Shown here: piece by piece, positions 1 through 64,000 of the stretch | How positions within the stretch are numbered: the stretch's first letter is position 1 | Layout of the letters: each line of letters begins with the position of its first letter | Source: Scardovia inopinata JCM 12537 | GTDB lineage: Bacteria; Actinomycetota; Actinomycetes; Actinomycetales; Bifidobacteriaceae | Assembly (NCBI RefSeq): GCF_001042695.1 | Contig: NZ_AP012334.1 | Coordinates: forward strand, 1,612,001 to 1,676,000 | Reading direction: 5' to 3' | Length of the DNA: 64,000 nt | Translations under genes and position numbers: made by a program | Notes under the pieces: generated by a model | What the model was told of the DNA's origin: nothing | What the model saw: the letters and a program-made list of their open reading frames with translations, nothing else | The model's database searches: none

Positions 1-573
1 TTCCCGTTCCACAATCAGGCGGGTAGCAACAGACTGAACACGGCCAGCCGACAGGCCGGGTCCAACCTTACGCCAGAGGACGGGGGAAAGCTCATAGCCA
101 TAAAGCCTATCCAAAACACGACGAGTCTCCTGTGCATCCACCATGTTCAGGTCCACATCCCGGGTTTGGTCCAGAGAATTTTCAATGGCATTTTTGGTAA
201 TTTCATGGAAAACCATGCGCTTGACAGGAACCTTGGGTTTCAGGGTCTGAACCAGGTGCCAGGCAATGGCTTCACCTTCCCGATCCTCATCAGTTGCCAG
301 ATAAAGCTCATCAGCGGTCTTCAGGGCTTTGCGCAGGTCAGATACGGTTTTCTTTTTGTCATTGCCAACAATGTAATAAGGGAGGAATCCGTCGTCCACA
401 TCCACCCCGAACTTGCCATATTTTTCTTTGTCAGCAGCAGGTATTTGTGAGGGCTGAGCCAGATCGCGGATATGACCAACCGAGGCCATGACCGTGTACC
501 CTTTACCCAGGTAACCGCCGATCTTTCGCGCCTTCGTTGGCGACTCCACAATCACAAGTTTGTTCCCTGTCAT
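1..573 (-). CDS. topA: DNA topoisomerase I, N-terminal part (runs off window)
   Basis: Type IA topoisomerase that relaxes negatively supercoiled DNA. Only the first 191 codons lie in the window; the reading frame is open to position 1. The translation starts [20 protein letters not shown], the classic TOPRIM start with the catalytic Glu in IVES. The TOPRIM acidic motif [13 protein letters not shown] lies near residue 95, and the conserved stretch [17 protein letters not shown] lies near residue 172, shortly before where the active-site Tyr domain would begin. The ATG at 573 is the family's usual start, with [11 protein letters not shown] at the extreme N-terminus. No frameshift is seen in the visible part. 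The gene is certain; only its length is unknown. Confidence 0.95.
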
Positions 574-687
574 CTAGGCCCCTTTCTTGGCACCTTCTGG
601 TGTGGTCTTCCGAAAGGTACTATAACACACGCACCTACAAGCGTAAAAATTCCTCTGCAGTCTGCGGCTTCAGTCAGCATCCAGTCA

Positions 688-1659
688 TTAGTTTTCCCAC
701 TGCTTGGGAGGAGCCGGAGGAGCGCCAACCATGCCAGATCTGGACAGGGGCGCGGCCGTCGCCTGCCGAAAAGCTGCCAAGACACCAAAAGATATAAAAC
801 TGCAGCCCAGGACCGCAAAAATAATAGTAATGTTTACCTGGCGGGCAAAAGCTATCGGCTGGTTAAGAATATAATCCCACAGTTGCCAGACCATATAACC
901 TACATAAACTTCCATCATGATGCCGGCGGTGATTAAAATAGAGGAACAAACCTGCACACCAACAGAAGAGAACCTCTTGCCAGGTTGATCCATCCCGCTT
1001 CCATGACTGAAAGCAAGAACAATCAGGCCCAGGCCAGCAACCAGCAAAATAGACATGAGCACATCGGTGGGGCGGTGCCATTTCTCCGCCATCACGCTGA
1101 AGGCAACCAGATCAACGAAAGCCGTTCCCGCCAGAGCACAGAGGGCTCTCAGGGCTCTGGGAACACACATGACGAGGATCACCGCTGCCGCCATCGCCAG
1201 AGCAGTATGTCCAGAGGGAGCGGAATTAGCTGGATTGCTGATTGTCCTGTCAATAACCGGCCTGATAAGAACCCGTTTGAGACTCCAGGCTGTAATGAAA
1301 GACATGGCCCCAAAAACTGCCACCTGCAGGAGGAGCTGCCAGCGCCGACGTATCAGGACAGTCACAAGAGAAACAGCAATAATAGCAATGGAGACCCCAA
1401 TAACCAGGTGAGAATTAGCAAAAACCGAGTTCAAAATATTGGCCTTGGAATAGGTTTCATAGAAGCGCTGCCAGACCCAGTCATCAAATTTCTGTCCCCG
1501 GTAAGTGGTTACTCCGGCGACCCAGACCGCTGCCGCTGCTGCAAGAAAAAACAGACCCAGCAGGGCAGATCCAACAATTACTGCCGGTCGGGGCCGTACC
1601 AGGAGTCGGTCTTCCCGCCTTGACAGACTATCTTCCTCTGTCGCTTCTGATCGAGCCAT
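688..1659 (-). CDS. PAP2-superfamily membrane phosphatase
   Basis: Integral membrane phosphatase of about 323 residues, related to type 2 phosphatidic acid and undecaprenyl-pyrophosphate phosphatases. Several hydrophobic helices are visible. The active-site motifs are LKRVLIRPV (C1, RP present), APSGHTA (C2, PSGH) and EKWHRPTDV (C3, His and Asp of the phospho-histidine site). I chose the ATG at 1659 because AAGGTGG lies 5 nt upstream; an in-frame ATG at 1728 has no comparable ribosome site. The C-terminus carries a Pro/Ala-rich tail. Lipid recycling for cell-wall or teichoic-acid synthesis is likely from the family, but the substrate cannot be read from sequence. Confidence 0.88.
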   Translation of the reverse strand: MARSEATEEDSLSRREDRLLVRPRPAVIVGSALLGLFFLAAAAAVWVAGVTTYRGQKFDDWVWQRFYETYSKANILNSVFANSHLVIGVSIAIIAVSLVTVLIRRRWQLLLQVAVFGAMSFITAWSLKRVLIRPVIDRTISNPANSAPSGHTALAMAAAVILVMCVPRALRALCALAGTAFVDLVAFSVMAEKWHRPTDVLMSILLVAGLGLIVLAFSHGSGMDQPGKRFSSVGVQVCSSILITAGIMMEVYVGYMVWQLWDYILNQPIAFARQVNITIIFAVLGCSFISFGVLAAFRQATAAPLSRSGMVGAPPAPPKQWEN

Positions 1660-2053
1660 TTCAACCACCTTACTGTTGTGACTGCCTGTCGTATAATCTA
1701 TCTTCCCATAGTCCCACAAGCCCTGCACTGAGGAAAATATTCATCTCCCCATTCGGGTGTATATAAAAAGCAGATAGAAAATTTTCCCATATACATATAT
1801 AACAACTAATTAAATGAAACATCTGAATAAATTATTAATTTATACTTGCAAAAGAAGAAAGAAGATTGATTAGATAAATATGTATAAGCTTTGCAAGCGT
1901 TTCGCTTAAAGACACACAGTGACTACTAAAGGCAATGTAACCATATTGTACTGTGGAAACGTATAGTCTAAGGAAAGAATTGATTCAATTAAGTAAATAT
2001 CTTGGAGCTACGCTCATTTCTAAGGATAAAACACAAAGCTGTAGTGATGACCT
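1660..2053. other. AT-rich gene-free stretch at edge of accessory island
   Basis: About 390 bases without a convincing gene. Base composition becomes clearly AT-rich from about 1740, in contrast to the topA/PAP2 side, so this looks like the junction between core chromosome and the restriction-modification island. A short imperfect hairpin (CAAGCG/CGCTT) lies near 1892-1908. I saw no tRNA, no att-like duplication and no recognisable promoter of known type. Confidence 0.5.
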
Positions 2054-2236
2054 TTACATCTTCTTCTTTGCTCTACATTCTCTGCACCAAGACTGATTTC
2101 TTATTTTACCATCTGACATACTACGGTAGCCAAATTCACTAATTGGTTTTGTTTTTCCGCAATTCGGACATTCTCTGGTGGGTTCAGAGCCATTATATCC
2201 ATTTGAATTAATTATCGGTTTTTGATCGTTAGTCAT
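2054..2236 (-). CDS. Small zinc-ribbon-like protein next to RM genes
   Basis: Sixty-residue protein with two CxxC knuckles, CPNCGKTKP near residue 23 and CRECRAKKK near the C-terminus. That is the layout of a small zinc-binding domain, and the C-terminus is basic. Similar small Cys4 proteins accompany HNH or restriction genes and phage genes; a direct role in restriction control is only inferred from position. It lies downstream of the restriction endonuclease gene on the same strand with a gap of about 50 bases, so co-transcription is likely. It lacks the helix-turn-helix expected of a classical C (controller) protein. Confidence 0.65.
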   Translation of the reverse strand: MTNDQKPIINSNGYNGSEPTRECPNCGKTKPISEFGYRSMSDGKIRNQSWCRECRAKKKM

Positions 2237-2289
2237 TATTTAAAATCCTTCTACAAGAAACGAACGTTACAATTCAATGCACAACAGCA

Positions 2290-3579
2290 TTATTCAGCAT
2301 TAGTGACTTTCGGCAAAGAAAATATCCAAGTTAGCCAGCGCCTCACACTACCAGCCCTACGCTCTATGACACCTTTTGTCGTTGTATTATGCTCATACAT
2401 ATAATGCTGTATTTCTTCCACAGGTGCAATATCTCCTGTGTTCATCGCAACTTCTACAAAGTGGTGGAATATACTGTGTTTACACATAAGCTGAACCATA
2501 CGAAGCTGCTTTTCTTTGTATGGTAGTGATGCTACTTTCTTTCCTTCTGCGGTAAGCTCTGAATAAGAGTTCTTTTTAGAAATCAAACCCAGATATTTCC
2601 CAGCATTTGAATAATAATCACTTTGCCTAGTAGTAAACTCCAACTCTTCTGCAATCTCTTCTTTACTCATGCTTCCAACACGAGAAAGACTCTCTACAAG
2701 CGCTATAACTTTTCCAACACTATCTGCCTGAATGAAAATTGTATTATCGTCAGCACGATCTTCTACAAGATTGTTATTAACAGATGACCATGCATTGGAA
2801 ATATCATAGTTTGAAATAGAAAGATCTTCAAAAGTATAATTTTTTGTATTTATTAGTTCAATAGATGAATAATCGTTCGGCTTATTGAATGAGTACTCAA
2901 ATAATCGGTAAATCTGATTGGCATATTGGGAAAATACAAGACGAATCGGCTTATTTACTCTCTCCCTCCAACAACGATAAGGGTAATATAATTGTCGAAT
3001 GAGAAAATCTGGATGAATGACATTCTTTGCTTCCATAATCACTATTTCGGAATTATTCTCGAAACCACCATCTATTTCTAGCTGGGCACCATTTACCTTT
3101 ATTCCTCTTTTGAATCCAGAAAATGAATCAATAAGAAAAGAGAAATTACCACTCCCCTGTCTACCATTAAAAGTTTCGGCAGTGTTTTCTCTTCCAAGAA
3201 AATCATCAAGTGCCCCGCTGAGCAAAAGTGCATTAATCGCATTAGATTCTGAAGAAATATCTTCAACAGATAATGACTCATAATTTGGTAGACTAATACG
3301 AGTCGCACTAACTGATGAATCCGGCTCTGGCAATGTTTCATATAGTTTGAAATCACTAATAATATATTCTGTCCTAGAGATAGGAAGAATATTTAGTTTA
3401 TTATTTTTAAGCGGCCTCGTTAAATAATCTGAAGAATCCCACTTTGCCATTAGCCTCGGCTCTCGAAATTTTTTAATTTCAGAAGCCTTAATTGTATAAA
3501 AACCGTTTTTCTTAATGTGCGCTAAAATCTCATACTTATCTAGTATGACATTCCAAGCAACTTCAGTCTTGTCAGGCAT
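2290..3579 (-). CDS. Type II restriction endonuclease (PD-(D/E)XK)
   Basis: Protein of 429 residues, read as the cognate endonuclease of the adjacent adenine methyltransferase. The segment LEIDGGFE followed by IVIMEAKN fits a PD-(D/E)XK nuclease core, with D170, E183 and K185 as probable metal-binding and catalytic residues. The C-terminal third (from about residue 285) contains winged-helix-like sequence (SKEEIAEELEFTTRQSDYY), perhaps for DNA recognition. The start overlaps the last 8 bases of the methyltransferase gene, so the two are translationally coupled with the methyltransferase first. The specificity cannot be read directly; the Dam-like partner makes GATC or a GATC-containing site plausible. 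Confidence 0.78.
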   Translation of the reverse strand: MPDKTEVAWNVILDKYEILAHIKKNGFYTIKASEIKKFREPRLMAKWDSSDYLTRPLKNNKLNILPISRTEYIISDFKLYETLPEPDSSVSATRISLPNYESLSVEDISSESNAINALLLSGALDDFLGRENTAETFNGRQGSGNFSFLIDSFSGFKRGIKVNGAQLEIDGGFENNSEIVIMEAKNVIHPDFLIRQLYYPYRCWRERVNKPIRLVFSQYANQIYRLFEYSFNKPNDYSSIELINTKNYTFEDLSISNYDISNAWSSVNNNLVEDRADDNTIFIQADSVGKVIALVESLSRVGSMSKEEIAEELEFTTRQSDYYSNAGKYLGLISKKNSYSELTAEGKKVASLPYKEKQLRMVQLMCKHSIFHHFVEVAMNTGDIAPVEEIQHYMYEHNTTTKGVIERRAGSVRRWLTWIFSLPKVTNAE

Positions 3580-4402
3580 AAACTAACACCTCATTAATTG
3601 CTCCACGCCTATCTGCTCGTGAATTCACCGATCGAATAGCTTGTACTGTTTCAATATCAAAATCTTTATATAATTCCCGAATTTCTGGCGTGTCACTGTT
3701 AGACTGAAGAAAATGTATATTCTTATTCGCTAAACCCATACAAACATTTCTAAGACGCTCTTGCTCCTGATACCCAAAGCCATTCTCGGTATATCCGGTA
3801 AAAGACGATGAAGAAGAAACCGGCATGTATGGAGGATCTAGGTAGACAAAAGCACCACGACGCAAACCTTTCAATGCATCGGAATAATCACCATTCAGGA
3901 TGGTGATTTCTCCATTGAGATATTTACTCAAAGCATTAATTCCAGCCTCATTCACGATATTAGGATTTTTATATTTCCCATAGGGCGAATTGAATTGACC
4001 AGCAGCATTAACTCGATACAGACCATTATAACAAGTTTTGTTTAGATAAAGTATTCTAGCAGCTCTTTCAATACTAGAATGCTTCTGAAAATCCGGATCG
4101 CGATCTAATCCTCTGATCTCATAAAAATAATCAGCGGAATTCTTCTTTTGATGTTCTTTCAACCGCTCGATTAGTTCAACCGGATGTTCTTTCACACATC
4201 TATAAACATTAATGAGTTCACTATTAGAATCATTTATTACTGCTTTTTTCGGCTGCAGTTCTAGAAGAACTGCCCCTCCACCCACAAATGGTTCCACATA
4301 GGTCGAAATATGAGAAGGAATCTTAGGAAGAATAACATCCAATAACTGGCGTTTACCACCAACCCACTTCAAGATAGGACGAAGCATCGGATTTATTCTC
4401 AT
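3572..4402 (-). CDS. Dam/D12-class adenine-N6 DNA methyltransferase
   Basis: Modification enzyme of 276 residues. It has KWVGGKRQLL near residue 12, the AdoMet-binding EPFVGGGAV at 37-45, the Dam-type NKTCYNGLYRVN at 121-132, catalytic DPPY at 189-192, and a C-terminal RSVNSRADRRGAINEVLV that matches the Dam/DpnM ending. This places it in the alpha group (D12 class), many of whose members methylate GATC. The ATG at 4402 has GGAACC immediately upstream; an in-frame ATG at 4387 is an alternative start. It is the first gene of a methyltransferase-endonuclease-zinc protein unit, the order that protects the host before the nuclease is made. Confidence 0.92.
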   Translation of the reverse strand: MRINPMLRPILKWVGGKRQLLDVILPKIPSHISTYVEPFVGGGAVLLELQPKKAVINDSNSELINVYRCVKEHPVELIERLKEHQKKNSADYFYEIRGLDRDPDFQKHSSIERAARILYLNKTCYNGLYRVNAAGQFNSPYGKYKNPNIVNEAGINALSKYLNGEITILNGDYSDALKGLRRGAFVYLDPPYMPVSSSSSFTGYTENGFGYQEQERLRNVCMGLANKNIHFLQSNSDTPEIRELYKDFDIETVQAIRSVNSRADRRGAINEVLVYA

Positions 4403-4441
4403 GGTTCCAATGTACTGAAGTATTAAGACAGTATTTTAGGC

Positions 4442-4966
4442 TTATAGGCAGGAATGTTTCTTCACACGATGATGGTGAGATTTATATGAGTACTGCCACA
4501 AGTGAAGACTCGCCTTACCTGTCGCGTATACCCACTGATAAATACTTTCCATACTCACCCGCATAGTCATATCATCCGGGTAAAGCACTCTCAACCGTCT
4601 ACTGATAGCTTGAGGGCTATGCCCTTGGCGAAGAGAATCTATCACAAACTGACGCAGTCTATCATGCGAATTTAACCGTGGTTATTTCCAACTTTTCTTA
4701 GCCCGCTGGGCTGCTTTACGCTGCGCAGTATCAGCAACATACACGGGAAAATGCGTCCATATACCAGTTTTCAAACCAGCAGGACGATAAGGACAATACG
4801 AATTATTCTCGTTCGACGCGAACCATAATCCACGCTTGAGTTCTCTGCTAGTGATTGATTGAGAACACTCTAACTCATGCGCGATAAAAGTTATAGAGTA
4901 TTGCTTATCTCATAAATATTGAATAAGACACCGCTCATCACGACATAAATGTGTATACACTGACAT
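4442..4966 (-). pseudogene. Decayed IS30-family transposase (N-terminal half)
   Basis: Reading the minus strand in one frame from the ATG at 4966 gives an IS30-type N-terminal region: MSVYTHLCRDERCLIQYL, then a stop, then ITSRELKRG, YCPYRPAG, YVADTAQRKAAQRAKKSW, another stop, then SLRQGHSPQAISRRL and SIYQWVYA. These are the helix-turn-helix and linker segments of IS30 transposases. Two in-frame stop codons (TGA and TAA) interrupt it, and the frame ends at 4442 before any DDE catalytic domain. It differs clearly from the two IS copies at 47-55 kb, so it marks an older insertion at the restriction-modification island. Confidence 0.8.
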
Positions 4967-5219
4967 TATGGAACGCAAACCCTTCCCTGTAATAATAACT
5001 GGTCATTCATATACCACAACCAACACTACAAAAAGAATCGCACTTCAAACCAGAACCCAGGACCGATAATGCTTAATACACAGAGAACAAAAAATTATTT
5101 GTTGTTCCTGGCGCTGTCCACTATCCACTGTCCACACTGATTTTTATAACGTGGAAGAACTAATCGCGATCTGATTCTCTGAAAAAAATTGTAAGTTTCT
5201 TTAACGAATATTTGAAAGC

Positions 5220-5785
5220 ATGAAAGAATACATAAAAAGATCTGTATATGCCTCTGTAGTTTTTCTTCTTACTGCTGCGCTGACTTTGAGTGCTTGCGGT
5301 AGTTCGGCGTCAAGTAGTTCGGCGTCAAGTAGTTCGGCTTCTGAAAATTCTTCGATCAGTAGTGCATCAACAGCCCCATCACCGAAATCTGGTCAATCAG
5401 TTCAATCTGCAAGTAATGAGGATGTAATGACTAACAAAATACACATCACTATCAACAAGACAGAGCTTACTGCGCCGTTGGAAAATAACTCGTCTGCACG
5501 AGCGTTACTTGAAAAACTTTCTGATGGCGATCTTACGTTGAATATGCATGATTATGAAAACATGGAAAAGTTGCTGATTCAGATTTTTCGCTTCCACGTA
5601 ACGATAAGTAGATCACAGTGCAGCCAGGAGATTTAATTCTCTATCTTGGCAATCAGCTCACCATCTATTATAATACAAATTCTTGGAATTTCACCAAGAC
5701 TGGGCATATTAACAATATTTCTGATTCCGAGCTTCGCAAACTTGTTGGAGATGGAAATGTATCAGCACCTTTTTTAATAGATTAA
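5220..5785 (+). pseudogene. Broken lipoprotein with cyclophilin-like domain
   Basis: Starts as a clean lipoprotein: signal peptide and lipobox LTLSACGSS, then a Ser/Ala-rich linker made partly by 15-bp tandem repeats (agttcggcgtcaagt). A domain beginning KIHITINKTELTAPLENNSS resembles the bacterial cyclophilin-like family, which has MHDYENMEK. After MEK the frame shifts by one base near 5568. In the new frame the expected continuation ADSDFSLPRND, then PGDLILYLGNQLTIYYNT and SWNFTKTGHI, runs to a stop at 5783-5785, but one in-frame TAG lies after PRNDK. Two lesions therefore separate it from a full-length gene of about 188 residues. A truncated 138-residue product is still possible. Confidence 0.72.
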
Positions 5786-5954
5786 AGCTTGCAGAACTGT
5801 AGAGTATCTATTGTGTATTAATGCGATAGAACAAGCTATCCACATTAGGCTGAGGTTATCGGACAGATTGTGTGTAATTTTTGGGCGTGTTAAGAGCTAG
5901 TCTGGCTTATGGTTTTGTTTCTTAGCAAGTTTCTAGGGGTTATATAAATACTCG

Positions 5955-6366
5955 CTCGTAGAGTTCTGGAGCCCATTTATCGCACGCTTCATATAACATG
6001 GCGAGCACTAGAGAAAGCTTATAAAGCTGGCAAGATTTGCGTCCAATCATGAGGCAGTATGGCATTAAGCACAAGTCCTGGGGCTATTTGTTGAAGGACG
6101 TAGCAACTTCCTTAGCAATCCCGAACTCGCCCGCATTGGTGAAAAGCATGACAAGTCTGTAGGTCAAGTGGCTCTCAAGTATTTGCAGCAACTTGGCACT
6201 ATCATCATCCCAAAGAGCGTATGATTGAGAATCTTGATATTTATGATTTCGAGCTTGACTCAACCGATATGGTTGATATCAAGGGTCTCGATCTTGCAAC
6301 AAGTTCAGTTCTTCGATCATCACGATCCAGCCATTGTGAAGTGGATGTCTGAACCCACGGCATAGT
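5955..6366 (+). pseudogene. Aldo/keto reductase remnant
   Basis: Only fragments remain, in different frames. Near 5990-6030 the sequence reads TWRALEKAYKAGKI, a hallmark of aldo/keto reductases. Near 6064-6110 it reads YGIKHKSWG, like the family's HSPLG region. From 6120 on, [20 protein letters not shown], then [12 protein letters not shown] and [14 protein letters not shown], appear through frame changes. The end near 6340 reads FFDHHDPAIVKWM. Several frameshifts and an internal deletion (the RAIGVSNF segment is gone) make it non-functional. It lies in the accessory island between the broken lipoprotein and the SRP RNA gene. Confidence 0.7.
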
Positions 6367-6553
6367 AAATTTGAAGTAGTAGTTCCCACGATTATTTTGT
6401 GGAGACTACTGCCCTATGTATTTTTGGGATTAATGCTCAAAATTGTGTATGGGTCATTATCTTCTTCTGTTTGGGATGTAGTTTCCCAGGATATCAATAA
6501 CTCACCTTCTTACATGTGAATGTAACGATTAAGCTGGCAATCAGGAAATAAAA

Positions 6554-6638
6554 ACTCCTACGCACCCGTCAGAGGCCACTTACCCTTGCTGCATTCCTGC
6601 CCTGGGGGGATTCGGCGACATAACGCCGCGTAGGAGCT
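6554..6638 (-). ncRNA. ffs: Signal recognition particle RNA, small bacterial type
   Basis: The minus strand contains the conserved SRP core GGGCAGGAATGCAGCAAGGG inside a long hairpin whose ends CTCCTACGC and GCGTAGGAG pair. This is the 4.5S-like RNA without an Alu domain, which binds Ffh and directs membrane-protein translation to the translocon. The pairing arm is followed on the minus strand by a run of T (positions 6550-6554), a natural terminator. The gene borders the accessory island, and small stable RNA genes of this kind are known as island junctions. Confidence 0.93.
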
Positions 6639-6644
6639 TAGTTT

Positions 6645-6673
6645 ATTATACACGAAGGTCGGAAGACCGGCAA
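6645..6673 (-). promoter_or_regulatory. Promoter of the SRP RNA gene
   Basis: On the minus strand a perfect TATAAT (6645-6650) is preceded by TTGCCG (6668-6673) with exactly 17 bases between. The predicted start falls about 7 bases downstream, at the first bases of the SRP RNA 5' arm. The match to the primary sigma consensus and its distance to the RNA end support the assignment. Confidence 0.75.
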
Positions 6674-6685
6674 TCGTCCTCGTGC

Positions 6686-8806
6686 CTACTTTTTAGGATA
6701 GGTCATGAAATCCGTATTCCTCAAATACTGCTTGCCAGCGGTGATGTCATACTGAATCAACTTGTAATCGGCTAGCAGCTGCTTGGTTTCCTTGTCCGCC
6801 TTCTTCAGATCAATCAGATTGCCCTGGGAATCCAGGTAAAGGGCCTGACCGGAAGGAATCCGCTTCCATCTCTGGATAACATTAACTACTGGCGGCTCCA
6901 GCGCTGCAACCTTGGTGTGCAGTGTGGTCAGGAAAGCCAGGTAAGGGGTCACTTTGGCATTCATATGTGCCGCAGCTTCCTCCATGAGGAAGTTGGGGGA
7001 TGTGTAGGTGGACTCAGCAGCACTCAACTTATTGCCGGAAGATCCGGAAGCCTTGTTAGACCAAATGAAGTAGTCAGTCTCATGCAGGTCCACGGAATTT
7101 TCTTCATCAGCTGCTGCTGTGGTATAAGCCCCGGGCAGATGATCACCGTAGAAGATCACAGTAATGGGCTTGTCTATCGCATCCAGTTTGTTCAGGAAAT
7201 CAGCAGTAGCAGTGTCAGTGTATTCCATTCCCTTGGCATAGGTTTGGATTCTGGTTTTTTCATTCTCACCGAAGGTCTGCCCGGTGGTGGAGGTAACAGT
7301 GTAATCGTTATTGTCATACCAATTGCTGTACGGCATGTGGTTCTGCATGGTCACCACCTGCAAGAACTGAGACTTAGATCCCTTCTTGGCATTGATTCTA
7401 GATAAAGTCTCCGCATATGTTTCCGAATCACTGACATAGCCGGATCTGTCAATAGTCTTAGTATGTTTCACATACTGGGGACCATTGAGGGTATAGAATT
7501 TGGAGAAGCCGAACTTCTTGTAATTGGACCGGCGGGAATATATGGACGAGTCATAAGGATGAATAGCCAGGGACTGAGAGGAAGCCCAGTCTGTATTGAA
7601 GGTAGGCGACCAGGCAGCGGTAGGAACCAGCTGCTGATAAGGCGATGTCAGCGAAGAGCTGAAGTTGGCCATAGATAAGCCAGACAGCACCATGTACTCA
7701 ATGTTGGCCGTGCCCCCACCATAACCAGAGGAGAGCATGTAGCCCGATGTTGTTCCTGACTTAATGGCACGAATCTTGGGCATGGGATCTTTATTGAGCT
7801 TGACGCCGGGCACCCGGGTAGGATCGGAGAAAGATTCAGACAGAACGGCTATCACAGTGGAATCGTTCAAATTTGTAGTTCGCTTGGCATTGATAGTCTG
7901 AGCAGTTTTCTTATACCTGGTCAGGATTTTTTTCATAGTCGCTTCTGAGTAGTTAGCCGGCTCATCCATGATCTTGGGATTGAGGTTACGGGCAAAAGCA
8001 ACCACGGTTCCATTTTTTCTGGAATCGACCACGTTATCCCACATAGAGGGATTATCTGACTGAGACAGGAGAATCTTATTAGCCCAGGAATCAGTGGTCG
8101 ACATGGCAGATACAAAAGCCACCTCAAAGGTGAGAGGAATAGCAATGATAATAATACGGGCAGCCAAACCAATAGCCTTGTTCTTGGGAGCAAGCAGAGA
8201 GCGGGAGTCCCAAATAGTCATGACAATGCCGAAAACTACAAGCAGGGCAACAGTCAGCAGAGCCCTCACTATTATTCCTGTAGACCCATCGGGAATGAAA
8301 GACATGATATTCCCTGCATTGCCGCCTGACAGGAAATTAAGATCAGCAGCCGTGATGGTCTCATTGCGGACGACCACCTTAAAGCGATCCGCAACAGCAA
8401 TCACAATGATTAATGATACATAAACACTGATTGCAATCCAAAATCTATTGATAATAAAGCAGAAAATAAAACTGAGCAAACTCAGAATCAGGAAATTATT
8501 CAAGAATTGAAATTTATTGAATTCCCACATCTGAGAGAAGAAATTCCAGATAAGCTCGTGGTCAGTATCTACCACAGTCTGCATCTCTAATACTGCATAA
8601 ATATTCGCAAGAATAAAGGTAACAATGTAGAAAATCCAGTTAAATTTGTGACGCTTAAAAATCCAGCGCGCAGCTTTTACGATTGCAGGTTTTTGGTCCG
8701 CAGTCTGCGGCTCAGAGTCTGTATTCTCGACAGTCTCATCCACCCCTGTCTGGCTGCCTTCTTGTTCCTGTGTCTCAGTGATCTCATTGGTTTCAGAAGA
8801 GTCCAT
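6686..8806 (-). CDS. LtaS-like sulfatase-fold membrane phosphotransferase
   Basis: Protein of 706 residues in the lipoteichoic-acid synthase / alkaline phosphatase superfamily. An acidic N-terminus of about 45 residues precedes about five membrane helices (residues 55-75, 103-120, 122-140, 177-198, 213-235). The extracellular catalytic domain follows. Visible active-site elements are LSESF (E324), GYGGGTANIEY with the probable nucleophile T366, QNHMPYS, and FYGDHLPG near residue 555. These enzymes move glycerol-phosphate or similar groups onto glycolipid anchors at the cell surface. AGGTAGGG upstream supports the ATG at 8806. The actual polymer made by this organism is not known from sequence. 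Confidence 0.85.
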   Translation of the reverse strand: MDSSETNEITETQEQEGSQTGVDETVENTDSEPQTADQKPAIVKAARWIFKRHKFNWIFYIVTFILANIYAVLEMQTVVDTDHELIWNFFSQMWEFNKFQFLNNFLILSLLSFIFCFIINRFWIAISVYVSLIIVIAVADRFKVVVRNETITAADLNFLSGGNAGNIMSFIPDGSTGIIVRALLTVALLVVFGIVMTIWDSRSLLAPKNKAIGLAARIIIIAIPLTFEVAFVSAMSTTDSWANKILLSQSDNPSMWDNVVDSRKNGTVVAFARNLNPKIMDEPANYSEATMKKILTRYKKTAQTINAKRTTNLNDSTVIAVLSESFSDPTRVPGVKLNKDPMPKIRAIKSGTTSGYMLSSGYGGGTANIEYMVLSGLSMANFSSSLTSPYQQLVPTAAWSPTFNTDWASSQSLAIHPYDSSIYSRRSNYKKFGFSKFYTLNGPQYVKHTKTIDRSGYVSDSETYAETLSRINAKKGSKSQFLQVVTMQNHMPYSNWYDNNDYTVTSTTGQTFGENEKTRIQTYAKGMEYTDTATADFLNKLDAIDKPITVIFYGDHLPGAYTTAAADEENSVDLHETDYFIWSNKASGSSGNKLSAAESTYTSPNFLMEEAAAHMNAKVTPYLAFLTTLHTKVAALEPPVVNVIQRWKRIPSGQALYLDSQGNLIDLKKADKETKQLLADYKLIQYDITAGKQYLRNTDFMTYPKK

Positions 8807-8975
8807 AACCCTACCTATCTTATTGACTTATTCTGCTGCTGCCAGGTCAGGCCTTCTGCCCATCCGTCTGGCCCTGGCTATCGATTTTCCAACGATATAC
8901 AGAGAGCCACTCTACCACACCAAACCAAACTTTGATAACGGTAGGGCGACTCTCATGCTCTACGCCTTGCCTACA

Positions 8976-10118
8976 CTAAGCGTGCCATACATCCTTGCCG
9001 TTCTTGTTAGCGGCAGCAAGATCATCAGCCAGCTGCTCAGGAGTAGCTTCAGTATCTCCTGCAATGAAGGCCTCAACAAGTTCGCGGGCTTCATTATCTT
9101 CATGCTGAACAGCAGGAGACTTCATAAAGTAAGAGCTGGGAGCCAAAATCGGGCCAGCCAAGCCACGATCCATGGCCAACTTGCAGGAACGAATGGCATC
9201 AATAACCACGCCGGCAGAGTTAGGAGAATCCCACACTTCCAGCTTGTACTCGAGATTCAGAGGGACATCGCCAAAGGTGGTCCCTTCCAGACGGACAAAA
9301 GCAAACTTGCGGTCGTCCAGCCATGCCACATAGTCAGAAGGACCAATGTGAACGTTGCGGGGATCCATATCATGAGGAACGATGGAAGTTACAGCACGGG
9401 TCTTGGAAATCTTCTTGGACTCCAGACGGCTGCGTTCCAGCATATTCATGAAATCCATGTCGCCGCCCACATTCAGCTGATAGGTACGATCCAGGCGAAC
9501 ACCACGATCTTCAAAAAGTCGGGCCATTACCCGGTGGGTAATAGTAGCACCGACCTGGCTCTTAATATCATCTCCCACAATCGGAAGACCGGCGTCGCGG
9601 AACTTTTGGGCCCACTGTGGATCGGAAGCGATGAAAACGGGCAGGCAGTTAACAAAACCGCAACCAGCATCCATGGCAGCCTGAGCGTAATACTTATCTG
9701 CCTGTTCAGAACCAACAGGCAGATAAGAGACCAGAATGTCAACCTTCTTGTCTTTCAACACCTGAGCCACGTCAACAGCCTCTTCAGAAGACTCTGTGAT
9801 CATCTGGCGGTAGTACTCGCCCAGACCATCCATGGTTGGACCGCGCTGAACGGTGACGCCAGAAGCTGGAACATCGCAGAACTTGTATGTGTTGTTCTGA
9901 GAGGCAAAAATTGCCTGACTCAGATCAGTTCCAACTTTGGCAGCATCAACATCAAAAGCAGCAACGAATTCCACATCGCGAATACGATAACCGCCGAAGT
10001 TCGGGTGCATAATTCCGGGAATTTTATCCTCATCCTTGGCACCCTTGTAATACTCCACACCTTGAACCAGGGATGAAGCGCAGTTGCCTACGCCAGCAAT
10101 AGCAACGCGAATACTCAT
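8976..10118 (-). CDS. ino1: Inositol-3-phosphate synthase
   Basis: Converts glucose 6-phosphate to 1L-myo-inositol 3-phosphate using NAD. It has 380 residues, the size of the short actinobacterial type. It starts [20 protein letters not shown], the family's modified Rossmann motif, and contains [36 protein letters not shown] and a C-terminal KSPAVQ segment. A strong ribosome site, AAGGAGTATTA, precedes the ATG. The gene is divergent from the penicillin-binding protein across about 160 bases. In actinobacteria the product feeds phosphatidylinositol or mycothiol-type pathways; which applies here is not shown in this window. Confidence 0.93.
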
Positions 10119-10281
10119 TAATACTCCTTAAGTCTCTGCCATATTTTTTAATGACATGCACTTGTCACGATACTCTGAACTCTAAACCAAAATCAACAGT
10201 AGACGGCAGATATGCGCATGATTTCCAAAGATTTCCATACTTTTCTCCTTTCTTCATCACTTCCAGGCTAGATTAGAAGGC

Positions 10282-12333
10282 ATGGCATCAGGAAAGGACA
10301 GACGGTCTTACGGCACAGACAGTAAAAAGAAAACAGCTGGAAAGACCAGAAGCAGCAAACGCAGTCAACCCATATCAACAGCAGAGAAAAAGACAACGTC
10401 CCGTACAGGCTCGAAAAATCATAATCCTGCAAGAACAGTCAGGAAAAGTCCCTGGAAAAGTTTCCTTAAAAGCCTGCTCATCTTTTTCGCACTCTGCCTT
10501 GCCGTCCTGGCAGGAACCCTGACTATTGCCTATGCACGAACAACCATCCCCAGCCCAGAATCCGTTGCCCTGGCTCAAAAAACGCGGGTATACTACAGCG
10601 ATGGCAAAACCCTTATAGGCAGTTATTTCGATCAGAACAGACAGATTATTTCCTGTTCTGCCCTGCCCGATTATGTGGGCAATGCAGTTGTCGCCTCAGA
10701 GAACAGGACATTTTGGACTGATTCCGGCATCGATTTTAAAGGCATAGCCCGGGCACTGATCAACAATGTAACCACTGGCAGCCGTCAGGGCGGTTCGACT
10801 ATTACCCAACAATATGCTGAACGGTATTACCTGGGGGAAACCACCACCTATTGGGGAAAACTTAAAGAGGCACTTCTGGCCTTAAAAATCTCCCAAACCC
10901 AGGAAAAGGGCCAGGTACTGTGCAACTATCTCAATACCATCTATTTTGGACGGGGAGCTTACGGAATTCAGGCTGCAGCCCAAGCATACTTTCATAAAGA
11001 TGCTGCAAATCTTACCGTCAGTCAGGCAGCTCTTCTAGCTGGTATTATTCCTGCCCCTTCTGCCTGGGACCCAGCAGTCTCACCCACCATAGCTGCCAGG
11101 CGTTTCCAGCGAGTTATTGCTATTATGAAGGAAGATGGAACCTTATCGAGCCGTCAGGCCCAATCAGCTTCCTTGCCGGCGACAGCCGCTCCCCAGCCAA
11201 CCAACGAATACCAGGGATCCAAGGGCTATATCCTTACCATGGTTCGATCCGAGCTGCTGGCGACCAAAAAATTTAGCCCAGATTCTCTGGCAACAGGAGG
11301 CTATTCCATCGTCACCAGCCTGGATACCCATAAGCAGAAACTGATGGAGAAAACAGTTCAGGAGAACAACAGCAGGGCTGGCCTCCCCCAATCGGTGGAA
11401 ACTGGCGGAATTTCAGTCAATTCACACACAGGGGGAATTATTTCTCTTTATGCGGGGAAAAATTATGCAAGTCATCAGCTGAACAATCTGACTCAGGCAC
11501 GTTTTGAACCAGGATCAACCATGAAAGCCTTCACCCTCCTTGCCGCTATTCAGCAAGGATGCAGTCTGAATACGACTTTTAATGGAGACTCTCCCCGCAG
11601 TTTTCCTGGGCTGACTACTCCAGTGAAAAATTATAAAAATGTTAGTTATGGGAGGATTTCTCTCTACCAGGCCATAGCCCAGTCGGTCAACACCGTCTTT
11701 GTTGATCTGAATGCTAGGGTTACCCCAGAAAAAACTGCAAACCTGGCTGCCCAAGCTGGAATTTCCTCACCCCTGCAAACGCACTCTCTCTATAACACCT
11801 TGGGAATCGACGGAATCACTCTGAAAGAACTAGCTCAGGCGTATGCCACTTTTTCCACCGGTGGGGTCAGGATTCCCCTCCATCTGGTCTCCACGGTGAC
11901 CTCTTCCCAGGGAAAAACTATCTACCAGACTGAACCCCAGGGAAGCCGAATCTTTAATTCTTCTCACATTGCCCTGCTCAACAAGGCTTTGACCAAAGTC
12001 ATTTTCAACGGAACCGGGTCTGAAGCCACAATTGCGGGGAGAAGTTTAGCAGGAAAATCTGGCACAGCCAATGACAATACTGCCGCAGTTTTTGTGGGAT
12101 ACACGCCCTCCATAGTCACTGCCTATGCTATCTGGAACAGCTCAGCACATGGCTCGGCTGCCCAGCTTCCTACTTTTTCCCAATACCAGAACGGCCACGG
12201 ATACCCTACTCACCTTTTTGCATCTTATATGAGGACTGCCCTGGCCGGTAGCCCTCATGAGAGTTTCCCCCAGGCCACGGATACCGGCCGAACAGGCGGC
12301 CCCTATGGAACCTGGGGGAAGAAAGAAGATTGA
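10282..12333 (+). CDS. Class A penicillin-binding protein
   Basis: Bifunctional peptidoglycan synthase of 683 residues that polymerises lipid II and cross-links stem peptides outside the membrane. A basic Lys/Arg-rich cytoplasmic tail is followed by one membrane helix (about residues 62-85). The GT51 glycosyltransferase shows VASENRTFW and GGSTITQQYAERYYL. The transpeptidase shows PGSTMK with nucleophile S412 and K415, SVN at 468-470 and KSGTA at 592-596. No PASTA domain is present; a short Gly/Thr/Pro tail ends the protein. AGAAGG lies shortly before the ATG. Confidence 0.93.
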   Translation: MASGKDRRSYGTDSKKKTAGKTRSSKRSQPISTAEKKTTSRTGSKNHNPARTVRKSPWKSFLKSLLIFFALCLAVLAGTLTIAYARTTIPSPESVALAQKTRVYYSDGKTLIGSYFDQNRQIISCSALPDYVGNAVVASENRTFWTDSGIDFKGIARALINNVTTGSRQGGSTITQQYAERYYLGETTTYWGKLKEALLALKISQTQEKGQVLCNYLNTIYFGRGAYGIQAAAQAYFHKDAANLTVSQAALLAGIIPAPSAWDPAVSPTIAARRFQRVIAIMKEDGTLSSRQAQSASLPATAAPQPTNEYQGSKGYILTMVRSELLATKKFSPDSLATGGYSIVTSLDTHKQKLMEKTVQENNSRAGLPQSVETGGISVNSHTGGIISLYAGKNYASHQLNNLTQARFEPGSTMKAFTLLAAIQQGCSLNTTFNGDSPRSFPGLTTPVKNYKNVSYGRISLYQAIAQSVNTVFVDLNARVTPEKTANLAAQAGISSPLQTHSLYNTLGIDGITLKELAQAYATFSTGGVRIPLHLVSTVTSSQGKTIYQTEPQGSRIFNSSHIALLNKALTKVIFNGTGSEATIAGRSLAGKSGTANDNTAAVFVGYTPSIVTAYAIWNSSAHGSAAQLPTFSQYQNGHGYPTHLFASYMRTALAGSPHESFPQATDTGRTGGPYGTWGKKED

Positions 12334-12452
12334 GCTCTTGGTGTCTTAGCGTGCACAGGGACAGCCTGGTGCGCTGGGACAGCTTGTATTCACTAAATTC
12401 ACTGAACCTGCTGGCTCACGCTGGACAGCTCATGCCCAAGAGCTCATGCCCA

Positions 12453-14336
12453 TCACTCACCATCATCATTGTTATTATCATCATTGTTATTGTTGTTATT
12501 ATCATCAGAGCCAGAGTTGGATGAGCTGGACTTACTTTCTGCATGGGTCATCTGTGCTTTTACTGTCACATACTTGCCATCACGAATAACAGTAACCGTA
12601 ACCGAACTGTTTTTCTGAGTTGACCGAACGTAACCCAGCAGGCTTTCTACACTGCCCACAGTGTTGCCATTGTAAGCCACAATGGTATCCCCGGTCTGAA
12701 GTCCAGCAGCAGAGGCAGAGCTATCATCCGACACGCTCTTAACAGTTGCGCCGGCTCTGGTGGCGCTGCCCACGGTAGCGGTGCCGGTCTGAACGGTAAC
12801 TCCCAGAGTTACATGCTCAACCTTACCGCTCTTAATAATTTCATCAGCTACCCATTTCACTGTATTTGCAGGGATGGCAAATCCGATGCCAATGCTGCCT
12901 GCATTGCCTGATGAACTTGAGGAAGCAGTGGAAGCTATGGCTGTATTGATACCAATAATCTTCCCTGAAGCATTAAAGGAGGGGCCGCCGGAATTACCGG
13001 AATTAATGGCAGCATCAATCTGAACAGTGTTGGTGTATACCGTATTGTCATCGGAACCGGAGGAATAAGAATTGGTGGAATTTTCGCTCAAGGTAACAGG
13101 CCGGTTCAAAGCTGAGACCACACCAGTAGTAGCTGTATTCTCATAACCCAGCGGGTTGCCGATTGCCATGACGCTTTCGCCCACGGCCAGGTTATCTGAG
13201 TTGGCAAAAGTGGCATAAGTTAAATTCTTGGGAGGATTCTTGATCCTGACTACAGCAATATCTGTTGTGGAGTCGCTTCCCACAATGGACGCTTTGTACA
13301 TGTCTCCGTTAGACAGAGTTACCGTCATATCACCGGAATTGCTGGCCACGTGATTATTGGTAATAATATCGCCCTTTTTATCAATAATGACACCAGATCC
13401 CATAATCTCTCTGCCTGACGAGGTAATAGTAATGGAAACCACGGAAGCTGCAACCTTTTTAGCTACGGTCTTCCAATTTGTGCTCCCTGAGATGATGGTG
13501 TCAGTGCTGCCGGAACCGCCAGTGGAAGAATTAGGTGCGACAGTACTCGTTGTCGTATTACTGATCGTGTTTCGGATTCCAGCCCAGCCTATGCCTAGGA
13601 CCAGAAGGGAAACAAGAAGGGCAACCAGGCCGGAAATCAAGGCATTACGAACGCCGTGCTCCTTCGACCTGCCAGCTGATTTTCCAGCTAAAACCGTGGT
13701 CGATGTTCCGGATGCGGGATTTACAAAAGGATTCTGAGCGGTAGAATTACCCGTCCCAGCCTGGGCTGCATATCCATTTGCTGCAGGCTGGCCATATTGA
13801 GGCTGTTGGCCATACTGACTGCCTGCTGAATATGAAGTTCCTGGATACTGGCTGCTGGAATACTGACCTGGCCCGTACTGACTATATTGACCATACTGAG
13901 GAGACTGCTGGCTAGAGAGATTCTGCCTGTATTGGCTCTGCTGCTGCCCCTGACTAGTCTGACCATAAACAGGAGAAGGGATAGGGGAAGAAATAGGGGA
14001 AGGCTGTGCATATGACATGCGCTGAGTTTGCTGAATAGGTTGAGTCGGATTCGGTTGAGCCTGACCTGATGGCTGAATCTGTCCAAACTGCCGGGTCTGG
14101 CCGGACTGAGCTGGAGCCGTCTGTCCATATCCCTGTCCGGGATTGTAACCGCCTGCATATTGCCCGTACTGGTTAGGCGTAATCCTCTGAGTGGGAGCAC
14201 TACCAGCAGTGCCCTGGTTTGCCTGGGAATCAGGGCCTTGATTGGTAGCCTTTCCAGCTTGTTGGGCATTCGGATCATATCCGTCAGCCTGATCCGCCTT
14301 GTTGGGGTAGGAGGAAAAATTATTGCTGTCAGTCAT
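12453..14336 (-). CDS. HtrA/DegP-type membrane serine protease with PDZ domain
   Basis: Protein of 627 residues. The first 200 residues are a low-complexity, Gln/Tyr/Pro/Gly-rich cytoplasmic tail, followed by one membrane helix (about 233-254). The trypsin-like domain carries the triad H329 (NNHVAS), D359 (STTDIAVV) and S449 (NSGNSGGPSF). A PDZ domain follows (LGVTVQTG to about residue 605). The C-terminus ends in an Asp/Asn tract encoded by a GTT/ATT/ATC-type trinucleotide array at 12458-12512. AAAGGGAGC precedes the ATG. It probably degrades or senses misfolded exported proteins. Its position beside the PspC-linked two-component genes fits envelope stress, which is an inference. Confidence 0.9.
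   Translation of the reverse strand: MTDSNNFSSYPNKADQADGYDPNAQQAGKATNQGPDSQANQGTAGSAPTQRITPNQYGQYAGGYNPGQGYGQTAPAQSGQTRQFGQIQPSGQAQPNPTQPIQQTQRMSYAQPSPISSPIPSPVYGQTSQGQQQSQYRQNLSSQQSPQYGQYSQYGPGQYSSSQYPGTSYSAGSQYGQQPQYGQPAANGYAAQAGTGNSTAQNPFVNPASGTSTTVLAGKSAGRSKEHGVRNALISGLVALLVSLLVLGIGWAGIRNTISNTTTSTVAPNSSTGGSGSTDTIISGSTNWKTVAKKVAASVVSITITSSGREIMGSGVIIDKKGDIITNNHVASNSGDMTVTLSNGDMYKASIVGSDSTTDIAVVRIKNPPKNLTYATFANSDNLAVGESVMAIGNPLGYENTATTGVVSALNRPVTLSENSTNSYSSGSDDNTVYTNTVQIDAAINSGNSGGPSFNASGKIIGINTAIASTASSSSSGNAGSIGIGFAIPANTVKWVADEIIKSGKVEHVTLGVTVQTGTATVGSATRAGATVKSVSDDSSASAAGLQTGDTIVAYNGNTVGSVESLLGYVRSTQKNSSVTVTVIRDGKYVTVKAQMTHAESKSSSSNSGSDDNNNNNNDDNNNDDGE
12458..12512. repeat. Trinucleotide array in protease C-terminus
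   Basis: Short degenerate run of cat/tgt/tat triplets that encodes alternating Asp and Asn residues at the end of the HtrA-like protein. Slippage here would change tail length in steps of one residue without breaking the frame. Confidence 0.7.
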
Positions 14337-14551
14337 AAAGCTCCCTTTCCTTTTGTATATATTTTGTATATCCCTTATATTTTTCTGGTACAGAAGGTTT
14401 TTCTATGTAATCTTTGCTTTACACAATAAATAACACTACAAATCTGAACCTTCTCTGAGAACACTCTTAATCTTTAACTACTTATTCTATAAGAATTCGT
14501 CCCCAAAAAAATGAGAGAAGTCTGACGTCCTCTTCTTTTACACAATTCCTT

Positions 14552-15334
14552 TTATACAATTCTTTGGTGAGCTGCCCACAAAGCCAGCTCTCCCCTGTTG
14601 GACAGCTGTAATTTGCGCAAGACTCGGGAAACGTGCGTTTCCACGGTTTTAACCGATATAAAAAGTTCAGAAGCAACTTCCTTATAGGTATAGCCGCGGG
14701 CAATCAGCTGCATCACTTCCCTCTCCCGACTGGTTAGAACATCAATGCTGATGTCGAAGTCATCATCTACATCAGATTCATTCTCGCCCTCAGCGAAAGT
14801 CATGGAATCAGTTCTGAGCGAAGAATCTGCTCCCGGATATTCTTTCCCACCGGTCTGGTCATGGTCAGATCTCTGGCTGAAAGCTGAATCCTGAAAAGCA
14901 GTCAGCACAAATCCAGCCAGGCGGGGGCTGAAAACGGCATACCCTTGTGCCACCTGCTCAATAGAAGCAACCAGATCTTCTCCTGTAATGGTTTTCGTAA
15001 CGTAACCGCGAGCGCCGGCTCGAATCACCGCACCAACATCAACCGGCGAATCCGACACAGACAAAGCCAGATAGAGGGTATGGGGGGCCAGGGGAACGCT
15101 TTTGAGGATAATTTCCGAGCCTCCTCCCCCTTCCCCGCCAGGAACATGCACATCCAAAAGAACCACATCAGGCTGGGTCTGAGCAATAACGGCTACGGCT
15201 CCACTCACATCTCCAGCCTGGCCGACCACTTCATAGGCGCTGGAAATGGTATCAATTACCCCCCTGCGAAACATCTCATGATCATCTATAACTACGACCC
15301 TGGTTCTAGTGTTTTCTAGATCAGACACGTCCAT
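14552..15334 (-). CDS. LuxR-type response regulator
   Basis: NarL/LiaR-like two-component regulator of 260 residues. Receiver domain: DD at 17-18 (VVVIDDHEMFRRG), phospho-acceptor D61 in VVLLDVHVPGG, and a conserved Lys in RGYVTKTI. A Ser/Asp-rich linker of about 50 residues separates it from a C-terminal LuxR helix-turn-helix (LTSREREVMQLIARGYTYKE, VKTVETHVSRVL). Its start overlaps the sensor kinase gene by 14 bases, with AGGAGG upstream, so the pair is co-translated. The divergent PspC gene suggests that the target is an envelope-stress regulon. Confidence 0.93.
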   Translation of the reverse strand: MDVSDLENTRTRVVVIDDHEMFRRGVIDTISSAYEVVGQAGDVSGAVAVIAQTQPDVVLLDVHVPGGEGGGGSEIILKSVPLAPHTLYLALSVSDSPVDVGAVIRAGARGYVTKTITGEDLVASIEQVAQGYAVFSPRLAGFVLTAFQDSAFSQRSDHDQTGGKEYPGADSSLRTDSMTFAEGENESDVDDDFDISIDVLTSREREVMQLIARGYTYKEVASELFISVKTVETHVSRVLRKLQLSNRGELALWAAHQRIV

Positions 15335-16751
15335 AGCCTCCTGCCTGCATATTACTGTTCACCGGACCGTTCTCCAGGTTATTCTCCTGGCTGTAAGGAA
15401 GAGTCAACTTGACCTCAGTTCCCCAGCCCGGGCGTGAATTGATGACCGCCTGGCCATGTGCTCGCTGCATACGGTTAATTATCGACTCACTCACCCCCAA
15501 ATGTCCGGGGTGTTCAGCTGACACGTCGAATCCATCCCCATGGTCACGCACAAAAATCTGAATTGTATGAGTCCTTACCGGATCCACTTCGCAATAAACC
15601 GATACTGGCGGTTTTCCATGACGAACCGCATTCACTGCTGCTTCATGAGCAGCTGCCAGCAGGGGTTTGAACGAAGGATGGAATCTGGTATCTCCTACGA
15701 CAACCAGATCGATAGGAACGCGGGAAGAATCCTCCACCTGGGCCATTCCTCGCTTCAGTTCTTCGGCTATCGTTGCCGCATGCGCCGAAGCAGGATAGGG
15801 GTAAGGATAAGCAGGATTTGCCCCTGATCCTGAATTTGGCCCAAAACCCTGAGCCGGAGCAACAGGTACACCAGGTGCACCAGGTGTAACAGGCCCTGAG
15901 CCAGACCCAAAGTTAGGCCCAGGGGTAGAACCTGCTGATGGGTTGGGGGCAAAGCCTGCCGTCATACCATCCCCATACAGCCACTGTCTTAGTTCCCTTT
16001 CCTGAGACCGGGCCAGGGCAGACACCTCCTGAGGGTCATCAGCGTGCAGATGAATCAGGGCAAGAGTCTGCAGAACAGAATCATGCAGGCGGGCAGTGAT
16101 GTCCGCTCTCAGCTCTTCCTGAGCAGCTTTAGCCTTCTCTTTGCCAAGATCAGACAAGAGACTGATCCACCAGGGTGCAATAATAATTCCCAGAACCGCC
16201 ATGAGAACCAAGGCAGCTCCCATCCCGACCAGGAGGTTTTGCATCCTCAGGAAAGCGCTGAAAGCGGTAAAAACTCCTATAAAAGCTAAAACTATACCAA
16301 CCAAAGTCATAATATAGCGCACACCGACAGAAACTGTAATACGATGATGTTTGAGGTTCTGCCACAAATTTGGAGAAGATCCTTCAGTCAGGGCCGAGGT
16401 CTGCATCCAGCTAATGGAAACCCCAATGAATAGAAGACTAAATCCGGCTGTCACCCTGCTGGGAAACCCGTTAAGATCACCAATAATTTCAATCATCAGA
16501 CAAAGAAAGGCGACCAAAAGAAACATTCCCCAAAACGATATCCGGCGTCGTTTTTTAGGGGCAAACTGACTAGCTGTAGCCTTATCAACCATATATCCTA
16601 AAGGGGTCTGCCCCAAAGGCTGAACTTGAGGGTAGGGAGTAAAGGGCAGGTAGGGAGAGTAGGGAGGATGAGGCGAATACTGTGCATACTGCTGATATGG
16701 CTGATACTGCTGCGGATATTCCTGACTCTGGTCTTGATCTGCTGGATTCAT
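15321..16751 (-). CDS. Sensor histidine kinase, HisKA_3 type, with PspC-linked context
   Basis: Protein of 476 residues. The cytoplasmic N-terminus is Pro/Tyr/Gln-rich (about 65 residues), followed by four hydrophobic helices (about 72-92, 100-116, 143-168, 172-196). The phospho-acceptor is H223 in TARLHDSVLQTLALI. Between this helix and the ATPase domain lies an unusual Gly/Pro/Ser-rich insert of about 70 residues (roughly 254-325). The ATPase has AAHEAAVNAVRHG (N box), DHGDGFD and GLGVS-like LGVSESI, and ends GTEVKLTLPY. It partners the downstream LuxR regulator. The layout (PspC protein divergent from kinase and regulator) matches actinobacterial MacS/LiaS-like systems. Confidence 0.9.
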   Translation of the reverse strand: MNPADQDQSQEYPQQYQPYQQYAQYSPHPPYSPYLPFTPYPQVQPLGQTPLGYMVDKATASQFAPKKRRRISFWGMFLLVAFLCLMIEIIGDLNGFPSRVTAGFSLLFIGVSISWMQTSALTEGSSPNLWQNLKHHRITVSVGVRYIMTLVGIVLAFIGVFTAFSAFLRMQNLLVGMGAALVLMAVLGIIIAPWWISLLSDLGKEKAKAAQEELRADITARLHDSVLQTLALIHLHADDPQEVSALARSQERELRQWLYGDGMTAGFAPNPSAGSTPGPNFGSGSGPVTPGAPGVPVAPAQGFGPNSGSGANPAYPYPYPASAHAATIAEELKRGMAQVEDSSRVPIDLVVVGDTRFHPSFKPLLAAAHEAAVNAVRHGKPPVSVYCEVDPVRTHTIQIFVRDHGDGFDVSAEHPGHLGVSESIINRMQRAHGQAVINSRPGWGTEVKLTLPYSQENNLENGPVNSNMQAGGYGRV

Positions 16752-17082
16752 ACTTTTATTGTAATGGTATAATCCCTGCCTGTGGCGGTAAGGGGCAAGA
16801 ATCAGGGTAGGGTAAGGGTCATATCAGGGGAAAATCAGGGAGAACCCCCATAGATTTCTTTCTTTTTCTGAGCTGTAATAAAGATGTGCAACTCATGAGG
16901 TTCTCAAAAATCTCATTAAGGTTGAGCAAGATAGAGAAAAGAAGTGCATGAGCGGCAGCTGAGGCTGCCGCATGTGCGGTATAAAAATGTTAAAAGTAGC
17001 AGAAGAAAATAGAAACACAAAAATATACAAAAATTTATAAAGCGTTTTATCAACTATACTTAGTGATACATATTGGAGGGCA
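16752..17082. promoter_or_regulatory. Divergent intergenic region with a perfect hairpin
   Basis: This region of 331 bases separates the sensor kinase (minus) from the PspC gene (plus) and must hold both promoters. It contains a perfect 8-bp hairpin GCGGCAGC-TGAG-GCTGCCGC at 16952-16971. TATACT near 17055 is a possible -10 for the PspC gene. No gene was recognised here. The hairpin has no T-run on either side, so it is more likely a regulatory or RNA structure than a terminator. Confidence 0.45.
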
Positions 17083-18507
17083 ATGACTGGTTATAATTCT
17101 TATCCCTTTCAGGAACCGGATAGGAATCATCCGGCAGGGAGTAAGTTTTTTGAATGGATTCGCGGGCTGAATATATACCGCCCCACTGACCGCTGGATAG
17201 CAGGCGTCTGTTCAGCACTAGCCAACAAATTAGGCTGGGATCCTATTGTTGTAAGAGTTTTGCTCCTGGCTTTCTGCATCACCGGGGGAGGCGGAGTCCT
17301 GCTCTATGGACTCCTGTGGCTCTTCCTGCCTGACGCCAGAGACAATCGTATTCTTGCGGAAGAAGCACTTTTCCATGGAAACATGGAAACAAGTTTTTGG
17401 TGGGCCCTGGTTCTGGTAATTATCAGCGGAGGCTTCAATTTCATTCTTCCTCATTCCTGGATTGGGACGATCATCCTCGTGTGTATTGTGTGTGCAATTA
17501 TTGCATCCACAAGAAGCAAGACACCTAAACAGCCAGGCCCCAGGCCGGGAAGACCAGGACCTCAGGGCCCTTTCCCTGCAGGTAATCCCGGAACAGGCCC
17601 CCAGGCATACGCGCAGCAACCGCATGTTTACCGGGATTACCATTATGTACAGAATGGACCAATTCCTATGAACCCTACACAACCTATTCCACCTATTCCA
17701 CAAACTCCTCCTTCCGCCACACCGCTGCGGCCTCCCGCGGGAACATCTGTCTGGGGACCGGCAACGGTTTACAGACGCAGACCAGCTGGTCCAGTAACGG
17801 TTTCCATTGTTCTGGGCCTTATCCTGATTGGGGCAGGGATTACCTGCTACACCCTTTTTATTAAACGGGTGGACTTTTTCGGTTGCACCCAGGCAGCTGT
17901 TCTGTTCTTGTCTGCTGCTACAGCCTTGGTCGCTCTTGCAACTGTGATTACTGGTATCCGGGGGCGCAAATCGGGGGGGTTAATCCCCCTGGGGATTCTA
18001 GTATCCCTCAGTCTTATTGTCTCCTGCGCTCTGGGAGCAGTCACAGCCAGTGATTTCACCGATGTACAGGCACTGAATGACCCCATCGTTTTCAGCAATT
18101 CTGATTCCACTCTCACTTCCGACAACTTCTCCGACTATGCTAAGAAAGGGTTGGAAATTTATAATTCTAATATCAAGATTGATCTGAAGGATTGGAAGAA
18201 ATATCATTCCACCCCCTGCCCCACTGGATCCCTAACTATCCATGCAAGTTTTTCACGTGTCACTGTGACTGTTCCTTCCTCCTGCCGGGCACAGTATGGG
18301 AAAAGTCTCTTTGTAGGGACGGCCAATGAACATATGGGAACACTGTACTCTACCAAAAATAAACTCAAGAAATCACAGCTGCTGACTATCAATGCAGCCA
18401 TATTCTTCAGCACCATGACCATTAGCCCCACTCCCGCATACAAGACCAGCAATGGAACCAGCAGCATCCCAGATGAAGACAGTACGAAAGAAGAAGACAA
18501 TGACTAA
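17083..18507 (+). CDS. PspC-domain membrane protein
   Basis: Protein of 474 residues. A PspC domain lies at about 25-85 (DRWIAGVCSALANKLGWDP, followed by LLLAFCITGGGGVLLYGLLW). Another membrane helix pair (about 100-142) and a long Pro/Gly-rich linker (150-240) come next. Three more helices (about 245-345) and an extracellular domain with Ser/Thr-rich ends complete it. PspC proteins sense envelope perturbation. In related actinobacteria they act on the neighbouring LuxR-type two-component system, and here the gene is divergent from exactly such a pair. GGAGG is well spaced before the ATG. The next gene starts inside its last codons, so the two form an operon. Confidence 0.85.
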   Translation: MTGYNSYPFQEPDRNHPAGSKFFEWIRGLNIYRPTDRWIAGVCSALANKLGWDPIVVRVLLLAFCITGGGGVLLYGLLWLFLPDARDNRILAEEALFHGNMETSFWWALVLVIISGGFNFILPHSWIGTIILVCIVCAIIASTRSKTPKQPGPRPGRPGPQGPFPAGNPGTGPQAYAQQPHVYRDYHYVQNGPIPMNPTQPIPPIPQTPPSATPLRPPAGTSVWGPATVYRRRPAGPVTVSIVLGLILIGAGITCYTLFIKRVDFFGCTQAAVLFLSAATALVALATVITGIRGRKSGGLIPLGILVSLSLIVSCALGAVTASDFTDVQALNDPIVFSNSDSTLTSDNFSDYAKKGLEIYNSNIKIDLKDWKKYHSTPCPTGSLTIHASFSRVTVTVPSSCRAQYGKSLFVGTANEHMGTLYSTKNKLKKSQLLTINAAIFFSTMTISPTPAYKTSNGTSSIPDEDSTKEEDND

Positions 18508-19027
18508 TAATTGGCAGCAGGCAGGCAAGAATACCGGCCACGCAGAAAATACGAGCCCCGCAGAAAATACGGATCACCCTGCAGCAGACACAAGCAAAAA
18601 ACAAAAAGCCTGGGCAGACCAACAAAACGCATCTCAAGCTTACACAGATGAAGCCGCCCGCAATCATTACCCTGGGTCGGGAACCGTCCCTCCCCGGGAG
18701 GGAAGCCAAACCGGCCCTCAATATCCAGGGTGGAACCAGTATTCTGGCTATGGCAACCGCCCCCATATTGAATACAAAACAGATCCTTCTCCAGCAACCA
18801 TTATTTGGGGAGTCGTTCTTCTCATCTTGGCTTTTGGCGGGGTACTAACTGCTGTAGCTATGGGCAATTTGATAACCGCTGACGATGTGGTTCTAGCCAT
18901 CACTGCCTGCTGCATCTTCTTTGGAATCATCATTATTGCCCTGGGAATCACTTTCGCTGTTCGACAGAGCAAAAATAAAAAAGCACAAGACCAGGGGAAA
19001 AACACCAGCGGCGAGCAGCCAGTCTGA
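18500..19027 (+). CDS. Two-helix membrane protein of PspC operon
   Basis: About 175 residues, not assigned to a family. The N-terminal 95 residues are hydrophilic and rich in Asn, Gln, Pro and Tyr, followed by two membrane helices (about 100-122 and 132-155) and a basic tail (KNKKAQDQGKN). I chose ATG 18500 because it overlaps the stop of the PspC gene (ATGACTAA arrangement), typical of coupled translation; an in-frame ATG at 18452 would overlap much more. It probably works with the PspC protein at the membrane, but this rests on position only. Confidence 0.7.
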   Translation: MTNNWQQAGKNTGHAENTSPAENTDHPAADTSKKQKAWADQQNASQAYTDEAARNHYPGSGTVPPREGSQTGPQYPGWNQYSGYGNRPHIEYKTDPSPATIIWGVVLLILAFGGVLTAVAMGNLITADDVVLAITACCIFFGIIIIALGITFAVRQSKNKKAQDQGKNTSGEQPV

Positions 19028-19053
19028 TTTACCTAGAAATACCTTGAGAAGAT

Positions 19054-19090
19054 GTACCTCTGCAGAGATAATCCTGCAGAGGTACTTTTA
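19054..19090 (+). terminator. Rho-independent terminator after PspC operon
   Basis: Perfect 12-bp stem GTACCTCTGCAG / CTGCAGAGGTAC (19054-19065 and 19074-19085) followed by TTTTA. It sits just past the stop of the small membrane protein gene and just before the convergent DUF5701-like gene. Confidence 0.8.
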
Positions 19091-19114
19091 CAAAATCAGC
19101 CTTTACAAAGTTGC

Positions 19115-19750
19115 TCACAAAGTTGCTGGATTGGTGAAGAGCGAAACTCCGCGGCGGCCGCGACAGTAGGCATTGCCCAGCCAAGAGTGACGACTGTTAG
19201 GCCAGACTGCACCCAGCCGAGGAGCGCTCTGGCTCATCCAGATACTGGGATACCGGCCATCGGCACTGCGGGACCCTAGAAGATTAAAACCATTCTTGTC
19301 GTGCAGCCAATCAGGATGCTGTGTGGCAATAGCCAGGCCCTCCTCCAAAGTCAGAGGAAGCCGGTCATCAGAATCAATCAGACGACGGGCAACATCGGGC
19401 TCGCGGTTTGTATAAGCAGTTCCTGTATGCGGATCCACCACAAGGTAGAAAGGTCCTTCAGGAGGTTCAAAACCTTCCTGAGGCAAGAAACCCAGTACAT
19501 CACGGGGAGGCATAGTAGTAAAACCTGCTCGACGCTGAATACTGGTCCTGGCAATCAAAGCTTCTGGAGATACCAGTTCGCGGGTGGGAACCAGAAGAAT
19601 ATCTGATCCCAACTCCATTTTTTCCAGAGCACGAACCAGGGGGTCAGCTAAAGCACGGAATTCTTCAGATGTCATATCGGCAATATCTGGATAGCCCAGA
19701 GCTACAATGCGATCAAGTTGTCTGAGGATTTCATGCGAAGACTGTGTCAT
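19115..19750 (-). CDS. DUF5701-like protein of unknown function
   Basis: Soluble protein of 211 residues. It has motifs such as LVPTRELVSPEAL, GFLPQEGFEPP, GPFYLVVDPHTG and RLPLTLEEGLAIATQHP. These recur in an actinobacterial family usually labelled DUF5701 (recalled, not checked). No signal peptide, membrane helix or catalytic signature is evident. It is convergent with the PspC operon and lies downstream of asd on the same strand with a gap of about 100 bases. Function unknown. Confidence 0.65.
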   Translation of the reverse strand: MTQSSHEILRQLDRIVALGYPDIADMTSEEFRALADPLVRALEKMELGSDILLVPTRELVSPEALIARTSIQRRAGFTTMPPRDVLGFLPQEGFEPPEGPFYLVVDPHTGTAYTNREPDVARRLIDSDDRLPLTLEEGLAIATQHPDWLHDKNGFNLLGSRSADGRYPSIWMSQSAPRLGAVWPNSRHSWLGNAYCRGRRGVSLFTNPATL

Positions 19751-19847
19751 ATTTTTAGTATCTCACAGGGGCCATAAAGAGAGCTTAGGGTTTGCCCGGC
19801 GATTCGGATTTTGACAGGAAGGGGAACTTTGCCAAGCAGATGATGAC

Positions 19848-20969
19848 TTAGAAATATTTCTGTTTAAGGATCTCAGCAATTTCTATGGCATTCAAGGCAG
19901 CTCCCTTGCGGAGATTATCATTCGCCAGGAAAAACGACAGGCCCTTCCTGCCGGGGACAGCCTGATCTTGCCGAATTCTCCCCACATAGCTAGGATCTTT
20001 TCCTGCTGCATCCAGGGGAGTCGGAATATCCATGAGAGCGACCCCCGGTGCAGCCTGCAGAACTTCCTGAGCTTCGTGAGGGGTCACGTCCTTATCAAAT
20101 TCAGCATTTACGCTCATGCCATGAGCAGTAAACACTCCTACTCTCACACAGGTGCAGGAGGCCAAAAGGTTAGGAAGATGCAGAATTTTTCGGCTTTCGT
20201 TGCGCAGCTTCTGCTCCTCATCTGTTTCCAGACTACCGTCAGGAGCAAGGTCGCCGATAAAAGGAACAGCATTAAAAGCAATTGTCTTAGCCACCTTGGA
20301 TGGAGCGGGAAAATCAATAGCGCTGCCATCAAAAACAAGTTTGTCGGCTCCCTGCTTGACTGCCGCTTCAGCCTCCTTCTTCAGCTGAAGAACCCCGGCC
20401 CGACCAGCTCCTGACACTGCCTGATACGACGACACAATCAGGCGTCGCAGGCCAAAAGCCTTGTCCAGCGCCGATAAGGCAGGCATACATGCCATAGTCG
20501 TGCAATTAGGATTAGCTACAATTCGCCGGGGAATGTCGTTGAGGTCTTCTGGGTTAACTTCCGATACAACCAGGGGGACATCATCCTGCATCCGCCATTG
20601 AGATGAATTGTCCACAACATAAGCACCAGCCGCGGCAAAACGCGGAGCCCACACGTGGGAGGTGCCGCTACCGGCAGAAAAAATAGCAATATCTATACCG
20701 GTCAGATCGGCTGAGGCTACATCTTCAACCACAATATTCCGCCCTTGGTAAGGCAGAACCGTCCCTGCCGAACGAGAGGAAGCCAGGAAACGCAAAGATT
20801 TCAAGGGGAACCGACGCTCAGCCAGGATTGATCTCATGACCATACCTACCTGACCAGTGGCCCCAAGAAGCGCCAAATTAATGCCTTCGGCCCTGCTTTC
20901 CCTGTCTGCAGAATTTGCAGAATTTGCAGAAGTCTCGTCTGTTCCAGCTCCTTGTACTGTCGTGATCAT
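19848..20969 (-). CDS. asd: Aspartate-semialdehyde dehydrogenase
   Basis: Reduces aspartyl phosphate to aspartate semialdehyde with NADPH, the branch to lysine/diaminopimelate, threonine and methionine. About 373 residues. Rossmann motif ALLGATGQVGMVM near residue 34; the catalytic Cys is C156 in NPNCTTMACM. Further motifs are VSSYQAVSGAGRAG and the substrate-binding RVGVFTAHGMSVN. I chose ATG 20969 because GAGGAGG lies 6 bases upstream; an ATG at 20990 also exists. The N-terminus carries a small repeat (tgcagaatt three times, giving SANSANSA), so it is variable. It lies downstream of the two aspartokinase genes. Confidence 0.94.
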   Translation of the reverse strand: MITTVQGAGTDETSANSANSADRESRAEGINLALLGATGQVGMVMRSILAERRFPLKSLRFLASSRSAGTVLPYQGRNIVVEDVASADLTGIDIAIFSAGSGTSHVWAPRFAAAGAYVVDNSSQWRMQDDVPLVVSEVNPEDLNDIPRRIVANPNCTTMACMPALSALDKAFGLRRLIVSSYQAVSGAGRAGVLQLKKEAEAAVKQGADKLVFDGSAIDFPAPSKVAKTIAFNAVPFIGDLAPDGSLETDEEQKLRNESRKILHLPNLLASCTCVRVGVFTAHGMSVNAEFDKDVTPHEAQEVLQAAPGVALMDIPTPLDAAGKDPSYVGRIRQDQAVPGRKGLSFFLANDNLRKGAALNAIEIAEILKQKYF

Positions 20970-21055
20970 GACTGCCTCCTCAGTATTCATAGTTCTTTTT
21001 GTGTATTGCAGCAGATTTAATGTATTCAGCAGATTTAATGTATTGCAGTAGAACC

Positions 21056-21808
21056 TTACCGACCGCTTCCAGCATAAACAACAGCTTCAGGGGTAAGAGA
21101 GTCAAGATTAAAGGCGGTGTGAATAGCCCTTACCGCAGAGTCCAATGCATCCAGGGGAATTATGGCTGAAATGCGGATATCTGAGGTAGAGATCATGAGC
21201 ACATTGATATTCTGATGGCTCAAAGCCTCAAAGCAGCGGGCCATAACTCCTGTATGAGTCTTCATTCCCACACCGATGAGTGATACCTTGCCTATTGATG
21301 GATTAATATCAGCATGTGTATAACCGAGCTTTTCCTTGCGGGCGTCTAGCAACTGCCTGACCTGGCGGGTCTGTACTTCGGGAAAGGTGATAGAAATATC
21401 AGCCGTCTGAGAATCGCTCTCGCTGCGTCCCTGAGCCTGCACCACCATGTCTATGTTGATTCCCGCCTCTGCGAATTGTGAAAAAACTCTGGCAGCCAAA
21501 CCAGGCTGATCCAGAATACCTCGCAAAGTGACCATAGCCTCAGAGCTATCGCTGGCTATCCCCGAGATAACGGGTGCCTCTGGACCTCGTAGATCAGGAA
21601 ACAAATCTCCTAGGGAAGCAGCAGAGGTACCCAGAGGAGCTCCAGGAGAAGCTCCGGACCTGACTTGTGAGCCTTCGGTCCCAGCCTGTGGAATTCTCCC
21701 TGATGCTCTTCCTTCTGCTCCGACCCGGGTGCTACCTGCCCCTGGCGCGAAATCAGCCGGTCTTACTGCGGTCAATGGGTCTTCCCGAGAATTAGTTGTC
21801 TCCGTCAT
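21056..21808 (-). CDS. Aspartokinase regulatory (ACT-domain) subunit, separate gene
   Basis: Protein of 250 residues. After a low-complexity N-terminus of about 75 residues it contains the paired ACT domains of aspartokinase: VISGIASDSSEAMVTLRGI, AEAGINIDMVVQA, then KVSLIGVGMKTHTGVMARCF and QNINVLMISTSDIRISAIIP. There is no kinase catalytic domain. The catalytic half is the separate upstream gene at 21921-22652. In most bacteria the two parts are one polypeptide of about 420 residues, with this portion sometimes also made from an internal start. Allosteric control by lysine or threonine is expected from the family; the effector here is unknown. Confidence 0.88.
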   Translation of the reverse strand: MTETTNSREDPLTAVRPADFAPGAGSTRVGAEGRASGRIPQAGTEGSQVRSGASPGAPLGTSAASLGDLFPDLRGPEAPVISGIASDSSEAMVTLRGILDQPGLAARVFSQFAEAGINIDMVVQAQGRSESDSQTADISITFPEVQTRQVRQLLDARKEKLGYTHADINPSIGKVSLIGVGMKTHTGVMARCFEALSHQNINVLMISTSDIRISAIIPLDALDSAVRAIHTAFNLDSLTPEAVVYAGSGR

Positions 21809-21850
21809 GACCGATATATCCTTCCTAACCTTGGTCTATACAAGTGGTTT

Positions 21851-21900
21851 GTAAAACGAATACTTATTCGTATTAACTATTTCTCGACTATTCGTATCAC
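21851..21900. promoter_or_regulatory. Palindromic operator-like site between aspartokinase genes
   Basis: ACGAATA-CT-TATTCGT at 21856-21871 is a perfect 16-bp palindrome. A further TATTCGTAT half-site lies at 21889-21897. It is in the 112-base gap upstream of the ACT-subunit gene, where a promoter or regulator site would be expected. The binding protein is unknown. Confidence 0.5.
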
Positions 21901-21920
21901 ACCATATTTCTGTATTTTTT

Positions 21921-22652
21921 CTAGTTCCCCACAACCATAGTCCCCGGATTATGGGAGAAGGAGCTGCGCACATGTAGAGGCATTCCAAAACGCTGAGCAT
22001 ATTCCACACACCGTAGCGCTAAAACCTTGGCACCAGAAGCAGCCATCTCGAGCATCTCTTCATACGAGAGTCTGGGAATCTTCCTGGCAGTTGGCACGAT
22101 TCTGGGATCTGCTGTAAAAACACCATCAACATCAGTATATATCTCGCATAAATCAGCGCCTAAGGCCACTGCCAGAGCAACAGCCGAAGTATCAGAGCCT
22201 CCCCTGCCTAGAGTCGTAGCATCTCCCAGAGAATTGATCCCCTGAAAACCAGCCACAATGGCAACCTGATCATCAAGAAGAGCCTGAGAAACCCGCTCTG
22301 GTCTGACTGCTCGAATATGAGCTGCCCCGTACCGAGCATCAGTATAAAATCCTGCCTGCTGACCAGTGAAAGAATGAGCACGCTCTCCTAAAGCGTGAAT
22401 GGCCATGGCAAGCAAACTCATGGAAATCCGCTCACCTGCTGTCATAAGCATATCTAACTCACGAGCAGGCGGATTGGAATCAATGCTTACTGCTTGATCA
22501 ATGAGCTCATCGGTGGTGTCTCCCATAGCGGAAACTACAACAGCAACATGATTTCCAGCTCGCACTGTTTCCACTACGCGCCGTGCCACCCTTTTAATTG
22601 AGTCGGCATCCGCTACGGACGATCCCCCATATTTTTGTACAATAAGTGCCAT
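21921..22652 (-). CDS. Aspartokinase catalytic subunit
   Basis: Phosphorylates aspartate with ATP, the first step to lysine, threonine, methionine and diaminopimelate. The 243 residues cover only the amino-acid-kinase fold. Motifs are [11 protein letters not shown] at 5-15, [50 protein letters not shown] and [14 protein letters not shown]. The protein stops at [10 protein letters not shown], exactly where the ACT region begins in one-piece enzymes. The ACT domains are encoded by the next gene downstream. The start is the usual [10 protein letters not shown]. Confidence 0.92.
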
Positions 22653-22805
22653 GTTTCGCTCATCTCATTGGCCTGCCACAGTGAGGCACGATACAAAATG
22701 TCACCTCCGAGCAGACAATCATTGGTAAGTAATTTATAACTAATTGGTTTCTATAATAAGCTTGCAACCAGAATTAAGGGATAGCCTGATTTATCTACCG
22801 CTTGT

Positions 22806-23456
22806 TTACACCTCTCTTCGCCCGGTTATTGCCCTTCCCAGGGTAATTTCATCTGCATACTCCAGATCAGACCCCATAGGAAGCCCACTGGCCAGTCTGG
22901 TCAGAGTAATGCCCAAAGGTCCCAGAAGGCGGCTGAGATATGTGGTGGTAGCCTCACCTTCAATATCGGGATTGAGAGCAAAGATAATTTCCTTAACATT
23001 CTTACCTTCTGGCGTTTTCAATCGATTAAGCAGGTCAGCAATTTTTAGATCCTGAGGTCCGATATTGGACATGGGATCGATAGCTCCCCCCAAAACATGG
23101 TAAAGACCCCGGTATTCATGGGTTCTCTCAATGCTCATAATATCTTTCGGCTCCTGCACCAGGCAGATTGTTGTATGATCCCGGCGGGGATCAGCGCAGA
23201 TAAGGCAAGGACTACTTTCGCATACATTACCGCAGATCTCGCAGAATCGAACTTTCTGTTTCATTTCTACGATTGAGTCTGCCAAAGCTTGAGCATCATC
23301 CTGGCTGATAGATAGGAGATGAAAAGCAATACGTTGAGCACCTTTAGGACCAATTCCTGGAAGGCTGGCAAATCTGTCAATAAGATTCTGTATTGCCGCT
23401 TCGTAGGAAGAACCTGAGCCAAGGGATGAATTAAACGAGCTATATGCATTACTCAC
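22806..23456 (-). CDS. recR: Recombination protein RecR
   Basis: Works with RecF/RecO to load RecA at gaps. About 216 residues: helix-hairpin-helix FASLPGIGPKGAQRIAFHLL, the zinc finger CEICGNVCESSPCLIC, and a TOPRIM domain with VQEPKDIMSIE and ALNPDIEGEATTTYL. I prefer the GTG start at 23456. It overlaps the dnaX stop (GTGAGTAA) and has GGAG 8 bases upstream; an in-frame ATG 12 bases earlier has a weaker site. dnaX-recR is a conserved pair. Confidence 0.93.
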   Translation of the reverse strand: MSNAYSSFNSSLGSGSSYEAAIQNLIDRFASLPGIGPKGAQRIAFHLLSISQDDAQALADSIVEMKQKVRFCEICGNVCESSPCLICADPRRDHTTICLVQEPKDIMSIERTHEYRGLYHVLGGAIDPMSNIGPQDLKIADLLNRLKTPEGKNVKEIIFALNPDIEGEATTTYLSRLLGPLGITLTRLASGLPMGSDLEYADEITLGRAITGRREV

Positions 23457-25764
23457 TGTCAGCTCCATCTTCTTGCTTCGTTTCCACACTCTTTGCATCA
23501 AACATGCGGGCAACCTCTTCAATACTTAAGGGACCCTGCGAGTCTATCTGGCTATCCTCTGCCGCGGGGAGGGAATCAGCTGAAGGAGAGAATTCTTCGC
23601 CGTCATTATCAGCAGATACCGTTTGACGATGAGTATGTGGGCTGTGAGGTGCCACACCGGGATGCACACGAGGAGGTACCCTCCCAGAGGCTGCCTGTTT
23701 AGACTGTACCGACTGTACAGAAGGAGCGGAAGCCAATGGTTTATCCCAGGGATCGGCTTCTGCGGATTCAGTGAAATCCGCCAAAGAATGCGTCGAGTCA
23801 GGAGCAGGATCGGAGTCAGGGGCAGACTCCGAGGCAGGAGCGGCTGATTCTCTTTCATTATCTTCATTATCAGATCCGGAACCTTCCTGCTCTGCGGTCT
23901 GTGCGTCAGACCGTGTTTTAACCTGTGTCCCAGATGCAGAAACAGCTGAAGCTAAAGTAGGATTTCCCGCCCTGACTGCAGAAGTAGACCCTGCAGAGGA
24001 TCTGACCTCTGCTGCAGACTGAGATGACTGAGATTGTGGCACAGTTCGAGTGCCTGCCCTATCTATAGTCTGGGCAGCTTCCACAGATTGCGCCAAAGCC
24101 ATGGCAGCGATTTGCGCCTTAACCTTCTGTCTTTCGCCTTCGGTCAGCCGACTGATGGGAGTTACCTTTTCTCCGGATGCGGTGGTACTTCCTGGGTAAG
24201 CTTTCACTCCGCTTCCAAAAGTCTCCTGACATTTGTCCTGAATAATTTCAGATATTTTGGCCTTGCCATGTACCTCCTGTTTTGCCGTTCCCAGAGCAAA
24301 AGCATGTTGGCTGAGGGGATTGGCAAAAGTAAGAATAATTCTATAGTGCCCAGCCTTTTGGGCAGCACTTACCTGGGGGATGCGCTTCGTATTAATGTAC
24401 TGCTGAACGTCTTCAGGCAAGCTTGACACTAGTGTTTTCCACCGAGCCTGAACTTCCTCAGGTTGATCCAAAATACCCGAAGCATTAATCTCTGAAGTAT
24501 TATCGTGGTCTGGCTCATTGGCTGTCTGCTGATGTGTATGAGCTTGTTTTACCCGGTTCGAATACTTCTGAGGCCGATGGTACCCACCCATGGGCTGGGC
24601 ACTGTCTTGATCGGTCTTTCCGGCAGTCTGCTTTTTTAGTGGTTCTTGAGAAGATAAAACTTCCTCGGGAACCAACAGTTGGGCCGCCAATAACTCCAGC
24701 CGGGTTCTGGGAGAAGTAGTTCCCACCATACTGGTCAAGGCCTCATTAACAATCTGAGCAATATGAGTTAGACGCTGTAGGCCCAAAGCTTGCGACTGGC
24801 GGCGAAGCTCCTCTTCCTGACCGGCTGCTGCCTCATCCTTTAAAACTTCCTGTGCACTGGGACCCGCTAAGGTAAGTACCAAAAGATCTCTGACCCTAGA
24901 CAGGAGATCTTCGACAAATTTTCGGGGATCGAAACCACCAATAATCACTTTTTCAATATCGGCATAGAGTTTGGCTCCATCCCTGTCAATGACGGCATCA
25001 ATAGCGTCCGATATGAGTGCATCCGGCGTGTAGCCCAGTAAAGCTACAGCAGACTGATAATCAATTCTGTTATCAACTGAACCAGCCATCAACTGATCAA
25101 GCACGGACAGGGTATCCCTGACCGAACCATCCCCGGAACGCATAGTCAGTTTCAATACTCCAGGGTCTGCCTTTATTCCTTCTTTTTGACAAATATCTTC
25201 CAGATAGGGACCCATAATTTCCGGCGGAACCAGACGAAAAGGATAATGATGAGTGCGGGATCTGATAGTACCAATCACTTTTTCCGGTTCGGTCGTTGCA
25301 AAAATGAACATAACATGATCAGGCGGTTCTTCAACAATCTTGAGCAGGGCATTAAATCCCTGCTGAGTTACCATATGAGCTTCATCAAGAATGAAAATTT
25401 TATAACGATCCCGAGCTGGAGCAAAACCTGCCCTTTCCCTGAGTTCACGTGCATCATCTACTCCGTTATGGCTGGCAGCGTCAATCTCCACCACGTCAAT
25501 GGAACCCGGGCCATTCGTCGCTAAATCTTTGCAGCTTTCGCAAACGCCGCAGGGGTGGCTGGTGGGCCCTTGAGCACAATTCACGCAGCGGGCCAAGATC
25601 CTGGCAGAACTCGTTTTCCCACAGCCACGGGGGCCGGAGAATAGATAGGCATGAGTCAACTTGCCCTCATCCAGAGCTCGTTGAAGAGGAACAGTTACCT
25701 GATCCTGCCCTACTACGCCGTCGAAAGTATCCGGCCGGTAACGTCTGTACAATGCGAGTGCCAT
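23449..25764 (-). CDS. dnaX: DNA polymerase III gamma/tau subunit
   Basis: Clamp-loader ATPase of 771 residues. Walker A GPRGCGKT at 44-51, zinc-binding cysteines at 60, 63, 72 and 75/78, Walker B FILDEAHMV, and sensor motif FIFATTEPEKVIGTIRSRTHHY. After residue about 370 comes a poorly conserved Gln/Ser/Asp/Ala-rich region with one conserved-looking block (TLVSSLPEDVQQYI). Its length suggests a tau-like protein; no slippery frameshift site for a shorter gamma form was recognised. It overlaps recR downstream. Confidence 0.94.
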   Translation of the reverse strand: MALALYRRYRPDTFDGVVGQDQVTVPLQRALDEGKLTHAYLFSGPRGCGKTSSARILARCVNCAQGPTSHPCGVCESCKDLATNGPGSIDVVEIDAASHNGVDDARELRERAGFAPARDRYKIFILDEAHMVTQQGFNALLKIVEEPPDHVMFIFATTEPEKVIGTIRSRTHHYPFRLVPPEIMGPYLEDICQKEGIKADPGVLKLTMRSGDGSVRDTLSVLDQLMAGSVDNRIDYQSAVALLGYTPDALISDAIDAVIDRDGAKLYADIEKVIIGGFDPRKFVEDLLSRVRDLLVLTLAGPSAQEVLKDEAAAGQEEELRRQSQALGLQRLTHIAQIVNEALTSMVGTTSPRTRLELLAAQLLVPEEVLSSQEPLKKQTAGKTDQDSAQPMGGYHRPQKYSNRVKQAHTHQQTANEPDHDNTSEINASGILDQPEEVQARWKTLVSSLPEDVQQYINTKRIPQVSAAQKAGHYRIILTFANPLSQHAFALGTAKQEVHGKAKISEIIQDKCQETFGSGVKAYPGSTTASGEKVTPISRLTEGERQKVKAQIAAMALAQSVEAAQTIDRAGTRTVPQSQSSQSAAEVRSSAGSTSAVRAGNPTLASAVSASGTQVKTRSDAQTAEQEGSGSDNEDNERESAAPASESAPDSDPAPDSTHSLADFTESAEADPWDKPLASAPSVQSVQSKQAASGRVPPRVHPGVAPHSPHTHRQTVSADNDGEEFSPSADSLPAAEDSQIDSQGPLSIEEVARMFDAKSVETKQEDGADSE

Positions 25765-25773
25765 GGTTCTAGG

Positions 25774-26175
25774 CTATCCATTTCTTGAGACACAGTCGAT
25801 AGGCCCAGCCTTGGCAGCCGCCTTCATAAGTGGCAGAAAAGCAAAGGAGGAAGACACGCCTGTTTGAACAAGCACATCTTCTTCAAGAACTGTGCAGGAA
25901 ATCAGGGTACTATGATTTTTCTCAGCAGCGAAACGGGCCTGTTCGCAAGCGTTACCCTGAGTTCCCGATCCTGAAGCATAAATAACTGATGCCCCTACCA
26001 AGGCTGCCTGATCTGCCGCAGTCTGAGCACTGGCTCTGGCGAGCAGACACGCTCCCGCAGCAGCGGCTACAAAGAGACCAAGAGCAACCAAAAAAACCAG
26101 ACCAATTCCAGCTACACTTCCACTACCCCTGTCACAGCGAACCAGCCATCTGCCAAACCTGTGACGACCTCTCAT
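25774..26175 (-). CDS. TadE/TadG-like pseudopilin, secretion-cluster type
   Basis: Protein of 133 residues with an N-terminal RGSGSVAGIGLVFLVALGLF segment: a short basic leader, then a membrane helix containing small residues. The helix is followed by ARASAQTAADQAALVGA, typical of TadG-like proteins in actinobacterial Tad loci. It is the last gene of the pilin-like unit (DUF4244 pilin, TadE, this protein). It overlaps the TadE gene by 4 bases, with GGAGG upstream. It probably takes part in pilus assembly at the cell surface. Confidence 0.82.
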   Translation of the reverse strand: MRGRHRFGRWLVRCDRGSGSVAGIGLVFLVALGLFVAAAAGACLLARASAQTAADQAALVGASVIYASGSGTQGNACEQARFAAEKNHSTLISCTVLEEDVLVQTGVSSSFAFLPLMKAAAKAGPIDCVSRNG

Positions 26176-26561
26176 TGTTCCTCCTGAATTTTAACTGCAT
26201 ACGCATTGGCATGAACTTTTGCCGGAAAAACATGAAGAGGACCTTGCCCAATAGGACAGGCTACCTCCACACGGACTGTCTGGGCGCTCTCACTGATTGA
26301 CACTTCTCCATAAGGCCCAGAATGCCGTTTGGCAGCAGCTGTAATAGATTGACGGCCTTGAGTACTTAAAGTACCGGAGGACTGCAGCGTTTGCGCAGTT
26401 CTGGCTCCCTCACGGGCAGCATCCTGACACTGAACCCGGGAAACAACCAAACTCGTCAATGACAGAATGAGCATAGCGACCACAATGACCGCAGGAATCA
26501 CTATGGCGAATTCTGCGGTCACTGTTCCTCTATCCTCCTGCTTATCGAATAGAGAGCGCAC
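26172..26561 (-). CDS. TadE-family pseudopilin
   Basis: Protein of 129 residues. The leader RSLFDKQEDRG is followed by TVTAEFAIVIPAVIVVAMLI, where Glu at position +5 of the hydrophobic segment is the mark of TadE-type prepilins. QCQDAAREGARTAQ comes next. Such minor pilins are processed by a prepilin peptidase (not in this window). The gene overlaps the pilin gene upstream by 20 bases and the next gene by 4, so the three are one transcription unit. Confidence 0.88.
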   Translation of the reverse strand: MRSLFDKQEDRGTVTAEFAIVIPAVIVVAMLILSLTSLVVSRVQCQDAAREGARTAQTLQSSGTLSTQGRQSITAAAKRHSGPYGEVSISESAQTVRVEVACPIGQGPLHVFPAKVHANAYAVKIQEEQ

Positions 26562-26820
26562 TTTTCACCAGGTTCGTCAGGAGTTCCCGGACAGCATCAG
26601 ATTTCAGAATTGCTACCAGCAATCCGGCAAATCCAGTGGCCGCCACCAGCACAATAGCATATTCAGCTGTAGCCATTCCTGCTTCAGGTTCTTGAAGAAC
26701 ACAGCGAGAGCGGGCATCCATCAGGCAGGCCGTCTGACGAATTTTTTCAGCCCATTTGCTTATATGGTCAGGAATAGCTGCCCCAGCGTGTAAAGATCCG
26801 CTTATTGTATTATTTTTCAT
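26542..26820 (-). CDS. DUF4244 / Flp-type pilin
   Basis: Protein of 92 residues with a long N-terminal leader. The segment EPEAGMATAEYAIVLVAATGFAGLLVAIL matches actinobacterial DUF4244 pilins, which are Flp-like major pilins with a conserved Glu/Tyr after a Gly/Ala cleavage site. Its position as the first gene of the unit, before TadE and TadG-like proteins, fits the major pilin. The leader of about 50 residues is longer than in Gram-negative Flp pilins. A strong AGGAGAATC ribosome site precedes the ATG. Confidence 0.87.
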   Translation of the reverse strand: MKNNTISGSLHAGAAIPDHISKWAEKIRQTACLMDARSRCVLQEPEAGMATAEYAIVLVAATGFAGLLVAILKSDAVRELLTNLVKSALSIR

Positions 26821-27111
26821 GATTCTCCTTAGTCTTAAGGGTTTATGTTTATTTCTTCTTTGTTTGGATGACTTCGGCCGACAAGTACCTGTTCATCACC
26901 TATCGAAAAGGCATCTTGCAACCGAAGCGGTAGAGACTAGTATGACCGATTTTCTCCAATTGCCCTACGGTTTTTTACCGATGTGGTCGAATGTGGAAAA
27001 ATATGGCTATACTTTTCCACAACGCCAGCTGAAATATCTGAAGTACCGGCAAGAGAAAATAAGCGAAAAGGGCAGAAGAACACCACAATGCGCCGAAACT
27101 TAAGTTAAAGC
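26821..27111. other. Gap between the two Tad units
   Basis: About 290 bases between the end of the TadC-like gene and the start of the pilin gene. It holds the pilin ribosome site, the bipartite box and probably the pilin promoter. No additional gene was recognised. Confidence 0.5.
26975..27025 (-). promoter_or_regulatory. Bipartite upstream box of the pilin unit
   Basis: Read toward the pilin gene (minus strand): TGTGGAAAAG, 14 bases, then TCCACATTCGACCACATCG. The second half holds a direct repeat CCACAT with a 10-base period, about one helical turn. The same arrangement occurs upstream of the other Tad unit at 30799-30835, with an 11-base spacer. It lies about 155-200 bases before the pilin start. 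This is probably a shared operator for the pilus genes. Confidence 0.55.
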
Positions 27112-27684
27112 CTAAAGCCACATAGTCTCTATCCATCCCGCCAAAGAGGGGATAACGGTCAAAATTACAAAAGCTGGCAAGAAACAGAGGCCCAGGGGAA
27201 GAAGAACTTTAACAGACAACTTGCTTGCAGCATCATCCATTGCCCTGCTGCGCAGTCGATTCTCTTCCTCAATAGCAGTTTCAATCCGAATGATTGGCGA
27301 TGCTCCGTGCCTCCACGAAGGCTCCAGAGTCTGTTCAAGAAGATCACAGGTCTGTCTATCCGTCTGAGACGGCAGAGAGCGAGACAGCCCCCAGGCATCT
27401 TCCCAGGAAGCACCCCTATATAATGACTGAGAAATCTGGCACAAACACGAACCCAGGTCTGTTTTCATGGCCATCCCCACGGCCTCACAGGCACGAGGCA
27501 CAGAAGCCCCCTGGCGAATTGCCACGGTCATCATTTCAAGAATAAGCTGAACCGGAAAAACCTGGTCATCTCTTTGAGACCGAGGAGAATCTAATGAATT
27601 TAACCTCTTCTCGACCGTCTGCGGTTCTCCAGCGAGCAGAAAGACCAGGACACCGCAGAAAAAGGCTGGAAGAAAAATATGCAT
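27112..27684 (-). CDS. tadC: TadC-like type II secretion F-domain protein
   Basis: Inner-membrane platform protein of the Tad pilus machine, 190 residues. One N-terminal membrane helix is followed by a cytoplasmic helical domain (LILEMMTVAIRQGASVPRAC, containing the T2SSF-type Gly). Two C-terminal membrane segments end at PSLAGWIETMWL. It is shorter than Gram-negative TadC, as usual in actinobacteria. It follows the TadB-like gene by 5 bases and is the last gene of the ATPase-platform unit. Confidence 0.85.
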   Translation of the reverse strand: MHIFLPAFFCGVLVFLLAGEPQTVEKRLNSLDSPRSQRDDQVFPVQLILEMMTVAIRQGASVPRACEAVGMAMKTDLGSCLCQISQSLYRGASWEDAWGLSRSLPSQTDRQTCDLLEQTLEPSWRHGASPIIRIETAIEEENRLRSRAMDDAASKLSVKVLLPLGLCFLPAFVILTVIPSLAGWIETMWL

Positions 27685-27689
27685 GCTTG

Positions 27690-28397
27690 TTACCCCAGGC
27701 TGTTCTCATCAAAGTGGTGAATTAAAGATCGTATCCACATAAGTCCTGCACCATAAAGAAGAGCAGCTATCAGCAGACAGATCCAGCCCACTGGTTTCGT
27801 AAAAAGAACTGTGAATGTGTGAGAACTAGCCATCTGGCCGGCTAAAAGAATAAGGATTGGCAAGACCAGCAAAACGCGCAAAGTCATTCGGGGAACAGCA
27901 AGGGCAGAACGCCGTCTGTCCTCGATTCCTTGATTCCTCTTATGCTCTGCCTCTACAGCTTCCAGACATGAGGCGGCCCCGCAGCCCAAAGCAGTGCTTA
28001 AATGACACGCTGCCGAAAGTTGCTGAGATATACGCTTAACTTCTTTGGGGTGAGAAGAAGATCGTTGAAGGAGCATCTGCCGTAGCCTGGCTTCGGTAAT
28101 TTCAGGAACAGCAAAGCCGCAGCCTCCAACCTCTTCACAGGCTGAAATCAAACTACTGCCGTTGCGAATAAGGGAAACTAGTTCAGCAATAATATCCGAC
28201 ATGTTTTCCTCTAACAGATCTGCACCCCGAATACGGACCTTCCCACGTAATCTTATTTTTACAGTGCTCCGCAAACGCGGGCAGGGATTCCAAGAATACG
28301 TGAGGACAAGAAGAAAGCAAAGAAAAGGAAGGAATGAAATCGGCATCGTCACAGGAAAAGCTACGAGGGAAGTTATAATCTTAAAATTACCCATCAA
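27690..28397 (-). CDS. tadB: TadB-like type II secretion F-domain protein
   Basis: Second platform protein, 235 residues. An N-terminal membrane helix (FPVTMPISFLPFLCFLLVLTY) is followed by a cytoplasmic T2SSF domain (ELVSLIRNGSSLISACEEVG, AACHLSTALGCGAASCLEAV). Two strong helices lie near the C-terminus (MTLRVLLVLPILILLAGQMA and WICLLIAALLYGAGLMW). Its start overlaps the TadA stop by 4 bases. TadB and TadC probably pair to form the channel base on which the ATPase acts. Confidence 0.87.
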   Translation of the reverse strand: MMGNFKIITSLVAFPVTMPISFLPFLCFLLVLTYSWNPCPRLRSTVKIRLRGKVRIRGADLLEENMSDIIAELVSLIRNGSSLISACEEVGGCGFAVPEITEARLRQMLLQRSSSHPKEVKRISQQLSAACHLSTALGCGAASCLEAVEAEHKRNQGIEDRRRSALAVPRMTLRVLLVLPILILLAGQMASSHTFTVLFTKPVGWICLLIAALLYGAGLMWIRSLIHHFDENSLG

Positions 28398-29497
28398 ACT
28401 GCCGCCTTTCTGACCTGTGGCAGCAGAGCGGTAACATCACCGGATCTGTCTAATCCAATTCGGGTTGAGGAATACTTCTCCTTCTTTACCCCTATATGTT
28501 GAATCCATTGATCCCACTGAGGGGAATACCGGGCTGGACCGGAACCGTCCCACACAGCCATCACACGACCTCGGAGAATTCCCTCTTTGTCTACCTCAAA
28601 ATGCCCAATTTGCGATATATATCGTCTACCACGCAAACGATCCATATGCACCAAACAATCAAAAGCACCTTGAGCCATGAGAGCAGTAGCCTGAGGCTGG
28701 ATTCCAGCCAGCAAACCCAATGCCGACAAACGGGCAGGCAACCGCTGCACACTGTCGGCATGAATAGTCACCATGCCTCCCCTATGCCCGGAGTTAAAAG
28801 CGCGCAGCAGGTCAGCAATCTCTTCTCCCCTGCATTCGCCCAATACAATACGGTCTGGCCTCATCCGAACCGTGGCTTTCACTAAATCTGTCAGATTGAT
28901 CTGACCCGCTCCTTCAATATTGGGTTCTCGAACCACCAGCGATTCACAATTAAGCCCTTCCAGGCTTCCTAGTTCGCGGATTTCTTCCACTGTCACCAGA
29001 CGCTCACTCTGAGGGCATTCCATCAAGAGCGCCTTCACCATGGTTGTTTTGCCTGTTCCAGTTCCCCCACTCACTAAAAAAGTTGCTTTTGCCTGAACCA
29101 AAGACCGCAACAGTTCTTCCCATTCGGGCGGGAATGCTCTCCCTGCGCGGAGATCTGGCAAATTCGACCGAAAAACATCAGGAAGTCTGATAGATAAGGC
29201 AGCTCCCTGTTTCACGATTGGAGCAATAACGGCATGGATACGAATCCCCTCAGGGGTTGATGCATCAGCAATGGGGCAAGAATCATCTAGCCTGCGGCCA
29301 AGCTGAGCGCAAAGCCGCACAGCAAAATCACGCATAACTTGGGGAGAGCTCAGTCCTGAATCTACATATCTTTCCTGCATACCCTGCCCGCTGTCAGCCC
29401 ACACCCGACCATCGCTCGTTACGACTATATCGGTCACATGCGGCTGACAGGCCAGAGATTGAAGCGGCCCCCAGCGAAAATTCTGCCCCTGCATCAA
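28394..29497 (-). CDS. tadA: TadA/CpaF-type secretion ATPase
   Basis: Hexameric ATPase that powers Tad/Flp pilus assembly, 367 residues. The N-terminal domain contains PIADASTPEGIRIHAV. Walker A is GGTGTGKTT at 144-152; the Asp box appears as VTVEEIRELGSL. Walker B is RPDRIVLGECRGEE, followed by a His box FNSGHRGGMVTIHADS. These are CpaF-family signatures. It overlaps the CpaE-like gene by 4 bases upstream and TadB by 4 bases downstream. Note that tRNA adenosine deaminase, also called tadA, is a different gene near 53 kb. Confidence 0.95.
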   Translation of the reverse strand: MMQGQNFRWGPLQSLACQPHVTDIVVTSDGRVWADSGQGMQERYVDSGLSSPQVMRDFAVRLCAQLGRRLDDSCPIADASTPEGIRIHAVIAPIVKQGAALSIRLPDVFRSNLPDLRAGRAFPPEWEELLRSLVQAKATFLVSGGTGTGKTTMVKALLMECPQSERLVTVEEIRELGSLEGLNCESLVVREPNIEGAGQINLTDLVKATVRMRPDRIVLGECRGEEIADLLRAFNSGHRGGMVTIHADSVQRLPARLSALGLLAGIQPQATALMAQGAFDCLVHMDRLRGRRYISQIGHFEVDKEGILRGRVMAVWDGSGPARYSPQWDQWIQHIGVKKEKYSSTRIGLDRSGDVTALLPQVRKAAV

Positions 29498-30750
29498 GCC
29501 CGCCCCTGTATTAATCCTGTTTCCTGCCTGCGATAAGACTGGCCTTGTGAAGGGCTGCCCATCCCTTCCTCTTGCTGTCCTCCTGACCTGTAAGCCGGGG
29601 AAGCAGACAAAGAAAGATTATAGAAAATGTGGTAACAGGATCGAGGAATTTTTTCAATTCCTCTTCCTTCGCCCAAACTGATATCCAGCCATTTCACCTT
29701 AGGCACAATTCCGCATATAGTGATTCCCAGATAATTACTTGCTTCTGCAAGATTAACAGTGCCCCGAGGGGGCTTGATGGAGTTATGGAAACAATGCCAG
29801 ATTAATCTTCCTCCGGATGAAGCCGCCTTTTCCAAACTGACGACTTGAAAATCAAGCGGGAAAGCACTCCGGCCAAGCCTGGTGACAATAACTTTCGTTC
29901 GTGCGAGAGCTATCATGGTTAACTCGGTCAGGATAACAAATGACATCTGATTCCGATTACCCACTTCGTTCCAAATTCTGCTCCAATCTTGCGCCTGAGA
30001 TGACAGGGAAGCTCCCTGATTAATATAAAGCTGAAATCCTCGTATTATCGCCTGGTTTATTCCGCAGTCACAAACTACTGCATCCATACATTCCCCCAAC
30101 GATCTTAGGACAGCAGAAACCTCCCACCACTGTTTGGCTGCAGGTTGTGTTGCCTTCACGCTTAGAAGCGCACACTGCTCCCACTGCACCGCTTCCCTGG
30201 CAAGAGATCTACCGTCGATCATCCCCAAGGGGGCATGGACATCCGACCACCGCAGGCCTTCCTCTTCTTCCAGCCCTAAAAGAATATCTAAGCCTCCCCG
30301 GGAAAAGTCAAGGTCGACCAAGGCGACCCTCTGTCCCATTTGGCTTAAATACTGGGCAAAGAGGGCAGCAGTGGTACTGGTTCCGCAGCCTCCGCAAGCT
30401 GAAGAAAACAGATAGAAATGCCCTCCTGTGTAAGGCTGGTTGACTGGGAATCGAGCTGCTTCAGAATGGGAGTTCCCCGGTTTGATTGCCCCAGATCTGT
30501 CAGGACCAGCGAGCTCGGTCTCGCTCCAGCCTGACCTGGTCTCGCTCCAGCCTGACCTGGCCTCGCTCCAGCCTGACCTGGCCTCGCTCCCATCAAGTCC
30601 AATCTCGTTCTGGAGGAATCCGTTCTGTTCCAGCCCATTTTTCCTCAGTCCAGCCGAAGCCGAAGCAGGCATAAAATATTCGGGCAGCTGACCGTCTTCG
30701 TCTACAGACAAATTTTTCTCATTCTTGTGTCTATCATCATTAGTATGCAT
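29494..30750 (-). CDS. CpaE/SSD-like MinD-superfamily protein of Tad operon
   Basis: Protein of about 418 residues from ATG 30750. A poorly conserved N-terminus contains 7-residue tandem repeats (SGWSEAR/TR) at about residues 55-80. The MinD-like fold follows: FYLFSSACGGCGTSTTAALF near 113-132, then VALVDLDFSRGGLDILLG. The usual Walker A Lys (GGxGKT) is replaced by Thr in GGCGTSTT, as in proteins labelled septum-site-determining/CpaE in actinobacteria, so ATP binding may be altered. It is first in the ATPase-platform unit and probably localises the pilus machine. The ATG at 30786 is less likely because its first residues are hydrophobic and unconserved. Confidence 0.82.
   Translation of the reverse strand: MHTNDDRHKNEKNLSVDEDGQLPEYFMPASASAGLRKNGLEQNGFLQNEIGLDGSEARSGWSEARSGWSETRSGWSETELAGPDRSGAIKPGNSHSEAARFPVNQPYTGGHFYLFSSACGGCGTSTTAALFAQYLSQMGQRVALVDLDFSRGGLDILLGLEEEEGLRWSDVHAPLGMIDGRSLAREAVQWEQCALLSVKATQPAAKQWWEVSAVLRSLGECMDAVVCDCGINQAIIRGFQLYINQGASLSSQAQDWSRIWNEVGNRNQMSFVILTELTMIALARTKVIVTRLGRSAFPLDFQVVSLEKAASSGGRLIWHCFHNSIKPPRGTVNLAEASNYLGITICGIVPKVKWLDISLGEGRGIEKIPRSCYHIFYNLSLSASPAYRSGGQQEEGMGSPSQGQSYRRQETGLIQGRA
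30518..30593. repeat. 21-bp tandem repeats inside the CpaE-like gene
   Basis: Three full copies and one partial copy of a 21-base unit (forward strand gtctcgctccagcctgacct plus g). They encode the heptad SGWSEAR/T on the minus strand. Copies differ by one base (gtctc/gcctc). Because 21 is a multiple of three, copy-number change alters the protein without a frameshift. Confidence 0.85.
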
Positions 30751-30798
30751 ATTTTCATTGAACAGCAGTAAAAAGAAGAATGCCAAGCGAAAAATACA

Positions 30799-30865
30799 AT
30801 GTGGTCAAACGTGGATTTTTTCTTCTCTTTTCCACAAAATATTGCTTCTTTTGGGCTTTTCCACA
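30799..30865 (-). promoter_or_regulatory. Bipartite upstream box of the Tad ATPase unit
   Basis: Read toward the CpaE-like gene (minus strand): CTGTGGAAAAG (30856-30865 region), then TTTGTGGAAAAG (30827-30838 region), 11 bases, then TCCACGTTTGACCACATTG. The last element is nearly identical to the one upstream of the pilin gene at 26981-26997. It lies about 50-115 bases before the ATG at 30750, where an operator or promoter is expected. Confidence 0.55.
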
Positions 30866-31088
30866 GTCAATCAGGCAGATTCTTACCAATTATGTTCTTT
30901 TTTATGTCCTTTTTTTGCGTTCTCTTTTTGCGTTTTGCGTTCTTTTTTTCTTTTTCCCCCTCCCCCGCTTCATTCCGCATCAGCAGGAGTGGAGAATACC
31001 CGAAAATACTCATATCAAGCGTCAAAAAAACTTAAAAAATAATTGTGAAGATTCGGCGTTTCGATTTTGTTTTTTGATCAGAAAGGTG

Positions 31089-31268
31089 CATAATAGAGGT
31101 ACAAGCAAAACAGAACAGTGGAAGCCCACAAGAGCTAAAATCACGTAGGATTATTGGTTGGGCGGATTATATGAGACTTACCGCCATAACGAAGGTGTTG
31201 TGCGAGATTTCCACTCATGTTAAGCTTGTAGGGCCAGTCCTCAGAAAGAGGGCTGGCCCCTCTTCTTG
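31089..31268 (+). ncRNA. Candidate structured RNA with promoter and terminator
   Basis: A -10-like CATAAT (31089-31094) with TTGTTT 16 bases upstream would start a transcript near 31101. The sequence can fold into a long irregular hairpin: AGTGGAA (31117-31123) with TTCCACT (31209-31215), CACAA (31127-31131) with TTGTG (31198-31202), and GGCGG (31161-31165) with CCGCC (31181-31185). A separate terminator follows: GGGCCAG-t-CCTC / GAGG-g-CTGGCCC (31229-31257), then a pyrimidine-rich tail. The shape recalls 6S-type RNA, but no specific family was recognised. A 40-codon frame from 31170 overlaps it and is less convincing. Confidence 0.45.
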
Positions 31269-31289
31269 CTTTTGTACCAGACCATCAGG

Positions 31290-32663
31290 TTAAGCTAGCT
31301 GGGCAAACCCCTTCAGCATAAAGGCTTCAGCAATAATAGACTTGCGCAGAAGAGAAATAGACTGCGATTCATTGGGACTGTGAGCATTGGACTGCGGATC
31401 TTCAGGGCCAGTCACCAGAACTTGGTATTGGGGGAAAATCCTGCACAGATCTGGAATAAAAGGAATAGAGCCGCCCTGGCCCTGATTTACAATCTCGGTT
31501 TGAAAAGCATCGGCCAAAGCCTTCTGAGCCACCTTGCTAACCGGAGAATCGGCATCCATGGCCCAACCGCGGCCACTGTCTGCTCCTTCCCAGGTGACTT
31601 TGCTTCCAAAAGGCGCATGAGCAACCAAAAAATCACCCAAAGCCTTCTGAGCTTCTGCGGGATCCTGATTGGGAGCGGTTCTCAAAGACAACCGAAAACG
31701 AGAGCTGGGGGCAATCACATTGAAGGATCCATCAACCGGATGTGCATCAATCCCAATCACTGTCACACTGGGTTTAACCCACAGACGGGAAGCCAGAGAC
31801 CCGGTTCCAGCTAGGGTCATGTCAGGAAGAAGACCTGCATCCTGACGCCATTGGTTTTCGTCCACATCCTGCTGCAAACCTCCTACAACTTCCTGAGATT
31901 TCACCCCGGGAACAGCAAGTTGCCCCTTGTCATCATAGAGAGAAGAGATCAGCATGGCAGCCAGAGTATGCGCATCCAAAACTGGACCGCCATATGCGCC
32001 GGAATGCCGCGGTTCCTTCAGCACCTGAACGGTCACATCCAAAGCAGTATTTCCCCTGAGCGAGGTGGTCAGGCTGGGAACTTGGTCGGACCAGTTTCCT
32101 GAGTCCGCGACAATCATAATATCAGCCCGAAAATCATCCTGATGAGACTGAACGAAAGGAATGAAAGTCCCCGACCCCATCTCTTCCTCACCCTCAATAA
32201 AAACCTTGATATTAACTCCTAGGTCCTCTCCCAGAGCTTTCAGAGCCCCCAGGTGAATGGCAATGCCAGCCCCATCATCGGAAGCACCGCGGCCATAGAG
32301 CCGATCCGCCTTAATCGTGCCAACAAAGGGATCGGTCTGCCACGTTCCATCATCTTGCGAAGCAGGTTGAACATCGTGATGAGCATAGAGGAGAACGGTT
32401 GGCTTGGACGGATCCACAATCTTTGATCCCACAACTTCCCAGGCTCCAGGAGTCCCATCTTCCTGGTTGGACTGCTCAACCCGAGCGTTTACTCCCACAG
32501 TTTTCAGCATATCAGCAACAAATTGAGCATCCGCTTTCATTATCTGAGAGTCAATGCCGTCGGGAGATACAGCCCTGTTGGCTATTTTCTTTTTCAGAAA
32601 ATTAATGACATTGTTCATGTCTGCTTCTACCTGCATGCGGATATCATCGTTGCTTACTGTCAT
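31290..32663 (-). CDS. M20-family dipeptidase/metallopeptidase
   Basis: Zinc-dependent cytoplasmic peptidase of about 457 residues. Metal-binding and catalytic motifs are LLYAHHDVQPAS (His, Asp), YGRGASDDGAG (bridging Asp), FIEGEEEMGS (general-base Glu-Glu), IVADSGNW, and a late VTGPEDPQSNAHSPNES containing the last His ligand. It resembles bacterial and carnosinase-like CNDP/DUG1-type dipeptidases. ATG 32663 is chosen for GGGAGGACAT directly upstream; 32678 is the alternative. It is divergent from polyphosphate kinase. Confidence 0.9.
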   Translation of the reverse strand: MTVSNDDIRMQVEADMNNVINFLKKKIANRAVSPDGIDSQIMKADAQFVADMLKTVGVNARVEQSNQEDGTPGAWEVVGSKIVDPSKPTVLLYAHHDVQPASQDDGTWQTDPFVGTIKADRLYGRGASDDGAGIAIHLGALKALGEDLGVNIKVFIEGEEEMGSGTFIPFVQSHQDDFRADIMIVADSGNWSDQVPSLTTSLRGNTALDVTVQVLKEPRHSGAYGGPVLDAHTLAAMLISSLYDDKGQLAVPGVKSQEVVGGLQQDVDENQWRQDAGLLPDMTLAGTGSLASRLWVKPSVTVIGIDAHPVDGSFNVIAPSSRFRLSLRTAPNQDPAEAQKALGDFLVAHAPFGSKVTWEGADSGRGWAMDADSPVSKVAQKALADAFQTEIVNQGQGGSIPFIPDLCRIFPQYQVLVTGPEDPQSNAHSPNESQSISLLRKSIIAEAFMLKGFAQLA

Positions 32664-32895
32664 ATGTCCTCCCGGCATTTGTCACTGCAATTCACCTGCA
32701 GCTGTACGCTCTCGCTCGTTTGTATCACATACCTTAGCAATTTCAGCAGATAATGCCTGGGATGGAGGCAGATAGGGAGAGAATAAAAAGAACAGGGAAA
32801 ATACTAAACTGTATGAAGAAAGAAGAGGCAGAAGCTTCATGCAGTTTTCGGCAAAACCGCATTTTTTTGGCAGGTTTTTCCGTACAATTAAAAAT

Positions 32896-35145
32896 ATGAC
32901 GCAGAAATTTACAGGGCCTAATAAAGAAATCCTCCGCAGCCAGATAGCGGAGCATATTGCAGAGATAGAAAAAGCCGAAAAAAATACGGCTTTAACTTCT
33001 CATTACCGGCCGTTGCCCAACGATCGTTTCTTTGACCGCGAGATTAGCTGGCTCAAGTTTAACAAGCGTGTTCTGGAACTCGCTCAAGATCCTTCCCTCC
33101 CCTTGCTGGAAAGAACCAATTTTGAGGCTATTTTTGCCAGTAACCTGGATGAGTTTTTTATGGTTCGGGTAGCAGGACTCAAACGCCGTATTGATTCCGG
33201 GATTGCTGTCCCCAGCGCCAGCGGCATGAGCCCTCGTCGGCAACTGCATGAAATCAGCGAACAAGCTCACAAACTTCAAAAAGAGCACGCCGTCTATTTC
33301 CGTGATGAGTTAATGCCTGCCCTGAAAAAAGAGCATATTGTTATTATGAAGTGGGAGGACCTGACTTTGGGCGAACAGGAACGCCTGTCCAAGGTATACA
33401 GGCAATTGATTTTCCCTGTTCTCACACCCCTAGCCTTCGATCCGGCCCACCCCTTCCCCTATATTTCCGGTAAATCCCTGAACCTGGCAGTGCTGGTAGA
33501 GAATGCTGCTTCCGGTCGAATTCATTTTGCCCGAGTCAAGATTCCCGGTAACCTCCCTCGCTTGTACCCCGTTGACGATTACTCGGCTTCCCTTGACATG
33601 GAGGAAGACAGCGAGCGCCATGGCTTTATTCCTCTGGAAAACCTGGTCCTGGCCCATATTGACACCCTTTTCCCGGGCATGATAATTAAGGAAGCCCATT
33701 CCTTCCGCGTAACCCGCAATGAAGATATTGATGTTGAGGAGGATGATGCAGAAAATCTCCTGAACGCTATGGAACGCGAACTCCTGCGCCGTCGCTTTGG
33801 CCCTCCAATCCGTCTGGAGATCAGCGATTCCATGTCGGAGCAGCTCTCTCGCTTGCTGATTTCTCAGCTTCGGGTAACCGAGGAAGAAGTCTACCGTCTG
33901 CCTGAGCCTTTGGATATGACTGCCCTCTTTGAGCTCCATAACGTAGACCGACCGGATTTAAAGTACCCCAATTTTGTTCCCACAACCAATCGGCAAATTG
34001 CGGAAGTCGAGTCCAGCCATGAACAGGATATTTTTGCGGCCATCCGCGAGCATGACATTCTTCTGCACCATCCTTATGATTCTTTCTCCACGTCCGTTCA
34101 GGCTTTCCTGGAACAGGCTGCTGCCGATCCCAAGGTTTTGGCAATCAAGCAGACCCTCTACCGTACCTCCGGGAACTCTCCCATCATTGATGCCCTGATT
34201 GATGCCGCTCATGCAGGCAAACAGGTTTTGGCTCTGGTAGAGATTAAAGCCCGGTTCGACGAGCAGGCCAATATCCAATGGGCCCGCAAACTAGAAAGAG
34301 CCGGAGTCCATGTGGTGTATGGCATTGTGGGGCTTAAGACTCACAGCAAGCTCCTTCTGGTGGTTCGCTCTGAAGACGGAGGACTTCGCCGTTACTGCCA
34401 CATTGGTACCGGCAATTACAACCCCAAAACTGCCCGCCAATATACCGATCTAGGTCTGCTAACCTGCGATCCGGTTGTGGGACAAGATATGACCAGACTT
34501 TTTAACCAGCTGTCAGGGTACGCCCCCAACTCTAGTTTCCATCGGCTTCTGGTAGCCCCACGAACTGTTCGATCGGGTCTTATTGAGCGTATCCAGCGGG
34601 AAGAACAGGCAGCCCGTGACGGGAAAGAGGCCTGGATTAAGATTAAAGTAAATTCTCTGGTTGATGAACGCTGCATTGATGCCCTGTACAGGGCCAGCCA
34701 GGCAGGGGTTAAGATTGATATCGTAGAACGGGGAATCTGCGCGTTGAAGCCAGGACGCAAAGGTTTGAGTGAGAATATTCGGGTTCACTCTATTTTAGGC
34801 CGTTTTCTGGAGCACAGCCGCATTTTTGCCTTCGCTAATAGTCAGGGACCGCAAATAGGAGAAGGGCCCTCCAACGGCCCTGAAGTCTGGATCGGCTCTG
34901 CGGATTTAATGCACCGTAACCTGGACCGACGTGTCGAGGCCTTGATTCGCATTACCGATCCGACTCAAATCCAGCAATTGATTGACTACGTTGATTTGCA
35001 GATGGCTGACACCACCAGTTCCTGGCATATGCAGGAGGATGGCGATTACATTCGTCATTCTGTGGACGATAAAGGCAAGCCTCTGGTCGATTGTCAGAGC
35101 CTGCTAATTAGTCAGCACTCCCGCAGACCCCGCAGCAACCGGTAA
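32896..35145 (+). CDS. ppk: Polyphosphate kinase
   Basis: Reversibly makes inorganic polyphosphate from ATP. About 749 residues from ATG 32896. Motifs of PPK1: [20 protein letters not shown] and [18 protein letters not shown] at the N-terminus; the HKD-like catalytic region [20 protein letters not shown] with the phospho-His; [20 protein letters not shown]; and [11 protein letters not shown] and [15 protein letters not shown] near the C-terminus. An in-frame ATG at 32839 would add 19 residues unlike the family. The neighbouring Nudix/phosphatase gene repeats the ppk-mutT1 pairing known in mycobacteria. Confidence 0.95.
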
Positions 35146-35198
35146 TACTGTCCGTATCTATCTGATTTATCCAATTCTTCTCAAGGATTTTTGTTTGT

Positions 35199-36314
35199 AT
35201 GGTTCTGCTCTCTGATTTTCATCAGATTCTTGCCGATGGCTATGACCAATATGCCCGCTGGGGTAAAAAGGCTCCCCTGGTCCTGGCCGGAGGAGGAATT
35301 GTTTGGCGTCTGGATGCCACTGGCGAACCAGAAGTCTGTCTGGTGCATCGTCCCCGGTATGATGATTGGTCCTGGCCTAAGGGAAAACTCGAAGCCCATG
35401 AGTCTATTTTTCACTGCGCTGCCAGGGAAATTCAGGAAGAAATCGGACAGCCGGTTGCCTTAGGCATGTTTCTGGGCCATACCTCTTATCCTTTGCCGGA
35501 TGAAGGCAAGAGTGCAGGCAAAGGCACCAAGAAAAGTAAAGGCAGAACTGGCAAAGATACCAATCAGATCAAGCATGTATTTTACTGGTCTGCCCGCCTG
35601 CTTGATCACAGCCAGACTGCACATCGGTCTTCCCTCTTTGGCTCGGTTCATCAAGCAGATCCTAAGGAAATCAGCCAAATACGATGGGTCAGTCTTGACC
35701 AGGCCAAAAAGCTTCTTACTCGCTCTGATGACCGACGCCTCCTCCGCCCTTTTTCTGCCGCTCTTGAATCTGGACTGAATCAGGCATCAACCTTTGTCCT
35801 TATTCGTCATGGTAAAGCTGAAGATCGCAAAACGTGGACGGGAGAAGAAGCTCAAAGACCGCTGAGACCAACAGGAGCGGCTGCCGCCTACGCTCTGGGG
35901 AGGGACCTGGCTTGTTTCGATCCGGATTATCTCTACTCTTCTCCCTGGGAACGCTGTAAGCAAACCATGGTCCCCTATTCATTATCGTCTCAGTTGCCTG
36001 TCACCTACCTTGATTCTCAGACTGAAGATGCTTTCAACGCCGATGGGCAAAAAGCCTGGCAGGATCTGCTGGACCTGCTGATAACCAGTAATAATCAGGG
36101 CCACAATGCTGCCCTCTGCATGCACAGACCGGTTATTGGGGGCATGCTGGAGCATCTGCGTCAGCTCTGTACCAGCAAATCCCTGGCCCGGGCCCTGCCC
36201 AAGCGTAATCCTTATATGCCCACAGGAAACGCCCTGGTGCTTACTCTAATCCCAGGAGATAATGGAAACGTTCGTATTATTGATCTTCAGAAGGTGGAAC
36301 CCTGTGTCTATTGA
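35199..36314 (+). CDS. Nudix hydrolase fused to histidine phosphatase (MutT1-like)
   Basis: Two-domain protein of 371 residues. The Nudix box spans G62 to G83 (GKLEAHESI, then REIQEEIG), in the domain that hydrolyses nucleoside di/triphosphates such as 8-oxo-dGTP. The C-terminal histidine-phosphatase domain starts near residue 200 with VLIRHGKAED and continues SSPWERCKQTM and CMHRPVIGGM. This fusion and its place after ppk match mycobacterial MutT1, which clears oxidised nucleotides and diadenosine polyphosphates. A Lys/Gly-rich insert (KSAGKGTKKSKGRTGKD) sits in the Nudix domain. Confidence 0.9.
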   Translation: MVLLSDFHQILADGYDQYARWGKKAPLVLAGGGIVWRLDATGEPEVCLVHRPRYDDWSWPKGKLEAHESIFHCAAREIQEEIGQPVALGMFLGHTSYPLPDEGKSAGKGTKKSKGRTGKDTNQIKHVFYWSARLLDHSQTAHRSSLFGSVHQADPKEISQIRWVSLDQAKKLLTRSDDRRLLRPFSAALESGLNQASTFVLIRHGKAEDRKTWTGEEAQRPLRPTGAAAAYALGRDLACFDPDYLYSSPWERCKQTMVPYSLSSQLPVTYLDSQTEDAFNADGQKAWQDLLDLLITSNNQGHNAALCMHRPVIGGMLEHLRQLCTSKSLARALPKRNPYMPTGNALVLTLIPGDNGNVRIIDLQKVEPCVY

Positions 36315-37023
36315 TTCTTCAGGATTGGCCTCTACTCCGGGAAATTCTTCTATCCGGGCAGCAGGCTCCAGCTTTGCCGCTTACCGGGGAGGCTCAGCCC
36401 GCTTCTCCCGCCCCCGCCAGCTTGACCCTGCCCTGATCGACCAGCTTGATGGCGGTTTGGATCCGCAGAAAATCAGCGAGATGAGCCGAGCAACGGCAGC
36501 AGCCCTCCTAGACCGGGTCAGGCACACTCAAGATCCCATAATTGTCAATCGGGTCTTGAATCTTGTAGAAACTGAAGGCATCAATCTGATAGCCGAACTA
36601 TGGAGCAAGGAAGATGCTGAATCTCTTCCCGGAGTCCTCTGGCGTTTGTATACCATGCGCCAATGGATGATGCGCGAGAAAGTCCTCATCTCCCGTTTGT
36701 GGAGGGCAGGGGAACCGGAGCAAACAGCTGCTTCTGCAATTGCTGGCATTAATTCTGCCCCAACTGCAAGCGATATTGCCTCCACAGCGGATTCCATCCT
36801 GACCGGAGCCTTTACCGGCGATTTTGCTGTAGCCCTGGAGCGGGCAGCAGCCTTCTGCGAAGTTGTCAGCCAGGGGCTGACGAAAGTCCAGCGGGCGCAG
36901 CAGAATTCACTATCTTCGTACTCACCCGCTGATTACAATCCACCTGCAGCCCGCAGCCTGTCAGCAACCGCCCGAACCTTTGCCATCTGCGCCAAGAAGT
37001 GGCGGGAAAACAGTCTTTACTAG
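36304..37023 (+). CDS. Unknown soluble protein downstream of MutT1-like gene
   Basis: About 239 residues, no family recognised. The sequence is mostly helical in character, with ARFSRPRQLDPALIDQLDGG, a block LLDRVRHTQDPIIVNRVLNL, and LYTMRQWMMREKVLISRLWR. No signal peptide or membrane helix is visible. I chose the GTG at 36304: AAGGTGG lies 6 bases upstream and the start overlaps the previous stop, implying coupled translation. It may serve with the Nudix/phosphatase, but nothing in the sequence says how. Confidence 0.72.
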   Translation: MSIDSSGLASTPGNSSIRAAGSSFAAYRGGSARFSRPRQLDPALIDQLDGGLDPQKISEMSRATAAALLDRVRHTQDPIIVNRVLNLVETEGINLIAELWSKEDAESLPGVLWRLYTMRQWMMREKVLISRLWRAGEPEQTAASAIAGINSAPTASDIASTADSILTGAFTGDFAVALERAAAFCEVVSQGLTKVQRAQQNSLSSYSPADYNPPAARSLSATARTFAICAKKWRENSLY

Positions 37024-37095
37024 TCTACTAGTAATCAATAGTAAGAGAATAGTCGATATAACTTTATCCCTGGGACGAATAATCCATTGATGCTG

Positions 37096-37206
37096 TATTA
37101 TGGGTAGCGCGCCGAACTGTGCTTAAGCCCCGGGCTTCATTTTTTGCCGCTGCGAGCGGCCTGCGCGCCGACAGGCGCTTTCACAGTTCGGCCTTTTGTC
37201 TTTTTT
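37096..37206 (+). ncRNA. Candidate cloverleaf-like small RNA
   Basis: A -10-like TATTAT (37096-37101) lies about 10 bases before a compact fold. The outer stem GCCGAACTGTG (37111-37121) pairs perfectly over 11 bp with CACAGTTCGGC (37182-37192). It encloses three hairpins: AAGCC/GGCTT (37125-37137), GCCGCT/AGCGGC (37146-37160) and GCGCC/GGCGC with a GACA loop (37165-37178). TTTTGTCTTTTTT follows, as in a terminator. It has no tRNA signatures (no T-loop GTTCGA, wrong arm spacing). It may be a stand-alone small RNA, or an elaborate terminator of the upstream operon. Confidence 0.5.
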
Positions 37207-37410
37207 ACACACTCTTGCTTATGAGCCAGCACCATCACATTTCTCCACAGGTCTCTGGCTTTTAGCAAGGTATCACCTGTCAGTATGGTAAATTTCTGAA
37301 TCTTCACTCCCCTCAGGGCAGCTGAGAATAATCTATCCGTAGTTATTCGTTTGCACTGTTCTAACAGCTTTAGTATAATTATGATAATTTTGGTGTAAGG
37401 AGAGTATGGG

Positions 37411-38127
37411 TTGGTTGATGTGATACAGACAGAGAATCATCAGGCCGACATTGGCAATAAAGCAGAAGCAGAATTACAACCAGGGAGCACTTCTTTGACA
37501 GAGGAAGAAAGCAGTACGATCGACTCTCCTGATACTGATCTGGAATATTTAGACTCTCACCTGCAGGAAAGCGCCGCCCCAGTAAAATATCACCGGCAGA
37601 TACACTTCCACTGGTGGCAGCTAGCTTTAGCTTTTATCCTGACAGTCACCCTGGTAACCATTGGCACCATCACCCTCACCCAACACGAAATCCACCAACA
37701 AGCACAAATACTAAAACAGCAGAAAAAGCGATATGGTAAAGAAATATACAAAAAAATGCATAAAATCGTCCACTCTAAAGAATGCAAAAAAGTAATTGAA
37801 GAAGATCTCCGAGAAACAGATCCCCATGCCTTAACCGACAAAGGAATCATCAAAACATACACGATTGTGGATTCTTCCATAACCCATAATCGTTCAGGAG
37901 GAATCGATTTTATTGTCATGATTAATAACGACAAAACACTGACTATAGATTTGCTTGTCGATCGCCAATGGATATACGACGATGAATACGGACCCTTGAA
38001 AGACACCGTTGATGAAGTATCAGGCGAATTATGGGAAAAATTGGAAACCCGATACGGCAAACAAATCCACGATGATGACTGGGCTGCCAAGTACAGGAAA
38101 GCACACCCAGAGGAATTCCCCAAATAA
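37411..38127 (+). CDS. Membrane-anchored protein with DUF1310-like domain
   Basis: Protein of 238 residues. An acidic N-terminus of about 68 residues precedes one membrane helix (WWQLALAFILTVTLVTIGTI, about 69-90). The outside portion contains KIVHSKECKKVIEEDLRETD, GIIKTYTIVDSSITHN and GGIDFIVMINNDKTLTIDLL, an arrangement that resembles DUF1310 of Firmicutes. The family name is from recollection and unverified. It is more AT-rich than its neighbours. A remnant of another gene follows it. Function unknown. Confidence 0.6.
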   Translation: MVDVIQTENHQADIGNKAEAELQPGSTSLTEEESSTIDSPDTDLEYLDSHLQESAAPVKYHRQIHFHWWQLALAFILTVTLVTIGTITLTQHEIHQQAQILKQQKKRYGKEIYKKMHKIVHSKECKKVIEEDLRETDPHALTDKGIIKTYTIVDSSITHNRSGGIDFIVMINNDKTLTIDLLVDRQWIYDDEYGPLKDTVDEVSGELWEKLETRYGKQIHDDDWAAKYRKAHPEEFPK

Positions 38128-38234
38128 ATAAATATCACACTATATGCCAAAGAAGGATGAGAGGACACGAACAATTCGAGTAATTTATCAAGGCTCCCAG
38201 GGGGATGCCAAGGGGAAGGATTGGGGGCTCAAAC

Positions 38235-38475
38235 TGATTTTCGCGCTGGGCGGCAATCATTGCAGGGGACGGCTACTGGCAAGACCCGCAGGATACTTCT
38301 CAAATTCCTGATCAATTTAAGGATGCTGCCCATTTACTTAAATACCACGTCGCCGCGGATCACCAAATCAATCAACCGTATTGACGCCACGCTCAAAGGA
38401 CACTTCAGTAAAAAAGTTCAAGAAGACTATCACAAAGAGAACAAAGATCTCGCCAACATAGACACCACCAAATGA
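38235..38475 (+). pseudogene. Remnant of an unrecognised gene
   Basis: Two adjoining coding-like pieces lie in different frames. At about 38238-38384 the frame reads AAIIAGDGYWQDPQD, then QIPDQFKDAAHLLKYHVAAD, and stops. The next frame continues from about 38380 with RIDATLKGHFSKKVQEDYHK and ends at 38475. Together they look like one domain split by a frameshift with the 5' end missing. The family is not recognised. It sits between the DUF1310-like gene and a terminator, suggesting a decayed accessory pair. Confidence 0.45.
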
Positions 38476-38510
38476 ATAAACACCGCCACCAAAATTTGTT
38501 GATAAACTTA

Positions 38511-38556
38511 TAAAGCCGCCGGGGATATTCCAGCGGCTTTATGCTTTTCTTTTCTA
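38511..38556 (+). terminator. Terminator between remnant and acetoin reductase
   Basis: Stem TAAAGCCGC (38511-38519) and GCGGCTTTA (38533-38541) with a 13-base loop, followed by the T-rich TGCTTTTCTTTTCT. It serves the plus-strand DUF1310-like/remnant unit, and the minus strand also has an A/T flank that might terminate the convergent reductase. Confidence 0.7.
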
Positions 38557-38628
38557 CATCAGCAAGACCTGTATAAACTCATCCGCAGGCAAAAACCGGA
38601 TAGTTTATGACGTCATGAAATCCTGACA

Positions 38629-39531
<903 letters not shown>

Positions 39532-39663
39532 TTATCCCGCATCTCTGCGCGAATCCCACTCTCTCATAGTAAGGGATAAACCTCTGAAGACCTGCAGGAA
39601 TCATGAGAATTACCTGAAACAAAAACTACCTGGGCCAGAGGTTGCTTCAGACCAGGAAGTGCC

Positions 39664-39694
39664 TCCAGGAAGCTCCAGGAAGCTCCAGGAAGCA
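39664..39694. repeat. Short tandem repeat after mgtA
   Basis: The ten-base unit CTCCAGGAAG is repeated three times, followed by CACCTT, just 3' of the P-type ATPase gene. GGTGCTTCC on the minus strand can pair with GGAAGTGCC-like sequence around it, so it may form a hairpin at the mRNA 3' end. Confidence 0.6.
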
Positions 39695-39696
39695 CC

Positions 39697-42393
39697 TTAA
39701 ATTAAGAATCGCTCATGCTTCAAGTACATCCTCTTGATGAGGGTGGTCAGAGCTATGTAACAGATTAAAAGGAGAGTGACAAGAAGGAGATAAGAGGCAG
39801 GCATCTGGGTAAATTGGAAAACTCGGGCTACTGACCCAATGTAGAGAAAGAGGGTGCCCAGGCCAGCTGCCCCCAGGGTAGAGATCAAAACCGGAGCTGT
39901 AGCGTACTGCTGAATGAAAGGGATCCGGCGGTCCCGCAAAGCCTGAATGACCATCTCCTGGGTCCAGAGTGATTCAATGAACCACCCTGTGTGGAAAAGA
40001 ACAATAAAGGCCGCCTGTCCGCTCGCAGAAAGACTCGGGTAGGACCCTCCCACAAGAGCCGGGCATACCCAAAAATAGAGGAGAAGAAAAGTGGCAATGT
40101 CAAAAATTGACGAGGCCGGCCCAAAAAAGAACATAAATTTAGGCAGCTTTCGGGTGGACCAGGTGCGGGGAATGGCCAGATAATCCTTGTCCACAGAATC
40201 AAAGGGAATAGCCAGGCAGCTGGTCCCATACAGGAGGTCCAGAACCAGCAGCTGTAGGGGCAGCATGGGCAGGAAGGGCAGGAAGGAGGATGCCACCAAA
40301 ATAGACAAGATGTTGCCAAAGTTGGAACTAAGGGTGATCTTAATATATTTCATGGTGTTGCCAAAAATCTTACGGCCTATTCTCACTCCATTCTCCAAAA
40401 TTCTCAAATCCTTGTGCAGAAGGATAATATCAGCAGATTCCTTGGCAATATCAACAGCAGTATCCACGGAAACTGATACGTCAGCAGCTTTCATAGCTGG
40501 AGCATCGTTGATCCCATCACCCATATAAGCGACCGTGTGCCCATTGGCCTTGAGAGTACTGATAATGCGGGTTTTAAGTTCCGGGGAGAGCTTGACAAAA
40601 ACATCGCACTCTTCCACCATCCGGGCAAAATCCTCATCACTGGCCGCCTCCAGCTCACTACCTTCATAAACAGTGCTCATTGTCAGCCCTACCTGGCGGC
40701 CAACAGCCTTAGTAACAGCAGCATTATCGCCGGTAAGAATTTTGACAGTGATGCCATCCTTCTCTAACTGCTGCAAAGTTTCGCGAGTACTCTCCTTTGG
40801 GGGGTCCAAAAAAGCAAGATATCCAGCCAGGATCAGTTCGTCTTCATCGGCAGCTGTCGACTGACCAACAGGCTCATTATACCTCTTATAGCCAATTAAA
40901 AGGACTCTCAGTCCATCCTCATTCATATCATCAATATCTTTCAGCACCTTTTTACGGCGTTCGTCAGTTAGATCCTGAATTTTTCCATTAATTTCCTCCT
41001 GGCTGGAAGCGGCCAGCATTTCCTCGGCAGCACCCTTGGTAACCAATATGTGCTCTCCACTGCGGTTCTGTACAACTACGCTCATCCGCCGCCGCTCAAA
41101 ATCAAAAGGAACTTCATCAATCTTGACGTATTCCTTTTGAATGCTGTCCAGGTCCAGCTCCTTGCCAGCTGCCTGGACAATGGCCTTATCCATCAAATCT
41201 TCCATCCCGGTCTGATAAAAGCTGTTCAGATAAGCCAGTTCCAAAATTTTAGGGTTTTCATGAAGCTCCAGGTTATAATGCCGTTCCAAAACAACCTTAT
41301 CCTGGGTCAGGGTTCCAGTTTTGTCCGTGCAGAGAATATCAGCACTGCCAAAGTTCTGGATGGAATTCATCTTCTTGACAATGGTTCCTCCCCGCGACAT
41401 TTCCACTGATCCTTTGACCAGGTTAGAAGTGACAATTACCGGCAGCATCTCTGGAGTCAGTCCGACTGCTGTAGCGATGGCGAAGATTAGGGCCTGAAGC
41501 CAGTCGCCCTTGGTCAATCCGTTGATCAGGAAGACGACAGGAGCCAGAATCAGGGTCATAGTGATCAGCAGGCGGGATATGTCTTTGATCCCCTTGTCAA
41601 AGGCAGTCTGTTTGATGCTGGTGTCAGCAATACACTGAGCCAGACGGCCAAAAGCAGTATTGTTGCCTGTGGCAAAGACCACCCCTGTTCCACTGCCGGA
41701 GACAATAGTAGTTCCTTCGTACAGGACGTTGGGATAATCCAGGTAATCGCCCAGATTCTGCGGCTGAGAATCTGCAACCTTTTCCACCGGTTTGGATTCC
41801 CCGTTCAGGGAACTGGATGAGCAGAACAGATCCCTGGAGGTGAGCAGCCTAAGATCTGCCGGAACCATATCGCCTGCGTTGAGATTGATGATATCGCCCA
41901 CCACCACATCCTGGGTAGGCAGCTCCTGGGCTTTACCGTCGCGGGTGACGCTGGTGGTGACTGAAACCATGCCCAGGAGCTTATCGACGGCATTGCTGGT
42001 GCGCACATTCTGGACAAAACTGGTCAGACCGGAAATCAGGACCATAACCAACATAATGACAACAGTACTCAGGTCTTTCTGCCCGGCAGGAACAAAAATA
42101 TAGTTGGTCAGCAGGGACAGGGCTGCCAGGAAGAGAAGAACCATAGTGAAGGGAGTCATAAAGGCATCGAAAAGATACTTAAGCCGAGAATTACTGCGAT
42201 TATGAGCAATTGCATTGGTCCCATAGATTTTACGGGCATCTTCTGCTTCCTGACTGGACAAACCCTGTTGTCTTGTTTTGAGCCGGCTGAGTGTTGCTTC
42301 CTTGCTTTCCTGAGCTATCTGACGAGCGAGCTGAGTGTTAGCCCTGGTTTTGGCGTCAACCTGGCCTGAATAAGAAGTATTTTTCTTCCTCAT
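39697..42393 (-). CDS. mgtA: Magnesium-translocating P-type ATPase
   Basis: Membrane pump of 898 residues, P3B type, that imports Mg2+. Actuator motif SLNGESKPVEKV near 195; helix with GLTPEMLPVIVTS near 311; phosphorylation site DKTGTLTQ with D357; nucleotide-binding KGAAEEM; hinge MGDGINDAPAMKAADVS. About ten membrane helices are visible. An N-terminal cytoplasmic segment with KEATLSRLKTRQQGLSSQEA precedes the first helix pair, as in MgtA. No M-box riboswitch was recognised in the approximately 170-base upstream region. Confidence 0.92.
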   Translation of the reverse strand: MRKKNTSYSGQVDAKTRANTQLARQIAQESKEATLSRLKTRQQGLSSQEAEDARKIYGTNAIAHNRSNSRLKYLFDAFMTPFTMVLLFLAALSLLTNYIFVPAGQKDLSTVVIMLVMVLISGLTSFVQNVRTSNAVDKLLGMVSVTTSVTRDGKAQELPTQDVVVGDIINLNAGDMVPADLRLLTSRDLFCSSSSLNGESKPVEKVADSQPQNLGDYLDYPNVLYEGTTIVSGSGTGVVFATGNNTAFGRLAQCIADTSIKQTAFDKGIKDISRLLITMTLILAPVVFLINGLTKGDWLQALIFAIATAVGLTPEMLPVIVTSNLVKGSVEMSRGGTIVKKMNSIQNFGSADILCTDKTGTLTQDKVVLERHYNLELHENPKILELAYLNSFYQTGMEDLMDKAIVQAAGKELDLDSIQKEYVKIDEVPFDFERRRMSVVVQNRSGEHILVTKGAAEEMLAASSQEEINGKIQDLTDERRKKVLKDIDDMNEDGLRVLLIGYKRYNEPVGQSTAADEDELILAGYLAFLDPPKESTRETLQQLEKDGITVKILTGDNAAVTKAVGRQVGLTMSTVYEGSELEAASDEDFARMVEECDVFVKLSPELKTRIISTLKANGHTVAYMGDGINDAPAMKAADVSVSVDTAVDIAKESADIILLHKDLRILENGVRIGRKIFGNTMKYIKITLSSNFGNILSILVASSFLPFLPMLPLQLLVLDLLYGTSCLAIPFDSVDKDYLAIPRTWSTRKLPKFMFFFGPASSIFDIATFLLLYFWVCPALVGGSYPSLSASGQAAFIVLFHTGWFIESLWTQEMVIQALRDRRIPFIQQYATAPVLISTLGAAGLGTLFLYIGSVARVFQFTQMPASYLLLVTLLLICYIALTTLIKRMYLKHERFLI

Positions 42394-42561
42394 GTCTTCT
42401 CACCTTAAGCATTTTTTTCTGACTGTCAAAGACCCTGCGCGTTTCCTCACCCCTTATAGCAGATAGGCCTAACCATCAGTTACCAAACGCACCTATTGAA
42501 TTTCTCGCCCTTCTGTTCCTCGTTTCTGATAAATCGGGCCTACCGTCCGCTAACTCTCACA

Positions 42562-44463
42562 CTAGCTTTTATTCATAGAGTCCAGTTCATAGAGTACAGC
42601 CTGCTCTTTAAAAAGTCGAGCATAGATGCCATTCCGATTCATTAGCTCACCATGCGTCCCAACTTCAGCAATGGACCCGTGATCCATTACCAGAATCCTA
42701 TCGCAAAACTTGGTAGAACTCATTCTATGCGAGATATAAATAGCTGATTTATTCTTGATTAAAGTATTGAAAGAAGTAAAAACAGCTGCCTCAGACCTGG
42801 GGTCAAGGGCAGCAGTAGGCTCATCCAAGATCATAATGGGGGAATCTTTATAAATTGCCCGGGCGATTGCAATTTTTTGTCTTTCGCCACCGGAGAGGTT
42901 GACACCATGCGTATCAAGTTCTTTAGATATTGGAGTATCAGCACCAAGTTTCATAGAATCTCCCTGGTCTTTGATACCTGCAGCCGAAAGAGCATGATGG
43001 AATTTTTCCTCATTCCAAGGTTGCGACTCAATAATATTATCTTTAATAGAGGTTCCAAAAAGTGAAAAATTTTGGAAAACCGGAGCAAAGTAATGAAAGT
43101 ATTGATTTTTGTCTATAGTTGCAGCGTTTGTGTTATCCAGCAGTATTTCTCCTGATTTTGGCGAAAGAAGCCCTATCAACAGTTTAACTAAAGTCGTCTT
43201 TCCACTACCATTTTCCCCTACAATAGCAAGTCGCTCTCCAGGATGAAGGGTAAAACTGACATCCTTAACAGAAGACTGAGCAGCGCCAGGATACCTATAG
43301 GTTATATGTCGACACTCTACAGAAGGAATAGCTGACAGCTGCACATTAAATGCATGCAGTTTTTTCTCTCTAGAATCGTTCGAAGACTGAGAACGCTGGT
43401 GCATAAGATTTGTCTCTGGAGCTGTCATTCTCATAAATTCTATATACTGATCCATCGCCATTAACGATGCCTGCCTGCTCCCCCACGCACTCAGCATACC
43501 CATGAGCGCTGTAATTAAAAGTTCCAAATAGCCCACACAAGAGACAACTTGCCCGATAGAGATTGCACCTGTAAATGTCTTCAACGCGACTAAAACATAA
43601 AGAATACCAATACTCTCGCTGCCTATCACTCCAGAAAGTCCTACAATAAAGTTTGCTTTTATTTGAAGATTCCCGTTGCGCTTCGCTCCATTTATCAGAG
43701 TTTTCTGAGCTTCCAGCATCATCGTGTCATCTTCATCATAAGTTCTCAGAACTCGGGCAGCCGCTTCATTTCTAAACAATACAGAGGTATAATAATCAAA
43801 TTTACGATTATATTTGATATTTGCTGAGAAAAATTCTTTTTTGATCTCACCACCTTTTTTCGAAAAATACCAGGCAGATATGAGAGGAACAATCAGTATT
43901 ACTATAATTATCGAATAATACAGAGGACTAGAGCTTAAGCTACCGATTCCTCGTGACTGACTTGGCCGAGAAAGAGTGAACACTGCTGCACTGCCTGAAA
44001 AGACGAGAGTAGAGATAAGAGAGACTCCATGTGCGAAAACTTGTTCGATTAGCCCTTGCAAGCCGCCTGTAAACTCCAGACCGGCTTTAGCCGAACTATA
44101 TAGCTTTCTTATTTTAGGATCAATAGTATATTTATACTCACACATTACCATCCGTTCTGAGAGAGCCGTTTGCGCCCTGAGATTAATTTGTTGAGTTCGC
44201 ATCTTCGCTACCGAACTAACCATGGAAGAGCACACCCCAAGAATTAGCATAAGCCCAAGGAAAATATCTAAAGTCCACCAAACAAGATGATGGTTGGCCT
44301 CTGATAGTACGGATACCATCTTACCTATAAAAGTTGCCGAAATAGCTTCACTACCTGCCGTCAGGATGGCACTCCCAGCTTGGAGCAGAATAACATGAGG
44401 ACTTAGATGCTCAGCAGTCTTCATATAAGAACGCAGCTTTGTATTCATCTGCCCTTGCTTCAT
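42562..44463 (-). CDS. ABC half-transporter (permease-ATPase fusion)
   Basis: Exporter half of 633 residues. Six membrane helices lie within residues 20-330. The ATPase has Walker A VGENGSGKTTLVK, Q-loop FAPVFQNFSLF, signature NLSGGERQKIAIARA, Walker B PIMILDEPTAALD and a switch His in YISHRMS. It overlaps the upstream half-transporter by 4 bases, so the two presumably form a heterodimer. The divergent LuxR regulator and kinase suggest export of, or defence against, a peptide. It is AT-rich compared with flanking core genes. Substrate unknown. Confidence 0.88.
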   Translation of the reverse strand: MKQGQMNTKLRSYMKTAEHLSPHVILLQAGSAILTAGSEAISATFIGKMVSVLSEANHHLVWWTLDIFLGLMLILGVCSSMVSSVAKMRTQQINLRAQTALSERMVMCEYKYTIDPKIRKLYSSAKAGLEFTGGLQGLIEQVFAHGVSLISTLVFSGSAAVFTLSRPSQSRGIGSLSSSPLYYSIIIVILIVPLISAWYFSKKGGEIKKEFFSANIKYNRKFDYYTSVLFRNEAAARVLRTYDEDDTMMLEAQKTLINGAKRNGNLQIKANFIVGLSGVIGSESIGILYVLVALKTFTGAISIGQVVSCVGYLELLITALMGMLSAWGSRQASLMAMDQYIEFMRMTAPETNLMHQRSQSSNDSREKKLHAFNVQLSAIPSVECRHITYRYPGAAQSSVKDVSFTLHPGERLAIVGENGSGKTTLVKLLIGLLSPKSGEILLDNTNAATIDKNQYFHYFAPVFQNFSLFGTSIKDNIIESQPWNEEKFHHALSAAGIKDQGDSMKLGADTPISKELDTHGVNLSGGERQKIAIARAIYKDSPIMILDEPTAALDPRSEAAVFTSFNTLIKNKSAIYISHRMSSTKFCDRILVMDHGSIAEVGTHGELMNRNGIYARLFKEQAVLYELDSMNKS

Positions 44464-46332
44464 TTTTGCTTCTCCCTATTTGTACCCGTTTCCCTGTAAT
44501 AATTTTCTTCGGTGGCTTCTGCCTCCCCTGTCCGATAATATTTGCTCTGTATAAGATATAGTTCCCGATATTCCGAGCAAGTATTCATAAGTTCAGTATG
44601 ACTACCTAGGGCAATAATTCTCCCATTTTTAAGAAAGACTATCCGATCAGCAAATTGAGTTGAGGCAAGTCGATGAGAGATAAAAAGGACAGTTTTACCT
44701 TGAAGACGGTGCGAAACCAAATCATAGAATGAGCCTTCTGCAATAGCATCGAGAGCAGCAGTTGGTTCATCCAGCAGTATTACAGGAGCTTGCCGGTACA
44801 ATGCTCTAGCCAGCATCAGTCTCTCGAGCTGTCCTCCTGAAAGTTCCACCCCCTTATCACTAATATAATGCGTTAACGGTGTCTGATCCCCCAGAGAAAG
44901 ACTAGAAACATGCTCATCTAGACCAACTTGCTTGATTACCTCCTTGTATCTTTCCTTATCTTCGGGTTTTGTGCAAGGGGAAATACTTATGTTCCTTTGC
45001 AATGAATCAGCAAAAACAAAATTCTCTTGAAACATTGGAGCAAAAAATTTCGCTATTTCATCCCTCGAGAAAAAATGTTTAGGGCTTCCGTTATATAAAA
45101 TTTCTCCCTGATTTGCCTCTAATAATCCAAGGATTACCAAAGCTAAAGTTGTTTTTCCAGCTCCATTCTCTCCAACTAAGGCAATCTGTTCTCCAGGTCG
45201 TATCGCCAAATTAATATCATGCAGCGTTGCGGTCGACGATTGAGAGTAAGAAAAAGACACATTGTTCAATTCAATAACTGGAGGGGCCTCTATTGCTGCT
45301 TCCCCCTTACATTGCTTTTTAGCAGCTTTTCTAGCAGAATCAAGAAAATCTCTACCTCTTAAAAGATCATGATGCGCATTTGCAAGAGCGATGAAACTAT
45401 CACTAGCCGAAATAAGTAAAGAATTGAGCACAGTTATCGAAGAAAAAAAAGAAAATGAAATATGCCAAATCTATTCGTCCGTCGAATACTGCCGATACAG
45501 CAAAGCCAAGAATTATCAAATTCCTAATAAAGTCTATGATCTTGATAATTGCATCGATACATATTTTACGATTAGTAATTTTCTCATCGACTTCCACACT
45601 TTTATGCAAACATTCTTGAATTTTACCTGCAGTATATTTTTGCACATCAAAGAGTCGAATATCTTGAGAATATCTTGTATCGAACGAGACACTCTCCCAG
45701 TAATAATATTGTGTCCAAACTTCTTCAAGGGAATCCTGCATTGTTCTTCGCCAACGGCTCATACCAACTATTAAAACCGCTGATATTAAGCAACACGTTA
45801 CAATTGTTATGCTGCACCAGGGAGAAATTAGAACAGACACAGCTGTGAGAACAGCAATTGTTACAGCTGATCCCAAGAAATCTGCTAACTGCGGAATAAA
45901 AGAATCAATAGCACCACCGTCATCGGTATATACATACCAACCTGCATTTGCCCGCTCTAATTTCCATTGGTGAGAAAGAGTCTGCTCATAAGGCATATGC
46001 ACACCGGCAAGTCCTGACAGAACATCCATCTTAAGCCGAACCTTAAGTGCCGCCCAATATCTAAAGTTATGCATTAAAGATTGAGAAAGACCAAGCGTCC
46101 CTACAGCAATGCCCAATACTACTAACCAAAGCAAAGAAGGAGAAAAACTCTGATTATTTTCCAGCAAAAATACAACAAAGGTTGGGGAAAGAACTGTTGC
46201 TGCAGTTAAAGCAAGCGTAAGTAGAATTTGGATGAGCGGCATCCAACAAAGCATAGGACTAACATCTTTTGTTTGCTGGTATACCCACTGCAGGTTTTGA
46301 AAAAACGTATACTCATTCTTTTTAGTACTCAT
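44460..46332 (-). pseudogene. ABC half-transporter split by a homopolymer frameshift
   Basis: Upstream partner of the preceding exporter. The first frame (start 46332, 309 residues) carries the membrane domain and ends at 45403 just after AYFIFFFFFDN. The second frame (to 44460) holds the ATPase: VALVGENGAGKTTL, PMFQENFVFADS, ELSGGQLERLMLARA, PVILLDEPTAALDA, FISHRLAST. The shift falls in a run of eight T on the coding strand (45443-45450). With seven T the frames join as FFSSITVLNSLLISAS to give about 620 residues, matching its partner. It could be a true mutation, slippage variation or a sequencing error. Confidence 0.82.
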
Positions 46333-46522
46333 GATTTTTTCTTTGCTGATACCGTTTTAATATTAAGTATAACATCAAATATTTTTACAATAACCCATAT
46401 ACTTTGCTCCAAATCTCATCTCTACCTTCATCTAGAGAGTAGAACTGGCAAGTTATCTGCAGCAATTATCACCTCAAATTTCACTAGTCTGGACGACTTT
46501 TCTTGGGAGAAAAGCGATCTCA

Positions 46523-47155
46523 TTGATGAGGGACCCGTCAACTGTTCCTGATGCATTACTGATAGATATGCAGCTTAATGATATGACCGGGGTAGAGGTT
46601 ATCCATCATATTCGCCAATGTAATTCTTCAGTAGGTATAGTAGCCATGACCTCATTTCCACTTAAAGAATATGCGCATACCGCTGCATCCTATGGAGCAC
46701 AGGGTATAGTCTCCAAAAGAAATATTCATGAAATTATTTCAGCATTAAATATTGTAAGTCTGGGGAAACCTTGGGAAAACAACGATCCGATGGTTGATAA
46801 TTCCTGCTTTGTCACTCCGCAGAAGGCTTTTGCAAAATTGCAGGTTGAAACACTGACCGCTCGTGAGAGTCAAATTATGGATGCATATTGCCATGGCCTC
46901 AGCACACAGGAAATAGCGGATAAGTTTGCTATATCCATAAATACTGTCAAGACGCTTGCAAAGCGCAGTTTTTCAAAGCTAGGCGCGCATAACCGCGCTC
47001 AAGCTGTTGTTCTTTGGGTACAAAAGAATAAATTTCATAAAATTCTCTTCTATCGATCTTTTTGTCACCCAATTGGTGATTTGAGCTCACTTCCTATCAA
47101 GAAACCATCTAGGCTGGTAATAGCTAGTAATAGCTCGATTTATTGGAGCACATAA
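46523..47155 (+). pseudogene. LuxR-type response regulator lacking its N-terminus
   Basis: The receiver portion begins in mid-domain: DALLIDMQLNDMTGVEV with the probable phospho-acceptor Asp, VAMTSFPLKEYA, and a Lys in GIVSKRN. A LuxR helix-turn-helix follows (LTARESQIMDAYCHGLSTQE, NTVKTLAKRSFSKLG). The same frame remains open upstream (ELASYLQQLSPQISLVW from about 46443) but ends at a TAG with no start codon before ATG 46523. The first strand with the acidic Asp pair is therefore absent. It is divergent from the ABC genes and directly precedes the kinase start (TAATG). Confidence 0.7.
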
Positions 47156-47298
47156 TGAAAGATATACAAAATTTTCTTCTTAAAGGCCTTCCCATAGCCT
47201 GCGCTTTTTTCGTATCGGGTGAGCTTTATAGAAATACACAGAGTCTTCCCTGGCTCTGGATTTCAGTGGTTATTTTTATTATTTTGTTTATTTATATG
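47155..47298 (+). pseudogene. Sensor kinase, N-terminal membrane fragment (IS-interrupted)
   Basis: Starts at ATG 47155, overlapping the regulator stop, with GGAG upstream. It encodes about 48 residues: MKDIQNFLLKGLPIACAFF, then a second membrane helix WLWISVVIFIILFIYM, and is then cut by the IS end at 47299. The remainder of the gene, with the phospho-acceptor and ATPase domains, is found past the second IS copy at 54997-55892 on the same strand. Joining the two gives a short two-helix kinase of usual layout. Confidence 0.75.
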
Positions 47299-48352
47299 CC
47301 TGATTTGTTATTTTAGGTGAGTCAAAGACCATGTGTGTTAGGGTCGAATAAAATGCGATTTTTGATTCGAAAGGATTCCGTGACGCACATGGCGTATCAT
47401 CATCTTACCTTACATGAACTCGTTATGGTAGAAACGTATTGGAGTATGCGTGTTCCCGTTAGCTGGATCGCTCAGAGAATGCGCCGGGGTAGGCAAACTA
47501 TTTACCGTGTTATCCACGCTTTCGACCGTGGAATGACTGCACTCGAGTATTACCACGAGTATAAGAAACATCGATATCATTGCGGCAGGAAACGTGTACG
47601 GTTACGCGCCCAGTATGTGCACCTGATTACCTGTTTTCTTCATCAGGGATTAAGTTTCGATGTTATCAGTGGCCTGTTCCCGCGTATGTTGCCTTGCTCG
47701 TCACGTACCCTGTATCGTTTAGCCCACACAGGCGTCTTCCCCAAGCAGAGTCTGCCATGGAAAGGCAAGCGTCATAAAAACGGGGTTAAAGACAAAGAGG
47801 CGGACGCTACACATTTCGTCGTACTCTTATTGATCGAGCGCACGCGTATCCTCGATTTGATACCGAGTTTGGTCATTTTGAAGGATACACTATTGTTGGA
47901 GCAAACAATCACAGCTGTGTGCTCACTCTCGCGGAAAGACAAACGAAAGCTATCATCGCGCTCCATACTAATGGGTGTACTGCCAAAGATATCGAAGACA
48001 CGCTTGACGCGTGGCTATCAAGTCTGCCAAAAAATTTCGTAAAATCTATCACGTTTGATTGTGGTAAAGAATTCGCGAACTGGAAAACCATAGCGAATAC
48101 GCATGATATTGATATTTTCTTTGCTCACCCCGGGTGTGCGGGACAACGAGGCTTAAACGAGAATAGTAACGGGCTACTACGAGAGACGGACTGTCTAAAG
48201 GAATGGACTTCACCACGATAAGCCAAGAACAGTTAAACCGTGTCACACGCTTCCGTAACAATATTCCCCGCAAAAGTCTAAACTATAAAACACCCATCCA
48301 AGTCATGACCCAACACATACGAGAAATGTCTCACTTAAAATGACAAATCAGG
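47299..48352 (+). mobile_element. IS30-family insertion sequence, left copy
   Basis: 1,054 bp. The terminal inverted repeats read CCTGATTTGTTATTTTAGGT at the left and, on the opposite strand, CCTGATTTGTCATTTTAAGT at the right, continuing GAG-CA. The transposase resembles bifidobacterial IS30 enzymes but is broken. A second copy with the same length, ends and internal frames lies inverted at 53943-54996. The pair encloses a foreign gene block. No matching 2-3 bp target duplication is evident at either copy. Confidence 0.92.
47317..48343 (+). pseudogene. IS30 transposase with two frameshifts and D-to-Y change
   Basis: The first frame (GTG 47317) gives the helix-turn-helix region (MRRGRQTIYRVIHAFDRG) up to KRHKNGVKDK. 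A missing base in an A-run near 47792 moves the rest into another frame: FRRTLIDRAHAYPRFDTEFG, FEGYTIVGANNHS, ITFDCGKEFANW, CAGQRGLNENSNGLLR. A second missing base near 48182 moves it again: DGLSKGMDFTTIS, RFRNNIPRKSLNYKTPIQVM, ending at 48343. The first catalytic Asp of the DDE triad, expected in FEGDTIVG, is Tyr. It cannot make an active enzyme as written. Confidence 0.85.
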
Positions 48353-48377
48353 AAAATTTCACTACAAAACTGCCTAT

Positions 48378-49169
48378 TTAGGCTTGTATGTCTCTCCTGT
48401 GGAAAAGATACGCGGCGATTCCCAGTGAAACAATGACCCACAGCGCAAGCGTAATCACTGCGACTGGCATACTCAGAGCAGCACCAGGAGTCTCAGCAGT
48501 AATACTCAATGGATCATAGAGCTGCACGCCTGCCGAAAATGGAAGATACTTTGCAATGGGTATGAGATGAATCAATACGAGAGTAAGCTGCGATGTAATA
48601 ATCATAATGAACAGAGGGAAAACCGTCTGTTTCATCATTATCGTGAGAGCAAAACTAATAAGTGCAGTAGCTATCCACAGGCAGGAAGCACCAACCCACC
48701 TGAGAATCAGTGATGCCGGAATCCCAGTTTTGATAACGCTTAAACTCCCTAATAAGTATTGAGCAATAACACTGGTCGCCGGAATTGTAACCGCTGCAAG
48801 CACAAATGTCAGCATGGTAAGAGTTATGCACTTGGCTGTAAATAACCTCCATCGCCTAGGCACAGCGGTCAGCGAAATCTTCAGTTGAGCGTTTGAGTAT
48901 TCCTGACCAGCAGCGAGAACTCCTAAAATAACTGGCGCAATCAGCCCTAGCCCGGCAGCTTCCAAACCGACTGTTTCTGGCTCAACTCCCGGCGCAAGAA
49001 TAGAGCTGTGCACAAGCATGGCATCTCTAACCTGAGGAACCGAGACGGCGACCAGCGCCACACAAGCGCAGAACGCAAGAATGCAGGTATTGCGTATGGC
49101 GGGGATGGTTATGTATTTCAGCAATTCACTCGAGTAAAAATGGTTCCTGCTATTTTGCGTCTTCGTCAT
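48378..49169 (-). CDS. ABC-2 type permease (LanE/G-like)
   Basis: Integral membrane protein of 263 residues with six hydrophobic segments. QEYSNAQLKISLTAVPRRWR is typical of ABC-2 permeases in bacteriocin-immunity or bacitracin-type exporters. It overlaps the ATPase gene by 4 bases. With that ATPase and a second permease at 50031-50738 it forms a three-gene transporter like LanFEG. It is the innermost cargo gene beside the left IS. Confidence 0.8.
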   Translation of the reverse strand: MTKTQNSRNHFYSSELLKYITIPAIRNTCILAFCACVALVAVSVPQVRDAMLVHSSILAPGVEPETVGLEAAGLGLIAPVILGVLAAGQEYSNAQLKISLTAVPRRWRLFTAKCITLTMLTFVLAAVTIPATSVIAQYLLGSLSVIKTGIPASLILRWVGASCLWIATALISFALTIMMKQTVFPLFIMIITSQLTLVLIHLIPIAKYLPFSAGVQLYDPLSITAETPGAALSMPVAVITLALWVIVSLGIAAYLFHRRDIQA

Positions 49170-49951
49170 CGCTCGCTCCTTCCACCACTATGCGGCTCTT
49201 CTGAACCTTCTGGATCTTCCAACGCAAGAGATACATATTCGTTCTTCGACTCCACCCAGTGGAAATACGCTTCCTCAAGATTCGTATACTCTTTAAGCAG
49301 TTCCTGCACAGTGCCGGTTTTAATAACTCGCCCCTGTGCGATAACAATGAGCTCGTCAGCTACCATCTCCATCTGATCCATAAGATGACTGGACACGAGC
49401 ACGGCTTTACCCTGTTCTGCTAATTTTTTCAGCAAAATTCTTATCCATCGGATTCCCTCAGCATCCAAACCATTCATTGGTTCATCAAGTATGACAATCT
49501 TCGGATTCCCCAGCAAAGCAGCTGCGATTCCCAGTCTTTGCTGCATTCCGAGAGAGAAGGTTCCCACTGGTTTGTGTGCTGCACTTGTTAGTCCTACTAA
49601 ATCTAAAACAGTGCGAATACGGGACGAATCAATTCCGTTTGATAACGCCAGCCACTGCAAATGGTTGTACGCAGTCCGGCTCTTGTGAGCTCCAGCTCCG
49701 TCAAACTGCACTCCCACAACGGTTAGTGGTCGTATCAAAGATGAGTAGGGAACACCATCAACCAGCGCAAAGCCCTCGTTGGGCTTATCCAACCCTAAAA
49801 TTGTGCGAATAGTTGTAGACTTCCCAGCTCCGTTCGGACCGAGCAGTCCGGTAACTTTCCCAGAATAAACTTCAAAACTGATGTGTGACACAGCTCTTTT
49901 TTCTCCATATTTTTTGCTGAGGTCATGCACGGTTATAGCCGCAGAATTCAT
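49166..49951 (-). CDS. ABC transporter ATPase (LanF/BcrA-like)
   Basis: Cytoplasmic ATPase of 261 residues. Walker A LLGPNGAGKSTTIRTI, signature FSLGMQQRLGIAAALLG, Walker B IVILDEPMNGLDAEG, and switch His in LVSSHLMDQM. It matches the DrrA/BcrA/LanF group, which energises removal of peptides from the membrane. AAAGGAG precedes the ATG. It sits between two ABC-2 permeases. The upstream two-component genes in the same orientation would be its regulator, as in peptide-sensing detoxification modules. Confidence 0.9.
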   Translation of the reverse strand: MNSAAITVHDLSKKYGEKRAVSHISFEVYSGKVTGLLGPNGAGKSTTIRTILGLDKPNEGFALVDGVPYSSLIRPLTVVGVQFDGAGAHKSRTAYNHLQWLALSNGIDSSRIRTVLDLVGLTSAAHKPVGTFSLGMQQRLGIAAALLGNPKIVILDEPMNGLDAEGIRWIRILLKKLAEQGKAVLVSSHLMDQMEMVADELIVIAQGRVIKTGTVQELLKEYTNLEEAYFHWVESKNEYVSLALEDPEGSEEPHSGGRSER

Positions 49952-50030
49952 GTTTTCTCCTTTCGTCTGCGATTGTCGGTTTTGTATGAGTGATTGTGTG
50001 AATGGTTGTAAAAGTGTTTTTCACGCGAAG

Positions 50031-50738
50031 TTAGCTGCCCACCTCCCATGTTTGTGCGGATACCAAGCTGCCAATAAAAGCACTGATTTCCCATAAAACA
50101 AGCGCTCCTAGAGCCTCAATAAAACTGGACTGAGTCGACGATGGAGAGCACAGCACAGTGCCTAATTGGTCTGGAAGATACCGCGCCGCAGGAAGGTACG
50201 CTCTCAGAAAAGCCGAAAGTAAAAATGCAGTGCCGAGTATGATTCCCAAAGATACTGTTCCATTGCGCAGTACTGCAGAGAGCGAAAAAGCAAATGTGCC
50301 TAGAATCGTCCAGTAAAGGATGTGCCCAGCAAGTGAACGAAATGAAATAGCTTGATTCAATGCAAGCATTCGCGCACAGTAAGAAAGCACTATGGTCACG
50401 GTCGAGACGTCAAACGAAACGAGGAAAGCCACAGCGGTTTTTGCACAAACAACGTTTGTCCGACTAGGAACAGCAAGGAAAGTAGTGCGCAAACATCCGC
50501 CGTCCGTTTCCTCAATGAGAAGCCAGCAGCCCAAGAGAATAACAGCTGCCTGCCCATAATAAAGCGGCATTGTAAAAGCTGAGGAAGAATCAATAACCCC
50601 ATGTCGCGCAGCAACGCTAAAACCATAGACCCCTGCAATGATTATGCCGATGAGCCCCACAAGCGCGTATAAAAATCCGCGCACAGTAAGAAGCTTCGAA
50701 ATCTCAGACAAGAAGCACCGAATAAAACGCATGCGCAC
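50031..50738 (-). CDS. ABC-2 type permease, second subunit
   Basis: Protein of 235 residues with about six membrane segments (FLYALVGLIGIIIAGVYGFSV, AVILLGCWLLI and others). It contains EETDGGCLRTTFLAVPSRTN, the same position and style as the loop in the other permease. It lies 79 bases upstream of the ATPase gene and 93 bases downstream of the response regulator, all on the minus strand. It probably pairs with the 48378-49169 permease to form the channel. Confidence 0.78.
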   Translation of the reverse strand: MRMRFIRCFLSEISKLLTVRGFLYALVGLIGIIIAGVYGFSVAARHGVIDSSSAFTMPLYYGQAAVILLGCWLLIEETDGGCLRTTFLAVPSRTNVVCAKTAVAFLVSFDVSTVTIVLSYCARMLALNQAISFRSLAGHILYWTILGTFAFSLSAVLRNGTVSLGIILGTAFLLSAFLRAYLPAARYLPDQLGTVLCSPSSTQSSFIEALGALVLWEISAFIGSLVSAQTWEVGS

Positions 50739-50831
50739 CCGCTTTCATCAACATTGTTGTTACTGTGTCTCTCAGTATTGCTGAGCAAAAGCAGAAAAAC
50801 AGTCTGCAGATGTTGACAAATTTGCGGGCGA

Positions 50832-51476
50832 TTAGACTAATCCATTCTCATACGCAAAAATAACGAGCTGCGCACGGCTGCTGATATTGAGTTTCGCCAT
50901 AATCCGGCTAACGTATGTACGGGCAGAAGTTTCCGTGATGAAGAGTTCCTGAGCAAGCTCAGCGTTAGTCATGCCTTTTCCTATGAGAATAAGCGTTTCT
51001 TTTTCTCTTTTCGTCAAAGAATTCACCAGCGCATCCGGTTTGCGTGGAGCAAGTTTTTCAATAAGCCGCTGAGTAATGCGCGGAGAAAGGAGCGAAGCAT
51101 CAAACGAACACGACCGAACAGCATCGAGAATAGTTGCTGGCGAACTATTTTTTAATAGAAAACCGGTTGCTCCAGCATGAAGTGCGTCATACACGTACTC
51201 GTCAAAATCAAAAACTGTAAGCATGATTATTTTTGGCGGCGCAGAAGATTTCATAAGCATCCGGGCAGCATCAAGACCGGAAAGAATGGGCATCTGCACA
51301 TCCATCAGAATTACTTCAGGACGGTGAGAAAGCGCTAAGTCAACTGCCTCACTGCCATCTGCGGCTTCCGCAACCACATCCATGTCCTCTTGACTGGAAA
51401 TAAGCGCTGTAAGAGATGCGCGAATTGCAGGATTATCATCAGCGATGAGCACGTGAGTTTGAGAAGATGACGGCAT
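50832..51476 (-). CDS. LuxR-type response regulator of cargo module
   Basis: Protein of 214 residues, complete. The receiver has DD at 13-14 (LIADDNPAIRA), phospho-acceptor D59 in VILMDVQMP, and Lys in GFLLKNS. The LuxR helix-turn-helix is LTKREKETLILIGKGMTNAE and ARTYVSRIMAKLN. The upstream kinase ends immediately before its ATG (no gap), so it is translated with the kinase. It likely controls the downstream three-gene transporter. Confidence 0.92.
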   Translation of the reverse strand: MPSSSQTHVLIADDNPAIRASLTALISSQEDMDVVAEAADGSEAVDLALSHRPEVILMDVQMPILSGLDAARMLMKSSAPPKIIMLTVFDFDEYVYDALHAGATGFLLKNSSPATILDAVRSCSFDASLLSPRITQRLIEKLAPRKPDALVNSLTKREKETLILIGKGMTNAELAQELFITETSARTYVSRIMAKLNISSRAQLVIFAYENGLV

Positions 51477-52601
51477 TTAACTCTCTCCACTCTGAGCAGG
51501 TATTTCTACATCAACGGCAACTCCATGCTGTGACGCATCCGTAATTTTGAGTGTACCACCCAGCAGACGCACACGTTCCTGAATGCCGGTTAACCCATGG
51601 CCAAACTGGATATGTGCTGCCTTTCCTCGGCCATCATCGGCAATATGAAGTCGAACGTGAGAGCCAGTGACATCTATGGCTGCAAAAATTGTATGTGCTT
51701 GAGCATGTGTGAGCGTATTGGTAACTGTTTCGCGAATAATGCTGTAAATCGTTGATTGGATTGAAACGTCTAAAGAGTCAAGAACGTCCTGATTACCAGA
51801 AACTTGGAAATCCATGCGAAGCCCAGATTTTTCGCATGTTTGCTGAAGCTCAGCAATTTTACCGGATAGATCGAAGTGAGGAGTCACACTATGATTTTGA
51901 GGATTCTGCCGATTCTGCTTTTCGAGCAGCTGCCTTAACTGTGCAATTCCATCATTCGCAGTTGCTTGAATTCCCTGCAAAGTTTGGCGTAATTGCTCAG
52001 GCAAAATATTTTCAACATGCGCGCTCACCCCTGCCTGCACTCCTATTGTCCCCAAAGAGTAAGAAAGCACATCATGAATTTCTCTGCTTAGCCGAGCCTG
52101 TTCCTGCATACGAGCTTCATTCTGCGAATCACGCTTGATGCGCTGCGTGCGCACCCCTAAAAACCACGCAAGAGTTACCGCTCCAATACTCAGCAAAGTA
52201 TTGCGCACGAGAGAAAGATTATTAGACGCTTTCACTCCCATTGCAGCAGCAAAAACAAGAATGATTGTCATGAGGAATGCACGCGGAATCAGTTTCTTTC
52301 CCGAACGTTCAGCACAATGGAAAACAGCAAGAGAAACCATAAGGAACGGATCTGCTGTAAGCTGCGCAATCCAAGCAATTGCAGCAAAAATACTAAGACA
52401 GACTATGCTTCCTTTAGGATATTTTATGCTCAGCATGCTTCCGGCAAGAGAGGCGAGCGCGAGAATAATCTGCAAGACTCTCAACTGAGGAGAGTGAGGA
52501 ATAACAGTCAGCCAGAAAACTGCGATATCCACACTGCAGAAAAGAAGAATGAAAAGGAATGGAGTTGCTTTCTTGAAAAAATTCTTGCTGAGGGCAGTCA
52601 T
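51477..52601 (-). CDS. Sensor histidine kinase of cargo module
   Basis: HisKA_3-type kinase, about 374 residues from ATG 52601. Hydrophobic helices fill residues 13-150, with little outside sequence, as in intramembrane-sensing kinases. Phospho-acceptor H176 in SREIHDVLSYSLG; N box IIRETVTNTLTHAQA; ADDGRGK and GLTGIQERVRLLGG in the ATPase. A longer frame to 52751 is open, but its first 50 residues look non-homologous (Pro/Lys/Ala-rich), so the shorter start is preferred; its ribosome site is weak. Confidence 0.85.
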   Translation of the reverse strand: MTALSKNFFKKATPFLFILLFCSVDIAVFWLTVIPHSPQLRVLQIILALASLAGSMLSIKYPKGSIVCLSIFAAIAWIAQLTADPFLMVSLAVFHCAERSGKKLIPRAFLMTIILVFAAAMGVKASNNLSLVRNTLLSIGAVTLAWFLGVRTQRIKRDSQNEARMQEQARLSREIHDVLSYSLGTIGVQAGVSAHVENILPEQLRQTLQGIQATANDGIAQLRQLLEKQNRQNPQNHSVTPHFDLSGKIAELQQTCEKSGLRMDFQVSGNQDVLDSLDVSIQSTIYSIIRETVTNTLTHAQAHTIFAAIDVTGSHVRLHIADDGRGKAAHIQFGHGLTGIQERVRLLGGTLKITDASQHGVAVDVEIPAQSGES

Positions 52602-52849
52602 AGGAAACTCATTTCTTTCCGCTGCAAAGGCTGCGCTCTTGCAGGCAGCGGCGAGGGCAAAACCAAAGAAATCGCAGGGAGCCTTACCATGGCTCAATCC
52701 TAGCTTTTTCTTGGGACAAGGAGGTATCTGCGAAAGTACGAATTCAATCAATGCAAAAGTTGAAGAAAATTCCTTAGCCCCTCAATCCTGAGTAAAATAT
52801 GAACTGCAACGCTTAAAACACAACAATATAACGCAATCGAGGAACGAAT

Positions 52850-53038
52850 ATGCGTGATTTCTTTAAGAAGCACCCTACTGTGCAATTTCTCATTATCGGA
52901 CTTCTGCTTTTTGCTTTTGATGTTTCAGACTTCTTTCTTGGCACGATGTCTGTTAAAGCTTTACTTCTCAATGCTGTGAAATATATTGTCGTTTTTGGAA
53001 TCGCAGATTTCATATTGTTGTGGCAGAAAAATCACTGA
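52850..53038 (+). CDS. Small two-helix membrane protein
   Basis: Sixty-two residues. A short basic start (MRDFFKKHP) is followed by helix VQFLIIGLLLFAFDVSDFFL and a second helix near AVKYIVVFGIADFILLW. GAGGAACGAAT lies directly before the ATG. It is divergent from the kinase and convergent with the tRNA deaminase, inside the IS-flanked block. No family recognised; an immunity or accessory role is only a guess. Confidence 0.65.
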   Translation: MRDFFKKHPTVQFLIIGLLLFAFDVSDFFLGTMSVKALLLNAVKYIVVFGIADFILLWQKNH

Positions 53039-53078
53039 CAGCCTCGACCAGTAATTCTCAGTTCAGCTCCGCCACACC

Positions 53079-53537
53079 TCACTGTCTTTTCTCCTCAAAG
53101 AACTCTCTTAGTATTTCCGCGCACTCATCAGCACGCACGCCGCCAAATACTTCAGGACGAAAACCCACATGTGGGTCTCGAGCAATATCCCAAACAGATC
53201 CCAGAGCCCCCATTTTCTCATCCCACGCGCCAAAAACCACTCGCCCCATATGCGCGCTCACAATTGCTCCAGCACACATGGGGCACGGCTCCATGGTGAC
53301 AACGAGAGTGCAGTCCTCAAAATTCCATGACTCTCTCACTCGCGCAGCTTCACGCATAACTTCAATTTCAGCATGAGAAAAAGGGTCTGCCTTTTCTTCG
53401 CGATGATTGCGCTCAGCAGCGAGCACAGCTCCTTCAGAATTCAGCACCACAGCCCCCACTGGAATCTCGTCAAAATCCGCGGATTTCCTAGCATTTTCAA
53501 GAGCCACGCCCATGGCTTCGTAATATGGCGAATTCAT
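53079..53537 (-). CDS. tadA: tRNA-specific adenosine deaminase
   Basis: Converts A34 to inosine in tRNA-Arg(ACG), a normally essential housekeeping enzyme. 152 residues, full length. Zinc deaminase motif HAEIEVM (H55, E57) and PCPMCAGAI (C85, C88). Finding it inside an IS-flanked segment suggests that a piece of another chromosome was carried over with the transporter module. Whether the host has a second copy cannot be told from this window. Confidence 0.92.
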   Translation of the reverse strand: MNSPYYEAMGVALENARKSADFDEIPVGAVVLNSEGAVLAAERNHREEKADPFSHAEIEVMREAARVRESWNFEDCTLVVTMEPCPMCAGAIVSAHMGRVVFGAWDEKMGALGSVWDIARDPHVGFRPEVFGGVRADECAEILREFFEEKRQ

Positions 53538-53560
53538 ACCCTTAAGACTATGCTGAAACT

Positions 53561-53942
53561 ATGACTATGCATTTGACTGTTTTGGATCACCCATTGGTTG
53601 ATCACAAGCTCACCGTTCTGCGTGATAAGAACACTCCATCAAACACTTTCCGCGAACTCGTTTATGAACTTGTAACTCTGGAAGCCTATGAAGCTACGCG
53701 AGATCTCACTGTTGAGGACGCCCCTATTGAAACTCCAGTAGCTCCAACGGTCGGCAAAAAGCTTTCTAAGCCACGCCCTATGGTTGTTCCAATTCTGCGC
53801 GCAGGGCTAGGTATGCTCGACGGCATGACTCGCCTGATTCCTACCGCTGAAGTGGGCTTCCTTGGCATGAAGCGCGATGAAAATACTCTTGACATTGTCA
53901 CGTATGCAAACCGTCTTCCGGATGATTTGACTGGCCGTCAGG
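53561..53942 (+). pseudogene. upp: Uracil phosphoribosyltransferase, 3'-truncated by IS
   Basis: The first 127 residues of UPRT are intact: [52 protein letters not shown] and [13 protein letters not shown]. The right-hand IS begins at 53943, so the frame ends two residues later in IS sequence (stop at 53947). The normal protein is about 210 residues. The lost part contains the PRPP-binding loop (DPMLATGGT region), so the product would be inactive. The cut marks the edge of the transferred block. Confidence 0.93.
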
Positions 53943-54996
53943 CCTGATTTGTCATTTTAAGTGAGACATTTCTCGTATGTGTTGGGTCATGACTTGGATG
54001 GGTGTTTTATAGTTTAGACTTTTGCGGGGAATATTGTTACGGAAGCGTGTGACACGGTTTAACTGTTCTTGGCTTATCGTGGTGAAGTCCATTCCTTTAG
54101 ACAGTCCGTCTCTCGTAGTAGCCCGTTACTATTCTCGTTTAAGCCTCGTTGTCCCGCACACCCGGGGTGAGCAAAGAAAATATCAATATCATGCGTATTC
54201 GCTATGGTTTTCCAGTTCGCGAATTCTTTACCACAATCAAACGTGATAGATTTTACGAAATTTTTTGGCAGACTTGATAGCCACGCGTCAAGCGTGTCTT
54301 CGATATCTTTGGCAGTACACCCATTAGTATGGAGCGCGATGATAGCTTTCGTTTGTCTTTCCGCGAGAGTGAGCACACAGCTGTGATTGTTTGCTCCAAC
54401 AATAGTGTATCCTTCAAAATGACCAAACTCGGTATCAAATCGAGGATACGCGTGCGCTCGATCAATAAGAGTACGACGAAATGTGTAGCGTCCGCCTCTT
54501 TGTCTTTAACCCCGTTTTTATGACGCTTGCCTTTCCATGGCAGACTCTGCTTGGGGAAGACGCCTGTGTGGGCTAAACGATACAGGGTACGTGACGAGCA
54601 AGGCAACATACGCGGGAACAGGCCACTGATAACATCGAAACTTAATCCCTGATGAAGAAAACAGGTAATCAGGTGCACATACTGGGCGCGTAACCGTACA
54701 CGTTTCCTGCCGCAATGATATCGATGTTTCTTATACTCGTGGTAATACTCGAGTGCAGTCATTCCACGGTCGAAAGCGTGGATAACACGGTAAATAGTTT
54801 GCCTACCCCGGCGCATTCTCTGAGCGATCCAGCTAACGGGAACACGCATACTCCAATACGTTTCTACCATAACGAGTTCATGTAAGGTAAGATGATGATA
54901 CGCCATGTGCGTCACGGAATCCTTTCGAATCAAAAATCGCATTTTATTCGACCCTAACACACATGGTCTTTGACTCACCTAAAATAACAAATCAGG
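53943..54996 (-). mobile_element. IS30-family insertion sequence, right copy (inverted)
   Basis: Same 1,054-bp length as the left copy, in opposite orientation. Every open frame found in one copy has an equal-length, same-sequence counterpart in the other, so they appear identical. Its left end abuts the truncated upp gene and its right end abuts the second half of the sensor-kinase gene. Outer flanks of the pair (…TTTATATG and TTATAAAA…) show no obvious target duplication. Confidence 0.92.
53952..54978 (-). pseudogene. IS30 transposase of the right copy, same lesions
   Basis: Mirror image of the left-copy transposase, with the same two frameshifts and the FEGYTIVG substitution at the first catalytic Asp. 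Position p in the left copy corresponds to 102295 minus p here. Confidence 0.85.
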
Positions 54997-55892
54997 TTAT
55001 AAAACTTCGCAATCAGCAGCTCGATAACAGCAATGCCACGATTGCACTCATGCAAAAGGAGAAGAATCTTGCCAGTCAAACACACGACACAGTCACCGGA
55101 AAACTAACCTACATTACCCTAACTGCCCAAAAAAATATTGATCTATACAAGCAAAATCTGAGCAAAATTGATTCTTCCTCGGATTATACTGAATTGTCAG
55201 CCACTGATATAAAAAGCAGACTGCATGACTGGGAAGAAGTTAATACAACCGCTCTCATGACTCTTGATAATGTCCATCATGTTATTGACATACTTAATTC
55301 TGCAGACACAGGTAGCAAGACTGCTGAATGGGAATCGACACATCAATTCACTTCTGACAGTTTTCTAGCAAAAATCAAAGAAATAAGTTCTCTGGAATCA
55401 CAGCACCTTCTTAGCCTGGGCTTTCATGGGGATGTCACCATAAACAACAAACGGTTATGCCCAACAAACAGCGTAGAGTCACCAGCAAACACAGCTGGGT
55501 CATCCTGCATAAACAGTGATAGTAATAAAAATGGAAATGAGATTATGGCTATCTCAGATGACAAACCTCGAACAGATTCCGTACCAACTAAGGCCTGTAA
55601 CTTGCTCACAGAGATTTTCACAAATATTGCTAAATATGCAGATCCTAGTGAGCCATATCATATTATTATCTCATATCAAGGAAAAACTGTGACTATTACG
55701 CAGACGAATCGTCTAAAAGAACATAGCACGAGCGCAAATAATAGTCATGATAGTTTGAAAACTTCTTCCACCCCCAGCAACCACCAAGGTCTACAATTCC
55801 ACACAGCTTGGGTTGAAGAAGAAGGAAGGAAAATTAGTTATTCAGCAGAAGAGGGACAGTGGGTGCTCTTTGCTGAAGTGCCTGTAAAGTAA
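54997..55892 (+). pseudogene. Sensor kinase, C-terminal catalytic fragment
   Basis: Continuation of the kinase whose N-terminus is at 47155-47298. It begins VIKLRNQQLDNSNATIALMQ, followed by the phospho-acceptor region KNLASQTHDTVTGKLTYITL, a degenerate linker, the N-box-like LLTEIFTNIAKYADPSEPYH, and a C-terminal EEGRKISYSAEEGQWVLFAE. G-box motifs are weak or missing, as in some peptide-sensing kinases. The frame is open back into the IS to an ATG at 54963, so a 309-residue membrane-free version could be translated from within the IS end. Confidence 0.75.
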
Positions 55893-55971
55893 AAGAGCAC
55901 CCATGGAGTAAAGTATCCACAGAGTCAAGTTGTTTCCTCACCGGTTTTTAGATTACTAGAGTATGAGATTT

Positions 55972-56583
55972 TTATCTGGGGAAATTTTTTCCTGTCGAAT
56001 CTTCCCCAGACGAATCTTCCCCAGCTGTGATGTAGAGCTGGACACGGCCATAATAACCAGGAGGAAGCACCCTGCCCCGAGCGCGCGCCATCCGCATAGC
56101 CCGGCGACGGCGGGCCATTTCACGCCTGAGCTTGCCAGCAGATGAGTCATCCTCAAAAACTTCGGTCACATTTCCGTTGACAGCAGCCTCGAACATACGC
56201 AGGTCTGTAGCCTTCTTCATATACCGGATCTGCCGCCTCAGCTGGCGATTCTCTTCCATCAAACGCAAAATCCGGGCTACCCCCGACAGATTGATGGATT
56301 CAGCCACTAGATGTTGGGTCAAGACCAGCTTGCTGATGTCCCTCAGGCTGTATCTGCGGGCCCCGCCGGCCGTGCGCTGAGGACTAATCAGTTCCAGTCG
56401 ATCGTACTGCCTCAGGGTCTGGGGATGAATGCCAACCAGCTGCGCAGTCTGTCCCACGGTAAAAACTGGTCTGTTGATGTCAAAGCCCTCATCCTCAGCC
56501 CCAACAATGTCGTAGGTCCCCGAAATCAGCCCAAAGGCATAGGCCGCATATGCCTCTTTATCCCGTGCTGACAGTCTGCTCAT
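55972..56583 (-). CDS. hspR: HspR, MerR-type heat-shock repressor
   Basis: Protein of 203 residues that represses the dnaK operon by binding HAIR sites, with DnaK as co-repressor in related actinobacteria. The MerR helix-turn-helix is [20 protein letters not shown], then [20 protein letters not shown], with a helical segment [20 protein letters not shown]. The basic Arg-rich C-terminus is longer than usual and ends in short repeats ([11 protein letters not shown]) encoded by a 15-bp duplication near 55997-56023. It overlaps dnaJ by 4 bases. Confidence 0.93.
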
Positions 56584-57668
56584 CGCTTGCTCCCGGTACG
56601 CTTCTGGGCAATGCTCTCCTTAAAGTCAGCCGTAAGAGATTCCAGATTTTCTACGGCTTTCTTCTGTTTAGCATTCAACTTCTGCGGAACACGAATACTG
56701 GTGACAACAATCAGGTCTCCTGTTCCTTTCCGAGTATGCACCCCTCTGCCAGGTAGGCGAATCTCGGTACCTGAGCTGGAGCCTGCCGGAACCTCTACCT
56801 CAAGCGGGTTTCCGAACAGATCCTGCCCTTCTATTGTCGCCCCCAGAGCAGCCTCTCCATAGGTAAGGGGAAGGGTCATTTTTAGATCCCTGCCATCCAT
56901 AGTGAAAACAGGGTCAGGCTGAACCGTCACATGGACGTACAGGTCACCATTGGCACCACCGAAACGACCGACTTTCCCTTTGCCGGGGACACGAATCTTC
57001 TGGCCATTTTTGACTCCAGCAGGAATATGAGTTTTAAATTTCTTCCCCAGGGATCCCAAAGAGATTGTTGCCCCTTTTACAGCCTGGCGGAAGCTTAAAG
57101 TAATGGAAGCATTCTTATCTCCTCCCCTGACTGGCTCATGAGATTCCTCCTGGGGAGCAAAGGGATTACCATTGCCTGCGCCATGGGATCGGGGACTATA
57201 GGAGTTAAAGCTGCCTGTGCTGCCCGATGCGCCGGAGCCGCCCATGCCTCCCATCATATTCAGAATATCGTTGAGATTCATTCCTTCAGGGCCAGAGCCG
57301 GTAGTAGTGAAATGAATATTCTGTCCACCCGAGCCTGCGGCAGAAGGGCCAAACATGGAACTAAAAAGATCGGAGAAATCAGCGGAACTGTAAGCACCTC
57401 CAGAGCCGGATCCTCCTGTGAAGCGGGCCCCTCCCATACCAAACTGGCGGATGGCATCATACCTCTGCCTTTGTTCCTTGTTATTCAGAACATCGTAAGC
57501 TTCAGAAATATCCTTGAATTTTTCCTCGGCTTCCTTAGTCTTATTCAAATCGGGATGGTATTTGCGGGCAAGCTTTCGATAGGCTTTCGTTATTTCCTCA
57601 GGAGTAGCACTCTTGGATACACCTAAAGTCGCATAAAAATCTTTATTCAGCCATTCATTCTCTGCCAT
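56580..57668 (-). CDS. dnaJ: DnaJ-family co-chaperone without zinc finger
   Basis: Protein of 362 residues. J domain at 10-75 with HPD at 38-40 (RKYHPDLNK). A long Gly/Ser-rich region with [11 protein letters not shown] follows, then the C-terminal substrate-binding domains ([50 protein letters not shown]). The CxxCxGxG zinc repeats of classical DnaJ are absent, so it is of CbpA/DnaJ2 type, which is normal for the dnaK-grpE-dnaJ-hspR operon of bifidobacteria. It delivers substrates to DnaK and stimulates its ATPase. Confidence 0.93.
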
Positions 57669-57748
57669 CTTGTCTCCTTTCCATCCCAGAGACGGGGCTG
57701 CTTCCAGCCCCGCTCATCGAAGACACATCATGCCCACAGGGCATTATT

Positions 57749-58459
57749 CTAATCTGCTGTTTTATCTTTTGCCTCTTCTGCCTCACTGGGAACAGCGACC
57801 ACAACGAGGGCTGCCCGAACCACCCGATCGCCAATCTTGTACCCGGCTTCAACCAGGGTATCAATAACTTCATGGTCAACAGTGGAATCCGGCTTACGAA
57901 GAACAGCATCATACCTGGCAGGATCGAAATCTTCCCCAACCTGGCCATACTTTTCCACCCCAAACTTGGCAAAGATTTTATCAATCTTGGCGGCTACGGC
58001 AGTGAAAGACTCATCGGGATTGCCATGAGTCTGAATCCGGTCAATATCATCCAGAGCCGGCAGCAGGGCCGTCAGCACATCAATGATTCCATGCTGACGG
58101 AAACGTTCCTGCTCTTTTTGTGCCCGGTTACGATAGTTGATGAACTCAGCCCGTTCCCGCTGAAGAGCTTCCAGATAGTCAGCAGCTTCCTTCTTGGCCT
58201 TGCCCAGAGGAGTCAACGCATCATCTGTACCATCAGCTGGTGCTGAGGATGAGTCCCGGGATGAGTCCGGTGTCTCAGATTCGGCTGAAGCATCAGCAGT
58301 GGATGCATCAGCAGGCTGATCGGTCTGACTTTCCTGCCCTTCGGCAGGCTCCTGATCAGGCTCTTCAGCCGGACTTGGCTGACCAGCCTTTCCCTGCCCA
58401 GCCAAGTCATCTGCTTCATCCGCGCCAGCGAGGTAATCTTCCTTGCTGAAATCTGACAT
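57749..58459 (-). CDS. grpE: Nucleotide exchange factor GrpE
   Basis: Protein of 236 residues. The first 95 residues are acidic and low-complexity (Asp/Ser/Glu/Gln-rich). The long helical dimerisation region then reads KEAADYLEALQRERAEFINY and continues NRAQKEQERFRQHG. The beta domain carries VGEDFDPARYDAVL and GYKIGDRVVRAALVVV. It releases ADP from DnaK. Its start overlaps the dnaK stop by one base (TAATG). Confidence 0.94.
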   Translation of the reverse strand: MSDFSKEDYLAGADEADDLAGQGKAGQPSPAEEPDQEPAEGQESQTDQPADASTADASAESETPDSSRDSSSAPADGTDDALTPLGKAKKEAADYLEALQRERAEFINYRNRAQKEQERFRQHGIIDVLTALLPALDDIDRIQTHGNPDESFTAVAAKIDKIFAKFGVEKYGQVGEDFDPARYDAVLRKPDSTVDHEVIDTLVEAGYKIGDRVVRAALVVVAVPSEAEEAKDKTAD

Positions 58460-60345
58460 TACTTCTTGTCCTTATCATCGTCATCCACAACTTCGGCGTC
58501 TACCACGTCATCGTCATTGGAAGAAGCACCAGCGGAAGAACCTGCGCCAGCACCTGAAGCAGCAGCGGCACCATCAGCACCAGCTGACTGCTGCTGAGCA
58601 TACAAAGCTTGACCGATCTTCTGAGCAGAATTCATCAACTCAGTCTGAGCAGTCTTCACGGCTTCAATATCCTCACCTTTCAGGGCTTCTTTCAGAGCGT
58701 TGACCTTGTCGGTGACCTCCTTAGCCAGGTCGTCGCTGATCTTGTCCTTGTTGTCTTTAACCAGCTTCTCTGTCTGATAGGCAAAGGATTCAGCCTGGTT
58801 GCGGGTCTCAGCCTCCTCACGACGCTTCTTGTCTTCCGAAGCGTGAGATTCAGCTTCCTTCACCATACGATCAATCTCCTCCTTAGGCAGCCCAGATCCG
58901 CCGGTAATAGTCATCGACTGTTCCTTGCCGGTTCCCTGATCTTTAGCGGACACATGGACGATGCCGTTGGCATCAATGTCAAAAGTGACCTCAATCTTGG
59001 GGACACCCTGAGGAGCCGGAGCAATACCAGTCAGCTCAAAAGTGCCCAAGGGCTTGTTATCGCGGGCAAACTCGCGTTCACCCTGGTAAACCTGAATCAG
59101 CACAGACGGCTGATTATCTTCGGCAGTAGAGAAGACTTCGCTTCTCTTAGTAGGAATAGCTGTATTGCGATCAATCAGCTTGGTCATAATGCCGCCCTTG
59201 GTTTCAATTCCCAAACTCAAAGGAGTGACATCAATGAGGAGGACATCAGAGCGGTCTCCCTTAATAACACCTGACTGAACAGCAGCACCTACAGCCACAA
59301 CTTCATCAGGATTGACCGTCTTGTTGGGCTCTTTGCCGCCGGTTAATTCCTTGACCAGATCCTGAACGGCAGGCATACGGGTAGAGCCACCAACCAGGAC
59401 AATGTGATCAATCTGCGAAACGGAAATACCAGAGTCCCGCAGAACAGCATTGAAGGGGTCACGGCAGCGGTTTAACAGGTCAGCAGTCATTTCCTCAAAA
59501 TGAGCCCGGGTGAGAGTTTCATCCAAATGAACAGGAGTTCCATCAGGAGTCATAGCCAAGTACTGCATGGAAATGCTGGTGGAAGAAGACGAGCTCAACT
59601 CCTTCTTAGCCTGTTCAGCCGCTTCCTTCAGGCGCTGCAGGGCAATCTTGTCTTTAGACAGGTCTACCCCATACTTATTCTTAACTTCAGAAACCAGCCA
59701 GTCGATAATGGCCTGATCCCAGTCATCGCCGCCCAGGTGATTATCTCCATTCGTGGCCTGAACCTGAATAGTCGAGAAACCATCCTCATCCTTGCCAATT
59801 TCCAGCAAGGACACATCGAAGGTGCCGCCGCCCAAATCGAAGACCAGAATGCGCTCATCTTCCTTGCCCTTCTCCAAACCATAGGCAAGAGCTGCTGCAG
59901 TAGGCTCATTGATAATGCGCAAAACGTTTAGACCGGCAATGGTACCAGCATCCTTAGTGGCCTGACGCTGAGCGTCGTTGAAATAAGCAGGGCAGGTAAT
60001 CACCGCATCGGTAACGGGCTCACCAAGGTAAGCTTCAGCATCCCTCTTGAGCTTCATCAAAATCTGGGCGGAGACCTCCTGCGGAGTCCACTTCTTACCA
60101 TCAATATCGACGCTCCAGTCCGTGCCCATATGACGCTTGACTGAAGAAATAGTGCGGTCGACGTTGGTAACAGCCTGACGCTTGGCAACTTCTCCAACCA
60201 AAATCTCGCCTGATTTGCTGAAAGCCACAACCGACGGAGTTGTCCGAACACCTTCAGCGTTTACAATAACTGTTGGCTGTCCACCTTCCAGTGTTGCGAT
60301 GCAGGAGTTAGTAGTACCCAAATCGATACCTACTGCACGTCCCAT
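58459..60345 (-). CDS. dnaK: Hsp70 chaperone DnaK
   Basis: Main heat-shock ATP-dependent chaperone, 628 residues. [20 protein letters not shown] at the start; [46 protein letters not shown]; linker [17 protein letters not shown]; substrate domain and an acidic C-terminus ending DDDDKDKK. First gene of the dnaK-grpE-dnaJ-hspR operon, preceded by a HspR-type operator region. Length and motifs are normal. Confidence 0.97.
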
Positions 60346-60399
60346 AATGTATCCTCCCTATGTAATCGTTACATATCATATATCGTATGCTCATCTAAA

Positions 60400-60460
60400 G
60401 CTGAGCCGTTTCACCTCAACTTTAAACTTGAGTCTATACAACTCAACTTTACTTTGTCAA
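60400..60460 (-). promoter_or_regulatory. dnaK promoter with two HAIR-type HspR sites
   Basis: On the minus strand TTGACA (60455-60460) and TATAGA (60433-60438) are separated by 16 bases, a good primary-sigma promoter. CTTGAGT-N7-ACTCAAC (60427-60447) matches the HAIR consensus CTTGAGT-N7-ACTCAAG at all but the last base and covers the -10. A second, weaker copy, GCTGAGC-N7-CCTCAAC (60400-60420), follows downstream. HspR encoded at the end of the operon would bind here, closing an autoregulatory loop. Confidence 0.85.
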
Positions 60461-60649
60461 CTTGTATTCCCTCCTCCAGGGACAATCTGAGAAAAAGAGA
60501 AAAAATCGGACAAACTAGGAAGCAAATTGGAAGAAAATAGGACAAAATTACAGGAGAAAAATTATGAATGAAGAATCAGAATGACCGAGAGGCAGCGCTC
60601 TTTACAGCAGCAAAAATGCTCCAGGCGGAAATTGCAATCTTATGCAATC
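60461..60649. other. Rest of the gap upstream of dnaK
   Basis: AT-rich, A-run-rich sequence between the dnaK promoter and the histidine phosphatase stop. No gene or clear terminator was recognised. Confidence 0.5.
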
Positions 60650-61333
60650 TTAAATATTCCACTTATAGATAACCCGATCCTCATGATGCCAGGCTAATAC
60701 ACAAAAATGAGCCGTCTCCAGCTCAAGCATGCGAGCGCAGGAAGGTTCCATCCCCAGCCACTGAGTAGTAAGAATCCGCAGAATATGGGCATGGGCAACA
60801 CAGACTACATTTTCTCCCGCTTCCAGTTTAGGAAGGACTCGATTGATAACTGCCCGCGTCCTGGCTCCGGCCATTGCCGCAGACTCCCCTATTCCATTGA
60901 CTATGGTAACCGTCCCCTGCCCTTCCAGCTTTTCCCGTCTGGTCCCCCGCAGACTCTGAGGTAGAGTTAAAGGGCCACGATCCCAGATATTCCAGGTATC
61001 TTCCCCAATAGCAGCGGCCACTTGTGCCCTGGTACGCCCCTCTGCCGGACCGTAATCAAATTCCATCAGATTATCATCAGCAATTGCCGATTCAAAGCCT
61101 GCAAGCGCGGCCGTTCGGCGAGCCCGAATCAGGGGGGAGGTTAAAACGAAAGCCCGATTCAGCTCTGGTCCAAAATTCTCCCTGAGCCGCTCTCCTGCCT
61201 GCCGGGCTTGCTCTTCTCCCTCCGCAGTCAAAGGTATATCAGTTCGCCCGGTATACTGTCCGCTTTCGCTCCACACAGTTTGTCCGTGACGTAAAAGAAT
61301 AAACTTGCCTCTGCTTGCTTTTGTCTCTGCCAT
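60650..61333 (-). CDS. Histidine phosphatase (phosphoglycerate-mutase-like)
   Basis: Protein of 227 residues in the histidine phosphatase superfamily. FILLRHGQTVW (R15, H16) is the phospho-His motif; LTSPLIRARRTAALAG contains a catalytic Arg; FDYGPAEGRTRAQV holds the acidic residue; CVAHAHILRIL carries the second His. It is shorter than glycolytic 2,3-BPG-dependent mutases and resembles acid phosphatase/GpmB-type enzymes. The substrate is uncertain. Confidence 0.85.
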   Translation of the reverse strand: MAETKASRGKFILLRHGQTVWSESGQYTGRTDIPLTAEGEEQARQAGERLRENFGPELNRAFVLTSPLIRARRTAALAGFESAIADDNLMEFDYGPAEGRTRAQVAAAIGEDTWNIWDRGPLTLPQSLRGTRREKLEGQGTVTIVNGIGESAAMAGARTRAVINRVLPKLEAGENVVCVAHAHILRILTTQWLGMEPSCARMLELETAHFCVLAWHHEDRVIYKWNI

Positions 61334-61479
61334 AAAATCACCTCGTGCATCGTTGCCGGATCTGCTGCTTACCTATATGAGCCTATCTTAGTACATGATT
61401 ATGAAATTCATATGAAGCTCGCTCTGACTCGGTTAGAGGTCGATTACTCCTTCTCTGCTTACCGTGAGATAATAGACAC

Positions 61480-62061
61480 ATGAATATTATGCACAAGTCT
61501 TCCCACCGGAGTTCCACAAGCAAGTCGACACTGACAGATGCCTCGGATAAACAAGTCAACCTCACAGCTAAGTCAGACAAGCTCAAGGATAAACAGGCAG
61601 ATTCAGGCTCTGTTTTGAATTCTCAGGTAGACAGTTTCGTTTCGTCTCTGTCAAAGGTAGATGACGCTGTTGCCCGGCAGACCAAGAAAATTAAAGCTGA
61701 CTCCGATGATCTGACTGACAAAATCATCAAAACAGCCCTACCGGCTATCGCCGGTTTTATTGTGAGCAAGGTTGCCACAATAGCCTGGGATGCAATCTTC
61801 CATAAGGGGCATTTTGCTAAAAATCATGGCACAGAGGTTAAGGGAGCTCTGGATGATTCCGCACTGCGCTCAGGAGACGAAGCCGGGCAGGGTATTCTTA
61901 TGGGGATGCTCTTTGCAGCGCTGACCGGAGCTCTAGGTTCCCTAACATCAGCGCTTTCTACCCGCGGGTCGGAAAAAATCGTCACCAAACGGCAGGCAAA
62001 ACGCAAGCCCAGCAAGGGGAAGAAAGCTGCCAAGAAAGCCATCAAGACCAGGCGGTCATAA
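61480..62061 (+). CDS. DUF4235-like membrane-associated protein
   Basis: Protein of about 193 residues. A Ser/Lys/Asp-rich N-terminus (about 85 residues) precedes a hydrophobic segment ALPAIAGFIVSKVATIAWDA. A second small-residue helix GILMGMLFAALTGALGSLTSAL and a strongly basic tail (KRKPSKGKKAAKKAIKTRRS) follow. The core resembles DUF4235 of actinobacteria (recalled, unverified). The basic tail suggests contact with nucleic acid or acidic phospholipid, which is inference only. ATG 61489 is an alternative start. Confidence 0.65.
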   Translation: MNIMHKSSHRSSTSKSTLTDASDKQVNLTAKSDKLKDKQADSGSVLNSQVDSFVSSLSKVDDAVARQTKKIKADSDDLTDKIIKTALPAIAGFIVSKVATIAWDAIFHKGHFAKNHGTEVKGALDDSALRSGDEAGQGILMGMLFAALTGALGSLTSALSTRGSEKIVTKRQAKRKPSKGKKAAKKAIKTRRS

Positions 62062-62170
62062 AACAAGCGGTCATAAGGTCATAAAAAAGACAGTCATAGC
62101 GGTCATAAACTTCTGCGGCTTTTATCTGCTTTTATCAGCTTTTATCTGTTTTGTCAGCTTTTATCTGCTC
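62044..62170. repeat. Degenerate short repeats between convergent genes
   Basis: Two interleaved short-repeat types fill the convergent gap: GCGGTCATAA-like units (62053-62110, four to five copies) and CTTTTATCTG/CAG-like units (62118-62170, four to five copies). They extend into the final codons of the acyltransferase on the minus strand. No strong single terminator stem was seen. Confidence 0.65.
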
Positions 62171-64000
62171 TGAAGCCAATTATGGAGGGCATCATAGATT
62201 GTCCCTGCATACAGGGGGGCTCCAGCAGGAGTCGGGTGAATCCCGTCACTGGACAAGAGCTGGGGATGACTGCGGGCAGCAGCGTCCCAGTTTACCAGCA
62301 AGGCTTCATGGGGATGACGATTCACAAAATCTTGTGCATTTCGGTTCGAAGCAGCCGCCCAGGACCTGTCCATATGAGCATTAACAACAACAAAAATATG
62401 CCCTGGGCCGGCAGTTCTGTAGATATCTTCCCATTGTTGCGGACTCCCGGCAGCATTAGTGCCCAGGGAAATAATCAGATATTGTCTCAGCAAGCCCCGT
62501 GCCTTCAGATTGGCGATTGTGCCAGCGCCTTCATAGAGAAAGCGGGAAACCTTTGCATCTATGACGATCCCGGGGAATCTGGCCTGCAGAGCAGATGCAG
62601 AACCCAGCATGACAGAGTCGCCTACTGCGGTTATGCGAGAGCCGGAAGGCATAACCACAGACTTAGGGCTCGCCGTGGATGACCTGTCGGATTGAGATGC
62701 AGAAGGTCTCTTGCTGGGAGTTTTGGCAGACTTTTCTCTCTGCCTGGAGGGTTTCCGGCTGGAAGGTTCCTTGCCCGTTTGAGAAGCCAGAACCCGCTCC
62801 TGTTCCTGCAGTTGAGATTGAATTGATGTTTGGGCAGGAGCATGGCCAATAATTGCCAGACAGCCAATCCACAAGACAACTACTAGCCCCATGACCACAA
62901 CCCGCTGAAGATTGCTGGCCAGTCGCCGAGGCTCTTCCACATATCTGGCACTGAGCCAAGTCATTATGAGGGTTACCAGGCATGCCAGAAGAGCAATCAG
63001 CCATTCATATCGTCCACGGAGACTGGGGAAAAGCAATCTGAGCAAAATATACAGTGGCCAATGCCACAAATATATTCCATAAGAATATTTTCCTGCCAGC
63101 CGCAAAGGTTTCCACACAAAGATTGCTTTCATCCATGACTTGCGGGGCATCGTCCCCCATAACATTCCCAGGGTCAGAAAAGCTGTCAGGAAAAGTACCC
63201 CTTGAAAAGCAGCATCCCGGCTGGTCAATCCATAGGTTAGACAGCAAAAGACAATCAAGGAAAGAAAAGAAATCAGGGGAAGGACAGATTTACCCAGAGG
63301 AGTCTGAGCAAAACGGCTATTAGCAACGTTTTTCGGATTCATCCTGTCAGCCAGATCCGCTAAAACCTTCTGTCTGGGCGTGCAGGTGCTTTCCAAAAAC
63401 GCCTGTTCTACTACCCCCCTCAGCTTGATCCCCTGAGAATGCACCAGAGCAAAGGCAAAAGCAGCTCCCAGCAGGAGACCAAAGCTATGCGTCCCTAGAT
63501 CAAAATATACCCGGGTAGGATGGGAAGGATCAGCGTGAAAAATAAGCCCCATGGCGGCAGCGCTGGCAAAAGACAAAATAGTTGAGACAAGAGCCCCCGT
63601 CAGCCCCACTGATCTCATCACTGCTGTTGTCTGCAGATATTGTCCTATAGTGGCAGAAAATTCGTTCTTTCCTCCCCTTGCCGTTTGTTTTGCTGATTTT
63701 TTATGCAGGACAGCAGCAAAAATCAGACTCAGATAGAGAGGAGCAAGCAGATAGAATTGAGCACAGATAGCTAGGAACCACAGTGGTTCCAACAGGTTCG
63801 GGACGCTCTGATCAAAATAACTGCCTCCGGTGAAGATACTGTAATAATTATAAGAAAAAGTCACAGAAGCGAGAATCCGTTTACCCAAACCCACCAGTGC
63901 ATCTTTATTAATGAACCAGGCAAGAATGGTAACGGTTGGAATCATGACAATCATGGCAGGAAACAGGCGCCTCAGCCGCCTCAGATAAAAATGTCCCAGA
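62161..64000 (-). CDS. OatA-like acyltransferase with SGNH domain (5' end outside window)
   Basis: Membrane O-acyltransferase, probably O-acetylating a cell-wall or surface glycan. The frame is open past the ATG at 63954 to the window edge (LGHFYLRRLRRLFPAMIVMI), and this FxxRRxRRLxPA motif normally lies about 80 residues from the start, so the true start is outside. Around eight further membrane helices are visible, with YSYGIYLWHWPLYILL. After a Ser/Lys/Arg-rich linker comes an extracellular SGNH esterase-like domain: AVGDSVMLGSA (Ser), SLGTNAAGS (Asn) and DGIHPTPAGA (Asp, His). The arrangement matches OatA. The visible part is about 612 residues. Confidence 0.9.
   Translation of the reverse strand, partial: LGHFYLRRLRRLFPAMIVMIPTVTILAWFINKDALVGLGKRILASVTFSYNYYSIFTGGSYFDQSVPNLLEPLWFLAICAQFYLLAPLYLSLIFAAVLHKKSAKQTARGGKNEFSATIGQYLQTTAVMRSVGLTGALVSTILSFASAAAMGLIFHADPSHPTRVYFDLGTHSFGLLLGAAFAFALVHSQGIKLRGVVEQAFLESTCTPRQKVLADLADRMNPKNVANSRFAQTPLGKSVLPLISFLSLIVFCCLTYGLTSRDAAFQGVLFLTAFLTLGMLWGTMPRKSWMKAIFVWKPLRLAGKYSYGIYLWHWPLYILLRLLFPSLRGRYEWLIALLACLVTLIMTWLSARYVEEPRRLASNLQRVVVMGLVVVLWIGCLAIIGHAPAQTSIQSQLQEQERVLASQTGKEPSSRKPSRQREKSAKTPSKRPSASQSDRSSTASPKSVVMPSGSRITAVGDSVMLGSASALQARFPGIVIDAKVSRFLYEGAGTIANLKARGLLRQYLIISLGTNAAGSPQQWEDIYRTAGPGHIFVVVNAHMDRSWAAASNRNAQDFVNRHPHEALLVNWDAAARSHPQLLSSDGIHPTPAGAPLYAGTIYDALHNWLQSR

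Follow-up and report, generated by a model that had tools for sequence, protein, structure and literature searches.

Within the window, by which we mean the whole 64,000-nucleotide stretch of Scardovia inopinata DNA that was analyzed, a short segment very probably encodes a genuine stand-alone structured RNA. Judged by comparison with relatives, it appears to be a real and widely conserved RNA gene, which is absent from Rfam 15 and has perhaps been glimpsed before in Streptomyces. The gene was placed at 37107-37206 on the forward strand; both ends are approximate, as the start was set from a -10-like box and the end from a T-rich stretch, and the predicted RNA is ~95-100 nt long. These comparisons support the original prediction of a putative small RNA with its own promoter, distinct from tRNAs and from simple terminators alike.

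All elements originally described at this site are present by direct reading. A -10-like box, TATTAT (37096-37101, +), is the presumed promoter of the RNA. Downstream of it lies the 5' strand of a perfect 11-bp closing stem, P1 (GCCGAACTGTG, 37111-37121, +), which pairs with a 3' strand (CACAGTTCGGC, 37182-37192, +), and beyond this a T-rich stretch (37194-37206, +) that may form a terminator end together with P1. The closing stem encloses three hairpins on the same strand: a first hairpin (AAGCCCCGGGCTT, 37125-37137); P3, GCCGCT-GCG-AGCGGC (37146-37160), which is also seen comparatively; and P4, CGCC-GACA-GGCG (37166-37177), which as read directly is GCGCC-GACA-GGCGC (37165-37178). The minimum-energy fold includes the closing stem and all three hairpins. 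Stability by itself is mildly unusual (z -1.71 on the forward strand, with 10 of 200 shuffles equally stable; z -2.26 and 6 of 200 on the reverse strand), and energy alone is unconvincing; it is conservation and covariation that lift the element above chance.

Standard scans of the window recognized little of this architecture. TATTAT was not called as a promoter by a simple sigma-70 scan, since that scan requires a -35 match as well, and the T-rich end with P1 was not called by the terminator scan, because the loop inside P1 is too large for it. The only terminator-like site that the scan found consists of the first hairpin and six T residues (37125-37145, +), inside the RNA; in bifidobacteria, early termination at this hairpin could compete with the full-length fold. 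ARAGORN reported 0 tRNA or tmRNA genes in the window; this agrees with the original remark that no tRNA signature is matched, and a tRNA-like RNA was rejected. The Rfam check that had been proposed was also run: with Rfam 15, no family reached its gathering score on the RNA, and no match overlapped it up to an E-value of 10. The sole Rfam match of the window was a small bacterial SRP RNA at 6546-6642 (-). A scan of ten loci from relatives gave no family at cut-off either, and other matches lay far below, so that a known Rfam family was ruled out.

Homologs of the RNA are spread over much of one class. Under the strict filters used for all whole-genome counts, a covariance model of the corrected fold (model R2) matched 214 of 345 genomes of the class, in 77 of 127 genera, and gave no match in the other 131. 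Across the phylum it matched 22 of 296 genomes, all of the same class (the RNA's own genome, 7 others from its order, and 14 of 18 further members of the class), and the listing shows none among the other ~270, 254 of which are not given singly. A BLAST search with 141 bases against 59 genomes, including its own, gave a best E-value of at most 1e-6 in 37. Within the window's own family, 24 of 37 genomes had a BLAST match; the 13 without one at E 1e-6 measure 0.7-1.5 Mb, and ten of them are less than 90% complete. Three of the matchless genomes, all from one genus (G013, G025, and G036), are 0.8-0.9 Mb in size and 99-100% complete. Because of this completeness, the RNA has probably been lost from them or has drifted, and loss in these reduced genomes is possible.

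A degenerate pattern search in named records retrieved at least 119 stretches; the matches listed include Bifidobacterium, Actinomyces, Arcanobacterium, Microbacterium, Arthrobacter, Rothia, Cellulomonas, Nocardioides, Kribbella, Jiangella, Geodermatophilus, Modestobacter, and Gordonia, and five Gordonia plasmid records match the RNA. Its own genome holds one significant copy by both BLAST and model R2 (G000:C1:1649098-1649209, E 2.5e-20), which rules out a mobile repeat. Several class genomes showed two or three matches. The strain Nocardioides pinisoli STR3 carries two copies, one beside the neighboring gene X described below and one variant copy without X behind a GGAAT-GTT promoter (L110 and L142). 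One search gave 37 matches, and those at 20.3 and 15.9 bits were put down to chance. Seven Microbacterium phage matches were weak (E about 0.1 to 0.3) and fell in an annotated tail gene. Two further records, the one IMG/VR contig (L158) and MT835541.1, an unverified record and one of two labeled "Bacteriophage sp." (L237), carry X beside the RNA. As X adjoins the RNA there, both are probably bacterial DNA, and a phage gene was rejected as an explanation.

The original prediction had named compensatory change in related species beforehand as its test. An alignment of 139 sequences, picked for the most part with the search pattern, was made from 150 loci, of which 11 were excluded as incomplete or more than 93% alike. 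Two-sided changes occurred in all 11 pairs of P1, with 94.9% of its cells paired, and in both pairs of a short inner helix, P1b; over the whole structure, 96.9% of cells were paired. For P1 and P1b, the evidence in this alignment is independent of the search pattern. CCCCGGG and P3 belong to that pattern, so that their invariance in this set exists by construction.

P1b changes the center of the fold. Of the 139 relatives, only 100 and 97 retain the two outermost pairs of the first hairpin. The same two bases (37126-37127, +) can instead form pairs with 37178-37179, and these are kept in 131 and 132 relatives. One P1b position occurs as A-U, U-A, G-C, and one G-U, the other as G-C, A-U, C-G, and U-A, and corrected mutual information, computed over all column pairs, is highest for these two. 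The 12 best-ranked pairs all fall within the structure; below them are only hints of an extension of P1b past the bulge and of P1 outward. An automatically derived structure (model R1) was set aside, as its inner pairs looked wrong, and R2 carries the correction. The closing stem, P3, and P4 of the proposed cloverleaf were retained, and the outer two pairs of its first hairpin gave way to P1b. Covariation shows a predicted fold in which the long stem P1 leads through a bulge or internal loop into P1b and then into a junction, where the CCCCGGG strand and the hairpins P3 and P4 are found.

The junction segment, CCCCGGG followed by CTTCA (37128-37139, +; CCCCGGGNYYCA in most relatives), is nearly fixed and is drawn unpaired save for two possible C-G pairs. 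CCCCGGG is kept in the BLAST-found members except one (L030), and in a broader set of 101 diverse members, whose alignment was fitted to the model structure in a way that adds to apparent invariance. The three bases after it differ between lineages. The loop of P4 is GAGA, GTGA, or GACA in most relatives. In three loci from two genomes (L181, L182, and L233), P3 has been swapped for a longer hairpin, and CCCCGGG, P1b, and P4 remain.

In the 101-member alignment, which leans towards the structure that it was fitted to, 97.1% of structure cells pair, compared to a shuffled mean of 85.2%. The covariation score was 0.384, against 0.140 for shuffled alignments, was reached by none of 500 shuffles, and stayed at or below 0.096 in slid controls. 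Two-sided change was seen in 15 of 25 pairs, a number that 1 of 500 shuffles also reached and that averaged 11.6 over the shuffles; these shuffle controls ignore the relatedness of the sequences. One pair of P3 changes on both sides in 13 of the 101 members. P4 is paired in 100% of cells in both the 139 and the 101 sequences with few changes, and varies too little for much covariation.

The promoter-like element noted upstream proved to be conserved in position. A TANNNT box lies 20-34 nt upstream of CCCCGGG in 120 of 148 loci, compared to 0-12 of 148 in other 15-nt bins; these counts hold duplicates (e.g., L031/L079), and the loci are not independent events. TANNNT is the -10 motif at 80.4% of S. 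coelicolor start sites (PMC4895711; this and all other PMC-numbered papers are cited from parts of their text). A second motif, GGAA[T/C]-N15-19-GTT, occupies roughly this position in 43 of 187 loci, where 0.57 were expected from dinucleotide shuffles; of the 189 loci, of which 187 were tested, some were fetched twice (L173/L218 and L168/L232), and at least 2 of the 43 are second fetches. The motif reads GGAAT in 34 cases and GGAAC in 9, and the GGAAT loci include Gordonia plasmids, Geodermatophilus, Microbacterium, Nocardioides, and Streptomyces-like genomes. It resembles the thiol-stress consensus of SigR, GGAATN18GTT (PMC2375139), and sites of the GGAAC form above all may be read by other sigma factors of the SigR kind. 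The copy in the window lacks the GGAAT-GTT motif, and 19 of 148 loci show neither pattern. The RNA is likely to have its own promoter. The distribution of motifs suggests transcription of the housekeeping type in bifidobacteria and many other lineages, and of the SigR/SigH type, which responds to thiol-oxidative stress, in others. Where the GGAAT-GTT promoter occurs, control by stress seems a reasonably good, if far from certain, assumption.

The RNA had been placed between a ppk cluster and a DUF1310-like gene. The downstream assignment was confirmed by Pfam (DUF1310 domain, E 8e-23; gene at 37411-38127, +), and a sigma-70-like promoter at 37350-37379 belongs with that gene. The neighbor that recurs in relatives is the upstream gene, X; no consistent downstream gene was found in the contexts seen. 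X (36304-37023, +) encodes an unannotated, mostly helical protein of 239 residues, if a GTG start is assumed; a longer frame begins at an ATG at 36262. The protein gave no Pfam or NCBIfam match, and its relatives gave only matches below cut-off (E 0.05-0.09). A predicted model, mostly helical with a mean pLDDT of 84.7, yielded no convincing structural relative (best Foldseek E 0.74; best VIA-align Z 6.5, to mixed helical bundles), so that no fold was either assigned or rejected, and X showed no sign of RNA binding. Elsewhere in the window, a reading frame at 29494-30786 (-) has several tandem repeats resembling ARSGWSE/TRSGWSE in its N-terminal part.

Of 150 loci, 107 have the stop codon of X no more than 450 nt from the RNA; X and the RNA share a strand in 96 of these and are on opposite strands in 11. 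X sits elsewhere in the fetched piece in 12 and is absent from 31, 6 of which are near a contig end, and these neighbor counts contain duplicates as well. X was found in 102 of 345 class genomes, and 101 of the 102 also carry the RNA. The one without it (G660) is a draft assembly of ~260 pieces with a truncated X match. A Fisher test of this co-occurrence ignores shared ancestry. Both places are listed for 96 genomes: X and the RNA are no more than 600 nt apart in 79 (70 with shared and 9 with opposite strand) and 2.2-5.0 kb apart in 10, and in 7 the listed places are on different contigs. Since the strands are opposite in some lineages, the RNA is not simply the 3' UTR of X, and the claim that it is more than a plain terminator gains from the same observation (11 of 150 loci; 9 of 79 close pairs). 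As 113 of the 214 carrier genomes have no X match, X could not be its sole partner. We regard X as one candidate partner of the RNA.

As the best explanation, we propose a free-standing, trans-acting structured noncoding RNA of ~95-100 nt, the synthesis of which would be set by housekeeping or stress sigma factors. In this view a protein would recognize the nearly invariant face of the junction, and the RNA may act as a small ribonucleoprotein or as a sequestering RNA that adjusts gene expression under stress. The protein-binding mechanism is tentative, and we rate it as somewhat short of probable. Recognition by a protein is suggested by an inner face (the junction strand, P4, and most of P3) that is nearly fixed while the outer stems drift, and is favored by the replacement of P3 in loci where CCCCGGG, P1b, and P4 stay. 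A fixed single strand is equally expected of a base-pairing RNA, however, and the main rival is a trans-acting antisense RNA, in which the junction strand CCCCGGGNYYCA would pair with mRNAs and the remaining fold would serve as scaffold. This alternative is possible, with considerable doubt. The segment is indeed nearly fixed and, apart from the two possible C-G pairs, unpaired, and most of the characterized actinobacterial small RNAs in the literature covered act by pairing, scr5239 being one example (PMC8388888). A complementary 12-mer, with one mismatch allowed, occurs at 16 places in the RNA's own genome, one of them the RNA gene, compared to 0 for a reversed control. However, codon usage may account for this excess. 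Eight of the 16 places were inspected: one is the RNA itself, and five lie deep in reading frames (649 to 1463 nt past the first start codon). Of the other two, one falls 35 nt inside a frame and the second 16 nt ahead of a start codon, in a frame of 125 codons. For this one genome, one 12-mer, and eight places, no clear target in a start region emerged, and the three lineage-variable bases after CCCCGGG also speak against pairing.

Three further rivals are less likely. Self-contained ribozymes and small-molecule sensors also combine a compact junction and fixed unpaired bases with covarying outer stems, just as seen here, but the RNA appears to be its own transcription unit, without a consistent gene downstream in the contexts seen, and we consider this improbable. 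A cis-acting element of X, whether a terminator, a 3' UTR structure, or an attenuator, would fit the 96 of 150 loci in which the RNA comes close behind X in the same orientation, and the terminator-like call for the first hairpin and its T-run. It is at odds with the 11 loci of opposite strand within 450 nt, with the lack of X in 31 of 150 loci and 113 of 214 carrier genomes, and with a promoter box directly ahead of the RNA, and is very unlikely; the narrower reading of a mere 3' UTR or terminator of X was ruled out by the opposite strands, the carriers without X, and the promoter box. That the conservation reflects DNA rather than RNA, as a binding site or mobile repeat, could draw on the palindromic CCCGGG and the copies on some Gordonia plasmids, but is scarcely credible given that compensatory changes follow RNA pairing, the own genome has a single copy, and the promoter box keeps a fixed register.

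Several known RNAs were compared with the family. Some loci are labeled Streptomyces-like because of their gene order and because Scr6925 or Scr6106 scored above cut-off in three genomes of this genus. There the RNA is flanked by a HelD/HelR-related gene, which scores below the NCBI cut-offs, and by a malic enzyme gene, which is followed by an HU-type gene. We take SCO2951 to be the malic enzyme. SCO2952 is listed as a HelD homolog (PMC10719064, PMC8655204), and small RNAs are named after a flanking gene in the cases described (PMC9130861, PMC8388888). One of them, scr2952 of S. coelicolor, is reported to have confirmed expression, to be conserved in a majority of the Streptomyces tested, and to be present in Rfam (PMC8388888, second-hand from Vockenhuber et al. 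2011). From gene order and naming, scr2952 would occupy the same gene interval, and the RNA in Streptomyces may be scr2952. The reported Rfam entry is a poor fit, however, as the Streptomyces-like loci scanned gave no family at cut-off. The Rfam entries Scr6925, Scr6106, LPR17, and VqmR were checked as possible scr2952, and none is scr2952. The part of PMC8388888 covered gives no class-wide family, fold, or function for it.

Ms1 RNA (RF02566) is likewise a widespread actinobacterial small RNA with its own gene, described from 824 species, with no room found for it in Bifidobacterium and Actinomyces (PMC9130861). At about 230-300 nt (or, more loosely, 200-300 nt), however, it is longer than the ~95-100 nt seen here and differs in fold and flanking genes, and its profile had no match in the window and reached only 8.8 bits in a relative locus (L218; cut-off 162). 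6C RNA (RF01066) shares short length and C-rich unpaired segments, but has two stem-loops with at least six C each (PMC8388888), whereas this RNA has one CCCC strand, in a junction. The RNA has no loop with six C, no 6C match was found in the window, and a match beside the RNA in L218 scored 21.4 bits (cut-off 47). The motifs of Weinberg et al. 2010 (PMC2864571) resemble it as conserved intergenic structures with covariation and no assigned role; in the part of that paper covered, however, no actinobacterial name is tied to the RNA, and the Rfam scan, which includes many such motifs, found none here. In the literature searched, which did not extend to subscription papers and preprints, we found no description of a class-wide family of this RNA. 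The covered parts of PMC3388012, PMC11678152, PMC3765725, PMC10771440, PMC2864571, and PMC4895711 do not mention it, and none of the four gene and RNA names looked for occurs in that of PMC4681348.

Small RNAs that span a class are few. This is a short RNA with a fold well defined by covariation, present in 77 of the 127 genera sampled, and it offers a concrete RNA, a search model, and, in X, a candidate protein partner. Many members have a promoter like that of a thiol-stress sigma factor, and in one branch an uncharacterized protein gene adjoins the RNA. The widest reading of these features, which taken as a whole we consider rather unlikely, is that of an old, unrecognized RNA class of the Actinomycetes: a ribonucleoprotein RNA whose junction and GNRA-like hairpin would bind a conserved machine, under thiol-stress sigma control in many soil lineages and housekeeping control in bifidobacteria, and joined in one large branch by X as its dedicated protein. 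The family would in any case provide an entry to post-transcriptional control in bacteria for which only a few small RNAs have been given a role, a situation described for Streptomyces (PMC8388888).
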